The position numbers were made by a program, and so were the translations under genes. The notes beneath the pieces were generated by a model that was not told where the DNA came from, did not search any database, and saw nothing but the letters and a program-made list of their open reading frames with translations. From Sphingomonas sp. Root710 (lineage in GTDB: Bacteria; Pseudomonadota; Alphaproteobacteria; Sphingomonadales; Sphingomonadaceae), in the NCBI RefSeq assembly GCF_001429065.1, contig NZ_LMIB01000012.1:380506-444505 (forward strand): a stretch of DNA of 64,000 nucleotides, in the 5' to 3' direction. Positions 1 through 64,000 of this stretch are shown here, piece by piece. Each line of letters opens with the position of its first letter. Within the stretch, counting starts at the first letter, position 1.

Positions 1-366
1 GAGCCGGTAGTCGATCGACAGCAGCGGCAGATCGAGCCCGATTGCGATATCGGTGCAGGCGGCGTCATAAATGTCGAGGTCGCCGATCACGAAGCCGCCG
101 CCATGATAGAAGACGATCAGCGGCCCTTCGTCGCGGCGCGGACGCGAATCGTAGAAGCGCGCCGCGATCGAGCGCCCGTCGGGCGCGGATATGTAGAGAT
201 CCTCCCGCGTCGCGATTTCGGAACTCGGCACATCGGCGATATCGCGCAGCCGCCCGGCCATGCGACGCGCGGTTTCAGGATCGACCTCATGGGTCTTCGG
301 ACCCTCTCGCCGGTTGATATCGTCTAGAAAGGCCCGGACGTCGGGACGGACAAATTCTTCGCTCAT
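1..366 (-). CDS. Alpha/beta hydrolase fold-3 protein, C-terminus cut by window edge
   Basis: Reading the minus strand from ATG at 366 gives 122 residues that run off the window. Residues 88-96 read HGGGFVIGD, the oxyanion-hole motif of the hormone-sensitive-lipase / carboxylesterase family, followed by the family's D-Y-R-L region at the cut. The catalytic Ser, Asp and His would lie beyond position 1. About 80 residues precede the motif, normal for this family. It is divergent from the next gene with only 35 bp between starts. The substrate cannot be told; such enzymes usually hydrolyse short-chain esters. Confidence 0.85.
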   Translation of the reverse strand, partial: MSEEFVRPDVRAFLDDINRREGPKTHEVDPETARRMAGRLRDIADVPSSEIATREDLYISAPDGRSIAARFYDSRPRRDEGPLIVFYHGGGFVIGDLDIYDAACTDIAIGLDLPLLSIDYRL

Positions 367-401
367 GGCCTTCCATCGGTAAAAGCGGCTAGCGTGGCAA
401 G

Positions 402-1313
402 ATGCTGCAACTCGTACATCATCCATATTATGTTTCGCCGACAACGCCGGGCAGCGCATTTAGCTTCGATAAATATGGGTTGGTGATGATCGCGCTGGCC
501 GAAAGCGGCGCACCGCATGCGTTGCACACGCCAGAGCCGATGCCGCGACGATGGATCGAGGCGTTGCACGATCCTGCTTATGTCGACGAAGTCGCCGAGA
601 GCCGGGTGCCGCCCGACAAGACTCGGCGGATCGGCTTTACGGTCACCGAGCGGGTGTCGCGCCGCGCCTTCCTTGCCCCCGGGGGCACCTGGCTCGCCGC
701 GAAACTGGCGCTCGTCCATGGCTATGCCGCGAACAGCGCAGGGGGCAGCCATCATGCGCTGGCCGACAGCGGAGCGGGCTATTGCGTGTTCAACGACCTC
801 GCCATCGCCGCCAACCGGCTCGTCGCCGAGGGCGACGCGCGGCGGGTGATGATCGTCGACCTTGACGTCCATCAGGGCGACGGCACTGCCGTGCTGCTCG
901 CCGGGCGGCCCGATGTCTTCACCTTTTCGATCCACGCCGAGAAGAATTTTCCGGCTCGCAAGGCGCGATCGAGCTTCGACCTGGGTCTGCCCGACGCGAC
1001 CGGCGACGAAGCCTATCTGGCCGCGCTCGCCATACATCTTCCCGCCGCGATCGCCGGTTTCGGGCCCGATCTCATCCTCTATCAGGCGGGAGTCGATCCA
1101 CATCGCGACGACAAACTCGGCCGTCTCGCGCTCACCGACGCCGGATTGCGTGCGCGTGACAGCTTCGTGATGCGGCAGGCGCGCTCACGCGGCACTCCCC
1201 TCGCCAGCGTGCTGGGCGGCGGCTATGGCGACGACCGCCTCGAAGTGGCGCGCCGGCATGTCCGGTCGATCCTCGCGCTCGACGAGGCGTTTCGCGAGGG
1301 ACGGGTCGCGTGA
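402..1313 (+). CDS. Histone deacetylase family protein (zinc amidohydrolase)
   Basis: 303 residues covering the whole HDAC/arginase-like fold. The His dyad is visible in GSHHA (H117, H118). The zinc ligands fit D155 and H157 in [10 protein letters not shown] and D232 in [11 protein letters not shown]. The active-site Tyr fits Y275 in LGGGYGDD. Bacterial members deacetylate acetyl-lysine, acetylpolyamines or other amides; the target here is unknown. Probably cotranscribed with the DUF455 gene, whose ATG begins 3 nt after this stop codon. Confidence 0.9.
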
Positions 1314-1316
1314 TCG

Positions 1317-2168
1317 ATGACTGACATTTCTGAAGCCTGCCGTGCGGTGCTCGACCAGCCCGATCCGATCGCCAAGGTGAAGGCCGCCCGCAAGGCCGCG
1401 CGCGACTGGCGGATGGGGCGGCTGGAACAGCGCTTCACCGTCGCCATGCCCGACCGCCCCGCCCGCACCGATCGTCCCCCGCTGCTGCCGCCATCGCGCA
1501 TGCCCAAGCGCGGACGCGCCGGATCGGAGCGCGCGCGCATCGCGATGCTGCATGCATTGGCGCATATCGAATATGTCGCAATTGATCTCGCCTTCGATCT
1601 GGTCGGGCGGTTCGGCGCAATGTTCCCGCCGCGCTTCATCGACGACTGGATGAAGGTCGGCGCAGAGGAAGCGATGCACTTCGCGCTGCTCGAACGACGC
1701 CTGAATGCATATGGCGCACGCTATGGCGACCTGCCTGCGCATGACGGATTATGGGAGGCGGCGGAGGAGACGGCGGGCGATCCGATGGCACGGCTGGCGG
1801 TCGTCCCGATGGTGCTGGAGGCGCGGGGACTGGACGTAACACCTTCATTGATAAGCCGTTTCGAAGCGGCACGCGACATGCGATCCGGCGGTATCATGCG
1901 CCGTATCGCCGAGGATGAGATCGGCCATGTCGCCGCCGGGGTCGCCTGGTTTCGATTCCTCTGTGACCGTGAGCGAATCGATTGCGTGCAGAACTGGCAA
2001 TCACAGGTCCGGCGACATTTCCGAGGAGCGATTAAGCCTCCGTTCAACGACTCGTCCCGTGACAAAGCCGGTTTAACGAAAGAGATGATGGCCGGGGTTG
2101 CCGCCCCTTGTGATCTTTCTCACACAGGCCGGGTCGCAGACGGGGGGGCAATTCCTGACAGCGGCTAA
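1317..2168 (+). CDS. DUF455 family ferritin-like protein
   Basis: 283 residues. Two ferritin-like metal-binding stretches are visible, EEAMHF (about residue 120) and EDEIGHV (about residue 205), typical of the DUF455 four-helix-bundle family, whose function is not established. The family's usual C-terminal signature (P-F-N-x-x-S-R-D-K-A-G-L) appears near residues 240-254. It is followed by about 28 residues with no family resemblance, so the stop codon may have shifted. It lies 3 nt behind the HDAC-like gene, suggesting one transcript. Confidence 0.85.
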   Translation: MTDISEACRAVLDQPDPIAKVKAARKAARDWRMGRLEQRFTVAMPDRPARTDRPPLLPPSRMPKRGRAGSERARIAMLHALAHIEYVAIDLAFDLVGRFGAMFPPRFIDDWMKVGAEEAMHFALLERRLNAYGARYGDLPAHDGLWEAAEETAGDPMARLAVVPMVLEARGLDVTPSLISRFEAARDMRSGGIMRRIAEDEIGHVAAGVAWFRFLCDRERIDCVQNWQSQVRRHFRGAIKPPFNDSSRDKAGLTKEMMAGVAAPCDLSHTGRVADGGAIPDSG

Positions 2169-2218
2169 CAGGGCCCGGCCGGGTGTTCGGTCGGGAATGT
2201 TCCGGTTGCGGGGGAATT

Positions 2219-2899
2219 ATGCACTTCTTGGGCAATGTAGTTTCTGCTGGCTTGCGCCTTGCCGCCCAATCGCTTTCATCGACCCGCACGAAGCTGATCG
2301 CCGCAGCACTGCTGCTTGCGTCGTCGGTAACGCCCGCCCTGGCGCAGGACGGGGAACTCTCGGATAACGCACGTGGCGCCGCACAGTTCCATGCGCTGTT
2401 CCAGTCGTGGAAAAAGCTCGACGCCATGGACAATGGCGCGATCTCGATCCCTTCGATCCTCCCGATCGCCAATTTCTCGGTGTCGAGTTCCTTCGGCGTC
2501 CGCTCCGACCCGTTCGCCGGGTCGGCTGCGATGCATGCCGGCATCGACCTCGCTTCGCGCAGCGGCACCCCGATCTACGCCACCGCCGACGGCGTCGTCG
2601 ATCGCGCCGAGTGGTTCGGCGGCTATGGCAACATGGTCGAGATCGACCATGGCAAGGGCATTGCCACCCGCTATGGTCACATGTCGCGCATCGCCGCCCG
2701 CCCGGGCGAGCGCATCAAGCGCGGCGACCTGATCGGCTATGTCGGTTCCACCGGCCGTTCAACGGGCAACCATCTTCATTATGAGGTCCGCATCGACGGC
2801 CGCGCCGTCAATCCGCTGCCTTTCCTGCAGTCCGCCGATTATCTGATCGCGATGAAGGAGAGCAACGCGGAGGTCGCGCTGGGCGGCCCCGAGGAATAA
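2219..2899 (+). CDS. M23 family metallopeptidase (LytM-type, secreted)
   Basis: 226 residues from ATG 2219. I prefer this start to GTG 2183 because a G-rich ribosome site sits just upstream and the N-terminus then becomes a clean signal peptide (hydrophobic run ending PALAQD). The LytM domain shows HAGIDLASRSG and HLHYEVR, giving the H-x(3)-D and H-x-H zinc ligands. It should act in the periplasm on peptidoglycan cross-bridges or as an amidase activator. A strong terminator follows. Confidence 0.88.
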   Translation: MHFLGNVVSAGLRLAAQSLSSTRTKLIAAALLLASSVTPALAQDGELSDNARGAAQFHALFQSWKKLDAMDNGAISIPSILPIANFSVSSSFGVRSDPFAGSAAMHAGIDLASRSGTPIYATADGVVDRAEWFGGYGNMVEIDHGKGIATRYGHMSRIAARPGERIKRGDLIGYVGSTGRSTGNHLHYEVRIDGRAVNPLPFLQSADYLIAMKESNAEVALGGPEE

Positions 2900-2926
2900 G
2901 GCTCCAGGAGATAAAAAGGGGGATTG

Positions 2927-2953
2927 GGCCGCCGGCATTGTCGGCGGCCTTTT
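2927..2953 (+). terminator. Rho-independent terminator after the M23 peptidase gene
   Basis: Perfect 8-bp stem GGCCGCCG (2927-2934) / CGGCGGCC (2942-2949), 7-nt loop, then TTTT at 2950-2953. Confidence 0.8.
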
Positions 2954-2972
2954 CTATGCCTATCTTCACGGC

Positions 2973-3308
2973 ATGAGCGCACAGCAAGATATTGATCTGA
3001 CTCCCTCCGCCGCGGCGCGGGTGGCGATGATCGCCAAGAAGACCGGCAAGCCGGCTATCCTGCGGCTGGCGATCGATGGCGGCGGCTGCGCAGGCTTCCA
3101 GTATAAGTTCGAACTGGCCGACGCTCCCGCCGATGACGACACCGTCACGACGCGTGACGGCGTGTCGCTGGTCGTCGATCCGATGAGCCTCGATCTCGTT
3201 CGCGGCGGCGCGGTCGACTATGTCGAATCGCTGGGCGGTGCGGCCTTCCAGGTGAAGAACCCCAACGCCGCCTCGGGCTGCGGCTGCGGATCGAGCTTCT
3301 CGATCTAA
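2973..3308 (+). CDS. erpA: A-type iron-sulfur cluster carrier (IscA/ErpA family)
   Basis: 111 residues with the three invariant cysteines of A-type carriers: C39 in GGGCAGF and C103/C105 in SGCGCGSSF. These ligate a transient Fe-S cluster that is passed to apo-proteins in the cytoplasm. It stands outside any isc/suf cluster in this window, which suits an ErpA-like housekeeping role, but the IscA, SufA and ErpA subtypes cannot be separated by eye. Preceded by a terminator, so it has its own promoter. Confidence 0.85.
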   Translation: MSAQQDIDLTPSAAARVAMIAKKTGKPAILRLAIDGGGCAGFQYKFELADAPADDDTVTTRDGVSLVVDPMSLDLVRGGAVDYVESLGGAAFQVKNPNAASGCGCGSSFSI

Positions 3309-3360
3309 GCACCTGCATGGACGGGTGACGGCGTCGGGAAGCCGCGCTATCCCTGACCCC

Positions 3361-4140
3361 ATGAAAATCTCGACCTTCAACATCAACGGGATCAAGGCCC
3401 GTCTTCCCCGCCTCGTCGAATGGCTGGAGCAAAAGGCGCCCGACATTGCGTTGTTGCAGGAAATCAAGACCTCCGACGAGACCTTTCCGATCGCCGATAT
3501 CGAGGCTGCGGGCTATGGCGCGATCTGGCACGGGCAGAAGGGCTTCAACGGGGTCGCCATCCTCGCCAAGGGCGCACAGCCGGTGGAGCGGCGCAAGGGC
3601 CTGCCCGACGATCCCGACCCTACCCATAGCCGTTATATCGAAGCCGAGGTGAACGGCGTGATCGTCGCGTCGATCTATCTGCCGAACGGCAATCCGGTGC
3701 CGGGCCCAAAGTTCGACTATAAGCTGGCCTGGTTCGACAAGCTGATCGATCATGCCGCCGACCTGTGGACGAGCGAGAAGCCGGTGATACTGGCCGGCGA
3801 CTATAATGTGATCCCGACGCCGTCGACCGACGACGTTTTCTCCGAGCGGGCGATGGCGAGCGATGCGCTGACCCAGCCCGAGAGCCGCTCGGCCTTCCGC
3901 CGTCTGTGCAATGCGGGCTGGACCGATGCGGTGCGCACCATCCATCCGCACGGCCCGGTCTACACTTTCTGGGATTATCAGGCGGGGGCGTGGCAGCGCG
4001 ACGCAGGCTTCCGCATCGACCATCTGATGCTGAGCCCCGCCGCCGCCGACCGGCTGGCCGATGCGGGCGTCGACAAGGATACGCGCGGGCTCGAAAAGGC
4101 GAGCGACCATGCGCCCACCTGGATCACACTAAGGCCGTAA
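3361..4140 (+). CDS. xth: Exodeoxyribonuclease III (AP endonuclease family)
   Basis: 259 residues from ATG 3361; the in-frame GTG at 3325 would add 12 unrelated residues and is rejected. Exonuclease/endonuclease/phosphatase fold signatures are present in order: FNINGIKARLPRL at the N-terminus, LLQEIKT with the metal-binding Glu, GDYNVIPTP, and near the C-terminus RIDHLML and SDHAP with the catalytic Asp-His. It acts in base excision repair, cutting abasic sites and trimming 3' ends. Confidence 0.92.
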   Translation: MKISTFNINGIKARLPRLVEWLEQKAPDIALLQEIKTSDETFPIADIEAAGYGAIWHGQKGFNGVAILAKGAQPVERRKGLPDDPDPTHSRYIEAEVNGVIVASIYLPNGNPVPGPKFDYKLAWFDKLIDHAADLWTSEKPVILAGDYNVIPTPSTDDVFSERAMASDALTQPESRSAFRRLCNAGWTDAVRTIHPHGPVYTFWDYQAGAWQRDAGFRIDHLMLSPAAADRLADAGVDKDTRGLEKASDHAPTWITLRP

Positions 4141-4200
4141 CGCAACCGTTCCGTCTTACCCGTCGTAACGAAGTGCGTTGCTTAAAAGCGGGGAGTGAAC

Positions 4201-4941
4201 ATGGCGACAAAAGCTCAGGGGCGAGCCGCGGCAATAGCGTCCGAACGCAGATTCTACGCAGGCATGGCGATCGCGATGATCGCGGCGATCGTGATCGGCT
4301 TCGCGCCGAGCTATTATATGCGCGGCATCGTCCCCGCCGCCTATCCGCTGCCGTCGATCACGGCGCTGATGCACCTCCACGGCGCGCTGTTCACGAGCTG
4401 GATGCTGCTGTTCCTTGCGCAGGTGCTGCTCGTCTCCGGCGGGCGGCCCGACATCCACCGCAAGCTCGGCCTGCTCGCAGTGGCGATGCTGCCCGCGATG
4501 ATCGTGGTGGGAACGCTGGCCGGCCTTTATCAGGTGGCGCGCGCCTCGGGCCCGCCGATCGTCCCGCCACTGAGCTGGCTGTCGATCCCGCTGCTCAGCG
4601 TGCCCGTCTATGGCGGACTGATCGGCTGGGCGCTGGTCAAGCGGCGCGATCCGCAGACCCACAAGCGGCTGATGCTGATCGCGATGATCGAGATGACCAG
4701 CCCAGGCTTTGGCAGGATGCCATGGCCCGCCCTCGTGCCCGGTCCGGTCATCCTGTTCGGCTTCAGCAACCTGTTTCTTGTCGCGTTGATCGTCTGGGAT
4801 TACCGGCGCAACGGCGGCATCCACCGCGCCACCGCGATCGGCGGCGGTATCATGGTCGCATCCCAGGTCTTCCGGATCGCGACATGGCAGACCGAAGCCT
4901 GGCTCAGCTTCGCACGCTGGGCGGTGAGTTGGGTGGCTTAG
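4201..4941 (+). CDS. Uncharacterised multi-pass membrane protein
   Basis: 246 residues; ATG 4201 is preceded by GGGGAGTG. Hydrophobic segments suggest six to seven transmembrane helices. The second carries HLHGALFTSWMLLF, resembling a heme- or quinone-type histidine motif, and HRKLG precedes the third. I do not recognise the family with confidence; similar proteins are annotated only as hypothetical or DUF2306-like. It has no clear operon partner and is followed at once by two palindromes. Confidence 0.75.
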   Translation: MATKAQGRAAAIASERRFYAGMAIAMIAAIVIGFAPSYYMRGIVPAAYPLPSITALMHLHGALFTSWMLLFLAQVLLVSGGRPDIHRKLGLLAVAMLPAMIVVGTLAGLYQVARASGPPIVPPLSWLSIPLLSVPVYGGLIGWALVKRRDPQTHKRLMLIAMIEMTSPGFGRMPWPALVPGPVILFGFSNLFLVALIVWDYRRNGGIHRATAIGGGIMVASQVFRIATWQTEAWLSFARWAVSWVA

Positions 4942-5047
4942 TGTTTCAGCATGGCTGAAACATGCGGTGCCGGCCCGCTGCCCCGCCCAACCACCCGATA
5001 TCGTACACTGATCGGGTGGTTGGGCGGGGCAGCGGGCCGGCACCGCA
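4942..5047. repeat. Adjacent palindromes between convergent genes: 9-bp hairpin plus 37-bp perfect inverted repeat
   Basis: At 4942-4950/4954-4962 the sequence TGTTTCAGC pairs with GCTGAAACA across a 3-nt loop. Directly next to it, 4963-4999 is the exact reverse complement of 5011-5047 (37 bp, 11-nt loop, rich in GGTGCCGGCCCG). No U-tract follows either. The outer flank at 5048-5068 plus the arm resembles 57362-57399 in the same genome window, so this is a dispersed repeat and not merely a terminator, although it may also stop convergent transcription. Confidence 0.85.
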
Positions 5048-5068
5048 CATCCGCGCGAGCGGATCAAA

Positions 5069-5362
5069 CTAAGCTTTATTCTTCGCGACGCTCGCGTCCA
5101 TCCGGGCCAGTTGCTCCGGGGTCGCGGGCGGCTGCTGCGCCTTCCACTGCGCATAGGGCATGCCGTAGACGGCTTCGCGCGCCGCATCCTTGTCGAGCGT
5201 GCCCTCTGCCGCTTCGCCCACCCAGTCGGACAGGCAGTTGCGGCAGAAGCCGGCGAGGCCCATCAGATCGACATTCTGCGCATCGTCGCGATGCTGGAGG
5301 TGGCGGACCAGCCGGCGGAAAGCAGCGGCGGCCACCTTGTCGTCGATATCGTCGATGGTCAT
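5069..5362 (-). CDS. DUF1244 domain protein
   Basis: 97 residues from ATG 5362. The core FCRNCLSDWV with two cysteines, preceded by FRRLVRHLQ and NVDLMGLAG, is the DUF1244 signature; the family is small, alpha-helical and of unknown function, common in alphaproteobacteria. The longer upstream reading in this frame lacks family similarity and overlaps the LysE gene, so it is not used. Its stop lies at the flank of the palindrome. Confidence 0.85.
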   Translation of the reverse strand: MTIDDIDDKVAAAAFRRLVRHLQHRDDAQNVDLMGLAGFCRNCLSDWVGEAAEGTLDKDAAREAVYGMPYAQWKAQQPPATPEQLARMDASVAKNKA

Positions 5363-5375
5363 TGCGGGCTCCTCT

Positions 5376-6008
5376 TTATTTTTGACGCCAGGCGAGCAGC
5401 GACGCGCCGAACAGCATGAACAGTCCGCCGTTCGCGCGGTTGAACAGCCGTTGCCAACGGGCGTCGGCCATGAACCGGCCGAGCGAACGGCCGCCCGTCG
5501 CATAGGTAAGATACCAGCCGCTCTCGATCACCACGAAGGTGCCCAGCAGGATCGCGAATTGCGGGAGTTTGGGCAGCGCCGGGCTGACGAATTGCGGGAA
5601 GAAGGCGGCCGCGAAGATCAGCGCCTTGGGGTTGCTGATACTGATCAGGAAACCACCGCGGAACAGTTCGCCCGCACTCTCGCGGCGAGCGCCGATCTCG
5701 TCGCCGGCGATATCGATCGGCGCGCTGTCGTCGCGCCACGCCTTGATGCCGACCCAGATCAGATAGAGAGCGCCAGCCACCTTGATCACGGTCAGCAATT
5801 GCGGAAGCGCAGACAGCAGCGCGCTCATCCCCATCGCCGACAGGCCGAACAGGGTGAGCAGCGCCAGCATGCACCCCGCCATGGTGAAGACGGCGCGCGC
5901 GAGGCCATGGCGCATAGCCTGGGTCATGACGTGGAGCATGTTCGGCCCCGGCATCGCGGAAATCAGGAAGGTCGCGCAGACGAAGAGCCACCAGTTTTGC
6001 AGAGTCAT
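5376..6008 (-). CDS. LysE/RhtB family amino-acid exporter
   Basis: 210 residues from ATG 6008 (GAAGG lies 7 nt upstream; GTG 6011 is an alternative). The N-terminal AMPGPNMLHV motif and six hydrophobic segments are typical of inner-membrane LysE/RhtB exporters, which extrude amino acids or homoserine lactones by proton exchange. It sits 13 nt upstream of DUF1244 on the same strand, so the two may share a transcript. Confidence 0.88.
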   Translation of the reverse strand: MTLQNWWLFVCATFLISAMPGPNMLHVMTQAMRHGLARAVFTMAGCMLALLTLFGLSAMGMSALLSALPQLLTVIKVAGALYLIWVGIKAWRDDSAPIDIAGDEIGARRESAGELFRGGFLISISNPKALIFAAAFFPQFVSPALPKLPQFAILLGTFVVIESGWYLTYATGGRSLGRFMADARWQRLFNRANGGLFMLFGASLLAWRQK

Positions 6009-6057
6009 CACATCGCCTTCTCACCCTCTCCCCGCCCAACGGCAAGGGGGGGACACA

Positions 6058-7206
6058 TCACAATGTCTTCGAATAGATCCTGTAGATCTTGTTGACCTTG
6101 CCCTCGACGGTCTCGGCGATCGAGCGCATTCCCTGGTTGTTCTCTAGGATCCAGCCGATCTCGCCGCGGGTCGCGCCATAGTTGGCGACCGAATCGCGGC
6201 GGATATATTCGATCATCATGAAGGCGAGTTGGCTCGCGAGGCGGGTGGCCTGCAGCTTCTTGACCACGCCCATCAGGGGCACACGCATCGTCTTCACCCG
6301 CGGCTTGCGCAGCCGCCACAGCAGCTTGGCCCAGCCAAAGGGAAAGAGCCGCCCGTCGAGATCGGCCATCAGTTCGTTGAGATCGGGCAAGGTCATCATG
6401 AAGGCGACCGGCTCGCCATCGACCTCGGCGACGCGGATAAGATCCTCGAACACGATCGGCTTCAGCTTCTTGCCTGTATAGGCGATCTCGCTGGCGGTGA
6501 TCGGCACGAAACCCCAGTTGTCCGACCAGGCGTCGTTGAGGATCGAGAGGATCAGCGCGGCTTCCTCGTCGAAGCGGCTCCTGTCCACCTTGCGGATATG
6601 GATGCGCGGGTTGCGCTCACCCGAGGAGACGATCCGCTGGACCAGCGGCGGGAATGGCTTGGCGATATCGAGGTCATAGGTCAGCAGATCCTTGATCCCG
6701 CTATAGCCCAACGGCTCGATCCAGCCCTGATAGGCGGGATTGTCGTGCCCCATCATCACCGTCGGCGGATGATCATGGCCCTGGATCAGCAGGCCGGGCT
6801 CTTCCCAGATCGAGCAGCTGATCGGCGCCATCACGCTGGTCATGCCCTTGGCGCGCAGCCAGTCCTCGGCCTGCGCGATCAGCGCCGTCGCAGTCTCCTG
6901 GTCCACGGCTTCGAGCAGGCCCCAATTGCCGATTCCGGGGCCCCCGCCCTGTTCGGCCGGCATCGCCAGCAACAGCTTGTCGATATGCGCCGAAATCCGT
7001 CCGGCCAGCGCGCCATCGCGTTCGGCCAGGAACAGCTGCTGTTCGGCATGTTCGTAAAAGGGGTTCTTGCCCGGCGTGACCAGCTCGAGCGCCTCCATCC
7101 GGAGCGGCGGCACCCAGTTGGGATCGGCTGCGTTCAGCGTGTAGGCGAGTTCGACGAAACGCTTCCGGTCCGCCTTGCTGCTGACGGGGCGGATCGAGAC
7201 GGCCAT
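6058..7206 (-). CDS. GNAT-superfamily N-acyltransferase, candidate bacterial ceramide synthase
   Basis: 382 residues. The N-terminal half carries a GNAT-like domain (FLAERDGALAGRISA near residues 79-93, then PGIGNWGLLEA), and the middle carries the family-conserved blocks SIWEEPGLL and VMMGHDNP. This long two-part family is often labelled only GNAT or hypothetical. It starts 17 nt after the FA2H-like hydroxylase gene and is probably cotranscribed with it. In Caulobacter the ceramide-forming N-acyltransferase bCerS is a GNAT-type protein; the equivalence here is my inference from size, fold and neighbourhood, not from alignment. A generic acetyltransferase remains possible. Confidence 0.75.
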   Translation of the reverse strand: MAVSIRPVSSKADRKRFVELAYTLNAADPNWVPPLRMEALELVTPGKNPFYEHAEQQLFLAERDGALAGRISAHIDKLLLAMPAEQGGGPGIGNWGLLEAVDQETATALIAQAEDWLRAKGMTSVMAPISCSIWEEPGLLIQGHDHPPTVMMGHDNPAYQGWIEPLGYSGIKDLLTYDLDIAKPFPPLVQRIVSSGERNPRIHIRKVDRSRFDEEAALILSILNDAWSDNWGFVPITASEIAYTGKKLKPIVFEDLIRVAEVDGEPVAFMMTLPDLNELMADLDGRLFPFGWAKLLWRLRKPRVKTMRVPLMGVVKKLQATRLASQLAFMMIEYIRRDSVANYGATRGEIGWILENNQGMRSIAETVEGKVNKIYRIYSKTL

Positions 7207-7223
7207 GCGCGGACTATCCTGTA

Positions 7224-7988
7224 TCAGTGCGGGATGCGCTGGCTGGGATGGCCGGTGGCAACCCCGCCCGAGAGGCGCGCGACGTGCGGATAGCGCTCGG
7301 CGACCTCGGGCGTGTAGCCGAGGTTGAACACCGTCTCGCTCTTCTTGTCCTTCTCGATACGCTCGTAATAGGTGCCGAACAGCTTATCCCAGAAATAGTT
7401 GGTGATGCCGAAATTGCCGCGCTCGTCGTGGAAATGATGCGCCATGTGACGCGCCTTCATCTCGATCAGCATCTTGTTCTTCGGCTTGTAGGCCAGATGC
7501 TGGATGCAGTGGCAGAACTCATAGAAGCAGGTCGTCAGCAGGCCGGTGGCGAAGGCCGCCAGCGCGCCGCCGGGGCCGCCGATCCAATAGCCGATCGGTG
7601 CGGTCGCCAGCGCGATCGTCGGCAACGTGGTGTGCAGCGCGCCGAACAGGATTTCCAGACGGTTCGGATCCTGATGATGATCATAATGGATGCGCTTCCA
7701 GGTCGCGGCCAGGAGGGGCACCTTGAACATCCAGCGGCTGTGCAGCACCCAGCGGTGCAGACAGTACCAGACCAGCGGATAGACGAGCAGCGCGACGCCG
7801 ATCGACGCGAGCGTCGGCACCAGCGGCGCGGGATAGCGGAAAAACAGGCCGATCGCGACGATCGCGCTGGTCAGATAGCCGATGATCGCGGGATATTGGA
7901 AATAGGCGATCACCAGCTCGCGCAGCGTCATGCGGTCGAGATGGTGTTCCTTGGCCCAGAAGGCCGGCTTGATGGCGGTGAGCTTCAC
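7224..7988 (-). CDS. Fatty-acid hydroxylase (sterol desaturase superfamily), FA2H-like
   Basis: 254 residues with four or more hydrophobic segments and the di-iron histidine boxes in order: H78/H83 (HRWVLH), H101/H104/H105 (HYDHH), H160/H164 (HCIQH), H181/H184/H185/H187 (RHMAHHFHDE). The C-terminal block MKARHMAHHF...GFGI/NFGITNYFWD is laid out like eukaryotic ceramide fatty-acyl 2-hydroxylases. Sphingomonads are known for 2-hydroxymyristate in their sphingolipids, so 2-hydroxylation of the acyl chain is a plausible job (inference). It leads the operon with the GNAT-type acyltransferase. Confidence 0.85.
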   Translation of the reverse strand: MKLTAIKPAFWAKEHHLDRMTLRELVIAYFQYPAIIGYLTSAIVAIGLFFRYPAPLVPTLASIGVALLVYPLVWYCLHRWVLHSRWMFKVPLLAATWKRIHYDHHQDPNRLEILFGALHTTLPTIALATAPIGYWIGGPGGALAAFATGLLTTCFYEFCHCIQHLAYKPKNKMLIEMKARHMAHHFHDERGNFGITNYFWDKLFGTYYERIEKDKKSETVFNLGYTPEVAERYPHVARLSGGVATGHPSQRIPH

Positions 7989-8088
7989 GTAAGTCCTCGA
8001 AAGTCGATCGACGCCCCATCCGGGCTAATATGGTGATGCCCTCTGGCGTGGCAATGCGGCGCTTTTGCGACTTTCGCGAGACGAGATA

Positions 8089-9183
8089 CTATTCTTCGGT
8101 CCGGATCAGGACGGCTTCGCCGATGAGCAGGAACAGCAGGAAGGGCGCCCAGGCGGCAAGCATCGGCGGATAGGCGCCGAGATTGCCCATCGCGAGCGCG
8201 AAATTGTCGGCGACGAAATAGGCGAAGCCCAGCGCCATGCCGATCACCGCGCGAATGAACAGATGCCCCGACCGGGCCAGGCCGAAGGCGGCTACCCCCG
8301 CCAGCAACGGCATCAGCATCGCCGAAAGCGGCCCCGACAATTTATGCCATAATCCAGCCCGGAGCGGCCCGGTGGGGCGTCCCGCGGCATCGAGATCTTC
8401 GATCGCGCCGCGCAGCTGGAGGATCGAGCGCGAAGCCGGATCGACGCTGGACAGGGTGAAACGGTCGGCGGTGACGCCACGCGCGAAATCGAACCTGGGC
8501 AGCTGGGTGGTCACCCCCCGGGCGACGTCGAATTGCGCCGCATCGGTGATCCGCCAGCCGCCATCGGCCTGAACCGCCCGCGTGCCCTTGACGATCGAAA
8601 TCAGCCGCCCGCCATCGCGATCGTACAGGGTGACGCGGTCGAGCTCGGCGCGCAGCCCGCGCCCGCGCGCCGTGGCGGCGTGGATCAGATCGTCGCCGTC
8701 GCGGACCCACACATTGTTGGCGATGCCGCGGTCGCGCGGGATCGGGCCATAGTCGGCGTTGGACCAGGCCGTCAGCGTCGCGGTCGACCGGGCGACGACG
8801 CGTTCGTTGAACAACAGCGATACCATGGCGATACCCATGCTGGCGACGATCAGCGGCGCAAGGATCTGGTGCGCCGAGATTCCCGCCGCCTTCATCGAGA
8901 TGATCTCGCTGTTCTGGTTGAGGGTGACGAAGGTGATGAGCGTTGCGAGCAACGCCGCGAAGGGCAGGAAGCGGGCGATGATCTGCGGCGTCCGCAGCGT
9001 CACATAGAGCCACAGCTGCGCGTCGCCATTGCCAGGATAGGCCAGGATATCGCCCGATTCGCCCAGCAGGTCGAGCGCCATCAGCACGATCACCAGCGCC
9101 GCCAGCACCGCCGCGAAGCGGACCAGGAACATCCGCGCCATGTAGAAGGTGATCGTCCGCGAGGCGAAGAAGGAGATGTTCAT
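8089..9183 (-). CDS. lptG: LptG-like export permease (YjgP/YjgQ family)
   Basis: 364 residues from ATG 9183; the longer frame upstream runs inside lptF and is not used. There are three N-terminal transmembrane helices, a central periplasmic beta-jellyroll region and three C-terminal helices, the usual LptF/G layout. LptG pairs with LptF and the LptB ATPase to extract lipopolysaccharide from the inner membrane. Its start overlaps the lptF stop (TGATG), showing translational coupling. Some sphingomonads carry glycosphingolipid instead of LPS, so the cargo may differ here. Confidence 0.9.
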   Translation of the reverse strand: MNISFFASRTITFYMARMFLVRFAAVLAALVIVLMALDLLGESGDILAYPGNGDAQLWLYVTLRTPQIIARFLPFAALLATLITFVTLNQNSEIISMKAAGISAHQILAPLIVASMGIAMVSLLFNERVVARSTATLTAWSNADYGPIPRDRGIANNVWVRDGDDLIHAATARGRGLRAELDRVTLYDRDGGRLISIVKGTRAVQADGGWRITDAAQFDVARGVTTQLPRFDFARGVTADRFTLSSVDPASRSILQLRGAIEDLDAAGRPTGPLRAGLWHKLSGPLSAMLMPLLAGVAAFGLARSGHLFIRAVIGMALGFAYFVADNFALAMGNLGAYPPMLAAWAPFLLFLLIGEAVLIRTEE

Positions 9184-10385
9184 CACGCGGCCTCCTTCCG
9201 GCTGAACTTGATCCAGCGGATCACCGCCTTCACCGCCTTGTCGGCGGCGCGCTCGAGCGCCCCGATCGGCTGACCGCCGGGAACATGGGCAATCGTACGG
9301 TACATCCACCACACCAGCGCCGCAAAGCAGAGGAAGGGTATCCACAGCGCCAGGATAGGTTCGATCCTGCCCAATGCGGCGACCGAAGCGGCATATTCGT
9401 TGATCTTGTGCTGGGTGACGATCATGATGATCGACAGGAACACGCCGAGCGCCGAAGAGGACCGCTTGGGGGGTATGGCGAGCGCGAGCGCGAGCATCGG
9501 CAGCAGGAACATCGTCGCCACCTCGACCAGCCGGAAATGGAACTCGGAGCGCAATTCCGAGCGCAGCTTCTCCGGCGTGTTCGGCTTGTGGGCGGTGACA
9601 ACCAGTTCAGGCATCGTCATTTCGAGGTCGCGGCCGCCGCGCTGGCGGAAGGCCTCCATCTTGGGCAGGTCGATCGGCAGGTCATGGCCGACGAACTGGA
9701 GCACACGCGGCTCCTTGAAGCTGGGTGCGTCGTGGACGAGGACGCCATTACGCAGGCGCAGGATGATCGTGTCAGGGTCGTCCGTCGCCAGGAACTGACC
9801 ATGTTCGGCGGTGACCGCGAGGCTCTTGCCTTCGTTAGATTCGGTCATCACGAAGATGCCCGAAAGCTCGCGCCCGCCGTCGCGGCTCGTTTCGACCCGG
9901 ATTGTCATCCGTTTGCCCAGCTTGGTGAACTCGCCGACCTTGATCGATGCGCCAAGCGCGCCCGATCGCAGCTCGAAGCGCAGCCCTTCATAGGCATAGC
10001 GCGAATAAGGCTGGATGAAGCCGACGATGGCGAGATTGAGCAAGGCGAGCGCAATCGCATAATAATAGGGCACGCGGAGCAGCCGCCCGTAGCTCATTCC
10101 CACTGCCCGCAGCACGTCGAGTTCCGACGACAGCGCGAGCTTGCGGAAGGCGAGCAGGCAGCCGAGCATCAGCCCGATCGGGATGCCGAGCGACATATAT
10201 TCCGGAATAAGATTGGCGAGCATGCGCCATACGACGCTGACCGGCCCGCCCTCCGACACGACGAAGTCGAACAGCCGCAGCATCTTGTCGAGGGTGAGGA
10301 GCATCGCCGCGATCACCAGCGTGCCGATAAGGGGCGTGGCGATCAGGCGGGCGACATATCGGTCGGTTAGCGTGTCAAATCTCAA
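9183..10385 (-). CDS. lptF: LptF-like export permease (YjgP/YjgQ family)
   Basis: 400 residues, with the same six-helix and periplasmic-jellyroll layout as LptG. Family-typical ALLAFRKL-like and SELDVLRAVGMSYGRLL segments after the second helix mark the coupling region that contacts the ATPase. The best start is TTG 10385, with GGGGCG 8 nt upstream; no ATG fits. First gene of a two-gene operon with lptG, divergent from the DUF2141/lipid-kinase operon across about 117 bp that must hold both promoters. Confidence 0.88.
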   Translation of the reverse strand: MRFDTLTDRYVARLIATPLIGTLVIAAMLLTLDKMLRLFDFVVSEGGPVSVVWRMLANLIPEYMSLGIPIGLMLGCLLAFRKLALSSELDVLRAVGMSYGRLLRVPYYYAIALALLNLAIVGFIQPYSRYAYEGLRFELRSGALGASIKVGEFTKLGKRMTIRVETSRDGGRELSGIFVMTESNEGKSLAVTAEHGQFLATDDPDTIILRLRNGVLVHDAPSFKEPRVLQFVGHDLPIDLPKMEAFRQRGGRDLEMTMPELVVTAHKPNTPEKLRSELRSEFHFRLVEVATMFLLPMLALALAIPPKRSSSALGVFLSIIMIVTQHKINEYAASVAALGRIEPILALWIPFLCFAALVWWMYRTIAHVPGGQPIGALERAADKAVKAVIRWIKFSRKEAA

Positions 10386-10502
10386 CTTTTCGACGCCCCG
10401 TGACCATGTTCTGGCCGCAATCGCAGCCCAATTTCCGACTCATGGGGCAGTGTACCGGCCATGGGTTCGCGCATGGCTATAGCTTCCAGGAGTAATGAGG
10501 TC

Positions 10503-11021
10503 ATGTCGAAACTTGTGGCAGGGATGGCGGGAATGTTGATCGCGGCGGCAATGCCCGCCAGCGCGCACGCCGCCGTGCTCGGCCCCGACGCGAGCGCCTG
10601 CAAGGGCGACGGCCCGGCGATGCTCGTTCATATCGAGGGTCTGAAGAAGCGCGGCGGAACGCTGCGCGTCCAATCCTATGGCGGCAATCCCAATCGCTAT
10701 TTCGAAAAGGGCGCGTGGCTGCGTCGCGTCGACGTTCCCGTCCCCGCGACGGGCCCGGTCGAGATCTGCGTCGCGGTGCCCGCCGAAGGCACTTATGCGG
10801 TGTCGGTGCGGCACGACGTCGATTCGTCGGGCAAGACCGGCATGAACGATGGCGGCGGGATGTCGGGCAATCCGAAGATGTCGCTGTTCGACGTGATGTT
10901 CAAACGCAAGCCCAGCCCGGACCGGGTGAAGGTTGCGGTGCACGGCGTGGTTCGCGTTCCGGTCACGATGAACTATGTCCAGGGCGGCTCGTTCGGCCCT
11001 ATCGCGATGGCGGCGAGGTAG
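10503..11021 (+). CDS. DUF2141 family secreted protein
   Basis: 172 residues from ATG 10503 (AGGAG and GAGG just upstream; two in-frame ATGs further up lack sites and spoil the signal peptide). A signal peptide ends near ASAHAA. The rest is a small beta-sandwich of the DUF2141 type with GTYAVSVRHDVDSSGKTGMN, resembling the family's D-x-N-x-N loop. Function is unknown. First gene of a probable operon: the lipid kinase ATG comes 3 nt after this stop. Confidence 0.82.
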   Translation: MSKLVAGMAGMLIAAAMPASAHAAVLGPDASACKGDGPAMLVHIEGLKKRGGTLRVQSYGGNPNRYFEKGAWLRRVDVPVPATGPVEICVAVPAEGTYAVSVRHDVDSSGKTGMNDGGGMSGNPKMSLFDVMFKRKPSPDRVKVAVHGVVRVPVTMNYVQGGSFGPIAMAAR

Positions 11022-11024
11022 TCG

Positions 11025-11996
11025 ATGGCCAGCGTCGCGCTCCTCTCCAATCCGCGCTCGACCGGCAATCTGTCGATGTTGCCGCGGATGCGGAGCTATT
11101 GCGCGGCGCATAGCGACGTCTTCCATTATGAGGTGGAGTCGATCGAGCAGATCGGCGAGGCGCTGCGCACCATCGCCCGGGTCAATCCCAAGGTGCTGGT
11201 GGTGAATGGCGGCGACGGCACCGTCCAGGCGGCGCTGACCGAACTCTATCTGGGCGGCCATTTCGACGGATCGCCACCGCCGGTCGCGGTGCTGCCAAAT
11301 GGCAAGACCAATCTGATCGCGCTCGATCTGGGCGCGGTGGGCGATCCAATCGCGGCGCTTGCCAAGGTGATCGAGATCGCGCGCAACGGCGTCGAGGAGC
11401 ATGTCGTCGACCGCGAACTCATCGCGCTGTCGGACGGCACCGATGGCGCGCGTCCGGTGCTGGGGATGTTCCTTGGCGGCGCGGGGCTCGCCGACACGAT
11501 CCTCTATTGCCGCAACAAGATCTATCCGCTCGGCCTGCCCAACGGGATCAGCCATGTGCTCACCGCCATCGCGGTGCTCGCGACACTGATCCTTGGCATC
11601 CGCACCGCCTTCCTGCCCCCCGCCGCGACTCCACTGAAGGTGTCGATGATGCGCCAGGGCCAGTTGCACGGCCGCTTCTCGCTGCTGATCGTCACCACGC
11701 TGCATAAGCTGCTTCTGGGCAGCAGCACCGGCGGCGCGGCCTCGGCGGGCCCGTTGCAGATGATGGTCGTCGAACAGCGTCCGCTGCCGCTGCTGCGCGC
11801 GCTCTTCGCGGGCATCTTCGGACGGGTCGGCCGCAACCAGATGGACGGCGTTCATTTCGAGCGCGGCGACGAGATCCGCATCGAAGGCGAGCGTTCGAGC
11901 GTGGTGCTCGACGGCGAAATCTTCCAGGCGGACGCCGGCCGACCGATCATCCTCAAGACCACCCCGCCGGTCCCCTTCCTGCGCCTCGCCGCTTAA
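11025..11996 (+). CDS. Diacylglycerol-kinase-family lipid kinase, candidate ceramide/long-chain-base kinase
   Basis: 323 residues. The ATP-site motif NGGDGT is at 61-66 and the family's late DGE is near residue 307, so the catalytic domain looks complete. The second nucleotide motif, normally G-T-x-N-D, reads PNGKTNLIA (91-99), lacking the usual Asp, which suggests a divergent subgroup. DAGK-family enzymes phosphorylate diacylglycerol, sphingoid bases or ceramide; Caulobacter CpgB, a ceramide kinase, belongs to this broad family. Ceramide as substrate is inferred from the neighbourhood. It is tightly spaced between DUF2141 and the nucleotidyltransferase gene. Confidence 0.85.
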   Translation: MASVALLSNPRSTGNLSMLPRMRSYCAAHSDVFHYEVESIEQIGEALRTIARVNPKVLVVNGGDGTVQAALTELYLGGHFDGSPPPVAVLPNGKTNLIALDLGAVGDPIAALAKVIEIARNGVEEHVVDRELIALSDGTDGARPVLGMFLGGAGLADTILYCRNKIYPLGLPNGISHVLTAIAVLATLILGIRTAFLPPAATPLKVSMMRQGQLHGRFSLLIVTTLHKLLLGSSTGGAASAGPLQMMVVEQRPLPLLRALFAGIFGRVGRNQMDGVHFERGDEIRIEGERSSVVLDGEIFQADAGRPIILKTTPPVPFLRLAA

Positions 11997-12004
11997 GGCC
12001 GTTC

Positions 12005-12928
12005 ATGGCGCTCGAAACGCTGGTCGCGGCCGAACTGGCCGAATCCGTCGATCCACGCGTCACCGCCATGGCCACAGCCTTGGCCGCGCGCTACGGGCGG
12101 GCTTCGCGGTCGGTACTGTTCTACGGCTCCTGCCTGCGCGAGGCCAATCTCGACGGGCTGATGCTCGATTTCTATCTGATCGTCTCGGACTATGCCGAAG
12201 CCTTCGGCAAGGGCTGGCTGGCTTTCGCCAACCGGCTCATCCCGCCGAACGTTTTCCCGTTCGAGCATGACGGGCTGATCGCGAAATATGCGGTGCTGAG
12301 CGAAGCCGACTTCACCCGCCTCGCCTCCTCCTCGACGCGCAACGTGTCGGTCTGGGCCCGCTTCGCCCAGCCATCACGCCTCGTCTGGGCGGCCGACGAC
12401 GGCGCGCGGGCGCATGGCGTCGCCGCCATCGCCGGGGCCGCTCCCGCACTGCTCGCCGCCGCGCGGCCGATGCTCGCCGATACGGTGACGCTCGACGAAC
12501 TGTGGGGCCAAGCCTTCAACCTCACCTATGCTGCCGAACTGCGCGCCGAGCGCAAGGGCCGGGCGACCTCGGTCGTCGCCGCCGATCCCGTCCGCTACCG
12601 CTGCTTCACTGCGCCGGCCCTCGCCGCCGCGGGCCTCCCCGCGACGATCACGGGGGATCGCATCGCTTTCGAGGAGGCGTTGACCGCGGCTGAGCGGCGC
12701 GCCGGAGCAGCCCTGTGGGTGCGCCGCCGCCGCGAGGGCAAGGCGCTGACCATCGTCCGGCTCGCCAAGGCGAGCACCACCTATGCCGGGGGGATCGATT
12801 ATCTCGCCTGGAAGATCAACCGCCACGCCGGAGCCGCGATCGAGATTCGCCCCTGGCAGCGCCGCTGGCCGATCCTCGGGGCGATCAGCCTGCTGCCCCG
12901 CCTGATCCTGCGCGGCGCGGTGCGCTGA
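12005..12928 (+). CDS. Tam41/Mmp37-like lipid nucleotidyltransferase (candidate CDP-lipid synthase)
   Basis: 307 residues. Residues 39-60 give FYGS...LMLDFYLIV and 93-99 give AKYAVLS, matching the order and spacing of the Tam41 signature (YGSG, M-x-D-F-x-F-x-V, K-Y-G). Tam41 makes CDP-diacylglycerol from phosphatidic acid and CTP in mitochondria. Here the gene follows the lipid kinase by 8 nt, so the pair could phosphorylate a lipid and then activate it with CTP. Fold assignment is by motif only; the substrate (phosphatidate or ceramide-1-phosphate) is open. Confidence 0.7.
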   Translation: MALETLVAAELAESVDPRVTAMATALAARYGRASRSVLFYGSCLREANLDGLMLDFYLIVSDYAEAFGKGWLAFANRLIPPNVFPFEHDGLIAKYAVLSEADFTRLASSSTRNVSVWARFAQPSRLVWAADDGARAHGVAAIAGAAPALLAAARPMLADTVTLDELWGQAFNLTYAAELRAERKGRATSVVAADPVRYRCFTAPALAAAGLPATITGDRIAFEEALTAAERRAGAALWVRRRREGKALTIVRLAKASTTYAGGIDYLAWKINRHAGAAIEIRPWQRRWPILGAISLLPRLILRGAVR

Positions 12929-12970
12929 ACGCGCGCTTGCGCGGAAACTCTCGCGGATTATCTTACGATC

Positions 12971-13276
12971 ATGGTCTGGGATCTGCGCGGCGCGCTGCTC
13001 AAGAAGCAGGAAGTGGAGACCGCCCGCCTCGCCGACTTCGACTTTCGCCTGCGCGCCCGGACGATGCGGCTGCTCGCTCCGATCGTCGGCGTCGATGCGG
13101 TCTGGCTGGTCGGCCTGATCGCGGAAAGCGACGACGCTTCGATCCTGGCCCGGCTGGCGGAAAGCCTCCGCATCCCATCCGCCGACCTGGCCCGCCATCA
13201 TGCGGCATGCAATGTGCAAGCGCGGGCCGAGCTGGTCGACGAAATAGGCGATCCGACTCCGCATCGGCTGGCATAG
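12971..13276 (+). CDS. Small uncharacterised protein in the lipid-kinase operon
   Basis: 101 residues, starting 42 nt after the nucleotidyltransferase gene on the same strand. The sequence is charged and predicted mostly helical (RLADFDFRLRARTMRLLA, then a V-x-x-L-x-x-L-I-A-E segment), with no cysteines except one near the C-terminus and no membrane span. Codon use fits its neighbours, which supports a real gene. I do not recognise the family; its position suggests an accessory role in the same lipid pathway. Confidence 0.65.
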   Translation: MVWDLRGALLKKQEVETARLADFDFRLRARTMRLLAPIVGVDAVWLVGLIAESDDASILARLAESLRIPSADLARHHAACNVQARAELVDEIGDPTPHRLA

Positions 13277-13440
13277 CCGACCATCTTTCTCCTACCCGAA
13301 CGGCGCCTTCGGCAACGGTTCGTCGCACGTGATGACCCAATTACCGGCTCGGCCCACGGCCTGCGGGGCCATGTTCATCTGCCAGACAGGTCGATCTGAA
13401 CACGCAGGATTTGCTGGGGGTAGGATAGAGGAGTCGCGAT

Positions 13441-14298
13441 ATGCGTGTCATTTCCCAAACATCGGGCGTTTGTATCGTGCTTGCCGCGTTGGCGGCATCG
13501 GGCAGCGTGTCTGCACAGGAGCAAGTTTCGGATCCAAGCATCCTGGTGAACGCGCCGGTGATGGCCAAGGGGCCGGAGATCAAGGGCGTCATCTCGGCCC
13601 GCAAGGACGACAAGATCAAGGTCACCGCACCCGACGGCAGCAGCACCATCATCGCCGTCAACGACGCCACCCGGATCAAGACTGGGGGCGGCCTGTTCGG
13701 CGGTCGCAGCAAGCAGGGTACGGCAGCGCTGCTCAACGGACTCCCCGTCACCATCAAGACGCTGCAGGCGGCCGATGGGCAGTCGACCGAGCTGGTGGCG
13801 AGCCAGGTCACTTTCCGGAATGCGGATCTGAAGACCGCAACGATGATCCGCAACGCCACCGACCAGCGTTTCGAGGAGCAGACCGCGGCCACCGAGTCGC
13901 TGCGTGGCCGTCTGGGCGATATCGACAAATATAATCTGAAAGGCACGACGAACGTGCATTTCGACACCGGCAAGACCGAATTGTCCGCCGAGGACAAGGC
14001 GCAGCTCTGCTCGACGGCGGCCTCGGCCGAAGCGATGGACAACGCCCTGCTGCTGGTCGTCGGCTATACCGATTCGACGGGAAGCGATGATTTCAACCAG
14101 CAGCTCAGCGAGAAGCGCGCCAGCCGCGTCATCAACTATCTCCAGCAGCAGTGCGGATGGAAACCCTATCGCATGCTGACGCCGACGGGGATGGCCGAGG
14201 CCGATCCGGCCGCCAGCAACGACACCGATGAAGGCAAGGCACAGAACCGTCGCGTGGCGGTGAACGTCATGGTCAGCAAGAGCGTCGACAATATGTGA
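13441..14298 (+). CDS. OmpA-family protein with N-terminal repeat-like domain
   Basis: 285 residues. A signal peptide ends near VSAQEQ. Residues about 35-165 form an unrecognised, beta-rich region, and the C-terminal ~110 residues are an OmpA peptidoglycan-binding domain (VHFDTGKTEL, GYTDSTGSDDFNQQLSEKRA, NRRV). It likely sits in the periplasm or outer membrane and binds diaminopimelate in peptidoglycan. ATG 13441 has GAGGAG upstream. Monocistronic, ended by a strong hairpin. Confidence 0.88.
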   Translation: MRVISQTSGVCIVLAALAASGSVSAQEQVSDPSILVNAPVMAKGPEIKGVISARKDDKIKVTAPDGSSTIIAVNDATRIKTGGGLFGGRSKQGTAALLNGLPVTIKTLQAADGQSTELVASQVTFRNADLKTATMIRNATDQRFEEQTAATESLRGRLGDIDKYNLKGTTNVHFDTGKTELSAEDKAQLCSTAASAEAMDNALLLVVGYTDSTGSDDFNQQLSEKRASRVINYLQQQCGWKPYRMLTPTGMAEADPAASNDTDEGKAQNRRVAVNVMVSKSVDNM

Positions 14299-14305
14299 TG
14301 TGCGC

Positions 14306-14343
14306 GGGCCGGGCGGGGAGTGTCCACGCCCGGCCCGGCTTTA
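14306..14343 (+). terminator. Terminator hairpin after the OmpA-family gene
   Basis: Perfect 10-bp GC stem GGGCCGGGCG (14306-14315) / CGCCCGGCCC (14327-14336) followed by a short T run at 14340-14342; the weak U-tract makes efficiency uncertain. Confidence 0.65.
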
Positions 14344-14394
14344 ATCGCACCGCGCGCGCAGCCCCTTCCGGAACAAAGCTTTTCGCGCCCGCGA

Positions 14395-16380
14395 TCACGC
14401 GGCCTGCGAGGCAGTAGGATTGCCCCGGCGATCGATCGCATGGGTGATGGCGTTACCCAGGCCCGCGATGGTGAAGGGCTTGCGCAGCACCTCATGACCA
14501 GTGAAGTCTTCGGTCTGCCCCGCCTCGCCGACATAGCCGGTGACGAACAGCACCGCGATATGCGGGTAGTCGCGGCTGATCCGGCTGACCAGTTCGGGAC
14601 CTGTCATCCCCGGCATCATCACGTCGGTCAGCATCAGGTCGAAGCCCGATCCGGTCGCCAATATCTCGAGCGCCTCGTCACCCGAGGCGCAGGCGCGGAC
14701 GCTGTGTCCGAGTTCGACAAGCCCGGCGCGGGTTGAGGCCTGCACGCGCGGATCGTCCTCCACCAGCAGGATCGACAGCGGACCGAATTGCGGCTTGATG
14801 ATCGTCGCGCCTTCCTGCGCCGGCCGCTCGCCCGCCGCCCCGTGGTAGCGCGGCAGGAACAGCGAGATGGTGGTGCCCTGGCCCACCGTCGAAGCGACGC
14901 GGACATCGCCGTGCGACTGACGGACGAACCCGAAGATCTGGCTGAGCCCGAGACCAGTGCCCTTGCCGACAGGCTTGGTGGTGAAGAAGGGTTCGAAGGC
15001 CCGCTCGATCACTTGCGGCGGCATACCGCAGCCGGTGTCGGCGACATCGATCCGGACATAATCGCCCGGCGCAAGCCCGCCCGGATCGTCTGTCCCGATC
15101 GCCACATCCTCTGCTGAGATGTCGAGCCGCCCGGCGCCCTCCATCGCGTCCCGCGCATTGACCGCAAGGTTTAGAATGGCGTTTTCGAGCTGATGCGCGT
15201 CGGCCCAGATCGGCCAGCGCGCCCGGCCGACGTCCACCCGGACCGTGATCCTCTCCCCCAGCGTACGATCGAGCAGGACGTTCATGCCGGTGACCAGCTT
15301 CGACGGCTGAACTGCATCGGGCAGCAGCGGTTCGGCGCGCGCGAAGGACAGCAGACGCCGCGTCAGTGCGGCGGCGCGGTCCGCTCCTTCCATCGCACCG
15401 TCGAGATAGGTGCTGACGTCGCCCGATCGTTGCGCCAGCTTGCGCCGCGCCAGATCGAGCCCGCCGACGACGACCGCGAGCATATTGTTGAAGTCATGCG
15501 CAATGCCGCCGGTCAGCTTGCCGACCGCTTCCATCTTCTGCGCCTGGGCCAGTTGCGCCTCGGCTCGCGCGCGAGTCTCGGTTTCCTCGCGCAGCTTCTC
15601 GTTGGCGCTGCTCAGTTCGCGCGTGCGCGCGGCGACTGCGGCTTCGAGCTGCGCGGCGCGATCGCCCTCCTCCTCGGCCATCTGGTCGGCGCTGGCGCGT
15701 TGCACCGCCTCCGACGCGGCAAGCCAGCCGAGCAATATGGCGAGCCCGGTGAGCACGATACCGAGCACCGACAACAAAGTGGTGAAACGCTTGGCGCGAT
15801 CAGCCGACGCGATCGTCGCCTCGGCGCGCTGTCCCAGCCGCTGGCGTTCGTTGGCGCTGATATGTTCGAGCACCCGGTCGATCGCCGCGACGTTCGGCGA
15901 TTCCGCGGCGCGGTTGTACATGCCGATAGCATACCAGCCCTTGCCGACATTGGCGAAAGCCGCCGCTGCCGCCAGCTCCTTTTCGCGGGCAGCGAGCAGG
16001 TTGCGGAGTTCAACGACCAGCGGCCCCTGAACCTTCCGGCGGCCGACCAGCTTCTCCAGGGCGCGCAGATGCGTCGCCGCACGCCGCCACTCGTCATAAT
16101 AAACCGTGCCGGTACGGCGGTCGGCATTGACAACATAGCGGCCAAGCGCCGCTTCCGATCGTGCCAGCGAGGCGTCGAGCGAGCGGGTCAGCATCATGAT
16201 GTCGTAACTGCGCTGCTCCTGCGCCAGCGCCGCATCGCGCGCATCGTTGGTACGGGCGACCATCATGACGACGACGATCAACAGGCCTAGCGCGGTCAAT
16301 GCCAATAAGCTGGCCGCCACCACCCGCCCGGAGGCAGGAGACAACCCCCGCTTCAAGGTCTCGGGAGAGAATGTCGCCAT
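14395..16380 (-). CDS. Hybrid sensor histidine kinase / response regulator with CHASE3-like sensor
   Basis: 661 residues. Two transmembrane helices (about 19-43 and 198-222) enclose a helical periplasmic domain of CHASE3 type. Then come a coiled coil, the phospho-acceptor His in [11 protein letters not shown] (about residue 298), the ATPase lid ([26 protein letters not shown]) and a C-terminal receiver with the Asp in [10 protein letters not shown]. It senses an envelope signal; no separate output regulator is encoded nearby, so phosphorelay to a distant partner is likely. The minus-strand orientation and gap leave it monocistronic. Confidence 0.92.
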
Positions 16381-16459
16381 TGGCGCTTTGTACCGTAGCC
16401 GGAGCGACGGGCAAAGCCACCAATGCGACGAAGCGTGCGGCTTTATAGCCCGTATCGGA

Positions 16460-17662
16460 TCAGGCGATCACACCCGTAGCCCGGCCCGCGCGCTCAAACA
16501 TGCCGAGGATCTCGTCGACCTGCTCGTCGCTATGTTCGGCACAGAGCGAGCAGCGCAGCAAGAACATACCCGCCGGCGTGGCGGGCGGGCGCGCCGTGTT
16601 AACGTAAAGGCCAGCCTCGAGCAGCCCCTGCCACAGCGCCACCGCCTGAGCCATGTCGGTGAGGATCACAGCGATGATCGCCGACTGGGCGGTCTCGGTG
16701 CCGAGCTTGTAGCCCATGTCGCGCAGGCCCTGGTGCAGGCGGCGCGAATTCTTCCAGAGATGCGCACGCTTGTCGCCGGCATGCATCAGCTTGCGGATCG
16801 AGGCCGCGGCGGTGGCGACGACCGACGGCGGCAGCGACGCGGTAAACACATAGGGACGGCAGACGAGGCGCAGCACCTCGAACTTCGGATGGTTCGACAC
16901 GCAGAAGCCGCCGACCGTGCCGACCGACTTGGAGAAGGTGCCAACGACGAAATCGATGTCGTCGGAGACGCCCGCTTCCTCGAACACGCCACGGCCATGT
17001 TCGCCGAAGAAGCCCATGCCATGCGCTTCATCGCACAGGATCATCGCGCCATGCTTCTTCGAAACGGCAACCATCTCCTTGAGCGGTGCGATATCGCCCA
17101 TCATCGAATAGACGCCTTCGAGGACGACGAGCTTGCCTGCCTCGGCCGGCAGGCGACCCAGTCGCTTGTCGAGATCCTCGACCGAATTGTGCCGGAAGCG
17201 GACCACCTCGGCATTGCCCAGCGAGCAGCCGTCGTAGATCGAGGCATGGCTGTCGGCATCTAGTATGATGTAATCGCCCTTGCCCGCGATCGTGGAGATC
17301 ATGCCGAGATTGGCCTGATATCCCGTCGAAAAGACGATCGCATGCTCGGTGCCGTAGAACTCCTTCAGCGCTTCTTCGCACTCCTTGTGGCCCTGATAGG
17401 TGCCGTTGAGAACGCGGCTGCCGGTGGTGCCGGAACCGAAGGCGTCGAGCGCGGCCTTGCCAGCGGCGATCACGTCCGCGTCGAAGGTCATGCCCATATA
17501 GTTGTAGGTGCCGAGCAATATCGTGCGCTTGCCGTTGATCAGCGCTTCGGTGGGCGACAGCACTTTGTCCATCACGATGCCGTAGGGATCGCGCACGCCT
17601 GTCGCGAGCAGCGCCTCGCGCTCGTTGATCAGCGGATCGAATTTCGAAAACAGATCCTTCAC
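16460..17662 (-). CDS. spt: Serine palmitoyltransferase
   Basis: 400 residues from GTG 17662 (the longer frame overlaps the ACP gene and is rejected). It is an alpha-oxoamine synthase: DSHASIYDG with the cofactor-stacking H139, DEAHGMGFFG (D211, H214), and the PLP lysine K245 in GTFSKSVGT. It condenses serine with a long-chain acyl thioester to give 3-oxo-sphinganine, the first step of sphingolipid synthesis, in the cytoplasm. It starts 5 nt after the ACP stop, so the two are coupled; the same arrangement is known in Sphingomonas wittichii. Confidence 0.95.
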   Translation of the reverse strand: MKDLFSKFDPLINEREALLATGVRDPYGIVMDKVLSPTEALINGKRTILLGTYNYMGMTFDADVIAAGKAALDAFGSGTTGSRVLNGTYQGHKECEEALKEFYGTEHAIVFSTGYQANLGMISTIAGKGDYIILDADSHASIYDGCSLGNAEVVRFRHNSVEDLDKRLGRLPAEAGKLVVLEGVYSMMGDIAPLKEMVAVSKKHGAMILCDEAHGMGFFGEHGRGVFEEAGVSDDIDFVVGTFSKSVGTVGGFCVSNHPKFEVLRLVCRPYVFTASLPPSVVATAAASIRKLMHAGDKRAHLWKNSRRLHQGLRDMGYKLGTETAQSAIIAVILTDMAQAVALWQGLLEAGLYVNTARPPATPAGMFLLRCSLCAEHSDEQVDEILGMFERAGRATGVIA

Positions 17663-17667
17663 CGGAT

Positions 17668-17910
17668 TCAGCCCTGCAATTTGGCGACGGCGTCGACCAG
17701 CTGGCCAATCGTCTCGATCTCGGCCTGCATGTTCATCGTGATGATGATGTCGAACTCGTCCTCGACTGCGGCGACGAAATCCATCACGGTCAGGCTGTCC
17801 CATTCGAGGTCGCCCGCGAAGGTCGTCGCGTCGGTCAGGTCGACGCCCTTCTTGTTAAAGGGTTCGATCTGTTCCGCCACGCGGGTGAAGATATCGTCTC
17901 GGTCGCTCAT
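17668..17910 (-). CDS. Dedicated acyl carrier protein for serine palmitoyltransferase
   Basis: 80 residues, acidic, with phosphopantetheine attachment at S39 in EWDSLTVMD. It is more divergent than the fatty-acid-synthase ACP (WDSL instead of LDSL). Its position directly before spt suggests it delivers the acyl group to that enzyme, as proposed for S. wittichii and for Caulobacter AcpR. ATG 17910 has AAGGGA 6 nt upstream. Confidence 0.9.
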   Translation of the reverse strand: MSDRDDIFTRVAEQIEPFNKKGVDLTDATTFAGDLEWDSLTVMDFVAAVEDEFDIIITMNMQAEIETIGQLVDAVAKLQG

Positions 17911-17982
17911 GCTAGTCCCTTAAAGCGATTTCGAGGCAGGAGGAAATAGCTGCCACCTCGGAAATCGCGGTCCAGTCAAAAC

Positions 17983-18007
17983 TGAACGGCTTTTGCCGTT
18001 CATTTTT
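17983..18007 (+). terminator. Bidirectional terminator-like hairpin in the acp / 18.1-kb intergenic region
   Basis: Perfect 8-bp stem TGAACGGC (17983-17990) / GCCGTTCA (17995-18002) with a TTTT loop, followed on the plus strand by TTTTT (18003-18007); a weaker T run also follows on the minus strand. It lies between two divergent genes with no plus-strand gene ending nearby, so it might end a short leader transcript or insulate the promoters. Confidence 0.6.
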
Positions 18008-18125
18008 GTTGTGCAGCGCATGACAAGCGATTGCGGCGGCTTCGCGGCAGCGACGCGGCGGCGCTTGGCAGCGGCGGGTTCGCGGTGCATGTATATGACA
18101 AGAAGAAGTCGAACCAGGGGGGCAT

Positions 18126-18668
18126 GTGTCGACCGAACCAGCCAATCCGAACGGACCGCGCGTTTATTCGCCAGACTTCGTCCACCTGCTCCGCACCACC
18201 CAGTCGATCCAGTATCAGCTCAGCCAGATGGCCGATCAGAAGGCTAACCTGCTGATGGGGACGACCTTCGTGATCTTCACGATTACGCTGGGGCAGATCA
18301 AGGGCGGCGGCCATCCGCCGCTGGCGCTGCTGATCCTGGGCGCCGCCGCCTTTCTGTCGGCGCTGCTTGCGGTGATGGCGGTGCTGCCGTCGACCAAGGT
18401 GCCGCCCAAGGCCGACGGCCCGGCCAATCTCCTGTTCTTCGGATCGTTCAGCCAGTTGAGCGAGGACGAGTTCGTCGCGATGATGCTGAAGACTGTCGAG
18501 ACCCATCAGGGTGTGTTCGAAGCCTTTGCGCACGACATCTACCAGAACGGCCGGGTGCTCGCCCGCAAGAAATACCGGCTGCTCGGCTATGCCTATAAGG
18601 TGCTGGTGCTGGGTCTGATCTGCAGCTTCGTCGCCTTCATCCTGCACTTTGCGGCGGGAATCGGCTAG
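18126..18668 (+). CDS. Two-helix membrane protein with Pycsar-effector-like (DUF5706) domain
   Basis: 180 residues from GTG 18126, with AGGGGGG upstream. An amphipathic helix with QYQLSQMADQKANLL leads into a transmembrane helix, then a second helix (about 60-82), a cytoplasmic stretch and a C-terminal hydrophobic segment. The Q-x(4)-M-A-D-x-K-A pattern before the first helix is what PycTM-type Pycsar effectors and DUF5706 proteins show. No nucleotide cyclase is encoded beside it. Its stop codon shares a CTAG with the convergent reductase gene. A defence role is possible but unproven. Confidence 0.7.
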   Translation: MSTEPANPNGPRVYSPDFVHLLRTTQSIQYQLSQMADQKANLLMGTTFVIFTITLGQIKGGGHPPLALLILGAAAFLSALLAVMAVLPSTKVPPKADGPANLLFFGSFSQLSEDEFVAMMLKTVETHQGVFEAFAHDIYQNGRVLARKKYRLLGYAYKVLVLGLICSFVAFILHFAAGIG

Positions 18669-19570
18669 AGCCACCCCTCCGATCGATACCAGCCCGCCGT
18701 CGCCTTCAGCCCTTCGGCGGCACTTACCTTGGGTTGCCAGATCGATGCGGGAGGCCGCTTCTGCACGACCCAATCGGGATGGCAGAAATAGCGAACCCGG
18801 TCGGGGGTGAGCTTGGCGCGATCACCGTGCCGCATCCGCTCCGCCATCGCCGCCAGCCGCAGCACGAAGCCCGGCACCGGCAGCGTCAGCAGGCGCGGAC
18901 GGCCGACGCCCTGCCCGATCAGCTTGCCGAACTCACGATGGCTATAGCCCTGGGACGCTCCGTCATCGGGCTCGTACACTTGCCCGACAGCGTCCTTGGC
19001 GCCAATGAGGTCGAGCAGCAGCCGGGCCAGATCGCCGGCTTCGATCAGCGATATCCGGCCCTTGGGCGGCAGCGGGAGAATGCCCTTGCGCCGGGCGACG
19101 CGGAACAGTTCCAGCATTTCGCGATCGCCCGCGCCGTAAATCGCCGGGGGCCGGACGATCGTCCAGTCGAGCGGTGACTGCACCACCATCGCCTCCGAAG
19201 CCGCCTTGGACCAGCCATAGTCGGACAGGTCAGGCTCTCGCGCCGACAGCGACGAGACGTGAATGAAGCGTTTCGCGCCGACCGCCTCGCTCGCGGTCAG
19301 CAGCGATGCCGTACCGGTGACGTTCGCTTCGACGAAACCGGCGAGCGCGGGCGCGTTGATCGCACCGGCGATGTGGATCACCGCATCGGCGCCCTCGGCC
19401 AGGTCGGCGAGCACGCGATGATCCTCGAGCGTGCCCTTGATCCATTCGACATTGGGCCGGGGCAACTGCGCGCTGCGGGTGAGCGCCTTGATATCATGGC
19501 CCCGCGCCGCCGCCTCGCGCAGGACATGGCCGCCCAGGAAGCCGGTGCCCCCGGTGATCGCGAGGATCAC
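18665..19570 (-). CDS. NAD(P)-dependent epimerase/reductase, candidate 3-oxo-sphingolipid reductase (CerR-like)
   Basis: 301 residues from GTG 19570. The Rossmann motif GGTGFLGG is at 7-14, with HVSSLSA and an active-site-type YGWSK (extended/atypical SDR). In Caulobacter the reductase CerR, encoded beside spt and acp, is annotated in the same way; here the gene is about 0.7 kb from acp with one gene between. Reduction of 3-oxo-ceramide or 3-oxo-sphinganine is therefore a reasonable guess. It overlaps the proB stop by 4 nt (GTGA), so it is translated from the obgE-proB transcript. Confidence 0.8.
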   Translation of the reverse strand: MILAITGGTGFLGGHVLREAAARGHDIKALTRSAQLPRPNVEWIKGTLEDHRVLADLAEGADAVIHIAGAINAPALAGFVEANVTGTASLLTASEAVGAKRFIHVSSLSAREPDLSDYGWSKAASEAMVVQSPLDWTIVRPPAIYGAGDREMLELFRVARRKGILPLPPKGRISLIEAGDLARLLLDLIGAKDAVGQVYEPDDGASQGYSHREFGKLIGQGVGRPRLLTLPVPGFVLRLAAMAERMRHGDRAKLTPDRVRYFCHPDWVVQKRPPASIWQPKVSAAEGLKATAGWYRSEGWL

Positions 19571-20691
19571 AGCAGTACCATATGGTCGCGATGGACCAGC
19601 GCCGATCGCGGCGCATAGCCGAGGATCGCCTCGAGCGCCTCGCTGCGCCGGCCGACGATCTTGCCCGCGTCTGCCGCGTCATATTCGGCAAGGCCGCGCG
19701 CTAGCACATGCCCGTCGGGACCCGCGATGTTCACGACGTCGCCGCGCGCAAAACGCCCGTCGACCGAGACCGCGCCCGCGGCGAGCAGGCTGCGCCCTTG
19801 CGCCAGCGCCTTCGCCGCGCCGGCATCGACGATGATCTGTCCCTTGACGGTGAGCCGCCCCGCGAGCCACGCCTTGCGCGCCCCGCCGATCTTGTCGCCG
19901 ACGAAGATCGTGCCGCGCCCGTCGGCGTCGAACGCAGCGAGCGGACGATCACGCTTGCCCGAGATGATGGCGAGATGGGCGCCCGAATGCTGCGCGATCC
20001 GCGCCGCTTCGAGCTTGGACACCATGCCCCCCGATCCCATGCCCGAGGCCGACCCGCTGTCGGCCATCGCCCGGATCTTCGCATCGATGCGGCGGACCTC
20101 GGGGACCAGCTTCGCGCTGGAATCCCGGTGCGGATTGGCGGTGTATAGGCCGTCGATGTCGGACAGCAGGATGACGCCCTGCGCCTCGGCCGCCTGGCCG
20201 ATCCGCGCCGCCAGCCGGTCATTGTCGCCGAAGCGGATTTCCTCGGTCGCGACCGAGTCATTCTCGTTGATCACCGGCACAACGCCGAGACTGAGCAGCC
20301 GGTCGAGGGTCGAGGCGGCATTGAGATAGCGGCGGCGATCCTCGAGGTCGTCGAGCGTCACCAGCATCTGCGCGGCGGTCAGCCCCCGTTCACCGAGCAG
20401 TTCGGCCCAGCAGTGCGACAGCGCGATCTGTCCGGTCGCCGCCGCCGCCTGCGCATCCTCCAGACTGGCGCGTCCGCCCTTGGCAAGGCGGAGCCGCCGC
20501 GCGCCGAGCGCGATCGCACCCGACGACACCACGGCTATCTTCTGGCCGGCGCGGTGGCGCGCGGCGATGTCGGCCACGACCCCCGCGAGCCAGTCACGAC
20601 GCAGCAGCCCCTGCGGATCGACGAGCAGCGCCGACCCGATCTTGACGATCAGGCGCGGACAGTTGGCGGGCAAAAAATAATCCGCGATCAT
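19567..20691 (-). CDS. proB: Glutamate 5-kinase
   Basis: 374 residues from ATG 20691. The amino-acid kinase domain shows VKIGSALL, AVVSSGAIALG, INENDSVATEEIRFGDND and SDIDGLYTANP, and a C-terminal PUA domain occupies about residues 275-360. It catalyses the first step of proline synthesis from glutamate. It lies 4 nt behind obgE and overlaps the reductase gene. The obgE-proB order is common in alphaproteobacteria. Confidence 0.95.
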   Translation of the reverse strand: MIADYFLPANCPRLIVKIGSALLVDPQGLLRRDWLAGVVADIAARHRAGQKIAVVSSGAIALGARRLRLAKGGRASLEDAQAAAATGQIALSHCWAELLGERGLTAAQMLVTLDDLEDRRRYLNAASTLDRLLSLGVVPVINENDSVATEEIRFGDNDRLAARIGQAAEAQGVILLSDIDGLYTANPHRDSSAKLVPEVRRIDAKIRAMADSGSASGMGSGGMVSKLEAARIAQHSGAHLAIISGKRDRPLAAFDADGRGTIFVGDKIGGARKAWLAGRLTVKGQIIVDAGAAKALAQGRSLLAAGAVSVDGRFARGDVVNIAGPDGHVLARGLAEYDAADAGKIVGRRSEALEAILGYAPRSALVHRDHMVLL

Positions 20692-20695
20692 CGGA

Positions 20696-21748
<1,053 letters not shown>

Positions 21749-21835
21749 TTATACGAAATGGCGGCGAAAAGAACCCTCCCGGCCACAGACGCTCGGTCAT
21801 GCCGAACAAGGTCTGCATGACGATGGAGGAGGAAG

Positions 21836-22408
21836 CTACCAGCCCCGCATCGTTTGCAGCTGGTGCGCGATCGTCTTCCGCGCCGTGTCGCGGGGGACTT
21901 CGAGCGCCTTGGCGATCGCCCCGCCGATCAGGCCTTCGCCCAGCGCGGTGAGCACCAGCATCTGCGTGATCTGGCGGAGGGGCGCCCCGCGATGCTCGCC
22001 GAGCTCCTCGATCAGGTTATGCACGGCGTCGAGGATGGGCGTCAGGCCGTCATGCTCTCCCGACAGGATCATCCACGACATCAGCGCCGCCATGCCCTGT
22101 TTTTCGAAGGCGTCGAAGGTGATGTCGACGACCTCGCGGATGTCGCCCTCGGTCTGTCGCTGGCGCAACACGGCCTCGCCGATTTCTGCGGTGATCCGCG
22201 CGACCATCATCTCTGCCATCGCCCTGCGCAATTCGCCCGCCGAACCGAAATGGTGGAGGATATTGGCGTGGGTGCGGTTGATTCGCTTGGCGACCGCCAT
22301 CAGCGTCACCGCCTGCGGCCCTTCTTCGATCAGGATCGCGCGAGCCGCCTCAAGAGCGATCTGGCGCATTTCCTCTGTCGACAGGCGCGAACGTGTGTGC
22401 GGCATCAT
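21836..22408 (-). CDS. TetR/AcrR family transcriptional regulator
   Basis: 190 residues from the paired ATGs at 22408/22405, with AAGGG upstream; a longer frame to 22498 runs through a hairpin and is rejected. The helix-turn-helix covers about residues 10-55 (ALEAARAILIEEG, AVAKRINRTHANILHHFGS). The C-terminal domain would bind an unknown ligand. It stands alone, not divergent from any obvious target. Confidence 0.87.
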   Translation of the reverse strand: MMPHTRSRLSTEEMRQIALEAARAILIEEGPQAVTLMAVAKRINRTHANILHHFGSAGELRRAMAEMMVARITAEIGEAVLRQRQTEGDIREVVDITFDAFEKQGMAALMSWMILSGEHDGLTPILDAVHNLIEELGEHRGAPLRQITQMLVLTALGEGLIGGAIAKALEVPRDTARKTIAHQLQTMRGW

Positions 22409-22478
22409 AAGCCCTTGCAAGGATAGGGAGCTTAACGCCGGAACCTCCGCCGGCGCGTGCGCGCCGTGGTTCCACCCC

Positions 22479-22512
22479 AACGCGGCGGCGCATAGCATCG
22501 CGCCGCCGCGTT
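22479..22512. repeat. Perfect 13-bp GC hairpin upstream of the TetR gene
   Basis: AACGCGGCGGCGC (22479-22491) pairs exactly with 22500-22512 across an 8-nt loop. There is no U-tract on either strand next to the stem. It lies between the end of the GNAT gene and the TetR gene, so it may be a weak minus-strand terminator or an mRNA 3'-end structure. Confidence 0.6.
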
Positions 22513-22589
22513 ACCCCGTAGATTTTTCTGTCATCGTTGCAAGGCGCGCTTTGCGCCGGCCCAGCTGGACGCGGCAGCCACGACCGCCT

Positions 22590-23159
22590 TCAGGCGGCCA
22601 GGGCGTCCTCACGGTCGTAACCGCTATGGGCCGGGGCGCGGCCCGCCGAAGCGCCAGCCTTGCGTACGAAGTCGATGCAGGATTCGACCGACTCACGCGA
22701 ACGGCAGCTGCGCATGCTGATATTGCCGGTCGGCTCGAAGCCGAGCTTGTGCAGTACCCGCGCCGAACTGGGGTTATCGACGAAATGCCCGGCGAAGAGC
22801 TTTGGCAAACGCAGGCTGCGATCAGCCATCTCCACGACGGCGCGTCCCGCCTCGGTGGCGAAGCCCAGCCCCCAATAGGGGCGTGCGATCCAGTAACCGA
22901 GTTCAGCGCCGCCATCGCGTGCGTCGAGCCCGATGCCACCGACGAGACGCGGTGCGCCATGGGTGCGCGCGAAGATCAGCAAATTGGGCAGCGGCCCCTG
23001 ATCCATCGCCAGAAAGGACTCGGCGTCATCGATGCCATAGGGCCAGGGGACGCGCGCGAGATTGCCGGCGACCGAAAAATCGTCGAGCGCAGCCGCCAAA
23101 GCGGGCGCGTCTTCCTTCCAGCCGGGACGCAGCAAAAGCCGCGGGGTACGTGCGAACAT
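22590..23159 (-). CDS. GNAT N-acetyltransferase, RimJ/RimL-like
   Basis: 189 residues from ATG 23159. It opens with RTPRLLLRPGWKEDAPAL, the usual start of RimJ-type acetyltransferases, with the acetyl-CoA region ELGYWIARPYWGLGFATEA and late NPSSARVLHKLGFEPTG. It probably acetylates an alpha-amino group or a small amine. The start has only a distant G-rich site, so a start further upstream is possible. No operon partner. Confidence 0.88.
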   Translation of the reverse strand: MFARTPRLLLRPGWKEDAPALAAALDDFSVAGNLARVPWPYGIDDAESFLAMDQGPLPNLLIFARTHGAPRLVGGIGLDARDGGAELGYWIARPYWGLGFATEAGRAVVEMADRSLRLPKLFAGHFVDNPSSARVLHKLGFEPTGNISMRSCRSRESVESCIDFVRKAGASAGRAPAHSGYDREDALAA

Positions 23160-23339
23160 TTTGGTAGAAACTCCCTCTCCGCACCCCCGAAAACGCCTTT
23201 GCGCGCAAAAGGTTACAGGGCTGCGACAATAATTTGAGGGAGACACGAAAAAGGGAGCCGGTGCTACCGTCTCCCCTCGCGATCCGCCTTGACGGATCCT
23301 CGGGTCGCCCTCTGGACGACCCGAATATGGGCTCGTCCG

Positions 23340-23609
23340 TTACTCGGCCGCTTCGGCCAGCGCGTCGACGCTCACATATTTCCGGCCGAGCTTGCCGCTG
23401 TGAAAAGCGACGCGGCCTTCGGTGAGCGCGAACAGGGTGTGGTCCTTGCCAATGCCGACATTGCGGCCCGGATAAACCTTGGTGCCGCGCTGGCGGATGA
23501 TGATGTTCCCGCCGATCACGACTTCGCCACCGAACTTCTTGACGCCAAGGCGGCGGCCGGCCGAGTCACGACCGTTGCGCGAAGAGCCGCCTGCTTTCTT
23601 ATGTGCCAT
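23340..23609 (-). CDS. rpmA: 50S ribosomal protein L27
   Basis: 89 residues. The N-terminus [16 protein letters not shown] without a leader peptide is the standard gram-negative L27 start, followed by LGVKKFGGE and IIRQRGTK. L27's N-terminal tail reaches the peptidyl-transferase centre. It follows rplU by 27 nt. Confidence 0.98.
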
Positions 23610-23636
23610 CTCAAACTACTCCGTTTGGCTCTTCGA

Positions 23637-23999
23637 TCAGGCTTCGGCAGCCGCAGGCGCTTCCGCCTTGGCCTTCGCCGGTGCCTTCTTCGCCTTGGCT
23701 TCGCCGCCAATCGACAGGATCTTCAGGATCGTGTGCTGCTGACGGTGGCCGTTGCGGCGACGATAATTGTGGCGGCGGCGCTTCTTGAAGACGATGACCT
23801 TCTCGCCCTTCGCCTGTGCGACGATCTCGGCCGACACGGTCAGACCCTTCACGTCCTTGAGCTCAGCGCCTTCGCCGGCCAGCAGGACATCGCCCAGCGA
23901 CACGGTTGCACCTGCATCGCCCTCGATCTTCTCGACGACGATCTTGTCTCCTGCGGCAACGCGATACTGCTTGCCGCCCGTGCGCACGATAGCGAACAT
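23637..23999 (-). CDS. rplU: 50S ribosomal protein L21
   Basis: 120 residues from ATG 23999 ([14 protein letters not shown]). The L21 core ends with [16 protein letters not shown], followed by the family's LKILSI and an Ala/Lys-rich C-terminal tail longer than in E. coli, common in sphingomonads. First gene of rplU-rpmA. GAGGG sits just upstream of the start; an in-frame ATG three codons earlier is less likely. Confidence 0.97.
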
Positions 24000-24076
24000 G
24001 GCCCTCATCACTTCTTCAAATCTGTTAGCGCAAAGGCAATGGCTCACAGCCATGAACCCCTGCGCGGGAAAGCGGT

Positions 24077-24105
24077 CCGCTAAAGGGAGAGCGCCGGAAA
24101 GTCAA
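24077..24105 (-). promoter_or_regulatory. Candidate sigma70-type promoter for rplU-rpmA
   Basis: On the minus strand TTGACT (24105-24100) is followed after 17 nt by TAGCGG (24082-24077). The -35 is good and the -10 poor. It is the only TTGAC element between hspQ and rplU and lies 78 nt upstream of the rplU start. A short palindrome AATATCG/CGATATT near 24161-24180 lies further upstream. Confidence 0.35.
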
Positions 24106-24217
24106 CCATCATGGGGCCGCCAAACCGCAACAATTCCGTCATTCCGGCGGAACACCGCAATATCGGGCGCGCGATATTCGCCCGATCAGGCTAAACACAC
24201 GGCCGATGATTCGCCGC

Positions 24218-24610
24218 TTAATGGCGATGCTCACGCCGGAGCCGGTAGCGGCCGTCGGCATAGCTGTCGAACAGCCCGGCGATCGCCGGATGGTCGATCA
24301 TCTCGTCGCTGTCGTCATGGACCAGGTTCTGCTGGCTGACATAGGCGATGTAATTGCTTTCGCTGTTCTCGGCGAAGAGATGATAGAAGGGCTGGTCCTT
24401 TGCAGGACGAATGTCCTCGGGAATCGCCTCATACCATTCCTCGCTGTTCGCAAAGACCGGATCGACATCAAAGATCACCCCCCGGAACTCGAACAACCGG
24501 TGCCGCACGACATCGCCAATCGCGAAGCGAGCGTGGCTGACGGGCGGGGAGATGATTCCCTGATGGGGAGCGCCGGTGACGGCGGGAATGGAAACATTCT
24601 TTTCGATCAC
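24218..24610 (-). CDS. hspQ: Heat shock protein HspQ
   Basis: 130 residues if GTG 24610 is used. The HspQ core is plain: ARFAIGDVVRHRLFEFRGVI, DVDPVFANSEEWY, KDQPFYHL and YVSQQNLV. HspQ modulates Lon-type proteolysis and is a DnaA-related heat-shock protein. No ATG lies in frame between the core and 24610, and the GTG lacks a clear ribosome site, so the start is unsure. The C-terminal tail beyond the core is about 25 residues. Confidence 0.85.
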   Translation of the reverse strand: MIEKNVSIPAVTGAPHQGIISPPVSHARFAIGDVVRHRLFEFRGVIFDVDPVFANSEEWYEAIPEDIRPAKDQPFYHLFAENSESNYIAYVSQQNLVHDDSDEMIDHPAIAGLFDSYADGRYRLRREHRH

Positions 24611-24735
24611 ATCGATCAATGTAGGGAAGTATCGCCGACTTGCAAGCAGGTGCTTGGCAAGCGCCGATCCTTCGTCTAATGCCCCGCCCCTATCGACTGG
24701 CAAGCGGCTCCACGGCCTCTTGCTCGCTCCTCTGC

Positions 24736-24825
<90 letters not shown>

Positions 24826-24880
24826 TGAGGCTTCTCGCGATCTGCGGGGTCACCCCTTCCGGTGAATGGGACAGGTTTCG

Positions 24881-25507
24881 TCAGGCCGCTTCGCGCCGCC
24901 GCCGCAGCAGCGCGAGCACATATATGACCAGCGCCACGCCCGCGAAGAGGAACCACTGCCCGGCATAACCGCGGTGGTTGTTGGGAATGGTTTCGATAGA
25001 AGGCGGTACGCTCGGCGACAGGCCGGGCGCCGCGCCTTCGAGAACCAGCAATAGCGGCGTCCCCCCCTTCGCGTCGCCCAGCACGCGCTTTGCCAGCACA
25101 TCGTCGGGAATGAGCCGCCCGCCCGCTTCGATTCGCTGGCCGGGTGCCGGCAGGTCGGGTTTCGCGTCGATCGCGCGCCAGCCGAGGTCCACCATGATCA
25201 GCCGCCCGTCGATCAGCGCGCAGCCGACGATGTTGCGGAAGCCGGTCCGGCCGCGTCGGTCCATGCCGCCGAGCAAGGTCGGTGCGGTGGTTATCCGGCA
25301 CAGGATATGCGCGCGGCGAAAGGCGACCTTGTCGGTCGAATCAGCCGGGGGCAGCCCGTAGAGCGCGGCCTCACCGGCATTGGCGCGATAGCTGGCGAGG
25401 AGCGATTCCTTCCATTCCGCACGGCGCAGCTGCCAGATCCCTAGCGCGATCATCGCGGCCACTGCAGCTCCGACGATCAGCGTCGGGATGAAGGGAAGAC
25501 GGCGCAT
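24881..25507 (-). CDS. SURF1 family cytochrome oxidase assembly protein
   Basis: 208 residues from ATG 25507. One transmembrane helix near each end (about 8-26 and 183-201) flanks a periplasmic domain with the family's GIWQLRRAEWKE, VDLGWR and NNHRGYAGQWF motifs. SURF1 helps insert heme a into subunit I of aa3-type oxidase. Its start overlaps the DUF983 stop (TGATG). Last gene of the cox operon. Confidence 0.92.
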   Translation of the reverse strand: MRRLPFIPTLIVGAAVAAMIALGIWQLRRAEWKESLLASYRANAGEAALYGLPPADSTDKVAFRRAHILCRITTAPTLLGGMDRRGRTGFRNIVGCALIDGRLIMVDLGWRAIDAKPDLPAPGQRIEAGGRLIPDDVLAKRVLGDAKGGTPLLLVLEGAAPGLSPSVPPSIETIPNNHRGYAGQWFLFAGVALVIYVLALLRRRREAA

Positions 25508-25890
25508 CAATCGGGCATCCGGATGCGTCCCTCACGGGCAGCATTCCTATATTCGAGCGCGAGCAGCAGCCCCTTGGCTATGCGCAGCAGCCCGATGGTG
25601 AGGATGAGGGTCAGCGGCGCCCAGAGCAGCAGGTGGAGCCAGAATGGCGGCGCGTAGGTGAGTTCCACGATGATCGCGAGCAGACTGACCAGCCCGCCAA
25701 CGATCATGATCAGGAACGCCGCCGCGCCGTCACCGACGTTGAATCCGCGATAATCGAGGCCGCATGCCGGGCAGATGTCGGCGAAGCGCAGGAAGGTCGC
25801 GAACAGCCCTGGCGCCCCGCAACGGGGGCAGAGGCCGCGGATGGCCGCATCGAGCGGCGCGGGCGGCGTTGGTGCGGGGGTCTCGGGTAT
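25507..25890 (-). CDS. DUF983 family zinc-ribbon membrane protein, apparent AUA start
   Basis: About 127 residues. The N-terminal zinc ribbon has CPRCG and CPACG, followed by DYRGFNVGDGAAAF and two transmembrane helices, all typical of DUF983 proteins of cox operons. No ATG, GTG or TTG lies in frame between the upstream stop and the zinc ribbon. The only codon with a well-placed ribosome site (GGAG, 7 nt) is ATA at 25890, which also gives the expected N-terminal length. Either an AUA start or a mutated or misread ATG is implied. Confidence 0.8.
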   Translation of the reverse strand: MPETPAPTPPAPLDAAIRGLCPRCGAPGLFATFLRFADICPACGLDYRGFNVGDGAAAFLIMIVGGLVSLLAIIVELTYAPPFWLHLLLWAPLTLILTIGLLRIAKGLLLALEYRNAAREGRIRMPD

Positions 25891-25905
25891 CGATCTGCTC
25901 CGGTC

Positions 25906-25947
25906 AAAAGAAAGGGCGCGGCGACAGTATATCCTGCCGCCGCGCCC
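25906..25947 (-). terminator. Rho-independent terminator between ctaE and DUF983
   Basis: On the minus strand a 10-bp stem (25947-25938 with 25923-25914) is followed by TTTCTTTT. It lies inside the cox cluster and ends within 5 nt of the DUF983 ribosome site, so it may reduce expression of DUF983 and SURF1 relative to the structural genes. Confidence 0.8.
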
Positions 25948-25973
25948 CCGTCATTTCTTGCGATCGGCCCGGA

Positions 25974-26843
25974 TCAGCCGCCGTGAACCGGCGCGCCCCA
26001 GCCGCCCCAGACATAGACGACGACGAACAGGAACAGCCATACGACGTCGACGAAATGCCAGTACCAGGCAGCCGCCTCGAAGCCGAAATGCTGCTTCGGG
26101 GTGAAGTCGCCCCGATAAGCCCGGACCAGGCAGACGATCAGGAAGATCGTGCCGATCAATACGTGGAAGCCGTGAAAGCCGGTCGCCATGTAGAAGGCTG
26201 CCGAATAGTTCAGTCCTTTGAAGCCGAACGGCGCGTGCATGTACTCATAAGCCTGGATCGAGGTGAACAGCGCACCCAGAATGATCGTCAGCCACAGACC
26301 CTTCTTCAGGCCGTCACGATCGCCGTGGATCAGGGCGTGGTGCGCCCAGGTCACAGTCGTGCCCGAGCACAGCAGGATCAGCGTGTTGAGCAGCGGGAAG
26401 TGGAAGGCGTCGATGACCTCGAGGCCCTTGGGCGGCCACACGCCCGCGGCGTGGGTGATGCTGTTCGGGCCCTCGATCAGCGAGGTTACGCCTTCCTTAT
26501 ATTCCAGTGCGACCGGGAAGAGCGAGAAATCGAACCAGGCCCAGAACCAGCCGACGAAGAACATCACTTCCGACGCGATGAACAGGATCATGCCGTAGCG
26601 CAGGTGCAGCTGCACGACCGGGGTATGATCACCGGCATGCGCCTCGCGGATCACGTCCGACCACCAGCTGAACATCGTGAACAGCACGCCGATCAGGCCG
26701 GCGAAGAACACATAGCCGCCGAAGGCCGCCTTATGCATCCACATGATGCCGCCCGACGCCATGGTCAGCGCCGACATCGAGCCGATCAGCGGCCAGATGC
26801 TCGGCGGTAGGATATGATAATCGTGGCTCTTGGCTCCGGCCAT
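25974..26843 (-). CDS. ctaE: Cytochrome c oxidase subunit III
   Basis: 289 residues with seven predicted transmembrane helices. Family blocks are visible: [10 protein letters not shown] at the N-terminus, [40 protein letters not shown] and the C-terminal [14 protein letters not shown]. Subunit III stabilises the aa3 core and oxygen supply. It is 33 nt downstream of ctaG and followed by a terminator. Confidence 0.97.
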
Positions 26844-26876
26844 TTTCGTGCCCCTGATGGTCTGATGAAACGTCCC

Positions 26877-27452
26877 TTAACCGCCCGCCCGTCCGGAATC
26901 CACAGCGGATTTGTCGGGGAAGAAGGTGTAGGACAGGGTTATTTCGTTGAGCTGCCGTGCATCCTTGTCGTTGAGGATGGCGGGATCGACATAATAGATT
27001 ACCGGCATGCGGACCGTCTCGCCGGGCTTCAGCGTCTGGCTGGTAAAGCAGAAACACTGGATCTTGGTGAAGAACGGTCCGGCCTGCTCGGGCGTGACGT
27101 TGAAGGCTGCGGTCCCGGTGATCGGGTGATCGGACAGGTTGGTCGCGGTGAAGAAGGCCATCTGCCGCGCTCCGATCGCGACCCGCGCGACGGTCTTTTC
27201 CGCGGCAAAGCGCCAAGGCAGCGCCGGCGAGACATTGGCGTCGAAGCGGACATTGACGATCTTGCCGGCGACTTCGCCAGGGGCGATGCCGGTGGCGCTA
27301 CGCATTGTCGTGCCGCCGAATCCGGTGACCTGGCAGAACATCCGGTAGAGAGGCACGGCGGCGAAGCCGAGCGCCAGCATCGCCAACGCGATCAGCACGG
27401 CGATCAGCCCGACCCGCAGATTGCGGTCCTTGGGGAAGAAGGCAGTGGTCAC
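26877..27452 (-). CDS. ctaG: Cytochrome c oxidase assembly protein CtaG (Cox11 family)
   Basis: 191 residues from GTG 27452. One N-terminal transmembrane helix precedes PLYRMFCQVTGFGGT, and the periplasmic copper-binding domain contains KIQCFCF. Cox11/CtaG delivers copper to CuB of subunit I. It overlaps the small upstream gene by 4 nt (GTGA), showing coupling. Confidence 0.96.
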   Translation of the reverse strand: MTTAFFPKDRNLRVGLIAVLIALAMLALGFAAVPLYRMFCQVTGFGGTTMRSATGIAPGEVAGKIVNVRFDANVSPALPWRFAAEKTVARVAIGARQMAFFTATNLSDHPITGTAAFNVTPEQAGPFFTKIQCFCFTSQTLKPGETVRMPVIYYVDPAILNDKDARQLNEITLSYTFFPDKSAVDSGRAGG

Positions 27453-27577
27453 AGCATCTTGGCGATCGAGATCGCGTAGAAGAGGATGACGAGCGCACCA
27501 AGCACCAGCGCGGTGACCACCGCGCGGGACTTCTGGCGGCGGCGGATCTCAGCCTGTTCGTCGGGGGTGAATGTCAT
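27449..27577 (-). CDS. 42-residue single-span membrane protein in the cox operon
   Basis: ATG 27577 to TGA 27449. A charged N-terminus ([16 protein letters not shown]) precedes one hydrophobic helix of about 20 residues. It overlaps ctaB upstream and ctaG downstream by 4 nt each (ATGA, GTGA), so it is surely translated with them. Small proteins of this shape occur at this position in many alphaproteobacterial cox operons; their role in oxidase assembly is not settled. Confidence 0.85.
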
Positions 27578-28488
27578 GCCAGCACCAGCCTGTCGGCGAC
27601 GAGTATGCCGAAGATGAGGAAGAGATAGAGGATCGAGAAAGCGAAGAGACGCCGCTCAGGCTTCATCTTCGCCTGCTCGCGCTCGCGGCTGAAGCCGACG
27701 CGCAGCGCCAGCAGCAGGAAGACGCCCGACAGCAGGCTCGCGCCGATCCCATAGAGCGCGCCGGTCAGGCCCATCGCCCAGGGCGCGACCGCAGCGGCGG
27801 CCATCGGCACGGTGTAGAGCATGATCTGGATACGGGTGGCGCGCTGGCCCGCGACCGCCGGAAGCATCGGCACGCCAGCGCGCGCATAGTCCGAGTTGAT
27901 GAACAGCGCGAGCGCCCAAAAGTGCGGCGGCGTCCACAGGAAGACCAGCGCGAACAGCAGGACCGGCAGCGTCTCGACCCGGCCCGTCGCCGCCGCCCAG
28001 CCGATCAGCGCGGGAAAAGCCCCGGCCGCACCGCCAATGACGATGTTCTGCGGCGTCCGGCGCTTCAGCCAGATCGTGTAGACGACGACATAGAAGAGGA
28101 TCGAGAGGGCAAGGATCGCTGCGGAGAGCAGGTTGACCGCCAGTCCCATCAGGATCACCGAGAAGGCGCCGAGACCGACGCCGAAGTGCAATGCCGTCTG
28201 GCGGTCCATCCGCCCGGCGGGCAGCGGCCGGTTCGCGGTGCGCGTCATCATCGCGTCGAGATCGGCTTCATACCATTGGTTCAGCGCACCTGCCGCGCCC
28301 GCGCCCAGCGCGATGCACAGGATCGCAGTGAAGCCCAGCACCGGGTTGATCGCGACCGGCGCGGCGAGCAGCCCGCACAGGCCGGTGAACACGACCAGGG
28401 TCAGCACGCGCGGCTTGGTCAGCGCGACGAAGTCGCGCCACTCGGCCGTGGCCGCGGTTGCAACGGGGTAAGCTCTACTCGCCATCAT
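27574..28488 (-). CDS. ctaB: Protoheme IX farnesyltransferase (heme o synthase)
   Basis: 304 residues from ATG 28488 or 28485. A UbiA-type prenyltransferase with the two Asp-rich sites [12 protein letters not shown] and (late) the [15 protein letters not shown] region, TRTANRPLP and about nine hydrophobic helices. It transfers farnesyl to heme b to make heme o for the aa3 oxidase. It follows ctaD after 79 nt containing a hairpin. Confidence 0.96.
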
Positions 28489-28513
28489 CTCTCAATCGCA
28501 TTCGCCAACGGAA

Positions 28514-28545
28514 CCGCCGCTCAGACATCGCTGTCGAAGCGGCGG
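28514..28545. repeat. Hairpin between ctaD and ctaB
   Basis: CCGCCGCT (28514-28521) pairs with AGCGGCGG (28538-28545) across 16 nt. There is no strong U-tract on the minus strand, so it is more likely an mRNA-stabilising or partial-termination structure separating the subunit genes from the assembly genes. Confidence 0.5.
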
Positions 28546-28567
28546 CCCGGATGCGTCTACCGTTCGA

Positions 28568-30268
<1,701 letters not shown>

Positions 30269-31294
30269 TTAGTTCTGCGCGGTCGCAGGCTGGGACGTGG
30301 TGGGCGCGGCGGGCGCCGCAGTGCCGGGAACCGGAGCGTCAGCGGCAGGCGCCGCCGTCGCAGCGGCAGGGGCCGCAGCCGGAGCAGGCGCGGCAGCCGC
30401 GGCCTCACCCGGCATCTTGCCGCCCTTCGAATGGACCCATTCGGCGAACTTTTCCTTCGAGACGACCTCGACCGCGATCGGCATGAAGCCATGGCGGGCA
30501 CCGCACAGTTCCGAACACTGGCCATAATAAAGGCCTTCGCGATCGGCCTTGAACCAGGTTTCGTTCAGGCGGCCTGGAACGGCGTCCATCTTCGTCCAGA
30601 AGGCGGGGACCGCCCAGCTGTGGATGACGTCGTTCGAGGTGACGATCACCTTGACCACCGAATTGACCGGAACGACGACGCGCTCGTCGACGCCGAGCAG
30701 GCGGGGCTCGCCACGCTTCTTGGCCTCGGCCTCGGGCAGCATGTTTGAAACCAGTTCAAAATCGCCGTTATCCGGATATTGATAGGTCCAGTACCACTGG
30801 TTGCCGATCACCTTGATGGTGAGATCGGGCTTCGGCTGGGCATATTGATGCGCGAGCAGCCGGATCGAGGGCACCGCGATCACCAGCAGGATGAGCACCG
30901 GGACGAGCGTCCAGATGATCTCGATCAGGGTGTTGTGCGAGGTCTTCGAGGGGACCGGGTTGGCCTTGGCGCGGAAACGAATCACCGCATAGGCCAGCAG
31001 GAGCAGAACGAAAATCGAGATGATCGTGATGATCGGCATCAGCAGCGAGTTATGGAACCACTGCGCGTCCTCACCGATCTGGGTGACCTGCGGCTGGATC
31101 TTGAAGCCGCCGGGAATCGGCTGGCCGATATCGGCCTCCGGGGCGCGGTGCTCAAATGCAGGCGCGGCAGGCGCCGCCGCCGCGGGGGCGGAAGCTTCGG
31201 CGGTTGCCGGAGCCGGAGCAGCCTCCTGAGCCTGAACTGCCAGCGGTACGGCAGCCAGCGAAAGCGCCATCATCAATGTCTTCAACGTCTTCAT
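30269..31294 (-). CDS. ctaC: Cytochrome c oxidase subunit II
   Basis: 341 residues. Signal sequence, two transmembrane helices (about 78-100 and 123-145) and a periplasmic cupredoxin domain with the CuA site: H in VIHSWAVPAF, then YGQCSELCGARHGFMPI. A low-complexity Ala/Pro tail of about 45 residues follows the domain, and another Ala-rich stretch follows the signal peptide; both look like linkers. There is no C-terminal heme-c motif. First gene of the operon. Confidence 0.97.
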   Translation of the reverse strand: MKTLKTLMMALSLAAVPLAVQAQEAAPAPATAEASAPAAAAPAAPAFEHRAPEADIGQPIPGGFKIQPQVTQIGEDAQWFHNSLLMPIITIISIFVLLLLAYAVIRFRAKANPVPSKTSHNTLIEIIWTLVPVLILLVIAVPSIRLLAHQYAQPKPDLTIKVIGNQWYWTYQYPDNGDFELVSNMLPEAEAKKRGEPRLLGVDERVVVPVNSVVKVIVTSNDVIHSWAVPAFWTKMDAVPGRLNETWFKADREGLYYGQCSELCGARHGFMPIAVEVVSKEKFAEWVHSKGGKMPGEAAAAAPAPAAAPAAATAAPAADAPVPGTAAPAAPTTSQPATAQN

Positions 31295-31359
31295 CTTACC
31301 CCCGTGAAGCGCGGTTGGATCCGCGCCTGCCTGATGTCGGGCCCTACGAAATCGAGCGC

Positions 31360-31388
31360 CTTATAGGCGTGGCTTCGCTGTGCCTCAA
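31360..31388 (-). promoter_or_regulatory. Sigma70-like promoter of the cox operon
   Basis: Minus strand: TTGAGG (31388-31383), 17-nt spacer, TATAAG (31365-31360). It is the best -10 element seen in the window and lies 66 nt upstream of the ctaC start, in the region divergent from pyrE. Confidence 0.6.
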
Positions 31389-31487
31389 GCACCGCTTGGC
31401 GACGAATGCAAGCGGTTGAAGCGATTATCTCATGCGCCTATCTGGGCCGATGCTGCAAAGCGGCAGCGGGAAAGCGGGAAACGAACG

Positions 31488-32078
31488 ATGACGGATGAAG
31501 AGGTGCTGGCCGAATTTCGGGATGCGGAAGCGCTGCTCGAAGGCCATTTCATCCTCTCGTCGGGGTTGCGCAGCCCCCGTTACCTGCAATGCGCCCGCGT
31601 GCTGATGAACCCCGCGCGGGCCGCCCGGCTCGCCGAGGCGCTTGCGCTCAAAATTCCTGACAAGATCAAGATTCAGCTCGGCGCCGTCGTCTCTCCGGCA
31701 ATGGGCGGCGTGATCGCGGGGCATGAGATGGGCCGCGCGCTCGGCCTCGACGCGATGTTCGTCGAACGGCCGGAGGGCGTGTTCGGCCTGCGCCGCGGCT
31801 TCCGGCTGGAACCGGGCCAGAAGGTGCTGCTGATGGAGGACGTCGTCACCACCGGCCTGTCCTCGCGCGAAGCGATCAAGGCAGTTGAGGAAGCGGGGGG
31901 GCAGGTCATCGCCGCCGCGTCGCTGGTCGACCGGTCGAACGGCGCCGCCGACCTGGGTGTCCCCTTCTATCCGCTGATCCGGCTCGAGGTGCCGACCTAT
32001 GCCGCAGATGCCCTCCCCCCCGAGTTGGCGGCGATTCCCGCGGTGAAGCCGGGCAGCCGGGCGAAAGTAGACGCATGA
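31488..32078 (+). CDS. pyrE: Orotate phosphoribosyltransferase
   Basis: 196 residues from ATG 31488; the frame is open upstream but lacks family sequence. [16 protein letters not shown] and the PRPP-binding loop [13 protein letters not shown] are diagnostic. It makes orotidine monophosphate in pyrimidine synthesis. Its stop overlaps the pdxJ start (ATGA). Confidence 0.95.
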
Positions 32079-32800
32079 ACGCGCTCCGCCTCGGGGTGAA
32101 CATCGATCACGTCGCGACGATTCGCAACGCGCGCGGCGGGCTATATCCCGACCCGATCCGCGCAGCGGTGATCGCGAGCGAGGCCGGCGCCGATGGGATC
32201 ACCGCGCATCTGCGCGAGGACCGCCGCCACATCATCGACGACGATATCGGCCGGTTGATCGGTGCGGTCGAACTGCCGGTGAACATGGAGATGGCCGCCA
32301 CCGAGGAAATGGTCGCGATCGCGCTCAAGCACCGGCCGCACGCGGCCTGCATCGTCCCCGAACGGCGCGAGGAGGTCACCACCGAAGGCGGGCTCAACGC
32401 TGCAGGCCAGCACAATCACCTGAAGCCGCTGATCGCGCGGCTCGCCGATGCGGGAATTCGCGTGAGCCTGTTCATCGAGCCCGACCCGCGCCAGATCGAA
32501 GCGGCGGTGTCGCTGGGCGCGCCGGTGGTCGAGTTCCACACCGGCCGCTACGCCCATGCCGAGGGGGAAGCCCAGGCCGCCGAACTGCGCCGCATCGCCG
32601 ACGCCGCCGCGCTCGCCGCCAAAAACGGTATCGAACCGCATGCAGGCCATGGCCTGACCTTCGACAATGTCATCCCGATCGCCGCGATTCCCCAGATCGC
32701 CGAGCTCAACATCGGCCACTTTCTGATCGGCGAGGCGATCTTCGAAGGGCTGGGCCCGGTCGTCCGCCGCATGCGCGCGCTGATGGACGAGGCGCGGTGA
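32075..32800 (+). CDS. pdxJ: Pyridoxine 5'-phosphate synthase
   Basis: 241 residues, a TIM barrel with [43 protein letters not shown] and [11 protein letters not shown]. It joins 1-deoxyxylulose-5-phosphate derivatives to 3-amino-2-oxopropyl phosphate in vitamin B6 synthesis; the product is the cofactor used by serine palmitoyltransferase among others. It overlaps pyrE by 4 nt. Confidence 0.97.
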
Positions 32801-32802
32801 AG

Positions 32803-32928
32803 CCTCCCCGGCACGGGGAGGGGGACCATGCGCAGCATGGTGGAGGGGGGCTGTCTCCCCACAGCCGCCTGTGCGAAATCTCGATCCCCCTCCACCGTTT
32901 CGCGTTCCCCCTCGCCGTGCCGGGGAGG
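32803..32928. repeat. 126-bp palindromic repeat between pdxJ and acpS
   Basis: Outer arms 32803-32825 and 32906-32928 are inverted copies (22 of 23 bp), and inner arms around GGTGGAGGGGG and CCCCCTCCACC pair as well. The sequence (CCTCCCCGGCACGGGGAGG...) looks like a dispersed sphingomonad intergenic element. It occupies nearly all of the gap and would fold strongly in a pdxJ-acpS mRNA. Confidence 0.8.
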
Positions 32929-32936
32929 ATTGAAAA

Positions 32937-33338
32937 ATGATCATCGGGATCGGCTCCGACCTCTGTAATATAGAGCGGATCCAGAATTCGCTCGATCGCT
33001 TTGGTGATCGCTTCCTCAACCGCGTATTCACCGATGTCGAGCGCGCCAAGGCCGAGCGCCGGCCGTTCACCCGTGCCGGCACCTATGCCAAACGATTCGC
33101 CGCCAAGGAGGCTTATTCCAAAGCGGTCGGCACCGGCTTCAAGGCGGGCGTCTTCATGCGGGATATCGGCGTGGCCAATCTGCCCAGCGGGGCGCCGACG
33201 CTGGTTTTGACCGGCGGGGCCAAGGCAAGGCTTGACGCGCTGACGCCGCCGGGCCACGCCGTCGAGGTACATCTTACGATGACGGACGATCATCCCTGGG
33301 CGCAGGCGTTCGTGATCCTGTATGCGCGTCCGCTGTAA
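32937..33338 (+). CDS. acpS: Holo-[acyl-carrier-protein] synthase
   Basis: 133 residues. [15 protein letters not shown] with the metal-binding Asp and [15 protein letters not shown] with the Glu/Lys are the AcpS signatures. It attaches 4'-phosphopantetheine to ACPs, presumably including the SPT-associated ACP. Placed just before lepB (12 nt). Confidence 0.96.
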
Positions 33339-33350
33339 GGAGAGGATCGC

Positions 33351-34250
33351 GTGAGCGATCAGCCGAGTGACAATATGGACAATGCAAGCGAGTTGCCCGC
33401 CGCTCCGGCCGAAACGCCGGCCGCGCCCGTAAAAAAGGGGACCGATTGGTGGGCAGAGGCCCGCGGCATCTTCTGGCTGATCCTGGCGGTGCTCGGCTTC
33501 CACAGCTTCATCGCCAAGCCCTTCTACATCCCGTCCGAATCGATGATGCCCACGCTCATCACCGGCGATCGGCTGGTGGTGACCAAATATCCCTACGGCT
33601 GGTCCTATGTGTCGCCCAGCTTCCATATCCTGCCGTTCATCCATGGCCGGCTGCTGGGCCGCCTGCCCGAACGTGGCGACATCGTCATCCTCAAGCCGCC
33701 GCAGGCGGACACCGACTTCATCAAGCGCGTCATCGGCCTGCCCGGCGACCGCTTGGAAGTGCGCGGCGGCGTGATCGTGCTGAACGGCGTGCCCGTCAAG
33801 CGCGTGCCCGTCTCGCCCGCGATGATCCCGGTCGACGCCAACGTCCCATGCGATCAATATGACGTCGCACGTTTCCGGATCACCGGACCCGACGGCAAGC
33901 TCTACTGCGCGCTTCCCCGCTTCCGCGAAACGCTGCCCAATGGCCGCAGCTACGACACGATCGACCTGGGCTATCTGCCCGAGATCGACGACGTGCCGGC
34001 GATTACTATCCCCGCCGACCATGTCTGGGTGATGGGCGACAATCGCGACCAGTCCGCCGACAGCCGCGTGCCCGCCGACCGCAACGGCCTGGGCGGCCCG
34101 ATCCCGTTCGAGAATCTCGGCGGCCGCGCGGAGTTCATCACCTTCTCGCTCGACGGCACCACCAAGCTTTGGAACCCGCTGAGCTGGTTCGAGGCGCTGC
34201 GCGGCGGACGCGCGGGCACCAGCCTGCACCCCGACCGCGAGGACCGCTGA
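33351..34250 (+). CDS. lepB: Signal peptidase I
   Basis: 299 residues from GTG 33351 (GGAGAGG upstream). An acidic, Ala/Pro-rich N-terminus precedes one transmembrane helix (about 40-58). The catalytic Ser is in IPSESMMPTL and the Lys in DFIKRVIGLPGD; the late box GDNRDQSADSR is also present. It cleaves signal peptides on the periplasmic face. It starts 12 nt after acpS. Confidence 0.96.
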   Translation: MSDQPSDNMDNASELPAAPAETPAAPVKKGTDWWAEARGIFWLILAVLGFHSFIAKPFYIPSESMMPTLITGDRLVVTKYPYGWSYVSPSFHILPFIHGRLLGRLPERGDIVILKPPQADTDFIKRVIGLPGDRLEVRGGVIVLNGVPVKRVPVSPAMIPVDANVPCDQYDVARFRITGPDGKLYCALPRFRETLPNGRSYDTIDLGYLPEIDDVPAITIPADHVWVMGDNRDQSADSRVPADRNGLGGPIPFENLGGRAEFITFSLDGTTKLWNPLSWFEALRGGRAGTSLHPDREDR

Positions 34251-34254
34251 GCCG

Positions 34255-35295
34255 ATGGCGGGCCGCAAGCCGGAGCAGCCCGGCCCGTCCGACAGCCGTT
34301 CGCAAGCGACGGTCCTCGAACTGCACAAGGCCGCGATCTGGCTCGGTCTCGCCGCCGCTCTCGCGCTGCTGGTGCTGCTCATCGAGCCGCTGTTGCTGGT
34401 GGTCGCCGCGCTCGTCTTGGCCGCGATGCTCGATGGCGGCACCCGCCTGCTCGGCCGCATCCTGCCGATCGGACGCGGCTGGCGGTTGCTGATCACCTGC
34501 CTCGGCGTCGTCGCATTCCTGGGCTGGACCGTCTATTTCGCCGGATCGCAGATCGCCGGGCAATTCGAGGCGCTTCGCACCGTCGTTGAGACCCAGCTGA
34601 CGCGAGTCTTCGACTGGGCGACAGCGCGCGGCCTGGTTCCAAAGACCAATGGCGGCCAGGCGGTCGCCAATGAGCTGATGGGATCGTTCGACCGGCTGAC
34701 CAGTTGGGTCGGCAGCGCGCTTGGCGCGGTGTCGAGCATCGCGATGATCATCGTCCTCGGCCTGTTCATCGCCGCCGAACCGCGCCTCTACGAGCGCGGC
34801 TTCGCCTGGCTGCTGCCGATCGAGCGCCGCGCCGACTTCTACGCCACCTCAGAGCGGATGGGCTATACGATGCGGCGGCTGATGTTCGGCCGGCTGATCG
34901 GCATGGCGGTCGAGGGCTTCGGCACCGGCATCGCGTTGTCGCTGGCCGGTGTGCCGATGGCGGCGCTGCTCGGCCTGCTCACCGGCCTGCTCGCCTTCCT
35001 GCCCAATATCGGCTCCATCATCTCGGGGATATTGATTATCCTCGTCGGTTTCTCGGCGGGGGTCGACACCGGCATCTGGGCGATCATCATCTATGTTGTG
35101 GTGCAGGTGATCGACGGCAACATCATCGTCCCTTGGGTGGCGCGCAAATCGGTCGACCTCGCGCCGGCGCTCATTCTCGGCGCGCAGCTGTTGTTCGGAA
35201 CGCTGTTCGGCATCGTCGGCCTGGCGCTCGCCGATCCGATCGTCGCGATGATCAAGGTCTTCCTGGAGGAACGCGCGAAGCGCCCGGCGGAGTAG
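34255..35295 (+). CDS. AI-2E family transporter (PerM-like permease)
   Basis: 346 residues. Seven to eight transmembrane helices are predicted, with the family's PxLL-type N-terminal pair, a central amphipathic region, and the conserved LTGLLAFLPNIGSIISG and NIIVPWVARKSVDL motifs. Members export signalling molecules or act as Na+/H+ antiporters; the substrate is not predictable. The ATG is 4 nt after lepB, so it is probably cotranscribed. Confidence 0.88.
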   Translation: MAGRKPEQPGPSDSRSQATVLELHKAAIWLGLAAALALLVLLIEPLLLVVAALVLAAMLDGGTRLLGRILPIGRGWRLLITCLGVVAFLGWTVYFAGSQIAGQFEALRTVVETQLTRVFDWATARGLVPKTNGGQAVANELMGSFDRLTSWVGSALGAVSSIAMIIVLGLFIAAEPRLYERGFAWLLPIERRADFYATSERMGYTMRRLMFGRLIGMAVEGFGTGIALSLAGVPMAALLGLLTGLLAFLPNIGSIISGILIILVGFSAGVDTGIWAIIIYVVVQVIDGNIIVPWVARKSVDLAPALILGAQLLFGTLFGIVGLALADPIVAMIKVFLEERAKRPAE

Positions 35296-35360
35296 GCCGA
35301 ACCCGCGACCTGCAGGACGGTCTAGAGGCCACGCCCTCCCGGCAACAACGGGCCAAACAA

Positions 35361-35388
35361 AATGGGGCCGCATCGCTGCGACCCCATT
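35361..35388 (-). terminator. Terminator of the FKBP gene, also facing the permease gene
   Basis: A 12-bp near-perfect stem (35361-35372 with 35377-35388, one G-U/mismatch) is followed on the minus strand by TTTTG. It lies between convergent genes and can act on both. Confidence 0.75.
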
Positions 35389-35418
35389 CTCTCCTATCTG
35401 TTCCGGCCCGCGGCGGAT

Positions 35419-35979
35419 CTACATCCCGCCATGGCCGCCGGGCATGCCGCCCATCGGGGCGGGCGCGATCTCCAGCAATTCGACGTCGAAGGTGATCACC
35501 GCATTTGGCGGGATGACGCCATTGCCTGCGCCATGCTCGCCATAAGCGAGGGCCGGTGGCATCCAGAAACGGTATTTCGAGCCCTTGCTCATCAGCTGAA
35601 GCCCCTCGGTCCAGCCAGGGATCGTCCCGCCGATCGGCATCGCCCGCGGCTTGCCGTCCGTCTTCGTCGAATCGAAGGTCTCGCCGCTCAGCAGTTTGCC
35701 GTCATAGTTGACCAGCACGATATCGGCGGGGCCGGGCTTCGGCCCATTACCCTCGCGCAGCACCTTGTACTGAAGCCCCGAGGGGGTTTGGACGACGCCG
35801 CCGTCCTTGGCGTTCGCGGCCAGGAACTCGTCGGGTGACATCGCCATCGCCACCTGTCCGGCGGTGCCCAGATAGGCCGCGCCGAGACCGATGGCGATTG
35901 CCGCTGCTACCCCTACCCAAAGCTTCACCAACGAACCCTTCGCGATCGGACGAAGGGGGACGGCGGTCACTTCGGACAT
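35419..35979 (-). CDS. FKBP-type peptidyl-prolyl cis-trans isomerase, membrane-anchored
   Basis: 186 residues. A single N-terminal transmembrane helix (about 17-37) anchors a periplasmic FKBP domain: SGLQYKVLREG, VLVNYDGKLLSGETFDST, MPIGGTIPGWTEGLQLM and LAYGEHGAGNGVIPPNA. The C-terminus ends in a Gly/Met-rich tail. It probably assists folding of exported proteins. Confidence 0.93.
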   Translation of the reverse strand: MSEVTAVPLRPIAKGSLVKLWVGVAAAIAIGLGAAYLGTAGQVAMAMSPDEFLAANAKDGGVVQTPSGLQYKVLREGNGPKPGPADIVLVNYDGKLLSGETFDSTKTDGKPRAMPIGGTIPGWTEGLQLMSKGSKYRFWMPPALAYGEHGAGNGVIPPNAVITFDVELLEIAPAPMGGMPGGHGGM

Positions 35980-36054
35980 GGGCGGCTCGCTCTCTCTGGC
36001 AATGATTATAAAACCGCCGCCCGGTGGATTCGGGCGCCGGGTTAGCCCTGTTAT

Positions 36055-36261
36055 TTACCGGACGCCGTCGCGCTCCATGCGCTTGCGCTCGAGCTTGCGG
36101 GCGCGGCGGATCGCGGCGGCGCGCTCGCGGGCGCGCTTTTCCGACGGCTTCTCATAATGACGGCGCAGCTTCATTTCGCGATAGACACCTTCACGCTGCA
36201 GCTTCTTCTTGAGCGCGCGGAGGGCCTGATCGACATTGTTGTCGCGAACGATGATCTGCAT
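36055..36261 (-). CDS. rpsU: 30S ribosomal protein S21
   Basis: 68 residues from ATG 36261; the upstream ATG at 36279 is rejected because S21 proteins start [10 protein letters not shown] basic C-terminal helix ([19 protein letters not shown]) is typical. Needed for translation initiation. Monocistronic, 75 nt before the FKBP gene on the same strand. Confidence 0.96.
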
Positions 36262-36468
36262 AAAAACCAAATTCTCCAATCACTTGCGGAGCGAGCCAGC
36301 CACGCCGCCGATCCGACGGTGTCTCCAGCTTCAACGCAAAAAAGCGTGTCGTCGCGGAAAGCGATCCGCGCCGTGAAGCGCCGCCCCTACCAGCAGCCCT
36401 GTGATTCTTCAAGCGAAAGGCGGCGTTTTTTGCGCTGTGCGGATTCACGCTTCCCGGTATAACGGGCC

Positions 36469-37029
36469 ATGACCCGGTTCACCGTCAATGGCCAGCCCAT
36501 CCATTACAAGATGGACGCAGCGACGCCGCTACTATGGGCGCTACGCGACGCATCGAATCTGACTGGCACCAAATATGGCTGCGGCGCTGGGCTGTGCGGG
36601 GCGTGTACGGTCCATGTCGATGGCCAGCCGGTCCGCTCGTGCCAGGTGCCGATCGGCGCGATCGAGGGCAGCTTCGTCACCACCATCGAAGCGTTGTCCC
36701 GCGACCGCAGCCACGCCTTGCAGCAGGCTTGGGTGGCGGAGAACCTGCCCCAATGCGGTTATTGCCAGTCGGGAATGATCATGGCGGCGGCAGCGCTGCT
36801 CGGCAAGAACAGCAGCCCGAGCGATGCCGAGATCGACGCGGCGATGACCAATATCTGCCGCTGCGGCACCTATCCGCGGATTCGCCGGGCGATCCGCCGG
36901 GCCAGCCGTGTGATGGCGGGGACCGAGACGATCGCCGCCGCGCCGCCGCCTGGCATCGATCCGGCCGACGCCGCACGCGCGATCCCCGCCCTCGCGCCGG
37001 GAACGGGCGATTCACAGCCCGGCGATTGA
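36469..37029 (+). CDS. [2Fe-2S] subunit of a molybdenum hydroxylase (IorA/CoxS-like), orphan
   Basis: 186 residues. The plant-type ferredoxin cysteines are in [14 protein letters not shown] and the second cluster in QCGYCQSG and [12 protein letters not shown], the full eight-cysteine set. It would pass electrons from a molybdopterin subunit such as isoquinoline 1-oxidoreductase beta. No such large subunit, XdhC or Mo-cofactor gene lies beside it; the neighbours are rpsU and RcnB-like genes. The C-terminus extends about 30 residues past the family core. Confidence 0.9.
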
Positions 37030-37137
37030 GTCTCTATTCTTTCAATATGCTGACGATGGGGTTCAGCATCGGCTCAGTTGGCAGGGCGCAGATAGAAGGC
37101 AAGGGTGGCAGCACGCCTCCCGTTGGAGAGTATTCCG

Positions 37138-38022
37138 ATGCGTAACCCTTCGAGGATGATGGTCGGCCTGCTGCTCGGAGCGGTGATGGTGTCACCGGTC
37201 GTGGCGCAGGCCCAGGAACGCGGGCGCGATCGCGGCGACCGTCAGTTCACCTTTCAGCGCGGCGGCCAGGAGCGCGGCGGTGCCAACCGCGGCGCGCAGG
37301 TCAATGGCGATGCGCGTGCCGCGATCGCCGAAGGGCGTGAAGCCCAGCGCGCCGTCGAGCGTCCCGCCCCCATGCCCCGGGCTGCGGACACTGGCGAAAG
37401 CCGCCGCCAGTGGCAGACGGCCGACCGTAACCGCGGCGATGACCAGGGCCGCCGCGACTGGCAGCGCAACCGCGACGATTCGAACCGCGCCGCCGACGCC
37501 GGTCGCCAGCGTGGCGACTGGAATCGCGACCGGGCCGATGGCCGGGGCGACGACCGCCGCTGGGACCGTAATCGTGATGGCGACCGTACCGTGAACCGCA
37601 GCGACCGCGAACAGCGCTGGGACCGCGACGGCAATGGCCGCGCCGACGGCAACCGCCGCTGGACCAGCGACCGCCGCGACTGGAACGGGCGCGACTGGGA
37701 TCGCCGCGATAATGATCGCTGGGATCGCAACTGGCGCAACGACCGGCGCTATAGCTGGCAGGACTATCGCAACCATAACCGGCACATTTACCGCCTGCCG
37801 CGCTACCAAGCCCGTTATGGCTACAGCTATCGCCGCTGGTCGCCGGGCTATCGCTTCGATCCGTTCTTTTACAGCTCCAGCTACTGGATCAACGATCCCT
37901 TCTATTATCGCCTGCCGCCGGCCTACGGCCCCTATCGCTGGGTCCGCTATTTCGACGATGTGGTACTGGTCGACACCCGCGACGGCGAGATCATCGACAT
38001 CATCTACTCCTTCTTCCTCTAA
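37138..38022 (+). CDS. RcnB-like secreted protein with long Arg/Asp-rich repeat region
   Basis: 294 residues. Signal peptide ends near AQAQER. Residues about 25-205 are low-complexity, dominated by Arg, Asp, Asn, Gly and Trp in W-D-R-N-R-D type units. The C-terminal ~85 residues carry the RcnB-type core with Y-R-W and the block PYRWVRYFDDVVLVDTRDGEII. RcnB is a periplasmic nickel/cobalt-homeostasis protein in E. coli; a metal link here is only by family. A strong terminator follows. Confidence 0.8.
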   Translation: MRNPSRMMVGLLLGAVMVSPVVAQAQERGRDRGDRQFTFQRGGQERGGANRGAQVNGDARAAIAEGREAQRAVERPAPMPRAADTGESRRQWQTADRNRGDDQGRRDWQRNRDDSNRAADAGRQRGDWNRDRADGRGDDRRWDRNRDGDRTVNRSDREQRWDRDGNGRADGNRRWTSDRRDWNGRDWDRRDNDRWDRNWRNDRRYSWQDYRNHNRHIYRLPRYQARYGYSYRRWSPGYRFDPFFYSSSYWINDPFYYRLPPAYGPYRWVRYFDDVVLVDTRDGEIIDIIYSFFL

Positions 38023-38050
38023 ACGGGATCGGCAAGGAGAGTGGCCGAGG

Positions 38051-38086
38051 GGCCCGGCGGCAGCGATGCCGCCGGGCCTTTCGTTT
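38051..38086 (+). terminator. Rho-independent terminator after the first RcnB-like gene
   Basis: Perfect 12-bp stem (38051-38062 / 38067-38078) with a GCGA loop, then TTTCGTTT. Confidence 0.85.
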
Positions 38087-38267
38087 CAGTGCGCGCGGCC
38101 ACATCTGGAAAAGAAAATTTTCGACCGAATTTCCGCGGAAAAGCTTTCATTTCGCTGACGATCGCATTCCCGCAGGGTTCATGCGCGCTGTGCGAATCAG
38201 GAACCAGTGGACGCCGGAATCATTCAGGCCGCCACCATGAGATTCGAAGAGTGAAAGGAGTTACCCA

Positions 38268-38744
38268 ATGCGTACACCGATCATCCTGTCGTTGATGGCC
38301 GCCGTTGCGGCCCCGTCGATTGCCCAGGCCCAGTCGCTGGGTGAGGCGCGCCAGAGCCAGCGCGAGGTCCGCGAGGAACGCCGCGACCTGCGTGAGGCGC
38401 AAATGTATGGCGACCGCCGCGACGTTCGCGAAGCGCGGCGCGACCTGCGCGACGCCCGTCACGAGGCCCGCGACGACTGGCGCGACTATCGCAAGGCCCA
38501 TCGCGACGTCTATCGTCGCCCGGCCTATGTCGGCCCGCGCGGCTATGTCTATCGTCCGGTGACCATCGGCTATCGCTTCCAGCCGCATTATTACAGCGCG
38601 CGCTATGTGATCAGCGACCCCTATCGCTACCGCCTGCCGCGGCCGACCGGCTATAATCGCTGGGTCCGTTACGGAAACGACGCGGTGCTGGTGAATATCC
38701 GCACCGGTCGCGTGCTTGAAGTGCACAACGGCTTCTTCTGGTAA
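38268..38744 (+). CDS. RcnB-like secreted protein, paralogue of the preceding gene
   Basis: 158 residues from ATG 38268 (AAAGGAG upstream). Signal peptide ends near AQAQSL. A helical, strongly charged segment of R-x-x-R-R-D-L-R-x-A repeats (about 28-85) is followed by the same C-terminal core as the 37.1-kb gene, with YNRWVRYGNDAVLVNIRTGRV. The two genes look like a tandem duplication with a divergent middle. It has its own terminator. Confidence 0.82.
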   Translation: MRTPIILSLMAAVAAPSIAQAQSLGEARQSQREVREERRDLREAQMYGDRRDVREARRDLRDARHEARDDWRDYRKAHRDVYRRPAYVGPRGYVYRPVTIGYRFQPHYYSARYVISDPYRYRLPRPTGYNRWVRYGNDAVLVNIRTGRVLEVHNGFFW

Positions 38745-38760
38745 GACAGGAGAGCATTGC

Positions 38761-38798
38761 AGCCCCGGCGTCCTGCCCCCCGGACGCCGGGGCTCCTT
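38761..38798 (+). terminator. Terminator hairpin after the second RcnB-like gene
   Basis: Perfect 13-bp stem (38761-38773 / 38782-38794) with an 8-nt loop; followed only by CCTT, so the U-tract is weak. Confidence 0.7.
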
Positions 38799-38858
38799 GC
38801 ATGTGCTGTGTTAGAGGCATAGCACAGGGGCATTCACCTTTTCAGGATGCCTCCCGAC

Positions 38859-40670
38859 ATGACCCGCACTTCCCTTATGCTCGCCACCGCCGCCGCGCTG
38901 CTGGCGATCGGCCCGCTCTCCGCCGCGCCCGCCACCGTCGCTTCGACGGTCCAGCCGTCCGCCATGGACGCCGCGCTGATCAAAATCTTCCATGACAGCG
39001 ACGAGGCCTCGCTGCGCCGCAACCCGCTCAACGCCATCTATCGCGGAGATCTGCGCTATGCCGACCGGCTGGGCGACTATGTTACCGACGCTTATTATGC
39101 GGAGGAGCGCGCCGCGGGCGAAGCCGACCTTGCCGCGCTTAAGAAGATCGACCGCAACAAGCTGAGCGCCACCAATCAGATCGCCTATAACGTCTTCAAA
39201 TGGCAGACCCAGCTGGCGCTGAAAGGGCTATCGCCCGAATTGCTGGCGATCACCGCGGTTCAGCCGGTCGATCACTTCTCGGGTTTCCACAACAGCTATC
39301 CCGGCTTTGCTTCGGGTGAGGGCGCTGCGCCGTTCAAGACGGTCGCCGACTATGAGAATAATCTGAAGCGGCACCGCGACTATGTCGTGATGATCGACCG
39401 CTGGATCGCCCGCTTCCGCGAGGGCATGAAATCGGGCGTGGTCGAGCCCAAGCTGGTGGTCAACAACATGATCGACCAGCTCAATCTGCAGATCGCCCAA
39501 GGCGTCGAGGGTTCCACCTTCTACGGTCCGGTGAAGAGCTTCCCCGCCGCGATTCCCGCAGCCGACCAGTCCCGGCTGCGCGCCGAGACGACGGCGGCGA
39601 TCCGCGACGGCATCGTCCCCGCGCTCACCCGGCTGCGCGATTTTCTGAAGACCGAATATCTGCCCGTCGCGCGCGACAGCGTCGGGCTGGTGGGCCTCAA
39701 GGGCGGCGACAAGCTCTACGCCTATCTGATCGAATCGAACACGACGCTGCCGCTGAAGGCCGAGGACGTGCATCAGCTGGGCCTGAACGAGGTGGCGAGG
39801 ATCACCGCCGAGATGGATGCAATCAAGCAGCAGGTCGGCTTCAGCGGCACGCTCGCCGACTTCTTCGTCTATCTGCGCGACGACCCCAAATTCCAGCCGG
39901 CCAGCGCGGCATGGATGCGCGACGAATATTTCCGGATCGGCAAGCGTGTCGACGCGCGCGTCCGCGAGCAATTCTCGCTGATCCCGAAGAGCCCGCTCGA
40001 GATCAAGGCGGTCGAATCCTATCGAGAAAAGACCGAGGCGGGCGGCAGCTATCAGCAGGGCACCCCCGACGGATCGCGGCCGGGCACCTTCTACTACAAC
40101 ACCTATGATCTGAAATCGCGGACGACGCCGGGGATGGAGACGCTCTACCTCCACGAGGCGGTCCCGGGGCATCATTTCCAGATCAGCCTTGCGCAGGAAA
40201 ACGAAGCGCTGCCCGCTTTCATGCGCTTCGGCGGCAACACCGCCTTCGTCGAAGGCTGGGCGCTCTATGCCGAGACGCTGTGGAAGGATCTGGGCATGGA
40301 GACCGATCCCTATCAGCGCTTCGGCGGCCTCTCCGACGAGATGCTTCGCGCGATGCGGCTGGTGGTCGACACGGGCATCCACGCCAAAGGCTGGAGCCGC
40401 GACCAGGCGCTCGACTATATGCTGAGCCATTCCAACATCGGCCGCGCCGACGCCACCGCCGAAGTCGAACGCTACATCGCCATTCCGGGCCAGGCGCTTG
40501 CCTACAAGATCGGCGCGCTGACCATCCTCAAGGAGAAGGCGGCAGCGCAGAAGGCGCTCGGCAGCCGGTTCGACCCCCGCGCCTTCCACGCCCAGGTCCT
40601 CGACACCGGCGCACTGCCGATGACCGTGCTGGAAGCCAAGATCGACGCATGGGTCAAGGCGGCGAAATAG
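38859..40670 (+). CDS. DUF885 family metallopeptidase-like protein, secreted
   Basis: 603 residues from ATG 38859 (ATG 38847 is an alternative). A signal peptide with hydrophobic core LMLATAAALLAIG is visible. The zinc motif HEAVPGHHF lies near residue 431, with downstream FVEGWALYAE supplying the Glu ligand, as in the M32-like/DUF885 proteins. It probably acts as a periplasmic carboxy- or dipeptidase; the substrate is unknown. Monocistronic. Confidence 0.88.
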   Translation: MTRTSLMLATAAALLAIGPLSAAPATVASTVQPSAMDAALIKIFHDSDEASLRRNPLNAIYRGDLRYADRLGDYVTDAYYAEERAAGEADLAALKKIDRNKLSATNQIAYNVFKWQTQLALKGLSPELLAITAVQPVDHFSGFHNSYPGFASGEGAAPFKTVADYENNLKRHRDYVVMIDRWIARFREGMKSGVVEPKLVVNNMIDQLNLQIAQGVEGSTFYGPVKSFPAAIPAADQSRLRAETTAAIRDGIVPALTRLRDFLKTEYLPVARDSVGLVGLKGGDKLYAYLIESNTTLPLKAEDVHQLGLNEVARITAEMDAIKQQVGFSGTLADFFVYLRDDPKFQPASAAWMRDEYFRIGKRVDARVREQFSLIPKSPLEIKAVESYREKTEAGGSYQQGTPDGSRPGTFYYNTYDLKSRTTPGMETLYLHEAVPGHHFQISLAQENEALPAFMRFGGNTAFVEGWALYAETLWKDLGMETDPYQRFGGLSDEMLRAMRLVVDTGIHAKGWSRDQALDYMLSHSNIGRADATAEVERYIAIPGQALAYKIGALTILKEKAAAQKALGSRFDPRAFHAQVLDTGALPMTVLEAKIDAWVKAAK

Positions 40671-40676
40671 CCAGCC

Positions 40677-40752
40677 GATCCTCCCTGTCCGAAAGATGGG
40701 GAGGATCTGAGAAGCCAGGTGGCCGCGCCGCATGATACGCAACGGCGCGGCC
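40677..40752. repeat. Two hairpins between convergent DUF885 and lysS genes
   Basis: GATCCTCC/GGAGGATC (40677-40684 / 40700-40707) and GGCCGCGCCG/CGGCGCGGCC (40721-40730 / 40743-40752). Neither has a U-tract. They fill the 177-bp convergent gap and probably mark 3' mRNA ends. Confidence 0.55.
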
Positions 40753-40847
40753 GACAATGCGCGTCGCCGCGCATGCCAGTCCGAAAGGGGATGGACCGGA
40801 TGCGAAACGCCGCGTCCGGCTTAAGGGTTTCCCCTTAGAGCAAAAAT

Positions 40848-42434
40848 TCAGGCGAGAGCTTCAGCGATCAGCTTGCGGCTGTTGGCGATGCCGTAGAGCG
40901 CGATGAAGCTGCCCATGCGCGGCCCCTGCTCGGCGCCGAGCAGGGTTTCGTACAGCGCTTTGAACCAGTCGCGCAGCGACGCGAAGCCATAGGCCTCATC
41001 CTTGCCGATCGCATAGACCTCGTTCTGGATATCCTCTGCCGAAGCGTCGGCGGGCATTTCCGCCAGCTTGGCGTCGAGCGCGCGCAGCGCCGCCGCCTCG
41101 TTCGGCTCGGGCTTGCGGCGCTTGAGCGTCGGCGCGACGAAATCGCGGTGATAGGCGAGCGCATGGCCGATCAGCCGGTCGAGTTCGGGATATTTCTCGG
41201 CCGAGGCATCAGCGACATAATTGGCGAGATAGCCCCAGACCTGCTCCTTTGACGCGTCGCCCATCACCCCGACGAGGTTGAGCAGCAGCCCGAAGGTCAC
41301 CGGCAGTTCGCCATCCGGCAGCTTGCCGCCATGGATATGGTGGACCGGGTTGCCCAGCTTCTGCTCGATCGGCTGCGCGGCATAATTACCCTTGAACTGC
41401 CAATATTCGTCGACCGCGCGGGGGATCACGCCCATGTGAAGCTGCTTGGCTTTCTTAGGCTCGCGATAGGCGTAGAAAGCGAGGCTCTCCTCGGGGCCAT
41501 AGGTCAACCATTGTTCGAGGCTAAGGCCATTGCCCTTGGACTTGGAGATCTTCTCGCCCTTCTCGTCGAGGAACATCTCATAGTTGAAGCCTTCGGGCGG
41601 GCGGGCGCCGAGCTCGCGTGCGATCTTCGACGACTGAACGACCGAATCGATCAGGTCCTTGCCCGACATCTCATAATCGACGCCCAGCGCGACCCAGCGC
41701 ATCGCCCAGTCGACCTTCCACTGGAGCTTGGCCTTGCCGCCGAGGATCGACTGGGTGATCGTCTCACCCTCATCCTCGAAGCGGATCAGGCCGGCGTCGG
41801 CATCGACGACCTCGACCGGAACCTGAAGGACGATGCCGCTCTTCGGGCTGACCGGCAGCACCGGCGAATAGGTCGCCTGCCGCTCCTTGCGCAGCGTCGG
41901 CAGCATGATGTCCATGATGCCCTGATAATGGCGGAGGATGCCCTTGAGCGCCTCGTCGAACTGCCCGCCTTCATAGGCTTCGGTCGACGAGCGGAAGTCG
42001 TAATCGAAGCCAAAGCGGTCGAGGAATTCGCGCAGCATCGCGTTGTTGTGATGCGCGAAGCTCTCATATTTGCCGAAGGGATCGGGAATCTTGGTCAGCG
42101 GCTTGCCGAGATGCGCGCGCAGCATCTCCTGGTTCGGAACATTGTCGGGCACCTTGCGCAGCCCGTCCATATCGTCGCTGAACGCGATCAGCCGGGTCGG
42201 GATATCCGACAGCTCCTGATAGGCCTGGCGCACCATCGTCGTGCGCAGCACTTCGTTGAAGGTGCCGATGTGCGGCAGCCCCGACGGACCATAGCCGGTC
42301 TCGAACAGGATATGCCCCTTTGCCGGCGCGCCCTTCTCATAGCGTTTCAGCAGCTTGCGCGCCTCCTCATAGGGCCAGGCCTTGGAAACGAGCGCGGCTT
42401 CGCGCAGGGCGGCAGGGGTGATGCTGTCGGACAT
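40848..42434 (-). CDS. lysS: Lysyl-tRNA synthetase, class I
   Basis: 528 residues from ATG 42434; upstream codons to 42473 overlap a repeat and are rejected. The class I signatures are PHIG (54-57) and KISKSKG (about 295), with the C-terminal anticodon-binding helical domain. This archaeal-type LysRS replaces the class II enzyme in alphaproteobacteria. Monocistronic. Confidence 0.97.
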   Translation of the reverse strand: MSDSITPAALREAALVSKAWPYEEARKLLKRYEKGAPAKGHILFETGYGPSGLPHIGTFNEVLRTTMVRQAYQELSDIPTRLIAFSDDMDGLRKVPDNVPNQEMLRAHLGKPLTKIPDPFGKYESFAHHNNAMLREFLDRFGFDYDFRSSTEAYEGGQFDEALKGILRHYQGIMDIMLPTLRKERQATYSPVLPVSPKSGIVLQVPVEVVDADAGLIRFEDEGETITQSILGGKAKLQWKVDWAMRWVALGVDYEMSGKDLIDSVVQSSKIARELGARPPEGFNYEMFLDEKGEKISKSKGNGLSLEQWLTYGPEESLAFYAYREPKKAKQLHMGVIPRAVDEYWQFKGNYAAQPIEQKLGNPVHHIHGGKLPDGELPVTFGLLLNLVGVMGDASKEQVWGYLANYVADASAEKYPELDRLIGHALAYHRDFVAPTLKRRKPEPNEAAALRALDAKLAEMPADASAEDIQNEVYAIGKDEAYGFASLRDWFKALYETLLGAEQGPRMGSFIALYGIANSRKLIAEALA

Positions 42435-42493
42435 AGGGCGTCCCTGTAGCGCGCCCTGCGTCCGAATCAACAATCGTCGCCTTCCGCCAACTC

Positions 42494-42585
42494 GTCATTC
42501 CCGCGAAAGCGGGAATCCATGGGCGTGCGGTCCGCAGAGCCTCGTGCTGGCCGTTACCGTGGATTCCCGCTTTCGCGGGAATGAC
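42494..42585. repeat. Inverted pair of REP-like palindromes
   Basis: The 26-bp unit GTCATTCCCGCGAAAGCGGG... at 42494-42519 recurs as an exact reverse complement at 42560-42585 with a 40-nt spacer. Each unit is itself an 8-bp hairpin with a GAAA loop. This is a common proteobacterial intergenic repeat arranged as a BIME-like pair, here in the lysS / helicase divergent region. Confidence 0.85.
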
Positions 42586-42637
42586 AGCGGAGGTTGGGTG
42601 TTCCTAAATCGTTCTCCGTCACCTACATCTGCCGATA

Positions 42638-45367
42638 ATGGATTCGTCCCTCCCTTACCCCGCACTCTACGCCACCCATGGCGGTATCTGGATCGCGTCG
42701 CCCGACGGCGAGGTACGCGGCATCGGGCGGGGCGAGGCGGCGGCGCGGGCGGCGGAGACGCCGATGATCACCCTCAATGCGGCGGTGACCGCAACACGGC
42801 TGGGGATCGCCGAATTTTCCGGGCTCGACCTGCTCGAACTGTTCGCCTTCGTCCATCCGGCGCGTTTCGCGGTGCCGACCCCCGCGGGGCTCGCCCGCGC
42901 GCTGGGTCTGACCCCACCGGTCGACGATGCGCGTGCCCCCGCCTTCCTGCTCGACGCGGCAAAGGCGCTGCTTGGGCGGATGGCTGAGCCCGAGGACTGG
43001 GCCGAACGCTCCGGCGCATGGAACAGCGCGCAGTCGCTCGGCCGGCTCGGCTGGCCCTGGGCCCGCCCGATTCGTCATGTGCTGCGCGAACCGGCGCAGG
43101 CCGAGCGCGGCCTGTTCGCGCGCCTGCCCGAATGGGACGAGGCAGGCGGCCGCCCTCCCCCACGCAATATCCAGCTGGGCGAGGCGGAAACGCTGGAGCG
43201 CCTCGCGGCGCTCACCGGTGCCAAGGCCGAGGCGCGCGAGGGGCAGAAACATTATGCCGCCTCGAATGCCCGCGCCTTCGATCCGCGGCTCGGCGAAGGC
43301 CGTCCCAATCTCGTCCTCGCAGAGGCGGGCACCGGTATCGGCAAGACGCTCGGCTATCTTGCCCCCGCCTCGCTCTGGGCCGAGCGGGCGGGTGGCGCGG
43401 TGTGGATTTCCACCTATACCAAGGCGCTCCAGCGCCAGCTCGATTTCGAGACGCGGCGGCTCTTTCCCGATCCGGCGGTGCGGCGCGAAAAGGTCGTCGT
43501 CCGCAAGGGCCGCGAAAATTATCTCTGCCTGCTCAACCTGGAAGACGCCCTTCAAGGCGGTTTCCAGAACCGCGCCGCGATCCTGGCGCAGCTCGTCGCG
43601 CGCTGGGCGATGTATAGCCGCGATGGCGACATGGTCGGCGGCGACTTGCCCGGCTGGCTGCCGACGCTGTTCCGCCGCGCGGGATCGACGGCGCTGACCG
43701 ACCGGCGGGGCGAATGCGTCTATGCTGGCTGCCCACATTACCGGAAATGCTTCATCGAGCGGTCGGCGCGTGCCTCGGAAGGCGCCGACATCGTCATCGC
43801 CAATCATGCGCTAGTGATGATCCTGGCCCAGCGCCGCGCCGATGAAGGGCATCCGCTCGGCCGGATCATCTTCGACGAGGGCCATCATCTGTTCGATGCC
43901 GCCGACTCGACCTTCGCGGCGGCGCTGACCGGCCAGGAGGCGATCGAGCTGCGCCGCTGGATCATCGGCCCCGAAGCCAAGGCACGCGGGCGGCGGCGCG
44001 GCCTGTCGGCGCGTCTGTCCGATGTCGCAAGCTATGATGAGGAGGGCGCGCTGGCGATCGAGGCCGCGTCGGCGGCGGCGACGCAGCTCCCCGCCGACGG
44101 CTGGCTCGGCCGGCTGGGAGAAAACCTGCCCCTCGGCCCCGTGGAGAAGCTGCTCGCGGCGGCACGGGCCACCGTCTACGCGCGCGCCAGCGCGGTCGAT
44201 GCAGGCTATGGCCTCGAAACCGATGTCGGCGAGCCAGATCCCGAACTGATCGACGCCGCGCAACCCGCCATCGAGGCGCTGGAAGCGCTGGTCCGGCCGA
44301 TGGCGCGGCTGCGGCAACGGTTGACGGCGGTGATGGAAGACGGCCCCGACTGGCTCGACGGCCAGGCGCGCGCACGGATCGACGGTGCCATTGCGGGCCT
44401 CACCCAGCGCGGCCAGCTGATCGCGGCCTGGATATCGATGCTGGCGCGGCTCGGCGGGCCGATCGATCCCGACTTCGTCGACTGGCTCGCGGTCGACCGG
44501 ATCGAGGGGCGCGAGATCGACATCGGCCTGCACCGTCACTGGCTCGATCCTGCCCGCCCGCTCGCCGAAACCGTGCTCAAGCCCGCGCATGGCGTGCTCG
44601 TCACCTCCGCCACGCTGCGCGACGGCGAGGACTGGACGATCGCCGAGGCCCGCAGCGGCGTCCCCTATCTCGATCACGCTCCCCGCCATGTCGCGGTGCC
44701 GAGCCCGTTCGACTATGCGAGCCATGCCGAGGTGCTGGTCGTCACCGACTTGAAGCGCGGCGATGTCGCCCAGCTCGGCCAGGCCTATCACCGGCTGATC
44801 GCTGCAGCGGGTGGCGGGACGCTGGGCCTGTTCACCGCGATCTCGCGTCTGCGTGCGGTCCACGCCCGCATCGCCGACCGGCTCGCCCGCGACGGACTGC
44901 CCCTCTATGCACAGCATGTCGATCCGATCGACACCGGCACGCTGGTCGACATCTTCCGCGACGATCCCCACGCTTCGCTGCTCGGCACCGATGCGTTGCG
45001 CGACGGCGTCGACGTACCTGGAGACTCGCTGCGGCTCGTGGTGATGGAGGGAATCCCCTGGCCCCGCCCCACGGTCCTTCACGCCGCGCGCAAGGCGGCG
45101 GGCGGCGGCAGCGTCTTCGACGACCGCATCGTACGGGCGCGGATGCGGCAGGCGTTCGGACGACTCATTCGCAGCGCCGACGACCGCGGCCATTTCGTGC
45201 TGCTCGGCGCGGCGACGCCGTCGCGCCTGCTCGACGCCTTTCCCGGCGGCGTGCCGGTGCTGCGCGTCACCCTCGACGAGGCGATCGCCCGGATCGGCGC
45301 ATCCAGCGGACCCGCCCGCGCGCGTGCCGAATCCGATCAGAAGATATCCGAACCCGGCGAACCATGA
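42638..45367 (+). CDS. DinG/XPD-type ATP-dependent DNA helicase
   Basis: 909 residues. An N-terminal region of about 200 residues without recognised motifs precedes the helicase core: AGTGIGKT (about 230), an Fe-S cluster cysteine set (ENYLC about 297; CVYAGCPHYRKC about 360), DEGHH (about 413), then the second domain with LVTSATLRDG and QAFGRLIRSADDRGHF. Fe-S 5'-3' helicases of this type resolve R-loops and damaged DNA. The start lacks a strong ribosome site. Cotranscription with sixA is possible (109-nt gap). Confidence 0.92.
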   Translation: MDSSLPYPALYATHGGIWIASPDGEVRGIGRGEAAARAAETPMITLNAAVTATRLGIAEFSGLDLLELFAFVHPARFAVPTPAGLARALGLTPPVDDARAPAFLLDAAKALLGRMAEPEDWAERSGAWNSAQSLGRLGWPWARPIRHVLREPAQAERGLFARLPEWDEAGGRPPPRNIQLGEAETLERLAALTGAKAEAREGQKHYAASNARAFDPRLGEGRPNLVLAEAGTGIGKTLGYLAPASLWAERAGGAVWISTYTKALQRQLDFETRRLFPDPAVRREKVVVRKGRENYLCLLNLEDALQGGFQNRAAILAQLVARWAMYSRDGDMVGGDLPGWLPTLFRRAGSTALTDRRGECVYAGCPHYRKCFIERSARASEGADIVIANHALVMILAQRRADEGHPLGRIIFDEGHHLFDAADSTFAAALTGQEAIELRRWIIGPEAKARGRRRGLSARLSDVASYDEEGALAIEAASAAATQLPADGWLGRLGENLPLGPVEKLLAAARATVYARASAVDAGYGLETDVGEPDPELIDAAQPAIEALEALVRPMARLRQRLTAVMEDGPDWLDGQARARIDGAIAGLTQRGQLIAAWISMLARLGGPIDPDFVDWLAVDRIEGREIDIGLHRHWLDPARPLAETVLKPAHGVLVTSATLRDGEDWTIAEARSGVPYLDHAPRHVAVPSPFDYASHAEVLVVTDLKRGDVAQLGQAYHRLIAAAGGGTLGLFTAISRLRAVHARIADRLARDGLPLYAQHVDPIDTGTLVDIFRDDPHASLLGTDALRDGVDVPGDSLRLVVMEGIPWPRPTVLHAARKAAGGGSVFDDRIVRARMRQAFGRLIRSADDRGHFVLLGAATPSRLLDAFPGGVPVLRVTLDEAIARIGASSGPARARAESDQKISEPGEP

Positions 45368-45476
45368 TCCTGGATCATCCGATGGCTGCAATTGCGACCG
45401 GGCGTCGTCATGGTCTTTCTTCCGTCGCATCTTTGGGGCATCACGAAAGCCGATGCCGCAGGAGGGCCACCTGATC

Positions 45477-46019
45477 GTGAAGAAGCTGATGTTGTTGCGC
45501 CACGCCAAATCGGGTTGGGATGACCCCGTGTCGCGCGATTTCGATCGGCCGTTGAACACCAAGGGTAAACGCGCCGCCCACCGCATTGGCGAATATTTGC
45601 GCGAACATCATATCGGCTTCGATCATGTCGTCGCCTCGCCCGCCGTTCGCGTCGTCGAGACGATCGAGCATCTTGCCGAAGGCACTGGGGAGACGATCGC
45701 CCCCGCCTGGGACAAGCGCGTCTATCTCGCCTCCGCAGTGTCGCTGCTCGACGTCGTCCAGGAAGCCGACGACCGCTTCGACACGCTGCTGCTCGTTGGC
45801 CACAATCCCGGGCTCGAGGATCTGGTGCTGATGATGGTGCCCGACAAGCCGGGTGACGAGGCGCGCGACCAGGTCGAGGAGAAATTCCCGACCGCGAGCG
45901 TCGCCGAGATCAGCTTCGCGGTCGATCGCTGGGAGGACATCCGTCCCAATAGCGGGACGCTGTCGCTGTTCGTGCGGCCGAGGGACCTCGATCCGGCGCT
46001 GGGGCCAGACCAGAGCTGA
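45477..46019 (+). CDS. SixA-type histidine phosphatase
   Basis: 180 residues from GTG 45477 (GGAGG about 11 nt upstream). The catalytic motif LLRHAKSGWDD is at the N-terminus and the second His in LLLVGHNPGLEDL; both are needed for the phosphoglycerate-mutase-like phosphatase. SixA removes phosphate from His of phosphotransfer domains. Here it could act on a PTS or phosphorelay protein; none is nearby. Confidence 0.9.
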   Translation: MKKLMLLRHAKSGWDDPVSRDFDRPLNTKGKRAAHRIGEYLREHHIGFDHVVASPAVRVVETIEHLAEGTGETIAPAWDKRVYLASAVSLLDVVQEADDRFDTLLLVGHNPGLEDLVLMMVPDKPGDEARDQVEEKFPTASVAEISFAVDRWEDIRPNSGTLSLFVRPRDLDPALGPDQS

Positions 46020-46059
46020 TCGCCCCTCCCCACGCCCGACGCGAGGAGGGACCCAAGCA

Positions 46060-47613
46060 TCAGTTGCGCAATTGGACACCGATATAGCGAGGCGGATTGT
46101 TGCCGCGCTGCGCGAAGAGCAGCACGGTTGGCCGTTTCGCCTTCTTCGCCGCGTCGATCGCCGCCGCGGCACCCTGCACCGTCGTCACCGGCACATTGTT
46201 GATCTGCAGGATAATGTCGCGCGGCTGGAAGCCGTTGGCGGCGGCGTCGCTCGATGGATCGACATAGCTGATGACCACGCCCTTGATCGTCGGCGACACG
46301 CCGAGACGGCGGGCGAGATCGGGGGTTAGCGTCTGGAAGCCGAGCCCGATCGTGTTACGGGTCGACTGATCCGGCGCGGTCTGCGCGCCATTGTCGCTGG
46401 GCGTGTCGTCGCCGTCCGCATCGCCATTGTTCGCCAGCTGATCCTCGGGCGGGCGTTCGCCCAGCGTGACCGTCAGCGTGCGCTTCTGGCCGTCACGGAT
46501 CAGTTCGATCGGCATGCGCGTGCCGACCGGGGTCTTACCGACGATATAGGACAGCGTGTTGTCGGGGGTGACTTCCTGCCCGTTGACGCTGACGATCACG
46601 TCGCCCTGGCGGATGCCCGCGCGTGCCGCCGCCTCGCCGGGCTCGACCCGCGCGACGATCTCGCCGCGATCCTTGGGCAGGCCCAGGCTGGTGGCGATAT
46701 CCTCGGTCATCGGCTGGATGCCGACACCCAGATAGCCCCGCTTGATCTTGTTGCCCGAGCGAAGCTGATCGATGATCGGCTTGGCTTCCTCAGCCGGTAT
46801 CGCGAAGCCGATGCCGACATTGCCGCCGGTCGGCGAGAAGATCGCGGTGTTGATGCCGATGACGTTGCCCTGAAGGTCGAACATCGGCCCGCCCGAATTG
46901 CCTTGATTGATAGAGGCGTCGGTCTGGATGTAGCGATCATAGGGCCCGTTGATGCCGATCGAACGGTGCAGCGCCGAAACGATGCCCGCGGTCACGGTGC
47001 CGCCGAGGCCGAACGGATTGCCGATCGCCACTACCCAGTCGCCGACGCGGGTGCGCGTCGAATCGCCGAACTGGACGAAGGGCAGATTGCGCGCATCGAT
47101 CTTGAGCAGCGCGAGATCCGACGCCTGGTCGCGGCCGACGATCGTCGCCTTATATTCCTTGCGGTCGGGCAGAGTGACGGTGATCGAGCTGACAACCGCG
47201 CCGGTACCGCCCTCGGGCGAGGCGGAGATGACGTGGTTGTTGGTGACCACATAGCCGTCTGCCGAGATGATGAAACCCGAGCCGAGCGAGGTCGCCTCGC
47301 GGGTGATCGGGCGGCCGCTATCGTCGGTGCCGCCGCCGCCGAAGCGCTTGAACAGTTCCTCAAACGGGGTGCCCGAGAAGGCATTACCGCCGCTGCGGAC
47401 CTGGATCTTCTGGGTGGTGGAGATGTTGACGACCGCCGGCTGCAGCTTCGCCGCAAGATCGGCGAAGCTCAGCGGCGCGCCGGGGCGCGGCGCCATGTTG
47501 ATCGCGCCAGGCGCGTTCTGCGCCACTTGCGCGCCGACAGGCTGCTGCATGACGAGGGTCGCGCCGGTACCGCCTACCAGCAGGGCCGCGGTGATCGCGT
47601 AGGCATAACGCAC
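46060..47613 (-). CDS. degP: Periplasmic serine protease Do (DegP/HtrA family)
   Basis: 517 residues from GTG 47613, which lies 9 nt after AAGGAG; TTG 47622 abuts that site and cannot be right. A signal sequence is followed by a trypsin-like domain with H in VTNNHVIS, D in ASDLALLKID and S in INQGNSGGP, then two PDZ domains. It degrades or refolds misfolded envelope proteins. Encoded 109 nt downstream of hflC. Confidence 0.95.
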   Translation of the reverse strand: MRYAYAITAALLVGGTGATLVMQQPVGAQVAQNAPGAINMAPRPGAPLSFADLAAKLQPAVVNISTTQKIQVRSGGNAFSGTPFEELFKRFGGGGTDDSGRPITREATSLGSGFIISADGYVVTNNHVISASPEGGTGAVVSSITVTLPDRKEYKATIVGRDQASDLALLKIDARNLPFVQFGDSTRTRVGDWVVAIGNPFGLGGTVTAGIVSALHRSIGINGPYDRYIQTDASINQGNSGGPMFDLQGNVIGINTAIFSPTGGNVGIGFAIPAEEAKPIIDQLRSGNKIKRGYLGVGIQPMTEDIATSLGLPKDRGEIVARVEPGEAAARAGIRQGDVIVSVNGQEVTPDNTLSYIVGKTPVGTRMPIELIRDGQKRTLTVTLGERPPEDQLANNGDADGDDTPSDNGAQTAPDQSTRNTIGLGFQTLTPDLARRLGVSPTIKGVVISYVDPSSDAAANGFQPRDIILQINNVPVTTVQGAAAAIDAAKKAKRPTVLLFAQRGNNPPRYIGVQLRN

Positions 47614-47722
47614 TTTGGCCAACTCCTTAAAACTCCTGTCCTGACTTGAGCCGAATATCCGGGCGGTTTATCTCTTCCCCGGTCTCTGAACCCCGCTTGA
47701 ACGGCCCCGTTCCATCTTATGC

Positions 47723-48592
47723 TTATCGGCGCCCGCGGAATTCGCGCAGATATTCGTTGTTCGGCGACAATATCAGGTTCGACGTGCCGGATGCCTCGGT
47801 CCCATCGGTCCCGAAGGTGATCCGGTAAGACTGCATCGCCCGGTAGAAATCATAGAAATCCGGATCCTTGTTGAAGCTCTCGGCATAGGTCCCCGCCGCC
47901 TGGGCATCAGCCTCGGCGGTGATGATCTGCGCCTGCTTGCGCCCTTCGGCCAGGATCGAGCGGGCTTCCTGTTCGCGCGCGGTGCGCATGCGGTTGAACG
48001 CCGATTCGAGCGGGGTGCCGTCGGGCAGGTCGGCGCGCTTGATCCGCACGTCGACGATCTCCGCGCCATATTGGCGGGCGACGCGGTTCAGCCGCGCCTG
48101 GATATTGTCCATCACCTGCCCGCGCTCGGGGCTGAGCAGCGCCGCGAAAGGCCGCTTGCCGAGCTCGTTGCGCAGCGACGAACCGAGGATCGGGCGCAGC
48201 GCCTCGCTGACCCGGCGTTCGGTGCCCGCGGTGATCGCCATCTGCAGCGGATCGACGATGCGATAGCGCGCGAAGGCGTCGACTTCGAGCCGCAGCTGGT
48301 CGGTCGACAGCACCGACTGGCGCTCCATGTCGAAATCGAGCACCCGCTTGTCGATCCACCGGATCTGATCGACGAACGGGATCTTGAACAGCACGCCCGC
48401 ACCGGTCTGCCCGAAATCCTCATTGGGCTTATAGGCGTTGTAGATCTTTTCGGGCTTGCCGAAGCGGACGACGAGGACCTGCTTGGTCTCCGGCACCACC
48501 GCGACCGAGCTGCTGACCACGACCACCGCGGCAATCGCGGCGATCGCCCAGCCGATGACGTTGCGGCTGGCGAATTCGTCGGACAGGCTCAT
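47723..48592 (-). CDS. hflC: HflC, SPFH-domain membrane protease regulator
   Basis: 289 residues. An N-terminal transmembrane anchor (about 13-33) is followed by an SPFH/band-7 domain (VLVVRFGKPEKI, ARYRIVDPLQMAI) and a coiled coil (REQEARSILAEGRKQAQIITAEADAQA). With HflK it forms a large cage around FtsH and controls its proteolysis. It overlaps hflK by 4 nt (ATGA). Confidence 0.96.
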   Translation of the reverse strand: MSLSDEFASRNVIGWAIAAIAAVVVVSSSVAVVPETKQVLVVRFGKPEKIYNAYKPNEDFGQTGAGVLFKIPFVDQIRWIDKRVLDFDMERQSVLSTDQLRLEVDAFARYRIVDPLQMAITAGTERRVSEALRPILGSSLRNELGKRPFAALLSPERGQVMDNIQARLNRVARQYGAEIVDVRIKRADLPDGTPLESAFNRMRTAREQEARSILAEGRKQAQIITAEADAQAAGTYAESFNKDPDFYDFYRAMQSYRITFGTDGTEASGTSNLILSPNNEYLREFRGRR

Positions 48593-49644
48593 TGCTGGCC
48601 TCCCTGCGCACGCGGCGGCTGGGGCAGCGGCACATAGGGCACGACGTTGGGGGCCTCGACGATCGTCTTGTCGGTCTTCGCCAACACGCGCTCCATCGTT
48701 TCATAATACATGCGGCGGCGGGTCACCTCGGGCGCCAGCTTATATTCGGCATAGACCTTGTCGAACGCCGCTGCCTCGCCCTCGGCCTTGGCGCCGAGCT
48801 GTTGAGCATAGGCGCGCGCCTCGTTCAGATAGGCCTGGGCCTGCTGCTGCGCGGCGGAGACCGACTTGAATGCCTCGACCACTGCGGTGGGCGGGTCGGC
48901 CTGCTTGATCGCGACACCCTGCACCGTGATGCCGGCGCGGTAGCTGTCGAGAATCTCCTGCATCCGCTGCTGGACGCGGCCCTCGATCTGGCTGCGCTGC
49001 GAGCCCATCGCGTCGTTGAGTGCCACCCGCGCGATCTCGGCGCGCATCGCGCTTTCGGCGACCTCGCCGACGGTATCTTCCGGATCGGCCAGTTCGTAGA
49101 GATAGAGTTCGGGGTCACGGATGTTCCAGCGCACCGAATAGGCGAGGTCGATCATGTTCTGATCGCCCGTCAGCATCAGGTTCTGGGCGTTACCGCCACC
49201 GGCGGGGATGTCCCTCACCCGGATTTCCTCGATGTCGATCTTGGTGACATGGTCGATCGGCGCGGGGAAGGAGAAGCGCATGCCGGGGCCCAGCGTGCCC
49301 GCATAGGAGCCGAGCCGGGTGATCACGCCGCGTTCCTGCGGGTCGATCCGGTGACTGCTGGTCCACAGCACCCACAACAGGAGGATGCCGCCGACCGCCC
49401 ACAGGATCATGCGGCCCGCCTCGGGTTCAGGGCCGTCGCGGCCGCCAAAGCGCGCGCGGCCGCGGCGCAGCAGTTCGTCGAGCGCCGAACGGCCCGCCGG
49501 GCCACGCCCGGGCCGCCCGCGCGGCGGCTGATTCCAGGGGTTGGAGCCGTCGCCCCCGTCGCCGCCAGATCCTCCGCCACCCCAAGGCCCGCCTTCGTTG
49601 AGCAAGGGCCGCGGCGTCACCGCGCTACTGTCATTCTCGTTCAT
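48589..49644 (-). CDS. hflK: HflK, SPFH-domain membrane protease regulator
   Basis: 351 residues from ATG 49644 (ATG 49653 is equally possible; neither has a good ribosome site). A Gly/Pro/Arg-rich cytoplasmic N-terminus leads into a transmembrane helix (about 75-95), then an SPFH domain with IDPQERGVITRLGSY and a coiled coil (AQAYLNEARAYAQQLGAKAEGEA). Partner of HflC in the FtsH-regulating complex. The frame extends upstream antisense to mrp but that part is not coding. Confidence 0.95.
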   Translation of the reverse strand: MNENDSSAVTPRPLLNEGGPWGGGGSGGDGGDGSNPWNQPPRGRPGRGPAGRSALDELLRRGRARFGGRDGPEPEAGRMILWAVGGILLLWVLWTSSHRIDPQERGVITRLGSYAGTLGPGMRFSFPAPIDHVTKIDIEEIRVRDIPAGGGNAQNLMLTGDQNMIDLAYSVRWNIRDPELYLYELADPEDTVGEVAESAMRAEIARVALNDAMGSQRSQIEGRVQQRMQEILDSYRAGITVQGVAIKQADPPTAVVEAFKSVSAAQQQAQAYLNEARAYAQQLGAKAEGEAAAFDKVYAEYKLAPEVTRRRMYYETMERVLAKTDKTIVEAPNVVPYVPLPQPPRAQGGQQ

Positions 49645-49813
49645 GAAAGTCATTATAGGTGCGGATCGGCGGAAAAATAGGGGGCTTTGATAAAGCCCGC
49701 CCGCGCTTTCGCGCGAAACACGGTGGGAAGAGAAGCATCGCTCACCCACGGTAAAGGAATAATCGGCCGGTTCGGCATGGCTCAAACCGCCCCGAACCGT
49801 TATTCGCCGCCCC

Positions 49814-50815
49814 ATGGACATGACTGAATCGCTTCCCGCCGCGCTCGACCGCGTTATCGACCCGATCAGCGGCAAGGGCCTGATCGCCAGCGGCCGCGCC
49901 GCCGAACCCCGCTTCGACGACGGCACCGCCAGCGTAGTGATCGACGTCACCGGCCTGTCGGGCGATGCGCGCAGCAAGATCGAGACCGCGGTGAAGCAGG
50001 CGCTGATCGCGGTGCCGGGCGTCGAGACGGTGCGCGTCGCGATGACCGCCGAGAAGAAAGGCCGCAAGATCATCGCGATCGGATCGGGCAAGGGCGGGGT
50101 CGGCAAATCGACCCTGTCGGCCAACCTCGCGGTGGCGCTCAGAAAACTCGGCAAGAAGGTCGGCATCGTCGACGCCGACATCTACGGCCCCTCGCAGCCC
50201 CGGCTGCTGTCGACCGAGGGCATGCGCCCGACCGCCCAGGGGCAGAAGATGGACCCGGTGATGTCCCCCCACGGCATCCCGATGCTGTCGATGGGCCAGC
50301 TGGTGAAGCCGGGTCAGGCGATCGCGTGGCGCGGGCCGATGGCGGCCAATGCGCTGGGCCAGCTGATCGACGCCGAATGGGGCGACACCGACCTGCTGGT
50401 CCTCGACCTGCCGCCCGGAACCGGCGACGTCCAGCTCACCATGGTCCAGAAATACAAGCCGGCGGGCGCGATCATCGTGTCGACCCCGCAGGACCTGGCG
50501 CTGATGGACGCGACCCGCGCGATCGACTTCTTCCGTCAGGCCAATGTCCCGATCATAGGCATGGTCGAGAATATGGCGGGCTATGCCTGCCCGCATTGCG
50601 GCGAGATATCCGACCCCTTCGGCAGCGGCGGGGCGCAAGCGGCGGCGATGTCCATGGAGCTTCCCTTCCTCGGCCGGGTGCCGCTGGACATCGGCATCCG
50701 CACCAGTTCCGATGCGGGGAGCCCGCCGGCGTCCGAGGACGACGACGCGGTCTTCCGCCCCCTCGCTGAAAAGATCGCTGCATGGTTGAATCCGGCGGGG
50801 CCCGCATCATTTTAA
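49814..50815 (+). CDS. Iron-sulfur carrier ATPase Mrp/ApbC
   Basis: 333 residues. An N-terminal MIP18/DUF59-like domain (about 1-75) precedes a P-loop ATPase with the deviant Walker A GKGGVGKST (about 93-101), VDADIYGPSQPR and LPPGTGDVQLT, and a C-terminal CPHC pair (about 258) that holds a bridging cluster. It assembles or carries Fe-S clusters in the cytoplasm. Divergent from hflK over 160-170 bp. Confidence 0.94.
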   Translation: MDMTESLPAALDRVIDPISGKGLIASGRAAEPRFDDGTASVVIDVTGLSGDARSKIETAVKQALIAVPGVETVRVAMTAEKKGRKIIAIGSGKGGVGKSTLSANLAVALRKLGKKVGIVDADIYGPSQPRLLSTEGMRPTAQGQKMDPVMSPHGIPMLSMGQLVKPGQAIAWRGPMAANALGQLIDAEWGDTDLLVLDLPPGTGDVQLTMVQKYKPAGAIIVSTPQDLALMDATRAIDFFRQANVPIIGMVENMAGYACPHCGEISDPFGSGGAQAAAMSMELPFLGRVPLDIGIRTSSDAGSPPASEDDDAVFRPLAEKIAAWLNPAGPASF

Positions 50816-50840
50816 CAGGGCCAACGTCGAAAGGTCCGTC

Positions 50841-51257
50841 ATGCCGCTCGAAAGCAATGCAGAGATCGCCAGCCTGCTGAAGGGCGCGAAGACGATCGCG
50901 ATGGTGGGCGCCAGCGACCGCCCCGACCGGGCGAGCTTTGGCGTGATGCGCTTCCTCCAGTCGAAGGGCTATCGGGTGATCCCGGTCAACCCGCAGCTGG
51001 CGGGCCAGACGCTGCACGGCGAAACCGTGGTCGCCACTCTTGCCGAGATAGGCGAGCCGATCGACATCGTCGACATCTTCCGCAACTCCGCCGCCGCCGG
51101 GCCGGTGATCGACGAGGCGATCGCCGTTGGCGCGAAGGCGGTGTGGACGCAGCTCGGCGTGTTCAACGACGACGCCGTCAGCCGCGCGGAAGCGGCTGGA
51201 CTGCAGGCGGTGGTGAACCACTGCCCCAAGATCGAGATCCCGCGGCTGGGATTGTAA
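50841..51257 (+). CDS. CoA-binding domain protein (YccU-like)
   Basis: 138 residues: a small Rossmann fold with AMVGASDRPDRASFGV and RVIPVNPQLAGQ, then VDIFRNSAAAGPVIDEAI and the late NHCPKIE. These proteins bind CoA or a related nucleotide; function is not established. It lies 25 nt downstream of mrp and may be cotranscribed. Confidence 0.88.
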   Translation: MPLESNAEIASLLKGAKTIAMVGASDRPDRASFGVMRFLQSKGYRVIPVNPQLAGQTLHGETVVATLAEIGEPIDIVDIFRNSAAAGPVIDEAIAVGAKAVWTQLGVFNDDAVSRAEAAGLQAVVNHCPKIEIPRLGL

Positions 51258-51337
51258 TAGCACGCCCGTTTCGCCGGTTTTCCAATAACGCAGCAGGTGA
51301 TGCGCAGCTGGGGAGTGATCCGGCCTGCCGTGTGGAA

Positions 51338-51748
51338 TTATCGATCGGGCGGAGCGGCGCTGCGCGCACCGACGCGCCCGCGCCATCCGAACAGATATGC
51401 AATGCACCATAGGATAGCAATGGCGCTATATTGATAGAGCGGCAGGACGATACCCATCGCCACCCCGTTCAGCACGTCGAGATGGACGGAGATCATGCCG
51501 GCCCACATTATGAAGGTCGACGCGATGACCAGCAATTGCATCGCCGTGAAACCGTAGGCGCCGCGAATCGCGCGCGACATACGAACGCCGATCGACGCCA
51601 GCGCCGCCGGCCCCGCCATCCACAGAAGGAGGACCATCCCCGCGGCGGTGCGAAGTCCGTCGAGCAGCAGGAACAGCGCGCAGGCGAGAGCCGTGGCATA
51701 GCCTATTGCGAGCCATGTCGTGACGAGCGTGAGACGAATCGAGGTCAT
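51338..51748 (-). CDS. Uncharacterised four-helix membrane protein
   Basis: 136 residues from ATG 51748. Four hydrophobic segments (about 6-28, 36-55, 66-88, 95-118) and a basic C-terminus are visible. No motif is recognised. Codon use is consistent with coding, and the gene is flanked by two convergent/divergent housekeeping genes. Confidence 0.6.
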   Translation of the reverse strand: MTSIRLTLVTTWLAIGYATALACALFLLLDGLRTAAGMVLLLWMAGPAALASIGVRMSRAIRGAYGFTAMQLLVIASTFIMWAGMISVHLDVLNGVAMGIVLPLYQYSAIAILWCIAYLFGWRGRVGARSAAPPDR

Positions 51749-51846
51749 GATAGGACGACTATCGCACAACCGAGGCTGTCCTCCATTTTGTCCCATGGCG
51801 CGCGCCGATTTGCTTCGCTATTGAGCCCGTAACTAGGGAGGAACGA

Positions 51847-53442
51847 ATGTTAGGTGCAATGCAGGATTGGCCGCTTCGCCTGGAACGCCTGATCGATCAT
51901 GCCGCACGCGAGCATGGGCCGCGCGAGATCGTCACCCGCTGGGCGGACGGCAGCTTCGAGCGGACCAATTGGGCGGGCATTCATCGCGACGCGCGGCGGC
52001 TGGCGCAAGCGCTGGTCGCGTTCGGCATCAAGCCGGGCGACCGGTTCGCGACGCTGGCTGCCAATCATGGACGCCACCTGGTTTCCTGGTTCGGTGCGAT
52101 CGGCGCGGGCGCAGTGATCCACACGATCAACCCCCGGCTGTTCGACGACCAGATCGTCTACATCGCCAACCATGCCGAAGACCGGGTGCTGATCTATGAC
52201 CAGGCCTTCGAGGCCGTGGTCGAGCGGCTGAAGCCGCGTTTCGAGACGATCGAACATTTCGTCTGCTTCAACCCCGACAGCGGCGAAGGCGGCTTCGAGG
52301 CACTGATCGCGGGTTATGACGGCGACTATGTCTGGCCGGAAGGCGACGAGCGCGCGCCCGCGATGCTCTGCTACACCAGCGGCACCACCGGCAATCCGAA
52401 GGGGGTGCTCTATCAGCACCGATCGCAGATGCTGCACAGCTTCGTCCAGGCGACGCCCGACGTATTCTCACTGTCCGCGCGCGCCGCGGTCCTGCCCGTA
52501 ACCCCGCTGTTCCACGCCGGCGCCTGGGGCCTGCCCTTTGCCGCGGCGATGACCGGATCGAAGCTCGTCCTGTCGGCAAGCAACGAGCCCGCCGTGCTAC
52601 ACCAGCTGATCATCGACGAGCAGGTGACGCACAGCTGCGGCGTGCCGACGATCTGGCTGTCGCTGCTGCAATATGTCGAGCGTGAGAGACTAGACCTCGG
52701 CAGGCTGCATCACATCAGCTGCGGCGGTTCGGCCGCGCCCCGTGCGCTGATCGCGGGCTATATGGATCGCGGCGTCCAGTTCACCCATCTGTGGGGGATG
52801 ACCGAATTGTCGCCGATCGGTTCGGTCGCGGCGCTGCCCGCCGAGTGGGACAATATGGACCGCGAAGCCAAGCTCGATCTGCTGCAGAAGCAGGGCTATG
52901 CCGCGTTCGGCCTCGAACTGCGCGTCGTCGATGACGAGGGCAACGCGCTGCCCCGCGACGGCAAGAGCTCGGGCCAGTTGCAGGTGCGCGGGGCCTGGGT
53001 CGTCGAGCGCTATTTCCGCGCCGAGAAGAGCGCGGTCGACGAGGACAACTGGTTCGATACCGGCGACATCGCGGTCATCCATGCCGATGGCGCGCTTCAG
53101 CTGACCGACCGCGCCAAGGACGTGATCAAGTCGGGCGGCGAATGGATCAGCTCGGTCGACCTGGAAAACGCCGCCATCGCTGCCCCCTGCGTCGCCGAAG
53201 CCGCGGCGATCGGCGTCTATCACCCGAAGTGGGACGAACGCCCGCTGCTGCTGTGCGTGCCCAAGCCCGGCATCGAGCCGTCTGCCGATCGGGTCCGCGA
53301 GGCGCTGGCCAGCCGGGTCGCGAAATGGTGGCTGCCCGACGAGATATTGTTCGTCGACGAACTGCCGCACACCGGCACCGGCAAGCTGCTCAAGACCGAA
53401 CTGCGCGAGCGGTACAAGGATTATAAGCTGCCTGGGGTTTGA
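51847..53442 (+). CDS. Fatty acyl-CoA ligase (AMP-forming)
   Basis: 531 residues of the ANL superfamily: P-loop [17 protein letters not shown], adenylate motif [20 protein letters not shown] and the C-terminal lysine in [14 protein letters not shown]. It activates a carboxylic acid, probably medium- to long-chain fatty acid, to its CoA ester. ATG 51847 follows AGGAGG. Sphingolipid loci of other bacteria contain acyl-CoA ligases, but this one is 32 kb from spt and is more likely for beta-oxidation. Confidence 0.92.
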
Positions 53443-53483
53443 TATAGGGGGCGCCTCGGCCAACATCGGGGCGCCGTTTCCCG

Positions 53484-54263
53484 CTAGCGAATAGCCGCTT
53501 TCGCCGCATGTTCGGCCAGCCGATCGACCGCTGCGGCATGGATCGCCGGGGCGGTCGCCAGCACGCCGAACTGTTCGCCCTTGGTGCTGTTGTAGCGCAG
53601 CGGATTGCCGAAGGCGTCCGTCACCGTCGCGCCGGCCTCCTGCGCGATCAGCGCCGCGGCGGCGATGTCCCATTCATTGCCCCAGCGGATCGTGGCAAGC
53701 AGGTCCGCCTCGCCCGCCGCGACCATCGCGATCCGCAGCGCAATCGAATTGGGTTTGGTCACCGCCACCAGATCGCCGTCGCGGCGCGGCAGCGTGTCGG
53801 CGGGCACCCGCGCACCGGGCAGCGCCAGCCGCTGCGACGCGATGATCGGCTCGCCATTGCGGGTCGCTCCCTGTCCGAAGCGCGCGCGCCAATGCTCGCC
53901 ACGCGCGGGGGCGTCGAGCACGCCCAGCACGGGGCGGCCGCCCTCCACGAGCGCGATCGACACCGCCCAGCCTTCGCGTCCCCGCACATAATCGCGGGTG
54001 CCGTCGATCGGGTCGACCACCCAGACGCGCACACAGTTGAGCCGTTCAGCGCTGTCGGCGGTCTCCTCCGACAGCCAGCCCGCCTCGGGATCGATCGCCA
54101 TCAGCCGTTCGCGCAGCAGCGCGTCGGCGGCGAGATCGATGTCGCACACCGGACTGCCCGGCGTCTTGTCCCAATATTTGAAATCCCCCCGCCACGATGC
54201 GTGCGCCATTGCGCCGACTTCGGCCGCCACCGCACTCACCGCATCGAGCAGATTCTCAGGCAC
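53484..54263 (-). CDS. Inositol-phosphatase-family protein (CysQ/HisN-like)
   Basis: 259 residues. Metal-site motifs SPVCDIDLAADA, SEETADS, VDPIDGTRDYVRG and late WGNEWDIAAAALIAQEAG place it in the Li+-sensitive phosphatase family. Candidates are 3'(2'),5'-bisphosphate nucleotidase or histidinol-phosphatase; I cannot decide. Its start overlaps the 3' end of pmbA by 8 nt, so it is translated from the same mRNA. Confidence 0.9.
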   Translation of the reverse strand: MPENLLDAVSAVAAEVGAMAHASWRGDFKYWDKTPGSPVCDIDLAADALLRERLMAIDPEAGWLSEETADSAERLNCVRVWVVDPIDGTRDYVRGREGWAVSIALVEGGRPVLGVLDAPARGEHWRARFGQGATRNGEPIIASQRLALPGARVPADTLPRRDGDLVAVTKPNSIALRIAMVAAGEADLLATIRWGNEWDIAAAALIAQEAGATVTDAFGNPLRYNSTKGEQFGVLATAPAIHAAAVDRLAEHAAKAAIR

Positions 54264-55602
54264 CGGCGACCGTCATCCCTTCGATTCTCACTGTCGGAGC
54301 ATCAACGGCGCGACGGAAGACAAGATCCGACGCGGGGGTCAGTTCGCGGAACATATCCTTGAGGTTGCCGGCAACGGTAATCTCGGCGACCGGCTCGCAG
54401 ACCTTGCCGTCGCGGATCACGAAGCCCGACGCGCCCCGGCTGTAATCGCCGGTGACGCCATTGACGCCCTGCCCGATCAGTTCGGTGACGTAGACGCCCA
54501 GCTTGATGTCGGCGATCAGCTCCTCGGGCGAGAGGCTACCGGCCTCCAGATAGAGATTGGTGAGCCCGGTACCTGGAGGGCCGCCGACCCCACGCGTCGC
54601 ATGGCCGGTCGGTTCGAGACCGAGTTGGCGCGCAGAGGCCGAATCCATGATCCAGCCGGTCAGCACGCCGTCGGCGATGATGTCGCGCGCGGCGGTGGGC
54701 AGCCCCTCGCCATCGAAGGGCTTGGAGCGCAGGCCGCGCGGCCGGTGCGGATCGTCGCGGATGACGATGCCTTTCGCGAACACCTCTTGTCCAAGCCTGT
54801 CGAGCAGGAAGCTGGTGCGGCGCGCCACCGCCGATCCGGTGATCGCGCCGGCGAGATGGCCGAGCAGCCCCGATCCGACGCGCGGATCATAGACGACCGG
54901 CATCGCGCCGCTCGACAACTTGCCCGGATTCAGGCGCTTCACCGCGCGTTCGCCCGCGCGAAGGCCGATCGCCACCGCATCCTCGAGATCACTCAGATGG
55001 CGCGCGCTATGATAGGCATAGTCGCGCTGCATGCTGCTGCCCTCGCCCGCAATCACGCTGGCAGAGCAGCCATAACCGCTGGTCGAATAGCCGCGCGCGA
55101 AACCCGCGCTGGTCGCCAGCGCGATCACGGTCCGGCTTGCCGATGCTCCCGCGCCCTCGCTGTTGGTAACGCCGGCCACGCCGCGCGCCGCATCTTCGGC
55201 GGCTTCGGCGCGCACGCGCAGATCCGCCGGGGCGGGATCGGCCTGGTCGTCGCCGTCGACATCGACCGCCGCTCCGCGCAGCAGCCGGTCCTCGGGAGCG
55301 AGCCCGGCATAGGGGTCTTCGGGCGCTTCGCGCGCCATCGCCACGGCGCGCTCGACCAGCGCGTCGAGCGCGTCGCTCGACAGGTCGGAGGAAGACACAC
55401 TCGCCGACCGGCTGCCGACGAACAGACGCAAGCCGATCTCCTCGCCTTCCGACCGTTCGACATCCTCGAGCGCGCCCAGGCGCACCGAGATCTGGGTCGA
55501 GGCATTGCAGATATAGAGCGCGTCGGCCGCATCGGCACCCGCCTTGCGGGCGGCGGCAACGAGATCGGCTGTGCGGGCTTCGGCTTCAGGGATGCTCAAC
55601 AT
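54256..55602 (-). CDS. pmbA: Metalloprotease-related protein PmbA/TldE
   Basis: 448 residues, full length for the TldD/PmbA family, with SVSSSDLSSDALDALVERAVAMA, the central PVVYDPRVGSGLLGHLAG and the C-terminal NGVTGDYSRGASGFVIRDG. PmbA (TldE) pairs with TldD to form a peptidase acting on unfolded or modified peptides; tldD is not in this window. First gene of the pmbA / phosphatase pair. Confidence 0.94.
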   Translation of the reverse strand: MLSIPEAEARTADLVAAARKAGADAADALYICNASTQISVRLGALEDVERSEGEEIGLRLFVGSRSASVSSSDLSSDALDALVERAVAMAREAPEDPYAGLAPEDRLLRGAAVDVDGDDQADPAPADLRVRAEAAEDAARGVAGVTNSEGAGASASRTVIALATSAGFARGYSTSGYGCSASVIAGEGSSMQRDYAYHSARHLSDLEDAVAIGLRAGERAVKRLNPGKLSSGAMPVVYDPRVGSGLLGHLAGAITGSAVARRTSFLLDRLGQEVFAKGIVIRDDPHRPRGLRSKPFDGEGLPTAARDIIADGVLTGWIMDSASARQLGLEPTGHATRGVGGPPGTGLTNLYLEAGSLSPEELIADIKLGVYVTELIGQGVNGVTGDYSRGASGFVIRDGKVCEPVAEITVAGNLKDMFRELTPASDLVFRRAVDAPTVRIEGMTVAGA

Positions 55603-55657
55603 GGTGGCGACTTAGGTATCGCGACCCCGAACGTCAAAGGCTAATGCCCTTATTCGA

Positions 55658-56575
55658 TCACGCCGTACTGCCCACCACCAGACAGGCCATGAACATCAGC
55701 AGACCCGCAAAGCGGTTCGCGCGGAACTTGGCGAGAGCGTCGGCGGGGTCGGCGATGCGGAGCCGGGCGACCTGCCAAGCCAGATGGACGGCGACGGGAA
55801 GGAGCGCCGCCAGTGCCAGCAGTTGCGGACGGATTTGCCAAAAAGCCGAAATCCAGCAGCCGATCGCGATCGCATAGCAAAGCGCGACGCCGCTGCGCGC
55901 ATGGCGGCCCAGCGCCCGCGCCGAGGATTTCACGCCCGCCAGCGCGTCATCCTCGATATCCTGCAGCGCATAGATGGTGTCGTAACCGATCACCCAGAAG
56001 ACCGAACCGCTGAACAACAGCCATATCGCCGGGGCGAAACCGCCGGTCACGCCCGGCCATCCGACCAGCGCTGCCCAGGAGAAGACGATGCCGAGCCAGG
56101 CCTGCGGCCACCAGGTGATCCGCTTCATAAAGGGATAGGCCGCGACCGCACCGAGGCTGGCGACCGCGGTGATCGCAGCGGTCAGGTTGAACTGGACCAG
56201 CACGGCAAGCCCGATCAGGCAGAGCAGGCCCAGCCACAGCCAGGCCGCCTTCAGCTTCACCCGGCCGCTGGCGAGCGGCCGCGCGGCGGTGCGCGCTACC
56301 TTGCGGTCAAGGTCCCGGTCGACGATGTCGTTATAGACGCAGCCCGCGCCGCGCATAACGAACGCCCCCAGCCCCATCCACAGGATCAGGTCCCAACGGT
56401 CGGCGCCGTGCCCCGCCAGCGCGATCGCCCAGGCGCCGGGCCAGAACAGCAACCACGCCCCGATCGGCCGGTCGAACCGCGCAAGCACCCAATAGGGCCG
56501 CCAGCCGGGGGGCAGATGCCGCACCAGCCCGCGATATTCGCTGTCGGGTACGATTTCCTCGACTTCCTCGGCCAT
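55658..56575 (-). CDS. ubiA: 4-hydroxybenzoate polyprenyltransferase
   Basis: 305 residues from ATG 56575; ATG 56617 is possible but would share its CATG with the divergent rsmE start. Eight or nine transmembrane helices carry the Asp-rich sites NDIVDRDLDRKVARTAARPL and, later, DIEDD. It prenylates 4-hydroxybenzoate in ubiquinone synthesis. Divergent from rsmE. Confidence 0.95.
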   Translation of the reverse strand: MAEEVEEIVPDSEYRGLVRHLPPGWRPYWVLARFDRPIGAWLLFWPGAWAIALAGHGADRWDLILWMGLGAFVMRGAGCVYNDIVDRDLDRKVARTAARPLASGRVKLKAAWLWLGLLCLIGLAVLVQFNLTAAITAVASLGAVAAYPFMKRITWWPQAWLGIVFSWAALVGWPGVTGGFAPAIWLLFSGSVFWVIGYDTIYALQDIEDDALAGVKSSARALGRHARSGVALCYAIAIGCWISAFWQIRPQLLALAALLPVAVHLAWQVARLRIADPADALAKFRANRFAGLLMFMACLVVGSTA

Positions 56576-56615
56576 GAGCGGCAGGTAGGACAAAAGCCCC
56601 GTCTTCGGAAGTCCC

Positions 56616-57356
56616 ATGGCCCAAACCCCCGCCTGGCCGCCAGGCAGCGTCACCCGCCTGTTCATCGATCAGCCACTGTCCGAAGGGATGGCGCTGACGA
56701 TCGACGGCGGACAGGCGCATTATCTAAGCGGGGTGATGCGACTGAAGGCGGGCGACCAGATCGCGCTGTTCGACGATCGCACCGGTGAATGGCGCGCCGA
56801 GATCGAGCAGGCCGGAAAGCGCGCCGTGGCGGTGCGCGCGGTCGAGCGGATGCGCGAGCGCGAGGCGGTGCCCGATCTCTGGCTGCTCGCCGCGCCTATC
56901 AAGAAGGGGCGGATCGACTGGATGGCCGAAAAGGCCTGCGAACTGGGCGTCGCCCGGTGGCAGCCGGTGATCACCCAGCGGACGATCGTCGACCGGCTCA
57001 ACCTCGACCGATTGCGCGCGCATATGATCGAGGCGGCCGAACAATGCGAGCGGACCGCGCTGCCGGTCCTCGACGAGCCGGTCAAGCTAGCGCAGCTTCT
57101 GAAAAGCTGGCCCGGGGACCGCGCGCTGATCTTTGCCGACGAGGAAGGCGGCACGCCGATGGCCGAGGTGGCAAAGCCCGGCCCCGCCGCGATCCTGATC
57201 GGCCCAGAGGGCGGCTTCACCAACGAGGAACGTGCCGCGATCAAAGCGCTGCCGCAGGCGACCGGCGTGTCGCTTGGCCCGCGCATATTGCGCGCCGACA
57301 CCGCGATGGCGGCGGCGGTTTCGCTATGGATGGGATTGGCCGGCGATTGGCGGTGA
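56616..57356 (+). CDS. rsmE: 16S rRNA (uracil1498-N3)-methyltransferase
   Basis: 246 residues. An N-terminal PUA-like domain (HYLSGVMRLKAGD) is followed by a SPOUT knot with LIGPEGGFTNEE and LGPRILRADTA, the SAM-binding deep trefoil. It methylates U1498 of 16S rRNA. Followed by a copy of a dispersed repeat and then gshA. Confidence 0.95.
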   Translation: MAQTPAWPPGSVTRLFIDQPLSEGMALTIDGGQAHYLSGVMRLKAGDQIALFDDRTGEWRAEIEQAGKRAVAVRAVERMREREAVPDLWLLAAPIKKGRIDWMAEKACELGVARWQPVITQRTIVDRLNLDRLRAHMIEAAEQCERTALPVLDEPVKLAQLLKSWPGDRALIFADEEGGTPMAEVAKPGPAAILIGPEGGFTNEERAAIKALPQATGVSLGPRILRADTAMAAAVSLWMGLAGDWR

Positions 57357-57360
57357 TTTG

Positions 57361-57399
57361 ATTTTGATCCGCTCACGCGAATAGATGGTGCCGGCCCGA
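57361..57399 (+). repeat. Second copy of the dispersed repeat seen at 5.0 kb
   Basis: ATTTTGATCCGCTCACGCG, then after a short divergent stretch GGTGCCGGCCCG, match the reverse complement of 5068-5031 (about 30 of 36 positions). The next bases contain GTTTCAGC, also part of the 4.9-kb block. It lies between rsmE and gshA. Confidence 0.7.
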
Positions 57400-57460
57400 A
57401 CGTTTCAGCAAAGCTCAAACAAATCTAGCCACGTACCGATCGGTCCGCTATGGGCGCGCC

Positions 57461-58831
57461 ATGAGCACGCGCAAGGCCGCCGATGGCGAGGATCCCATCA
57501 TCGATTCGCGCGAGGACCTGATTTCGGTCTTCGCGGACGGCGAGAAGCCGAAGTCGCAATGGCGGATCGGCACCGAGCACGAAAAGTTCGTCTTCTTCGA
57601 GGATTCGCATCGCGCGCCATCCTATGAGGAACGCGGCGGTATCCATGCGCTGCTGATCGGCTTGACGAAATATGGCTGGGAACCGGTCTATGAGGGCGAC
57701 AATATCATCGCTCTCGCCGGGTCCGACGGCAATGTCAGCCTGGAGCCCGCCGGCCAGTTCGAACTGTCGGGCGCGCCGCTCGACAATCTCCACCAGACCT
57801 GCGCCGAGACCGGCCGTCACCTCGAACAGGTGAAAGCGATCGGCGAGAAGCTCGGCATCGGCTTCCTGGGTCTCGGCCTGTGGCCCGACAAAAGCCGCGA
57901 AGAGCTGCCGATCATGCCCAAGGGCCGTTACGACATCATGCTACGCCACATGCCGCGCGTCGGCACGATGGGCCTCGACATGATGCTGCGCACCTGCACC
58001 ATTCAGACCAACCTCGACTATGCGAGCGAAGCGGACATGGTGCGCAAGTTCCGGCTGAGCCTGGCGCTTCAGCCGCTGGCGACTGCGCTTTTCGCCAATT
58101 CGCCCTTCCTCGACGGCAAGCCCAATGGCTTCCTCAGCTATCGCAGCCATATCTGGACCGATACCGATCCGCATCGCACCGGCATGCTGCCCTTCGTATT
58201 CGAAGACGGCTTCGGCTACGAGCGCTACGCCGATTACATGCTCGACGTGCCGATGTATTTCGCCTTCCGCGATGGCTATATCGACGCTGCCGGGCTGAGC
58301 TTCCGCGACTTCCTCGACGGCAATCTCTCGGTCCTGCCCGGTGAGAAGCCTACGATCACCGATTGGACCGACCATCTCTCCACCGCCTTCCCAGAGGTAC
58401 GGCTGAAGAGCTTCCTCGAAATGCGCGGCGCCGATGGCGGACCGCACGACCGGATATGCGCGCTACCGGCCTTCTGGGTCGGGCTGCTCTATGATGACGA
58501 CGCGCTCGACGCGGCGTGGGATCTGGTGAAGCACTGGACGATCGAGGATCATCACCGCATCCGCGCCGAGGTGCCGAAGCTCGGCCTCAAGGCGATGGGC
58601 CCGCGCGGCCGCACCTTCCAGGAACTCGGCAAGATCGTCCTCGACATCGCCGCGTCGGGGCTGCGCGCGCGCGCGCGTCTCAACGGCGCGGGCGACGACG
58701 AGGCGGGCTACCTCACGCCGCTGCGCGAGATCGTCGCCAGCGGCAAGACGCCCGCGGAGCGGCTGCTCGATCTGTACCACGGCGCGTGGGGCGGAGACAT
58801 CAGCCATGTCTATCGCGACGCGCGCTTCTAG
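57461..58831 (+). CDS. gshA: Glutamate-cysteine ligase, plant/alphaproteobacterial type
   Basis: 456 residues. WRIGTEHEKFVF, LEPAGQFELSGAP and MLRTCTIQTNLDY are conserved in this GCS2-like class, which differs from the E. coli enzyme. It makes gamma-glutamylcysteine for glutathione. ATG 57461 follows the repeat copy by about 60 bp. Confidence 0.95.
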   Translation: MSTRKAADGEDPIIDSREDLISVFADGEKPKSQWRIGTEHEKFVFFEDSHRAPSYEERGGIHALLIGLTKYGWEPVYEGDNIIALAGSDGNVSLEPAGQFELSGAPLDNLHQTCAETGRHLEQVKAIGEKLGIGFLGLGLWPDKSREELPIMPKGRYDIMLRHMPRVGTMGLDMMLRTCTIQTNLDYASEADMVRKFRLSLALQPLATALFANSPFLDGKPNGFLSYRSHIWTDTDPHRTGMLPFVFEDGFGYERYADYMLDVPMYFAFRDGYIDAAGLSFRDFLDGNLSVLPGEKPTITDWTDHLSTAFPEVRLKSFLEMRGADGGPHDRICALPAFWVGLLYDDDALDAAWDLVKHWTIEDHHRIRAEVPKLGLKAMGPRGRTFQELGKIVLDIAASGLRARARLNGAGDDEAGYLTPLREIVASGKTPAERLLDLYHGAWGGDISHVYRDARF

Positions 58832-59346
58832 GCATCACGCGCTAGCTACCGGCCGGTAGCTTTAGTTTAAAAAGCGTGTCCCCTCTGCAACAGTGCGGGG
58901 AGAATGCTGCACCAATCGGGCGCAGCACGCGCTTTTGGAAGAGTCCGCTGGCAAGGCGGGGGGTGCTGGGCTAAACGGCGCCTGCTGCGTCGGCAGGAGA
59001 CATCCGCAAATGCGGGGCTTCGCAGGAGAGGAATGCACCGGTGAAAGTCCGGTACGGCGTGCAGGACGTGGTAGCTGCGGTAAAATCGGGCATCGGGCCG
59101 CACCGATGCAGAGCCGGAAGGTCCGGCCCGCAGCACCGTCCCCCCATTCTTTAGTAGCAATGGTCGATCCGGCCCTCTGCCGGTTAACGGGCCGTTTACG
59201 CCTCGCGCCCAAGCCAGGGGCAGCGCGGGACTTTCCCATTGGAAGCCTGCCGGACATGATGAATCTCCGGCTTACCAATCTCCCCAATAAAGGGACAAGC
59301 CATCCTCGCTAGCATCGGGACATCCTGTTTTCCTGGGAGCGACGGC
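58832..59346 (+). other. 515-bp non-coding stretch with dense RNA-like structure
   Basis: No credible protein frame is seen. Near 58869-58938 AAAAGCG pairs with CGCTTTT around two inner hairpins (CCCC/GGGG and TGCTGC/GCAGCA), like a three-way junction. At about 59032-59063 the nested helix TGCAC / GTGCA encloses CCGG-TGAAAGT-CCGG. Further hairpins around GCCGG/CCGGC follow near 59110-59130. The pattern suggests a structured RNA or 5' leader of the CAP-domain gene. I considered RNase P, tmRNA, 6S, cobalamin riboswitch and group II intron and none fits fully. Confidence 0.55.
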
Positions 59347-59889
59347 ATGGCATCGAATTTGGGACGGACAAAGGTGACGAGGCTGGCGGGTGCGCTGGCG
59401 CTGACCCTTGCCGCACCCTTCACGCAGGGAGCGACCGGGGTCGAGAACAACCTCGAGGCGCGCCTGCTAGCCAGCCACAACCGCGAACGCAGCTCGCTCG
59501 GCATCCCGCCGCTGGTCTGGGATCGGAAGCTCGCCCGCGACGCACAGGCCTATGTCCTGCACCTCGCCGAGACCGGCTACCTCGTCCATTCTGAAGACGA
59601 TCCCGCCGACCCTGATCCGCAGGGCGAGAATCTGTGGGCGGGGACCAGCGGCTATTATGGCCCCGAAGCGATGGTCGGGCTGTGGATCGAGGAGAAGAAG
59701 GACTTCAAGCCCGGCATCTTCCCCAACAACAGCATCAGCGGCGATTTGGAGCAGGTCGGCCACTACACGCAGTTGATGTGGCGTTCCTCGCATTCGGTGG
59801 GTTGCGCCGCGGCGCGCGGCGCGGAGGATGATTTCCTCGTATGCCGCTACAGCGAAGGCGGCAACGTGATTGGAGAGAGGCCTTTTTGA
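59347..59889 (+). CDS. CAP-domain (SCP/PR-1-like) secreted protein
   Basis: 180 residues from ATG 59347 (GGAGCGACGGC upstream). Signal peptide LAGALALTLAAPFTQGA. The CAP domain shows LLASHNRERSSLGIPPL, GENLWAG, GHYTQLMWRSSHSVGCA and VCRYSEGGN, with the usual His/Glu pocket. Secreted CAP proteins are of mostly unknown function in bacteria; protease or lipid-binding roles are suggested. The stop codon lies inside the following repeat arm. Confidence 0.93.
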   Translation: MASNLGRTKVTRLAGALALTLAAPFTQGATGVENNLEARLLASHNRERSSLGIPPLVWDRKLARDAQAYVLHLAETGYLVHSEDDPADPDPQGENLWAGTSGYYGPEAMVGLWIEEKKDFKPGIFPNNSISGDLEQVGHYTQLMWRSSHSVGCAAARGAEDDFLVCRYSEGGNVIGERPF

Positions 59890-60120
59890 TTGGCCTCAAG
59901 CGCCGGCGCGGACATCCGCCCGGCTTTGGCTTTCCTCCCCGGACTGCGTCCGGGTCCGGGACGCGCAGCGTCCCGCAAGGATCGTAGCCGGTCCGCGGAC
60001 TGCCGGGGGCAGTCTAGGCGGAGATCGGCTCGCAAAGCGAGCCGTGGCGGCCGCCCGAGCTTATGCGAGGATAGCCAAGTGCGCGGATGCGCACGCCGGC
60101 GCTTGAGGCTAAATCAAAAA
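59883..60120. repeat. 238-bp element with inverted-repeat ends between convergent genes
   Basis: Left end 59883-59908 and right end 60094-60120 are inverted copies: a perfect 16-bp core GCCTCAAGCGCCGGCG and a perfect 9-bp outer TTTTTGATT, with a small mismatch between. Inside are further hairpins (CCGGACTGCGTCCGG, GACTGCC/GGCAGTC, GGCTCGC/GCGAGCC). The CAP gene stop is within the left arm. It could be a small non-autonomous mobile element or a bulky bidirectional terminator. Confidence 0.75.
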
Positions 60121-60127
60121 CCGGCCG

Positions 60128-60628
60128 TCAGGCCGATGGCTCTGCCGCGGGAGTTCCATTCTTCCGATAGGTTACGCGCGCGACGCCGCCAATCAGGCCG
60201 AAGCCGAGCATCAGCTGAATCCAGGTCGACGGTTCGGGCACGCCCGGCTGGTCGTTCGGCGGAGTGCTTGTCGTCGGCGGCACGAAGATGGTCGGGGTCA
60301 GCGGGATCGGGGTCGGATCGGGCGGTGGCGCTTCGGCCACCTGGATCGGCGTCGGCGGGGCCGGCGTCGGGCTCACGGTCGGCAGGTTGGACAGCGCGAA
60401 CGGCGTGACCGTCGGGCACGGCGTCTCGGCCGCCGCATATTGGGTGCCTTCCTCGGGCGTCGCGCGGATACGGGTCTTGGGCTTGGCATATTGGCGCGGC
60501 TGGGTCGCCTTGTGGACCGCGTCGCGGACCTGGGGAACGCCGAGACTCAACGCCGTGGTGCCGGCAACCGGGCAGACACAAGTCATGAGCAACTTGGCCG
60601 CTTTTGACGCAACAGCTTCCTTCAACAT
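60128..60628 (-). CDS. PEP-CTERM sorting-signal protein, proline-rich
   Basis: 166 residues. A short hydrophobic stretch near residues 12-30 is followed by a Pro/Thr-rich linker (about 70-130). The C-terminus carries the tripartite sorting signal VPEPSTW, hydrophobic helix, then R-x-x-Y-R-K. This marks it as an exosortase substrate. The exosortase gene is divergent and only about 0.1-0.3 kb away, so it is the likely dedicated target. Confidence 0.82.
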   Translation of the reverse strand: MLKEAVASKAAKLLMTCVCPVAGTTALSLGVPQVRDAVHKATQPRQYAKPKTRIRATPEEGTQYAAAETPCPTVTPFALSNLPTVSPTPAPPTPIQVAEAPPPDPTPIPLTPTIFVPPTTSTPPNDQPGVPEPSTWIQLMLGFGLIGGVARVTYRKNGTPAAEPSA

Positions 60629-60721
60629 GAAGAACTACCCCAAATACCCCCGCGCTATAGCGCTCATCCTGCAATATCATATTCCGCCGCAAGTTCAAAA
60701 CCGCGGAGGTTAACAAGTGCA

Positions 60722-61813
60722 ATGCCGCCACCGAAAGCTCAAGGATCGGTAACGGCTATTCGGCCTTGCGGGCTTGGGCTATGCCGGAAAGACCACAGCG
60801 TCTATCTGTGCCGGTGCGGTTCGCATCGATCTGGCGGTCGCGCGATAGTATATTCATCATGGTTGAGATGGCGTAATCCTTTGGGACATCGGACGGGGGA
60901 CATAACGAGACGAGCGGCGGCAGGCGATGCTGGCCGCTATGGCTGGAACGACCTGCTGCCGCTCCGCGACGCGCTGGTCCGTCATTGGCTGCTCGCGATC
61001 GGTGCGCTGATCCTCATCCTGCCGACCATGTATGGCGTCGCCTCGGAAAACTGGTCGACCGAACAGGGCGCGCATGGACCGATCGTGCTCGCCACCGCCC
61101 TATGGCTGTTCTGGCGGCGATGGAGCGAGGTTCGGACCCTCGCCAGGCCCGGCGACACCCGCATCGCGGCGCTCGCCTATCTGATCGTCGCACCGGTCTA
61201 TGTCATGACCCGGATCATCAACATCATCGAGGTCGAAGGCTTCATGATGTACGGTCTGCTGCTGATCACCGCCTACTGGCTGGTGGGTTTCGCCCCGCTG
61301 CGCGCGATGTGGTTCCCGATCGTCTATGTGCTCTTCATCTTCCCGCCACCGGATTCGGTGGTGACGATGATCACCCAGCCGCTCAAGATCGGCATTTCGC
61401 AGACGGCGATCGACCTGCTCTACGCGCTCGGCTACCCGATTGCGGGCTCCGGTGTCACGATCATCATCGGCCAGTACCAGCTACTGATCGCCGCCGCCTG
61501 TGCCGGCCTCAACTCGCTGATCAGCCTGTCGGCGATCGGGCTGTTCTACATCTACATCCGGCACAATGCGAACTGGCGCTATGCGCTGCTGCTGATGCTC
61601 GCGATCGTGCCGGTGGCGATCATGGCCAATTTCATTCGCGTCATCGCGCTCATCATGATCACCCATTATCTGGGCGACGAAGCGGCGCAGGGCTTCCTGC
61701 ACAATTTCTCCGGCATCACCATGTTCCTCTTCTCGGTGCTCGGCATCTTCGGCGTCGACGCACTCGCCTCACCGCTGCGCCATCGTCTCGCCCGCACTGG
61801 GTCCGCCGCATGA
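60722..61813 (+). CDS. Exosortase (XrtV-like)
   Basis: The family core runs from WSTEQGAHGPIVLA to the end, with eight to nine membrane helices. The catalytic Cys is in AAACAGLNSLI, the Arg in NFIRVIAL and the His in FLHNFSGI. Exosortases cut PEP-CTERM tails and probably transfer the protein to the outer surface. The start is unsure: ATG 60722 adds about 60 residues of non-family sequence, while TTG 60863, TTG 60881 or a codon near 60902 would give the expected N-terminus. Overlaps epsI by 4 nt. Confidence 0.88.
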   Translation: MPPPKAQGSVTAIRPCGLGLCRKDHSVYLCRCGSHRSGGRAIVYSSWLRWRNPLGHRTGDITRRAAAGDAGRYGWNDLLPLRDALVRHWLLAIGALILILPTMYGVASENWSTEQGAHGPIVLATALWLFWRRWSEVRTLARPGDTRIAALAYLIVAPVYVMTRIINIIEVEGFMMYGLLLITAYWLVGFAPLRAMWFPIVYVLFIFPPPDSVVTMITQPLKIGISQTAIDLLYALGYPIAGSGVTIIIGQYQLLIAAACAGLNSLISLSAIGLFYIYIRHNANWRYALLLMLAIVPVAIMANFIRVIALIMITHYLGDEAAQGFLHNFSGITMFLFSVLGIFGVDALASPLRHRLARTGSAA

Positions 61814-62541
61814 GCGACGATCAGAGGACCGAGGGGCCCGCGCTCGACCGGATGCTGACGCGGCGGACGATGATCGCGGGCGGGCTGCTCGGCGCGGCGG
61901 GCATCGTCGCCAATTCGCGGCGGCCCGACATTCCGTTCGTGATGCTCGAACGCGGCAAGCTCGACCCGCTCTTTCCGAAGAAGGTCGGCAGCTGGGAATA
62001 TCAATCCGACAACGGACTCGTCCTGCCGCCCGAGGACGAGCTGCGCGACCGGCTCTACAGCCGCGTGCTGACCCGCTATTATGCTTCGCCCAACCAGCTG
62101 CCAGTGATGTTCCTGGTCGCCTATAGCAGCAAGCAAGACGGCATGTTGCAGGTTCACCGGCCCGAGACCTGCTATCCGGCTGCGGGTTACGAACTGATGC
62201 ACGAACGCTTCATCCCGCTTGATGTCGGCGGCGGGCTGACCGTTCCCGGCCATTATCTCAATGCGCGCAGCATCAGCCGGCACGAACAGCTGATCTACTG
62301 GACCCGCATCGGCAACGACTTCCCGACCCGCTGGTGGGCGCAACATTGGGCCGTGGCGAAGGAGAATCTGAAGGGCCGGGTGCCCGATGGTGTTCTCGTC
62401 CGCGTCTCGACCGCCGCGCCCGACGACGAGACCGCGATGATTACCCTCAAGCGTTTCCTGCCGGCGATGCTGAAACAGCTGTCGCCAGTCGCCCGCCGCG
62501 TCCTGTTCGGCGAAGCCGGCGCCCCACTGCCCGGAAAATGA
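61810..62541 (+). CDS. epsI: EpsI-family exosortase-associated protein
   Basis: 243 residues from ATG 61810, overlapping the exosortase stop (ATGA). An N-terminal twin-Arg-like membrane segment (RRTMIAGGLLGAAG) precedes the EpsI domain with VAYSSKQDGMLQVHRPETCYPAAGY and a late WWAQHW. In many loci this domain is fused to the exosortase; here it is separate, as usual for the V type. It is thought to help exosortase-dependent export. Confidence 0.88.
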   Translation: MSDDQRTEGPALDRMLTRRTMIAGGLLGAAGIVANSRRPDIPFVMLERGKLDPLFPKKVGSWEYQSDNGLVLPPEDELRDRLYSRVLTRYYASPNQLPVMFLVAYSSKQDGMLQVHRPETCYPAAGYELMHERFIPLDVGGGLTVPGHYLNARSISRHEQLIYWTRIGNDFPTRWWAQHWAVAKENLKGRVPDGVLVRVSTAAPDDETAMITLKRFLPAMLKQLSPVARRVLFGEAGAPLPGK

Positions 62542-62543
62542 AC

Positions 62544-62807
62544 CTAGCCTTTGTCCAAAGGCCTCAGCGCGATGTGGATGTAGACGAGCGTCGCCACCAG
62601 CACCGCTACGGCAAGCAGGTGATAGACGACGCCGCGTCCGCCGACCGCCTCGTTACCGAAATAATTGGCCACCGCGCAGCCTGCCGATGCTGCCAGATAT
62701 TGCCACATGGAGTCCCGCGGCGGCGCGTCGCGGCTCGATCGTTGCAGAAACAGAACGACAAGTCCGGCAAAGATTGCAACGGTGACCCAATCGTAAATTG
62801 TTTCCAA
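62544..62807 (-). CDS. XrtV-system small accessory membrane protein
   Basis: 87 residues from TTG 62807, which has GGAGG 8 nt upstream; the longer frame to 62936 overlaps the next gene and is rejected. The sequence begins ETIYDWVTVAIFAGLVVLFLQRS, one helix with a short basic tail, then two further helices. Such small proteins are found beside V-type exosortases; the exact role is unknown. Convergent with epsI (2 bp apart). Confidence 0.8.
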   Translation of the reverse strand: METIYDWVTVAIFAGLVVLFLQRSSRDAPPRDSMWQYLAASAGCAVANYFGNEAVGGRGVVYHLLAVAVLVATLVYIHIALRPLDKG

Positions 62808-62917
62808 ATCAGCATCCTCCGCACCGAAATGGTGGCATACAGGCTTGTCGCCGGGGCTGGCAATCATGTAGCACCTTGGGGGATTGCTTTGTCTGGATTG
62901 CGATCGGGGGACATCAA

Positions 62918-63781
62918 GTGAAGGTAAAGGCTGCACTTTTGGGCGGCGCGCTGGTCGCGGGGCTGCTTGTCACGGGTTGCCAGAAGGCGCCGAAGGGCCA
63001 GGTCGTGGCGGTTGTCAATGGCGATGAGATTTCGCAGGCCGAGCTCAACGCCGAAATGACGGGCGTGAGGATTCCGGATTCCGCCGATCGCGACAAGCTG
63101 CGCCGCGAAGTGCTGCAGCGCCTGGTCGACCGCAAGCTGATCGTGCAGAAGGCGCGCGAACAGGGCCTCGACAAGACACCCGAATATGTCGCGCAGCAGC
63201 GCCGGCTCGAGGAAAATCTTCTCGTCAGCATGCTGGGCCAGAAGATCGCCGCGACGGTGCCGATGCCCGATGACCGCGACATAACCCAATATATCGCCGA
63301 CAATCCCACCCAGTTCGGCGGGCGCGAGCGGCTGCTGCTCGACCAGATCCAGTTCCAGGCGCCGAAGGACGTCAAGAAGCTGCTGACGCTCAAGGATGCG
63401 CATTCGCTCGACGAGATCGCCGCCGGCGTCCAGCGGCTCGGCCTCTCCTTCTCGCGCGGCAAGGGCGTGATCGACACCGGCCGGCTCGATCCGCAGTTGA
63501 CCGCAGTGATCAACAAGCTACCGCCCGGCGAGCCCTTCGTGCTGCCGTCCAACGGCCAATATGTCGCCAGCGTGATCGTCGGCCGCGACGCGACCCCGAC
63601 CCCGACCCCGGTCGCGCGCCAGGCAGCCGCCGAGATGGTTCGCCGCCGCGAGCTGATCGCCGAAAGCAAGGCTCAGGTCGCCCGCGCACGGTCGAGCGCC
63701 GAAATCCAGTATCAGCCGGGCTTCGAACCCGACAAATCGGCAATCAAGGCTAGCCAGGCTAAGCAGGAAGCAGCCAAGTAG
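62918..63781 (+). CDS. EpsD-like peptidyl-prolyl cis-trans isomerase lipoprotein
   Basis: 287 residues from GTG 62918 (GGGGG 7 nt upstream). The lipobox LLVTGC gives an acylated Cys. A SurA-N-like helical chaperone region (EISQAELNAEMTG, QRLVDRKLIVQKAREQGLD) is followed by a degenerate PpiC domain. EpsD-family proteins accompany exopolysaccharide/PEP-CTERM loci and may fold export components. The C-terminus is charged and flexible. Confidence 0.88.
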   Translation: MKVKAALLGGALVAGLLVTGCQKAPKGQVVAVVNGDEISQAELNAEMTGVRIPDSADRDKLRREVLQRLVDRKLIVQKAREQGLDKTPEYVAQQRRLEENLLVSMLGQKIAATVPMPDDRDITQYIADNPTQFGGRERLLLDQIQFQAPKDVKKLLTLKDAHSLDEIAAGVQRLGLSFSRGKGVIDTGRLDPQLTAVINKLPPGEPFVLPSNGQYVASVIVGRDATPTPTPVARQAAAEMVRRRELIAESKAQVARARSSAEIQYQPGFEPDKSAIKASQAKQEAAK

Positions 63782-63796
63782 CTGCCTCCTGCTTAA
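63763..63796 (+). terminator. Terminator hairpin spanning the EpsD-like stop codon
   Basis: A 14-bp stem with one mismatch (63761-63774 with 63781-63794) encloses the TAG; a TTTTG lies further downstream near 63806. The U-tract is not adjacent, so activity is uncertain. Confidence 0.45.
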
Positions 63797-63817
63797 CCCT
63801 CGGCTTTTGTTTCGCCC

Positions 63818-64000
63818 TCAATAAACGTCGCGGTCCCAGATCAACCGCCATACGGTTTCCAGGATGATCCGCAGGTCGAGCAGCAGCGACCAGTTCTCTA
63901 TATAATACATGTCATATTCGACACGGCGCTTGGCGCGCTCGATCGTGCCGATCTCGCCGCGCAGCCCGCGCACCTGGGCGAGGCCGGTAATGCCGGGCTT
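63818..64000 (-). CDS. Polyprenyl glycosylphosphotransferase, C-terminal part (window edge)
   Basis: The last 60 residues of a bacterial sugar transferase, ending with TGA 63818. KPGITGLAQVRGLRGEI and YYIENWSLLLDLRIIL are the usual C-terminal blocks of WcaJ/UDP-glucose:undecaprenyl-phosphate transferases. These start exopolysaccharide repeat units on undecaprenyl phosphate. The remainder lies outside the window. Confidence 0.92.
   Translation of the reverse strand, partial: KPGITGLAQVRGLRGEIGTIERAKRRVEYDMYYIENWSLLLDLRIILETVWRLIWDRDVY

What the first reader, a model, noticed from the sequence alone, without database searches (positions are those of the whole stretch)
11025..12928. Lipid kinase plus Tam41-like nucleotidyltransferase as a possible CDP-lipid module
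A DAGK-family kinase and a protein with the Tam41 motif order are 8 nt apart. Together they could phosphorylate a lipid and convert it to a CDP-lipid. Next to sphingolipid genes this raises the possibility of CDP-ceramide as an intermediate, a chemistry not standard in textbooks.
Basis: inference. Interest (0 to 1): 0.75.

Follow-up and report, generated by a model that had tools for sequence, protein, structure and literature searches.

The report
Ceramide kinase with Tam41-like nucleotidyltransferase
Two neighbouring bacterial genes look like the known pair that starts building a phosphate-bearing sphingolipid, and the predicted shape of the second protein suggests that it activates ceramide with CTP, a step that has been guessed at in print but not shown.

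Summary
A DAGK/SphK-fold lipid kinase (11025-11996) and a nucleotidyltransferase (12005-12928) lie 8 nt apart. The predicted nucleotidyltransferase structure (pLDDT 93.5) matches Tam41 far better than the next solved family (VIA Z 19.0 and 16.1 against 8.7) and shows Tam41's single-acid pattern, although sequence profiles barely see it (PF09139: 1 of 45 family members).

The pair is of a known kind. By gene content and order it corresponds to cpgB and cpgC of Caulobacter ceramide-phosphoglycerate synthesis. CpgB is a proven ceramide kinase; CpgC acts "via an unidentified mechanism", and a 2024 paper already suggested an NDP-activated ceramide.

Added here: fold evidence for a Tam41-type step; a tight link with serine palmitoyltransferase-like genes (37 of 38 genomes; 9 of 9 in a partly overlapping sample); CdsA in 23 of 23 genomes, so CDP-DAG needs no second enzyme; and a constraint on the next step, since seven CpgC genomes show only two CDP-alcohol phosphotransferases.

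CDP-ceramide is the most likely product (about 0.6) but unproven. The Caulobacter sequences could not be fetched for direct comparison.

The parts
11025..11996 (+). lipid kinase, CpgB-like (ceramide kinase by inference)
   Evidence: PF00781 E 2.1e-12; GDGT 63-66 and DGE 296-298 invariant, G62 nearly so, in 21 aligned sequences, own included; no CxxxCxxC; AlphaFold pLDDT 85.0, SphK1 Z 24.1
12005..12928 (+). Tam41-fold nucleotidyltransferase, CpgC-like (CDP-ceramide synthase by inference)
   Evidence: AlphaFold pLDDT 93.5; 7ecd Tam41-CTP-Mg Z 19.0, 6ig4 Z 16.1; D55 in 45 of 45 aligned sequences, residue 57 never acidic
10461..11021 (+). DUF2141 protein, 3 nt upstream of the kinase, probably same operon
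   Evidence: PF09912 E 1e-14; a homologue near CpgC in 38 of 80 named loci
6058..7206 (-). CerS-like GNAT N-acyltransferase
   Evidence: weak GNAT match below cut-off; homologues in 38 of 47 named loci with 8 kb on both sides; the name CerS rests on position and on the literature
7224..7988 (-). fatty acid hydroxylase family protein
   Evidence: PF04116 E 8.9e-23
8089..9186 (-). LptG-like permease (LptG2 position)
   Evidence: PF03739 E 7.3e-70
9183..10385 (-). LptF-like permease (LptF2 position)
   Evidence: PF03739 E 6.6e-61
16460..17803 (-). serine palmitoyltransferase (true start probably within the ORF)
   Evidence: NF047603 797.4 bits, cut-off 670
18665..19570 (-). CerR-like NAD-dependent epimerase/dehydratase
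   Evidence: PF01370 E 4.8e-20; homologues near SPT in the related loci

Best explanation
The two genes are the sphingomonad counterparts of cpgB and cpgC. The kinase phosphorylates ceramide with ATP to ceramide-1-phosphate (shown for Caulobacter CpgB; inferred here). The second protein, a Tam41-fold enzyme, then transfers CMP from CTP to the phosphate of ceramide-1-phosphate and releases pyrophosphate, giving CDP-ceramide (inferred). A transferase then swaps CMP for glycerate or phosphoglycerate to give ceramide phosphoglycerate (inferred; enzyme unknown). CpgD- and CpgA-like proteins encoded elsewhere in the genome would add the second phosphoglycerate, and the neighbouring LptF2/LptG2 would help carry the lipid to the outer membrane (inferred from the published model).
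For: Fold: Foldseek ranks 1-5 are Tam41 chains, E 1.8e-9 to 1.2e-7; VIA Z 19.0 over 233 residues against the CTP-Mg complex 7ecd and 16.1 against 6ig4, next family 8.7. Catalytic pattern: one invariant acid, D55 in 45 of 45, with Y/H/C at residue 57, and no D or E conserved at 90% or more between residues 57 and 177; [quoted passage not shown] Substrate: in 289 alphaproteobacterial genomes CpgC-like is in 38 and SPT-like (E <= 1e-120) in 42, both in 37 (Fisher 4.3e-40, relatedness not removed); 25 of those 37 have the two within 5 kb. In 200 genomes of the phylum 9 have CpgC-like and all 9 have SPT-like (E <= 1e-110), of 13 with SPT-like; five of the nine are also in the class sample. CdsA PF01148 is in 23 of 23 genomes tested, 20 of them with CpgC, own included. 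Published genetics: cpgB and cpgC are the two genes needed for CPG (PMC11324152 sections 8 and 13; PMC12275187). Chemical logic: CPG has one phosphate, and if it comes from ceramide-1-phosphate it must be activated before an alcohol can be joined.
Against: No activity, substrate or CDP-ceramide has been seen. Sequence profiles hardly link the protein to Tam41: PF09139 matches 1 of 45 family members, not the window protein, gives nothing over its cut-off in 200 genomes, and the CpgC profile finds no Tam41 chain in the PDB. No dedicated consumer fits everywhere: of 16 CpgC genomes without CpgA, seven show only two PF01066 matches, presumably PgsA and PssA, so either these take CDP-ceramide or the chemistry differs. 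In Caulobacter CPG still forms without CpgA. CTP use is inferred from Tam41 alone. One CpgC genome (G356) has only weaker SPT-like matches, best 1.9e-70. Only 5 of 289 and 6 of 200 genomes pass the SPT model's curated cut-off, so most SPT calls rest on E-value. Direct alignment with Caulobacter CpgB/CpgC was not possible.
Confidence: 0.62

Rival explanations
1. The second protein converts ceramide-1-phosphate to ceramide phosphoglycerate itself, or in a complex, by a reaction that does not release CDP-ceramide.
For: Zik et al., as described in PMC11324152, drew CpgC as the step from ceramide-1-phosphate to CPG (Zik not read). Seven CpgC genomes show no PF01066 transferase beyond two.
Against: Joining glycerate to an unactivated phosphate is called energetically not very favourable (PMC11324152 Conclusions); the Tam41 fold and single-acid site point to nucleotidyl transfer.
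Confidence: 0.18
2. The protein activates ceramide-1-phosphate with another nucleotide (ATP, GTP or UTP), giving a different NDP-ceramide.
For: PMC11324152 wrote only NTP/NDP; the base specificity was not read from the model.
Against: The closest solved structure is a CTP complex (7ecd, Z 19.0), and CpgD of the same pathway uses CTP.
Confidence: 0.08
3. The pair works on diacylglycerol and phosphatidate, as a second CDP-DAG route.
For: Both folds have glycerolipid-active relatives (DgkB, Tam41).
Against: CdsA is present in 23 of 23 genomes tested; the gene tracks SPT-like genes in 37 of 38 and 9 of 9 genomes; Caulobacter CpgB phosphorylates ceramide (PMC10331486 abstract).
Confidence: 0.07

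Closest known systems
CpgB/CpgC (CC_1160/CC_1161, CCNA_01218/CCNA_01219) of Caulobacter crescentus
   Same: Adjacent lipid kinase and nucleotidyltransferase near SPT, CerR, CerS and second LptF/LptG; PMC11324152 lists orthologues in Sphingomonas wittichii (section 9).
   Different: Here CpgA-, CpgD- and CC_1153-like genes lie on another contig (locus L003), and no direct alignment with the Caulobacter proteins could be made.
Tam41 (PF09139), mitochondrial and Firmicutes CDP-DAG synthase
   Same: Fold over 233 residues (Z 19.0) and single-acid pattern.
   Different: About 17% identity; no match over the Pfam cut-off; tied to sphingolipid genes.
CdsA (PF01148)
   Same: Makes a CDP-lipid from a lipid phosphate and CTP.
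   Different: Different family; present separately in the same genome.
Human-type ceramide kinase
   Same: GGDG motif and lipid kinase superfamily.
   Different: Lacks CxxxCxxC, as reported for CpgB.

Membership tests
CpgB bacterial ceramide kinase | DAGK/SphK-type kinase fold with GGDG motif | tested here: met
   PF00781; GGDGT at 62-66; SphK1 Z 24.1
CpgB bacterial ceramide kinase | absence of the eukaryotic CxxxCxxC motif | tested here: met
   none found; feature stated in PMC10331486 section 7
CpgB bacterial ceramide kinase | ATP-dependent phosphorylation of ceramide | not testable with these tools
   needs an assay
CpgC | next to cpgB in a sphingolipid cluster | tested here: met
CpgC | sequence orthology to CCNA_01219 | not tested
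CpgC | required for ceramide phosphoglycerate | not testable with these tools
   needs a deletion
Tam41 (PF09139) | Tam41 fold | tested here: met
   Z 19.0 and 16.1 against 8.7 for the next family
Tam41 (PF09139) | one of the three usual NT-fold acids kept | tested here: met
   D55 45 of 45, residue 57 Y 43, H 1, C 1; that 57 is the second-acid position is recalled NT-fold knowledge
Tam41 (PF09139) | sequence match over the Pfam cut-off | tested here: not met
   no PF09139 match in the window protein at E 1; 1 of 45 family members, E 5.5e-5; 0 of 200 genomes over the cut-off
Tam41 (PF09139) | C-terminal membrane-binding region | tested here: inconclusive
   hydrophobic, amphipathic C-terminal helix 289-302; feature from a PMC7018664 passage
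Tam41 (PF09139) | CTP:phosphatidate cytidylyltransferase activity | not testable with these tools
   needs an assay
CdsA (PF01148) | match to PF01148 | tested here: not met
   no PF01148 match in the window protein at E 1

The most novel reading that the evidence does not exclude
This is a CDP-ceramide synthase, an enzyme that puts a sphingolipid on a CDP carrier (no paper of the held library names such a compound). CDP-ceramide is a branch point: it is used by the housekeeping PgsA or PssA in bacteria that hold no other CDP-alcohol phosphotransferase, and by dedicated CpgA-type paralogues where they occur, so bacterial phosphosphingolipids would be built by the same CDP logic as glycerophospholipids.
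Probability: 0.4. Interest if true: 0.75.

Novelty: new member of a known kind. Interest (0 to 1): 0.48.

Why it matters
Ceramide phosphoglycerates can substitute for LPS in the outer membrane (PMC13228409 abstract) and were published as the presumptive polymyxin target in Caulobacter. The step from ceramide-1-phosphate to ceramide phosphoglycerate is the open one: a May 2026 preprint still calls it unidentified. A Tam41 fold with its single-acid site turns it into one simple assay, CTP plus ceramide-1-phosphate. If CDP-ceramide is the product, the enzyme that consumes it must, in seven genomes, be one of two PF01066 enzymes (presumably PgsA and PssA) or a protein of another family.

Tried and rejected
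Sequence-only links to Tam41 failed: phmmer with the protein found nothing in the PDB at E 10, and the family profile found only a nucleotidyltransferase domain at E 0.037 and a chance peroxidase. PF09139 over 200 genomes gave weak matches in four, none over the cut-off; the best (G449, E 2.2e-4) is itself a CpgC-like ORF with a CpgB-like ORF beside it.

A dedicated CDP-ceramide-using transferase was sought. CpgA-type enzymes (E <= 1e-20) occur in 22 of 289 genomes, all within the 38 with CpgC, but 16 CpgC genomes lack one. Extra CpgA-type paralogues occur in Dongia and relatives and in two Nitrospirales MAGs. So CpgA is downstream of CpgC or accessory to it, not its universal partner. Clustering of neighbouring ORFs in 100 loci showed acyl-ACP-synthetase-like, metallophosphoesterase, desaturase-like and flippase-like families, the widest in 46 loci; none is in every locus. 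Except for the phosphoesterase these family names are by eye from the sequence, not from a search.

CdsA replacement was rejected because PF01148 is in 23 of 23 genomes. Chance adjacency was rejected.

Cautions on the SPT control. At E 1e-120 Escherichia coli rings as well as Caulobacter vibrioides among 14 controls, neither over the model's cut-off (the same at 1e-110), and only 5 of 289 genomes pass that cut-off. In six genomes looked at singly the lesser matches lay between 1e-38 and 1e-60, apart from G356, whose best is 1.9e-70, and one short match at 1.8e-4, so the E-value threshold separates there, but the E. coli ring is unexplained. The ORF beside the pair in G356 (31% identity to the window's SPT; 1.9e-58) scores like those lesser matches and may not be an SPT. 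The profile searches scored only the best few candidates of each genome (up to 7, 6), so counts are lower bounds.

Searches for CDP-ceramide and six variants found no paper in the held library; the same idea stands in PMC11324152 in other words, and most subscription papers are not held.

Full report
Observation. Both ORFs exist where stated, on the + strand, with 8 nt between them. A DUF2141 gene ends 3 nt before the kinase starts, so the three probably form one operon. Around them lie a CerS-like GNAT protein, a fatty acid hydroxylase, an LptF/LptG-like pair, serine palmitoyltransferase (NF047603, 797.4 bits against a cut-off of 670) and a CerR-like reductase.

The kinase. It carries DAGK_cat; GDGT and DGE are invariant in 21 aligned sequences, own included. 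Its AlphaFold model (pLDDT 85.0) matches sphingosine kinase 1 (Z 24.1), a Bacillus diacylglycerol kinase (23.3) and YegS (22.9), well above NAD kinases (13.9 and below). Fold does not decide the substrate. It lacks the CxxxCxxC of eukaryotic ceramide kinases, as was reported for CpgB (PMC10331486 section 7).

The nucleotidyltransferase. Sequence profiles hardly place it. A model built on an alignment of 45 sequences, own included, is confident (pLDDT 93.5, pTM 0.90). Foldseek's five best chains are all Tam41 (E 1.8e-9 to 1.2e-7). VIA gives Z 19.0 (3.3 A over 233 residues) to Firmicutes Tam41 with CTP-Mg and 16.1 and 15.7 to mitochondrial Tam41, then 8.7 to aminoglycoside nucleotidyltransferase. 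A review passage says that Tam41 keeps only one of the three acids usual in this fold (PMC11646218, passages seen; original papers not read). The family here shows the same: D55 in 45 of 45, residue 57 Y, H or C in 45 of 45, and no acid conserved at 90% between residues 57 and 177, where K94 is invariant.

Distribution. In the order sample 50 of 79 genomes have it. In 289 genomes of the class 38 have it, 42 have an SPT-like match at E 1e-120 and 37 have both. The 38th, G356, has only weaker matches of this kind (best 1.9e-70; one at 1.9e-58 beside the pair), and whether one of them is an SPT is open. SPT-like without it occurs in five genomes. In 200 genomes of the phylum it is in 9, all among 13 with an SPT-like match at E 1e-110; five of these nine are also in the class sample. 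Only 5 of 289 and 6 of 200 genomes pass the SPT model's curated cut-off, Caulobacter among those below it, and E. coli rings too at these thresholds. Relatedness was not removed, so the Fisher value (4.3e-40) overstates independence; the 38 genomes fall in 20 families. The kinase is adjacent on the same strand in 55 of 59 fetched loci and in 70 of 80 named loci. Among the 47 named loci with at least 8 kb on both sides, SPT lies near in 42, LptG2 in 43, LptF2 in 41 and CerS in 38. The 80 named loci are the best of 591, picked by likeness to a Dongia sequence.

What is known. In Caulobacter, CpgB (CC_1160) is a ceramide kinase (PMC10331486 abstract). CC_1161 (CpgC) and CC_1160 are needed for ceramide phosphoglycerate, while CC_1159, CC_1158, CC_1153 and CC_1152 serve the second phosphoglycerate (PMC11324152 section 8, first of two parts read). 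CpgD (CC_1152) makes CDP-glycerate (PMC12275187 abstract and discussion; that CCNA_01210 is CC_1152 follows from the gene sets). The Conclusions of PMC11324152 note an InterPro CDP-DAG synthase domain in CC_1161 and suggest an NDP-activated ceramide. A May 2026 preprint still writes 'via an unidentified mechanism' (PMC13228409, abstract and passages). The 2024 paper lists orthologues in Sphingomonas wittichii (section 9).

Rest of the pathway in this genome. On another contig lie a MobA-like nucleotidyltransferase (CC_1153-like), a CpgA-like CDP-alcohol phosphotransferase, a HIT protein and a CpgD-like nucleotidyltransferase. The last has CTP:phosphocholine cytidylyltransferase as its best PDB match (E 4.5e-12), in keeping with the relation reported for CpgD. 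The names are by family and gene set, not by direct comparison with Caulobacter proteins.

Mechanism. CPG carries one phosphate. If that phosphate comes from ceramide-1-phosphate, as the ceramide kinase requirement implies, it must be activated before an alcohol can be joined to it; a Tam41-type CMP transfer does exactly this. CdsA is in 23 of 23 genomes tested, 20 of them with CpgC, so phosphatidate activation needs no second enzyme. The weak point is the consumer. CpgA-type enzymes are in 22 of the 38 CpgC genomes and in none of the other 251, so CpgC works without CpgA, as the Caulobacter genetics also says. Of the 16 without it, seven (G023, G098, G208, G209, G216, G288, G296) have just two PF01066 matches, presumably PgsA and PssA. 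Either a housekeeping enzyme takes CDP-ceramide, or the headgroup is joined by another kind of enzyme, or the chemistry is different.

Verdict. Observation confirmed; interpretation plausible, better supported than before on structural grounds, already suggested in print, and not proven.

Noticed in passing
L063 (same record as L154), L064, L065, L067, L068, L070, L071, L148 (Dongia and relatives); L073, L080 (Nitrospirales MAGs): Two CpgA-type CDP-alcohol phosphotransferases with intact motif in one sphingolipid cluster; four Dongia-type genomes (G106, G215, G295, G362) have a third copy. They could split the CDP-ceramide and CDP-glycerate steps or lengthen the headgroup.
   Followed up: partly
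L003:2090-2524 (+); also L068, L070, L078, L081, L123, L147, L152: A HIT-domain protein follows the CpgA-like gene by 1 nt and recurs beside LptF2 or CpgA elsewhere. By gene order it may be CC_1157 (inference), which the 2024 paper calls probably unrelated, as its mutants lack high cofitness with the cluster, but reports absent together with CC_1159 in Zymomonas.
   Followed up: partly
10461-11021; L155-L158: DUF2141 stays next to the CpgB/CpgC pair even in a diverged sphingomonad group where the rest of the cluster is not nearby.
   Followed up: no
L101, L117, L137 (Sphingobium), L125 (Sphingomonadaceae MAG): CpgC lies near SPT but no adjacent kinase was found; ORFs were inspected in L137 only.
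   Followed up: partly
L073, L080, L105, L120, L133, L141: CpgB/CpgC-like pairs, some with most of the sphingolipid cluster, in MAGs labelled Nitrospirales/Nitrospirota, Marinimicrobia and Deltaproteobacteria; transfer or mislabelled bins.
   Followed up: no
30 of 100 related loci, e.g. L068:6793-7761: A calcineurin-like phosphoesterase recurs in the clusters (Pfam PF00149) and may be the CC_1158 type.
   Followed up: no
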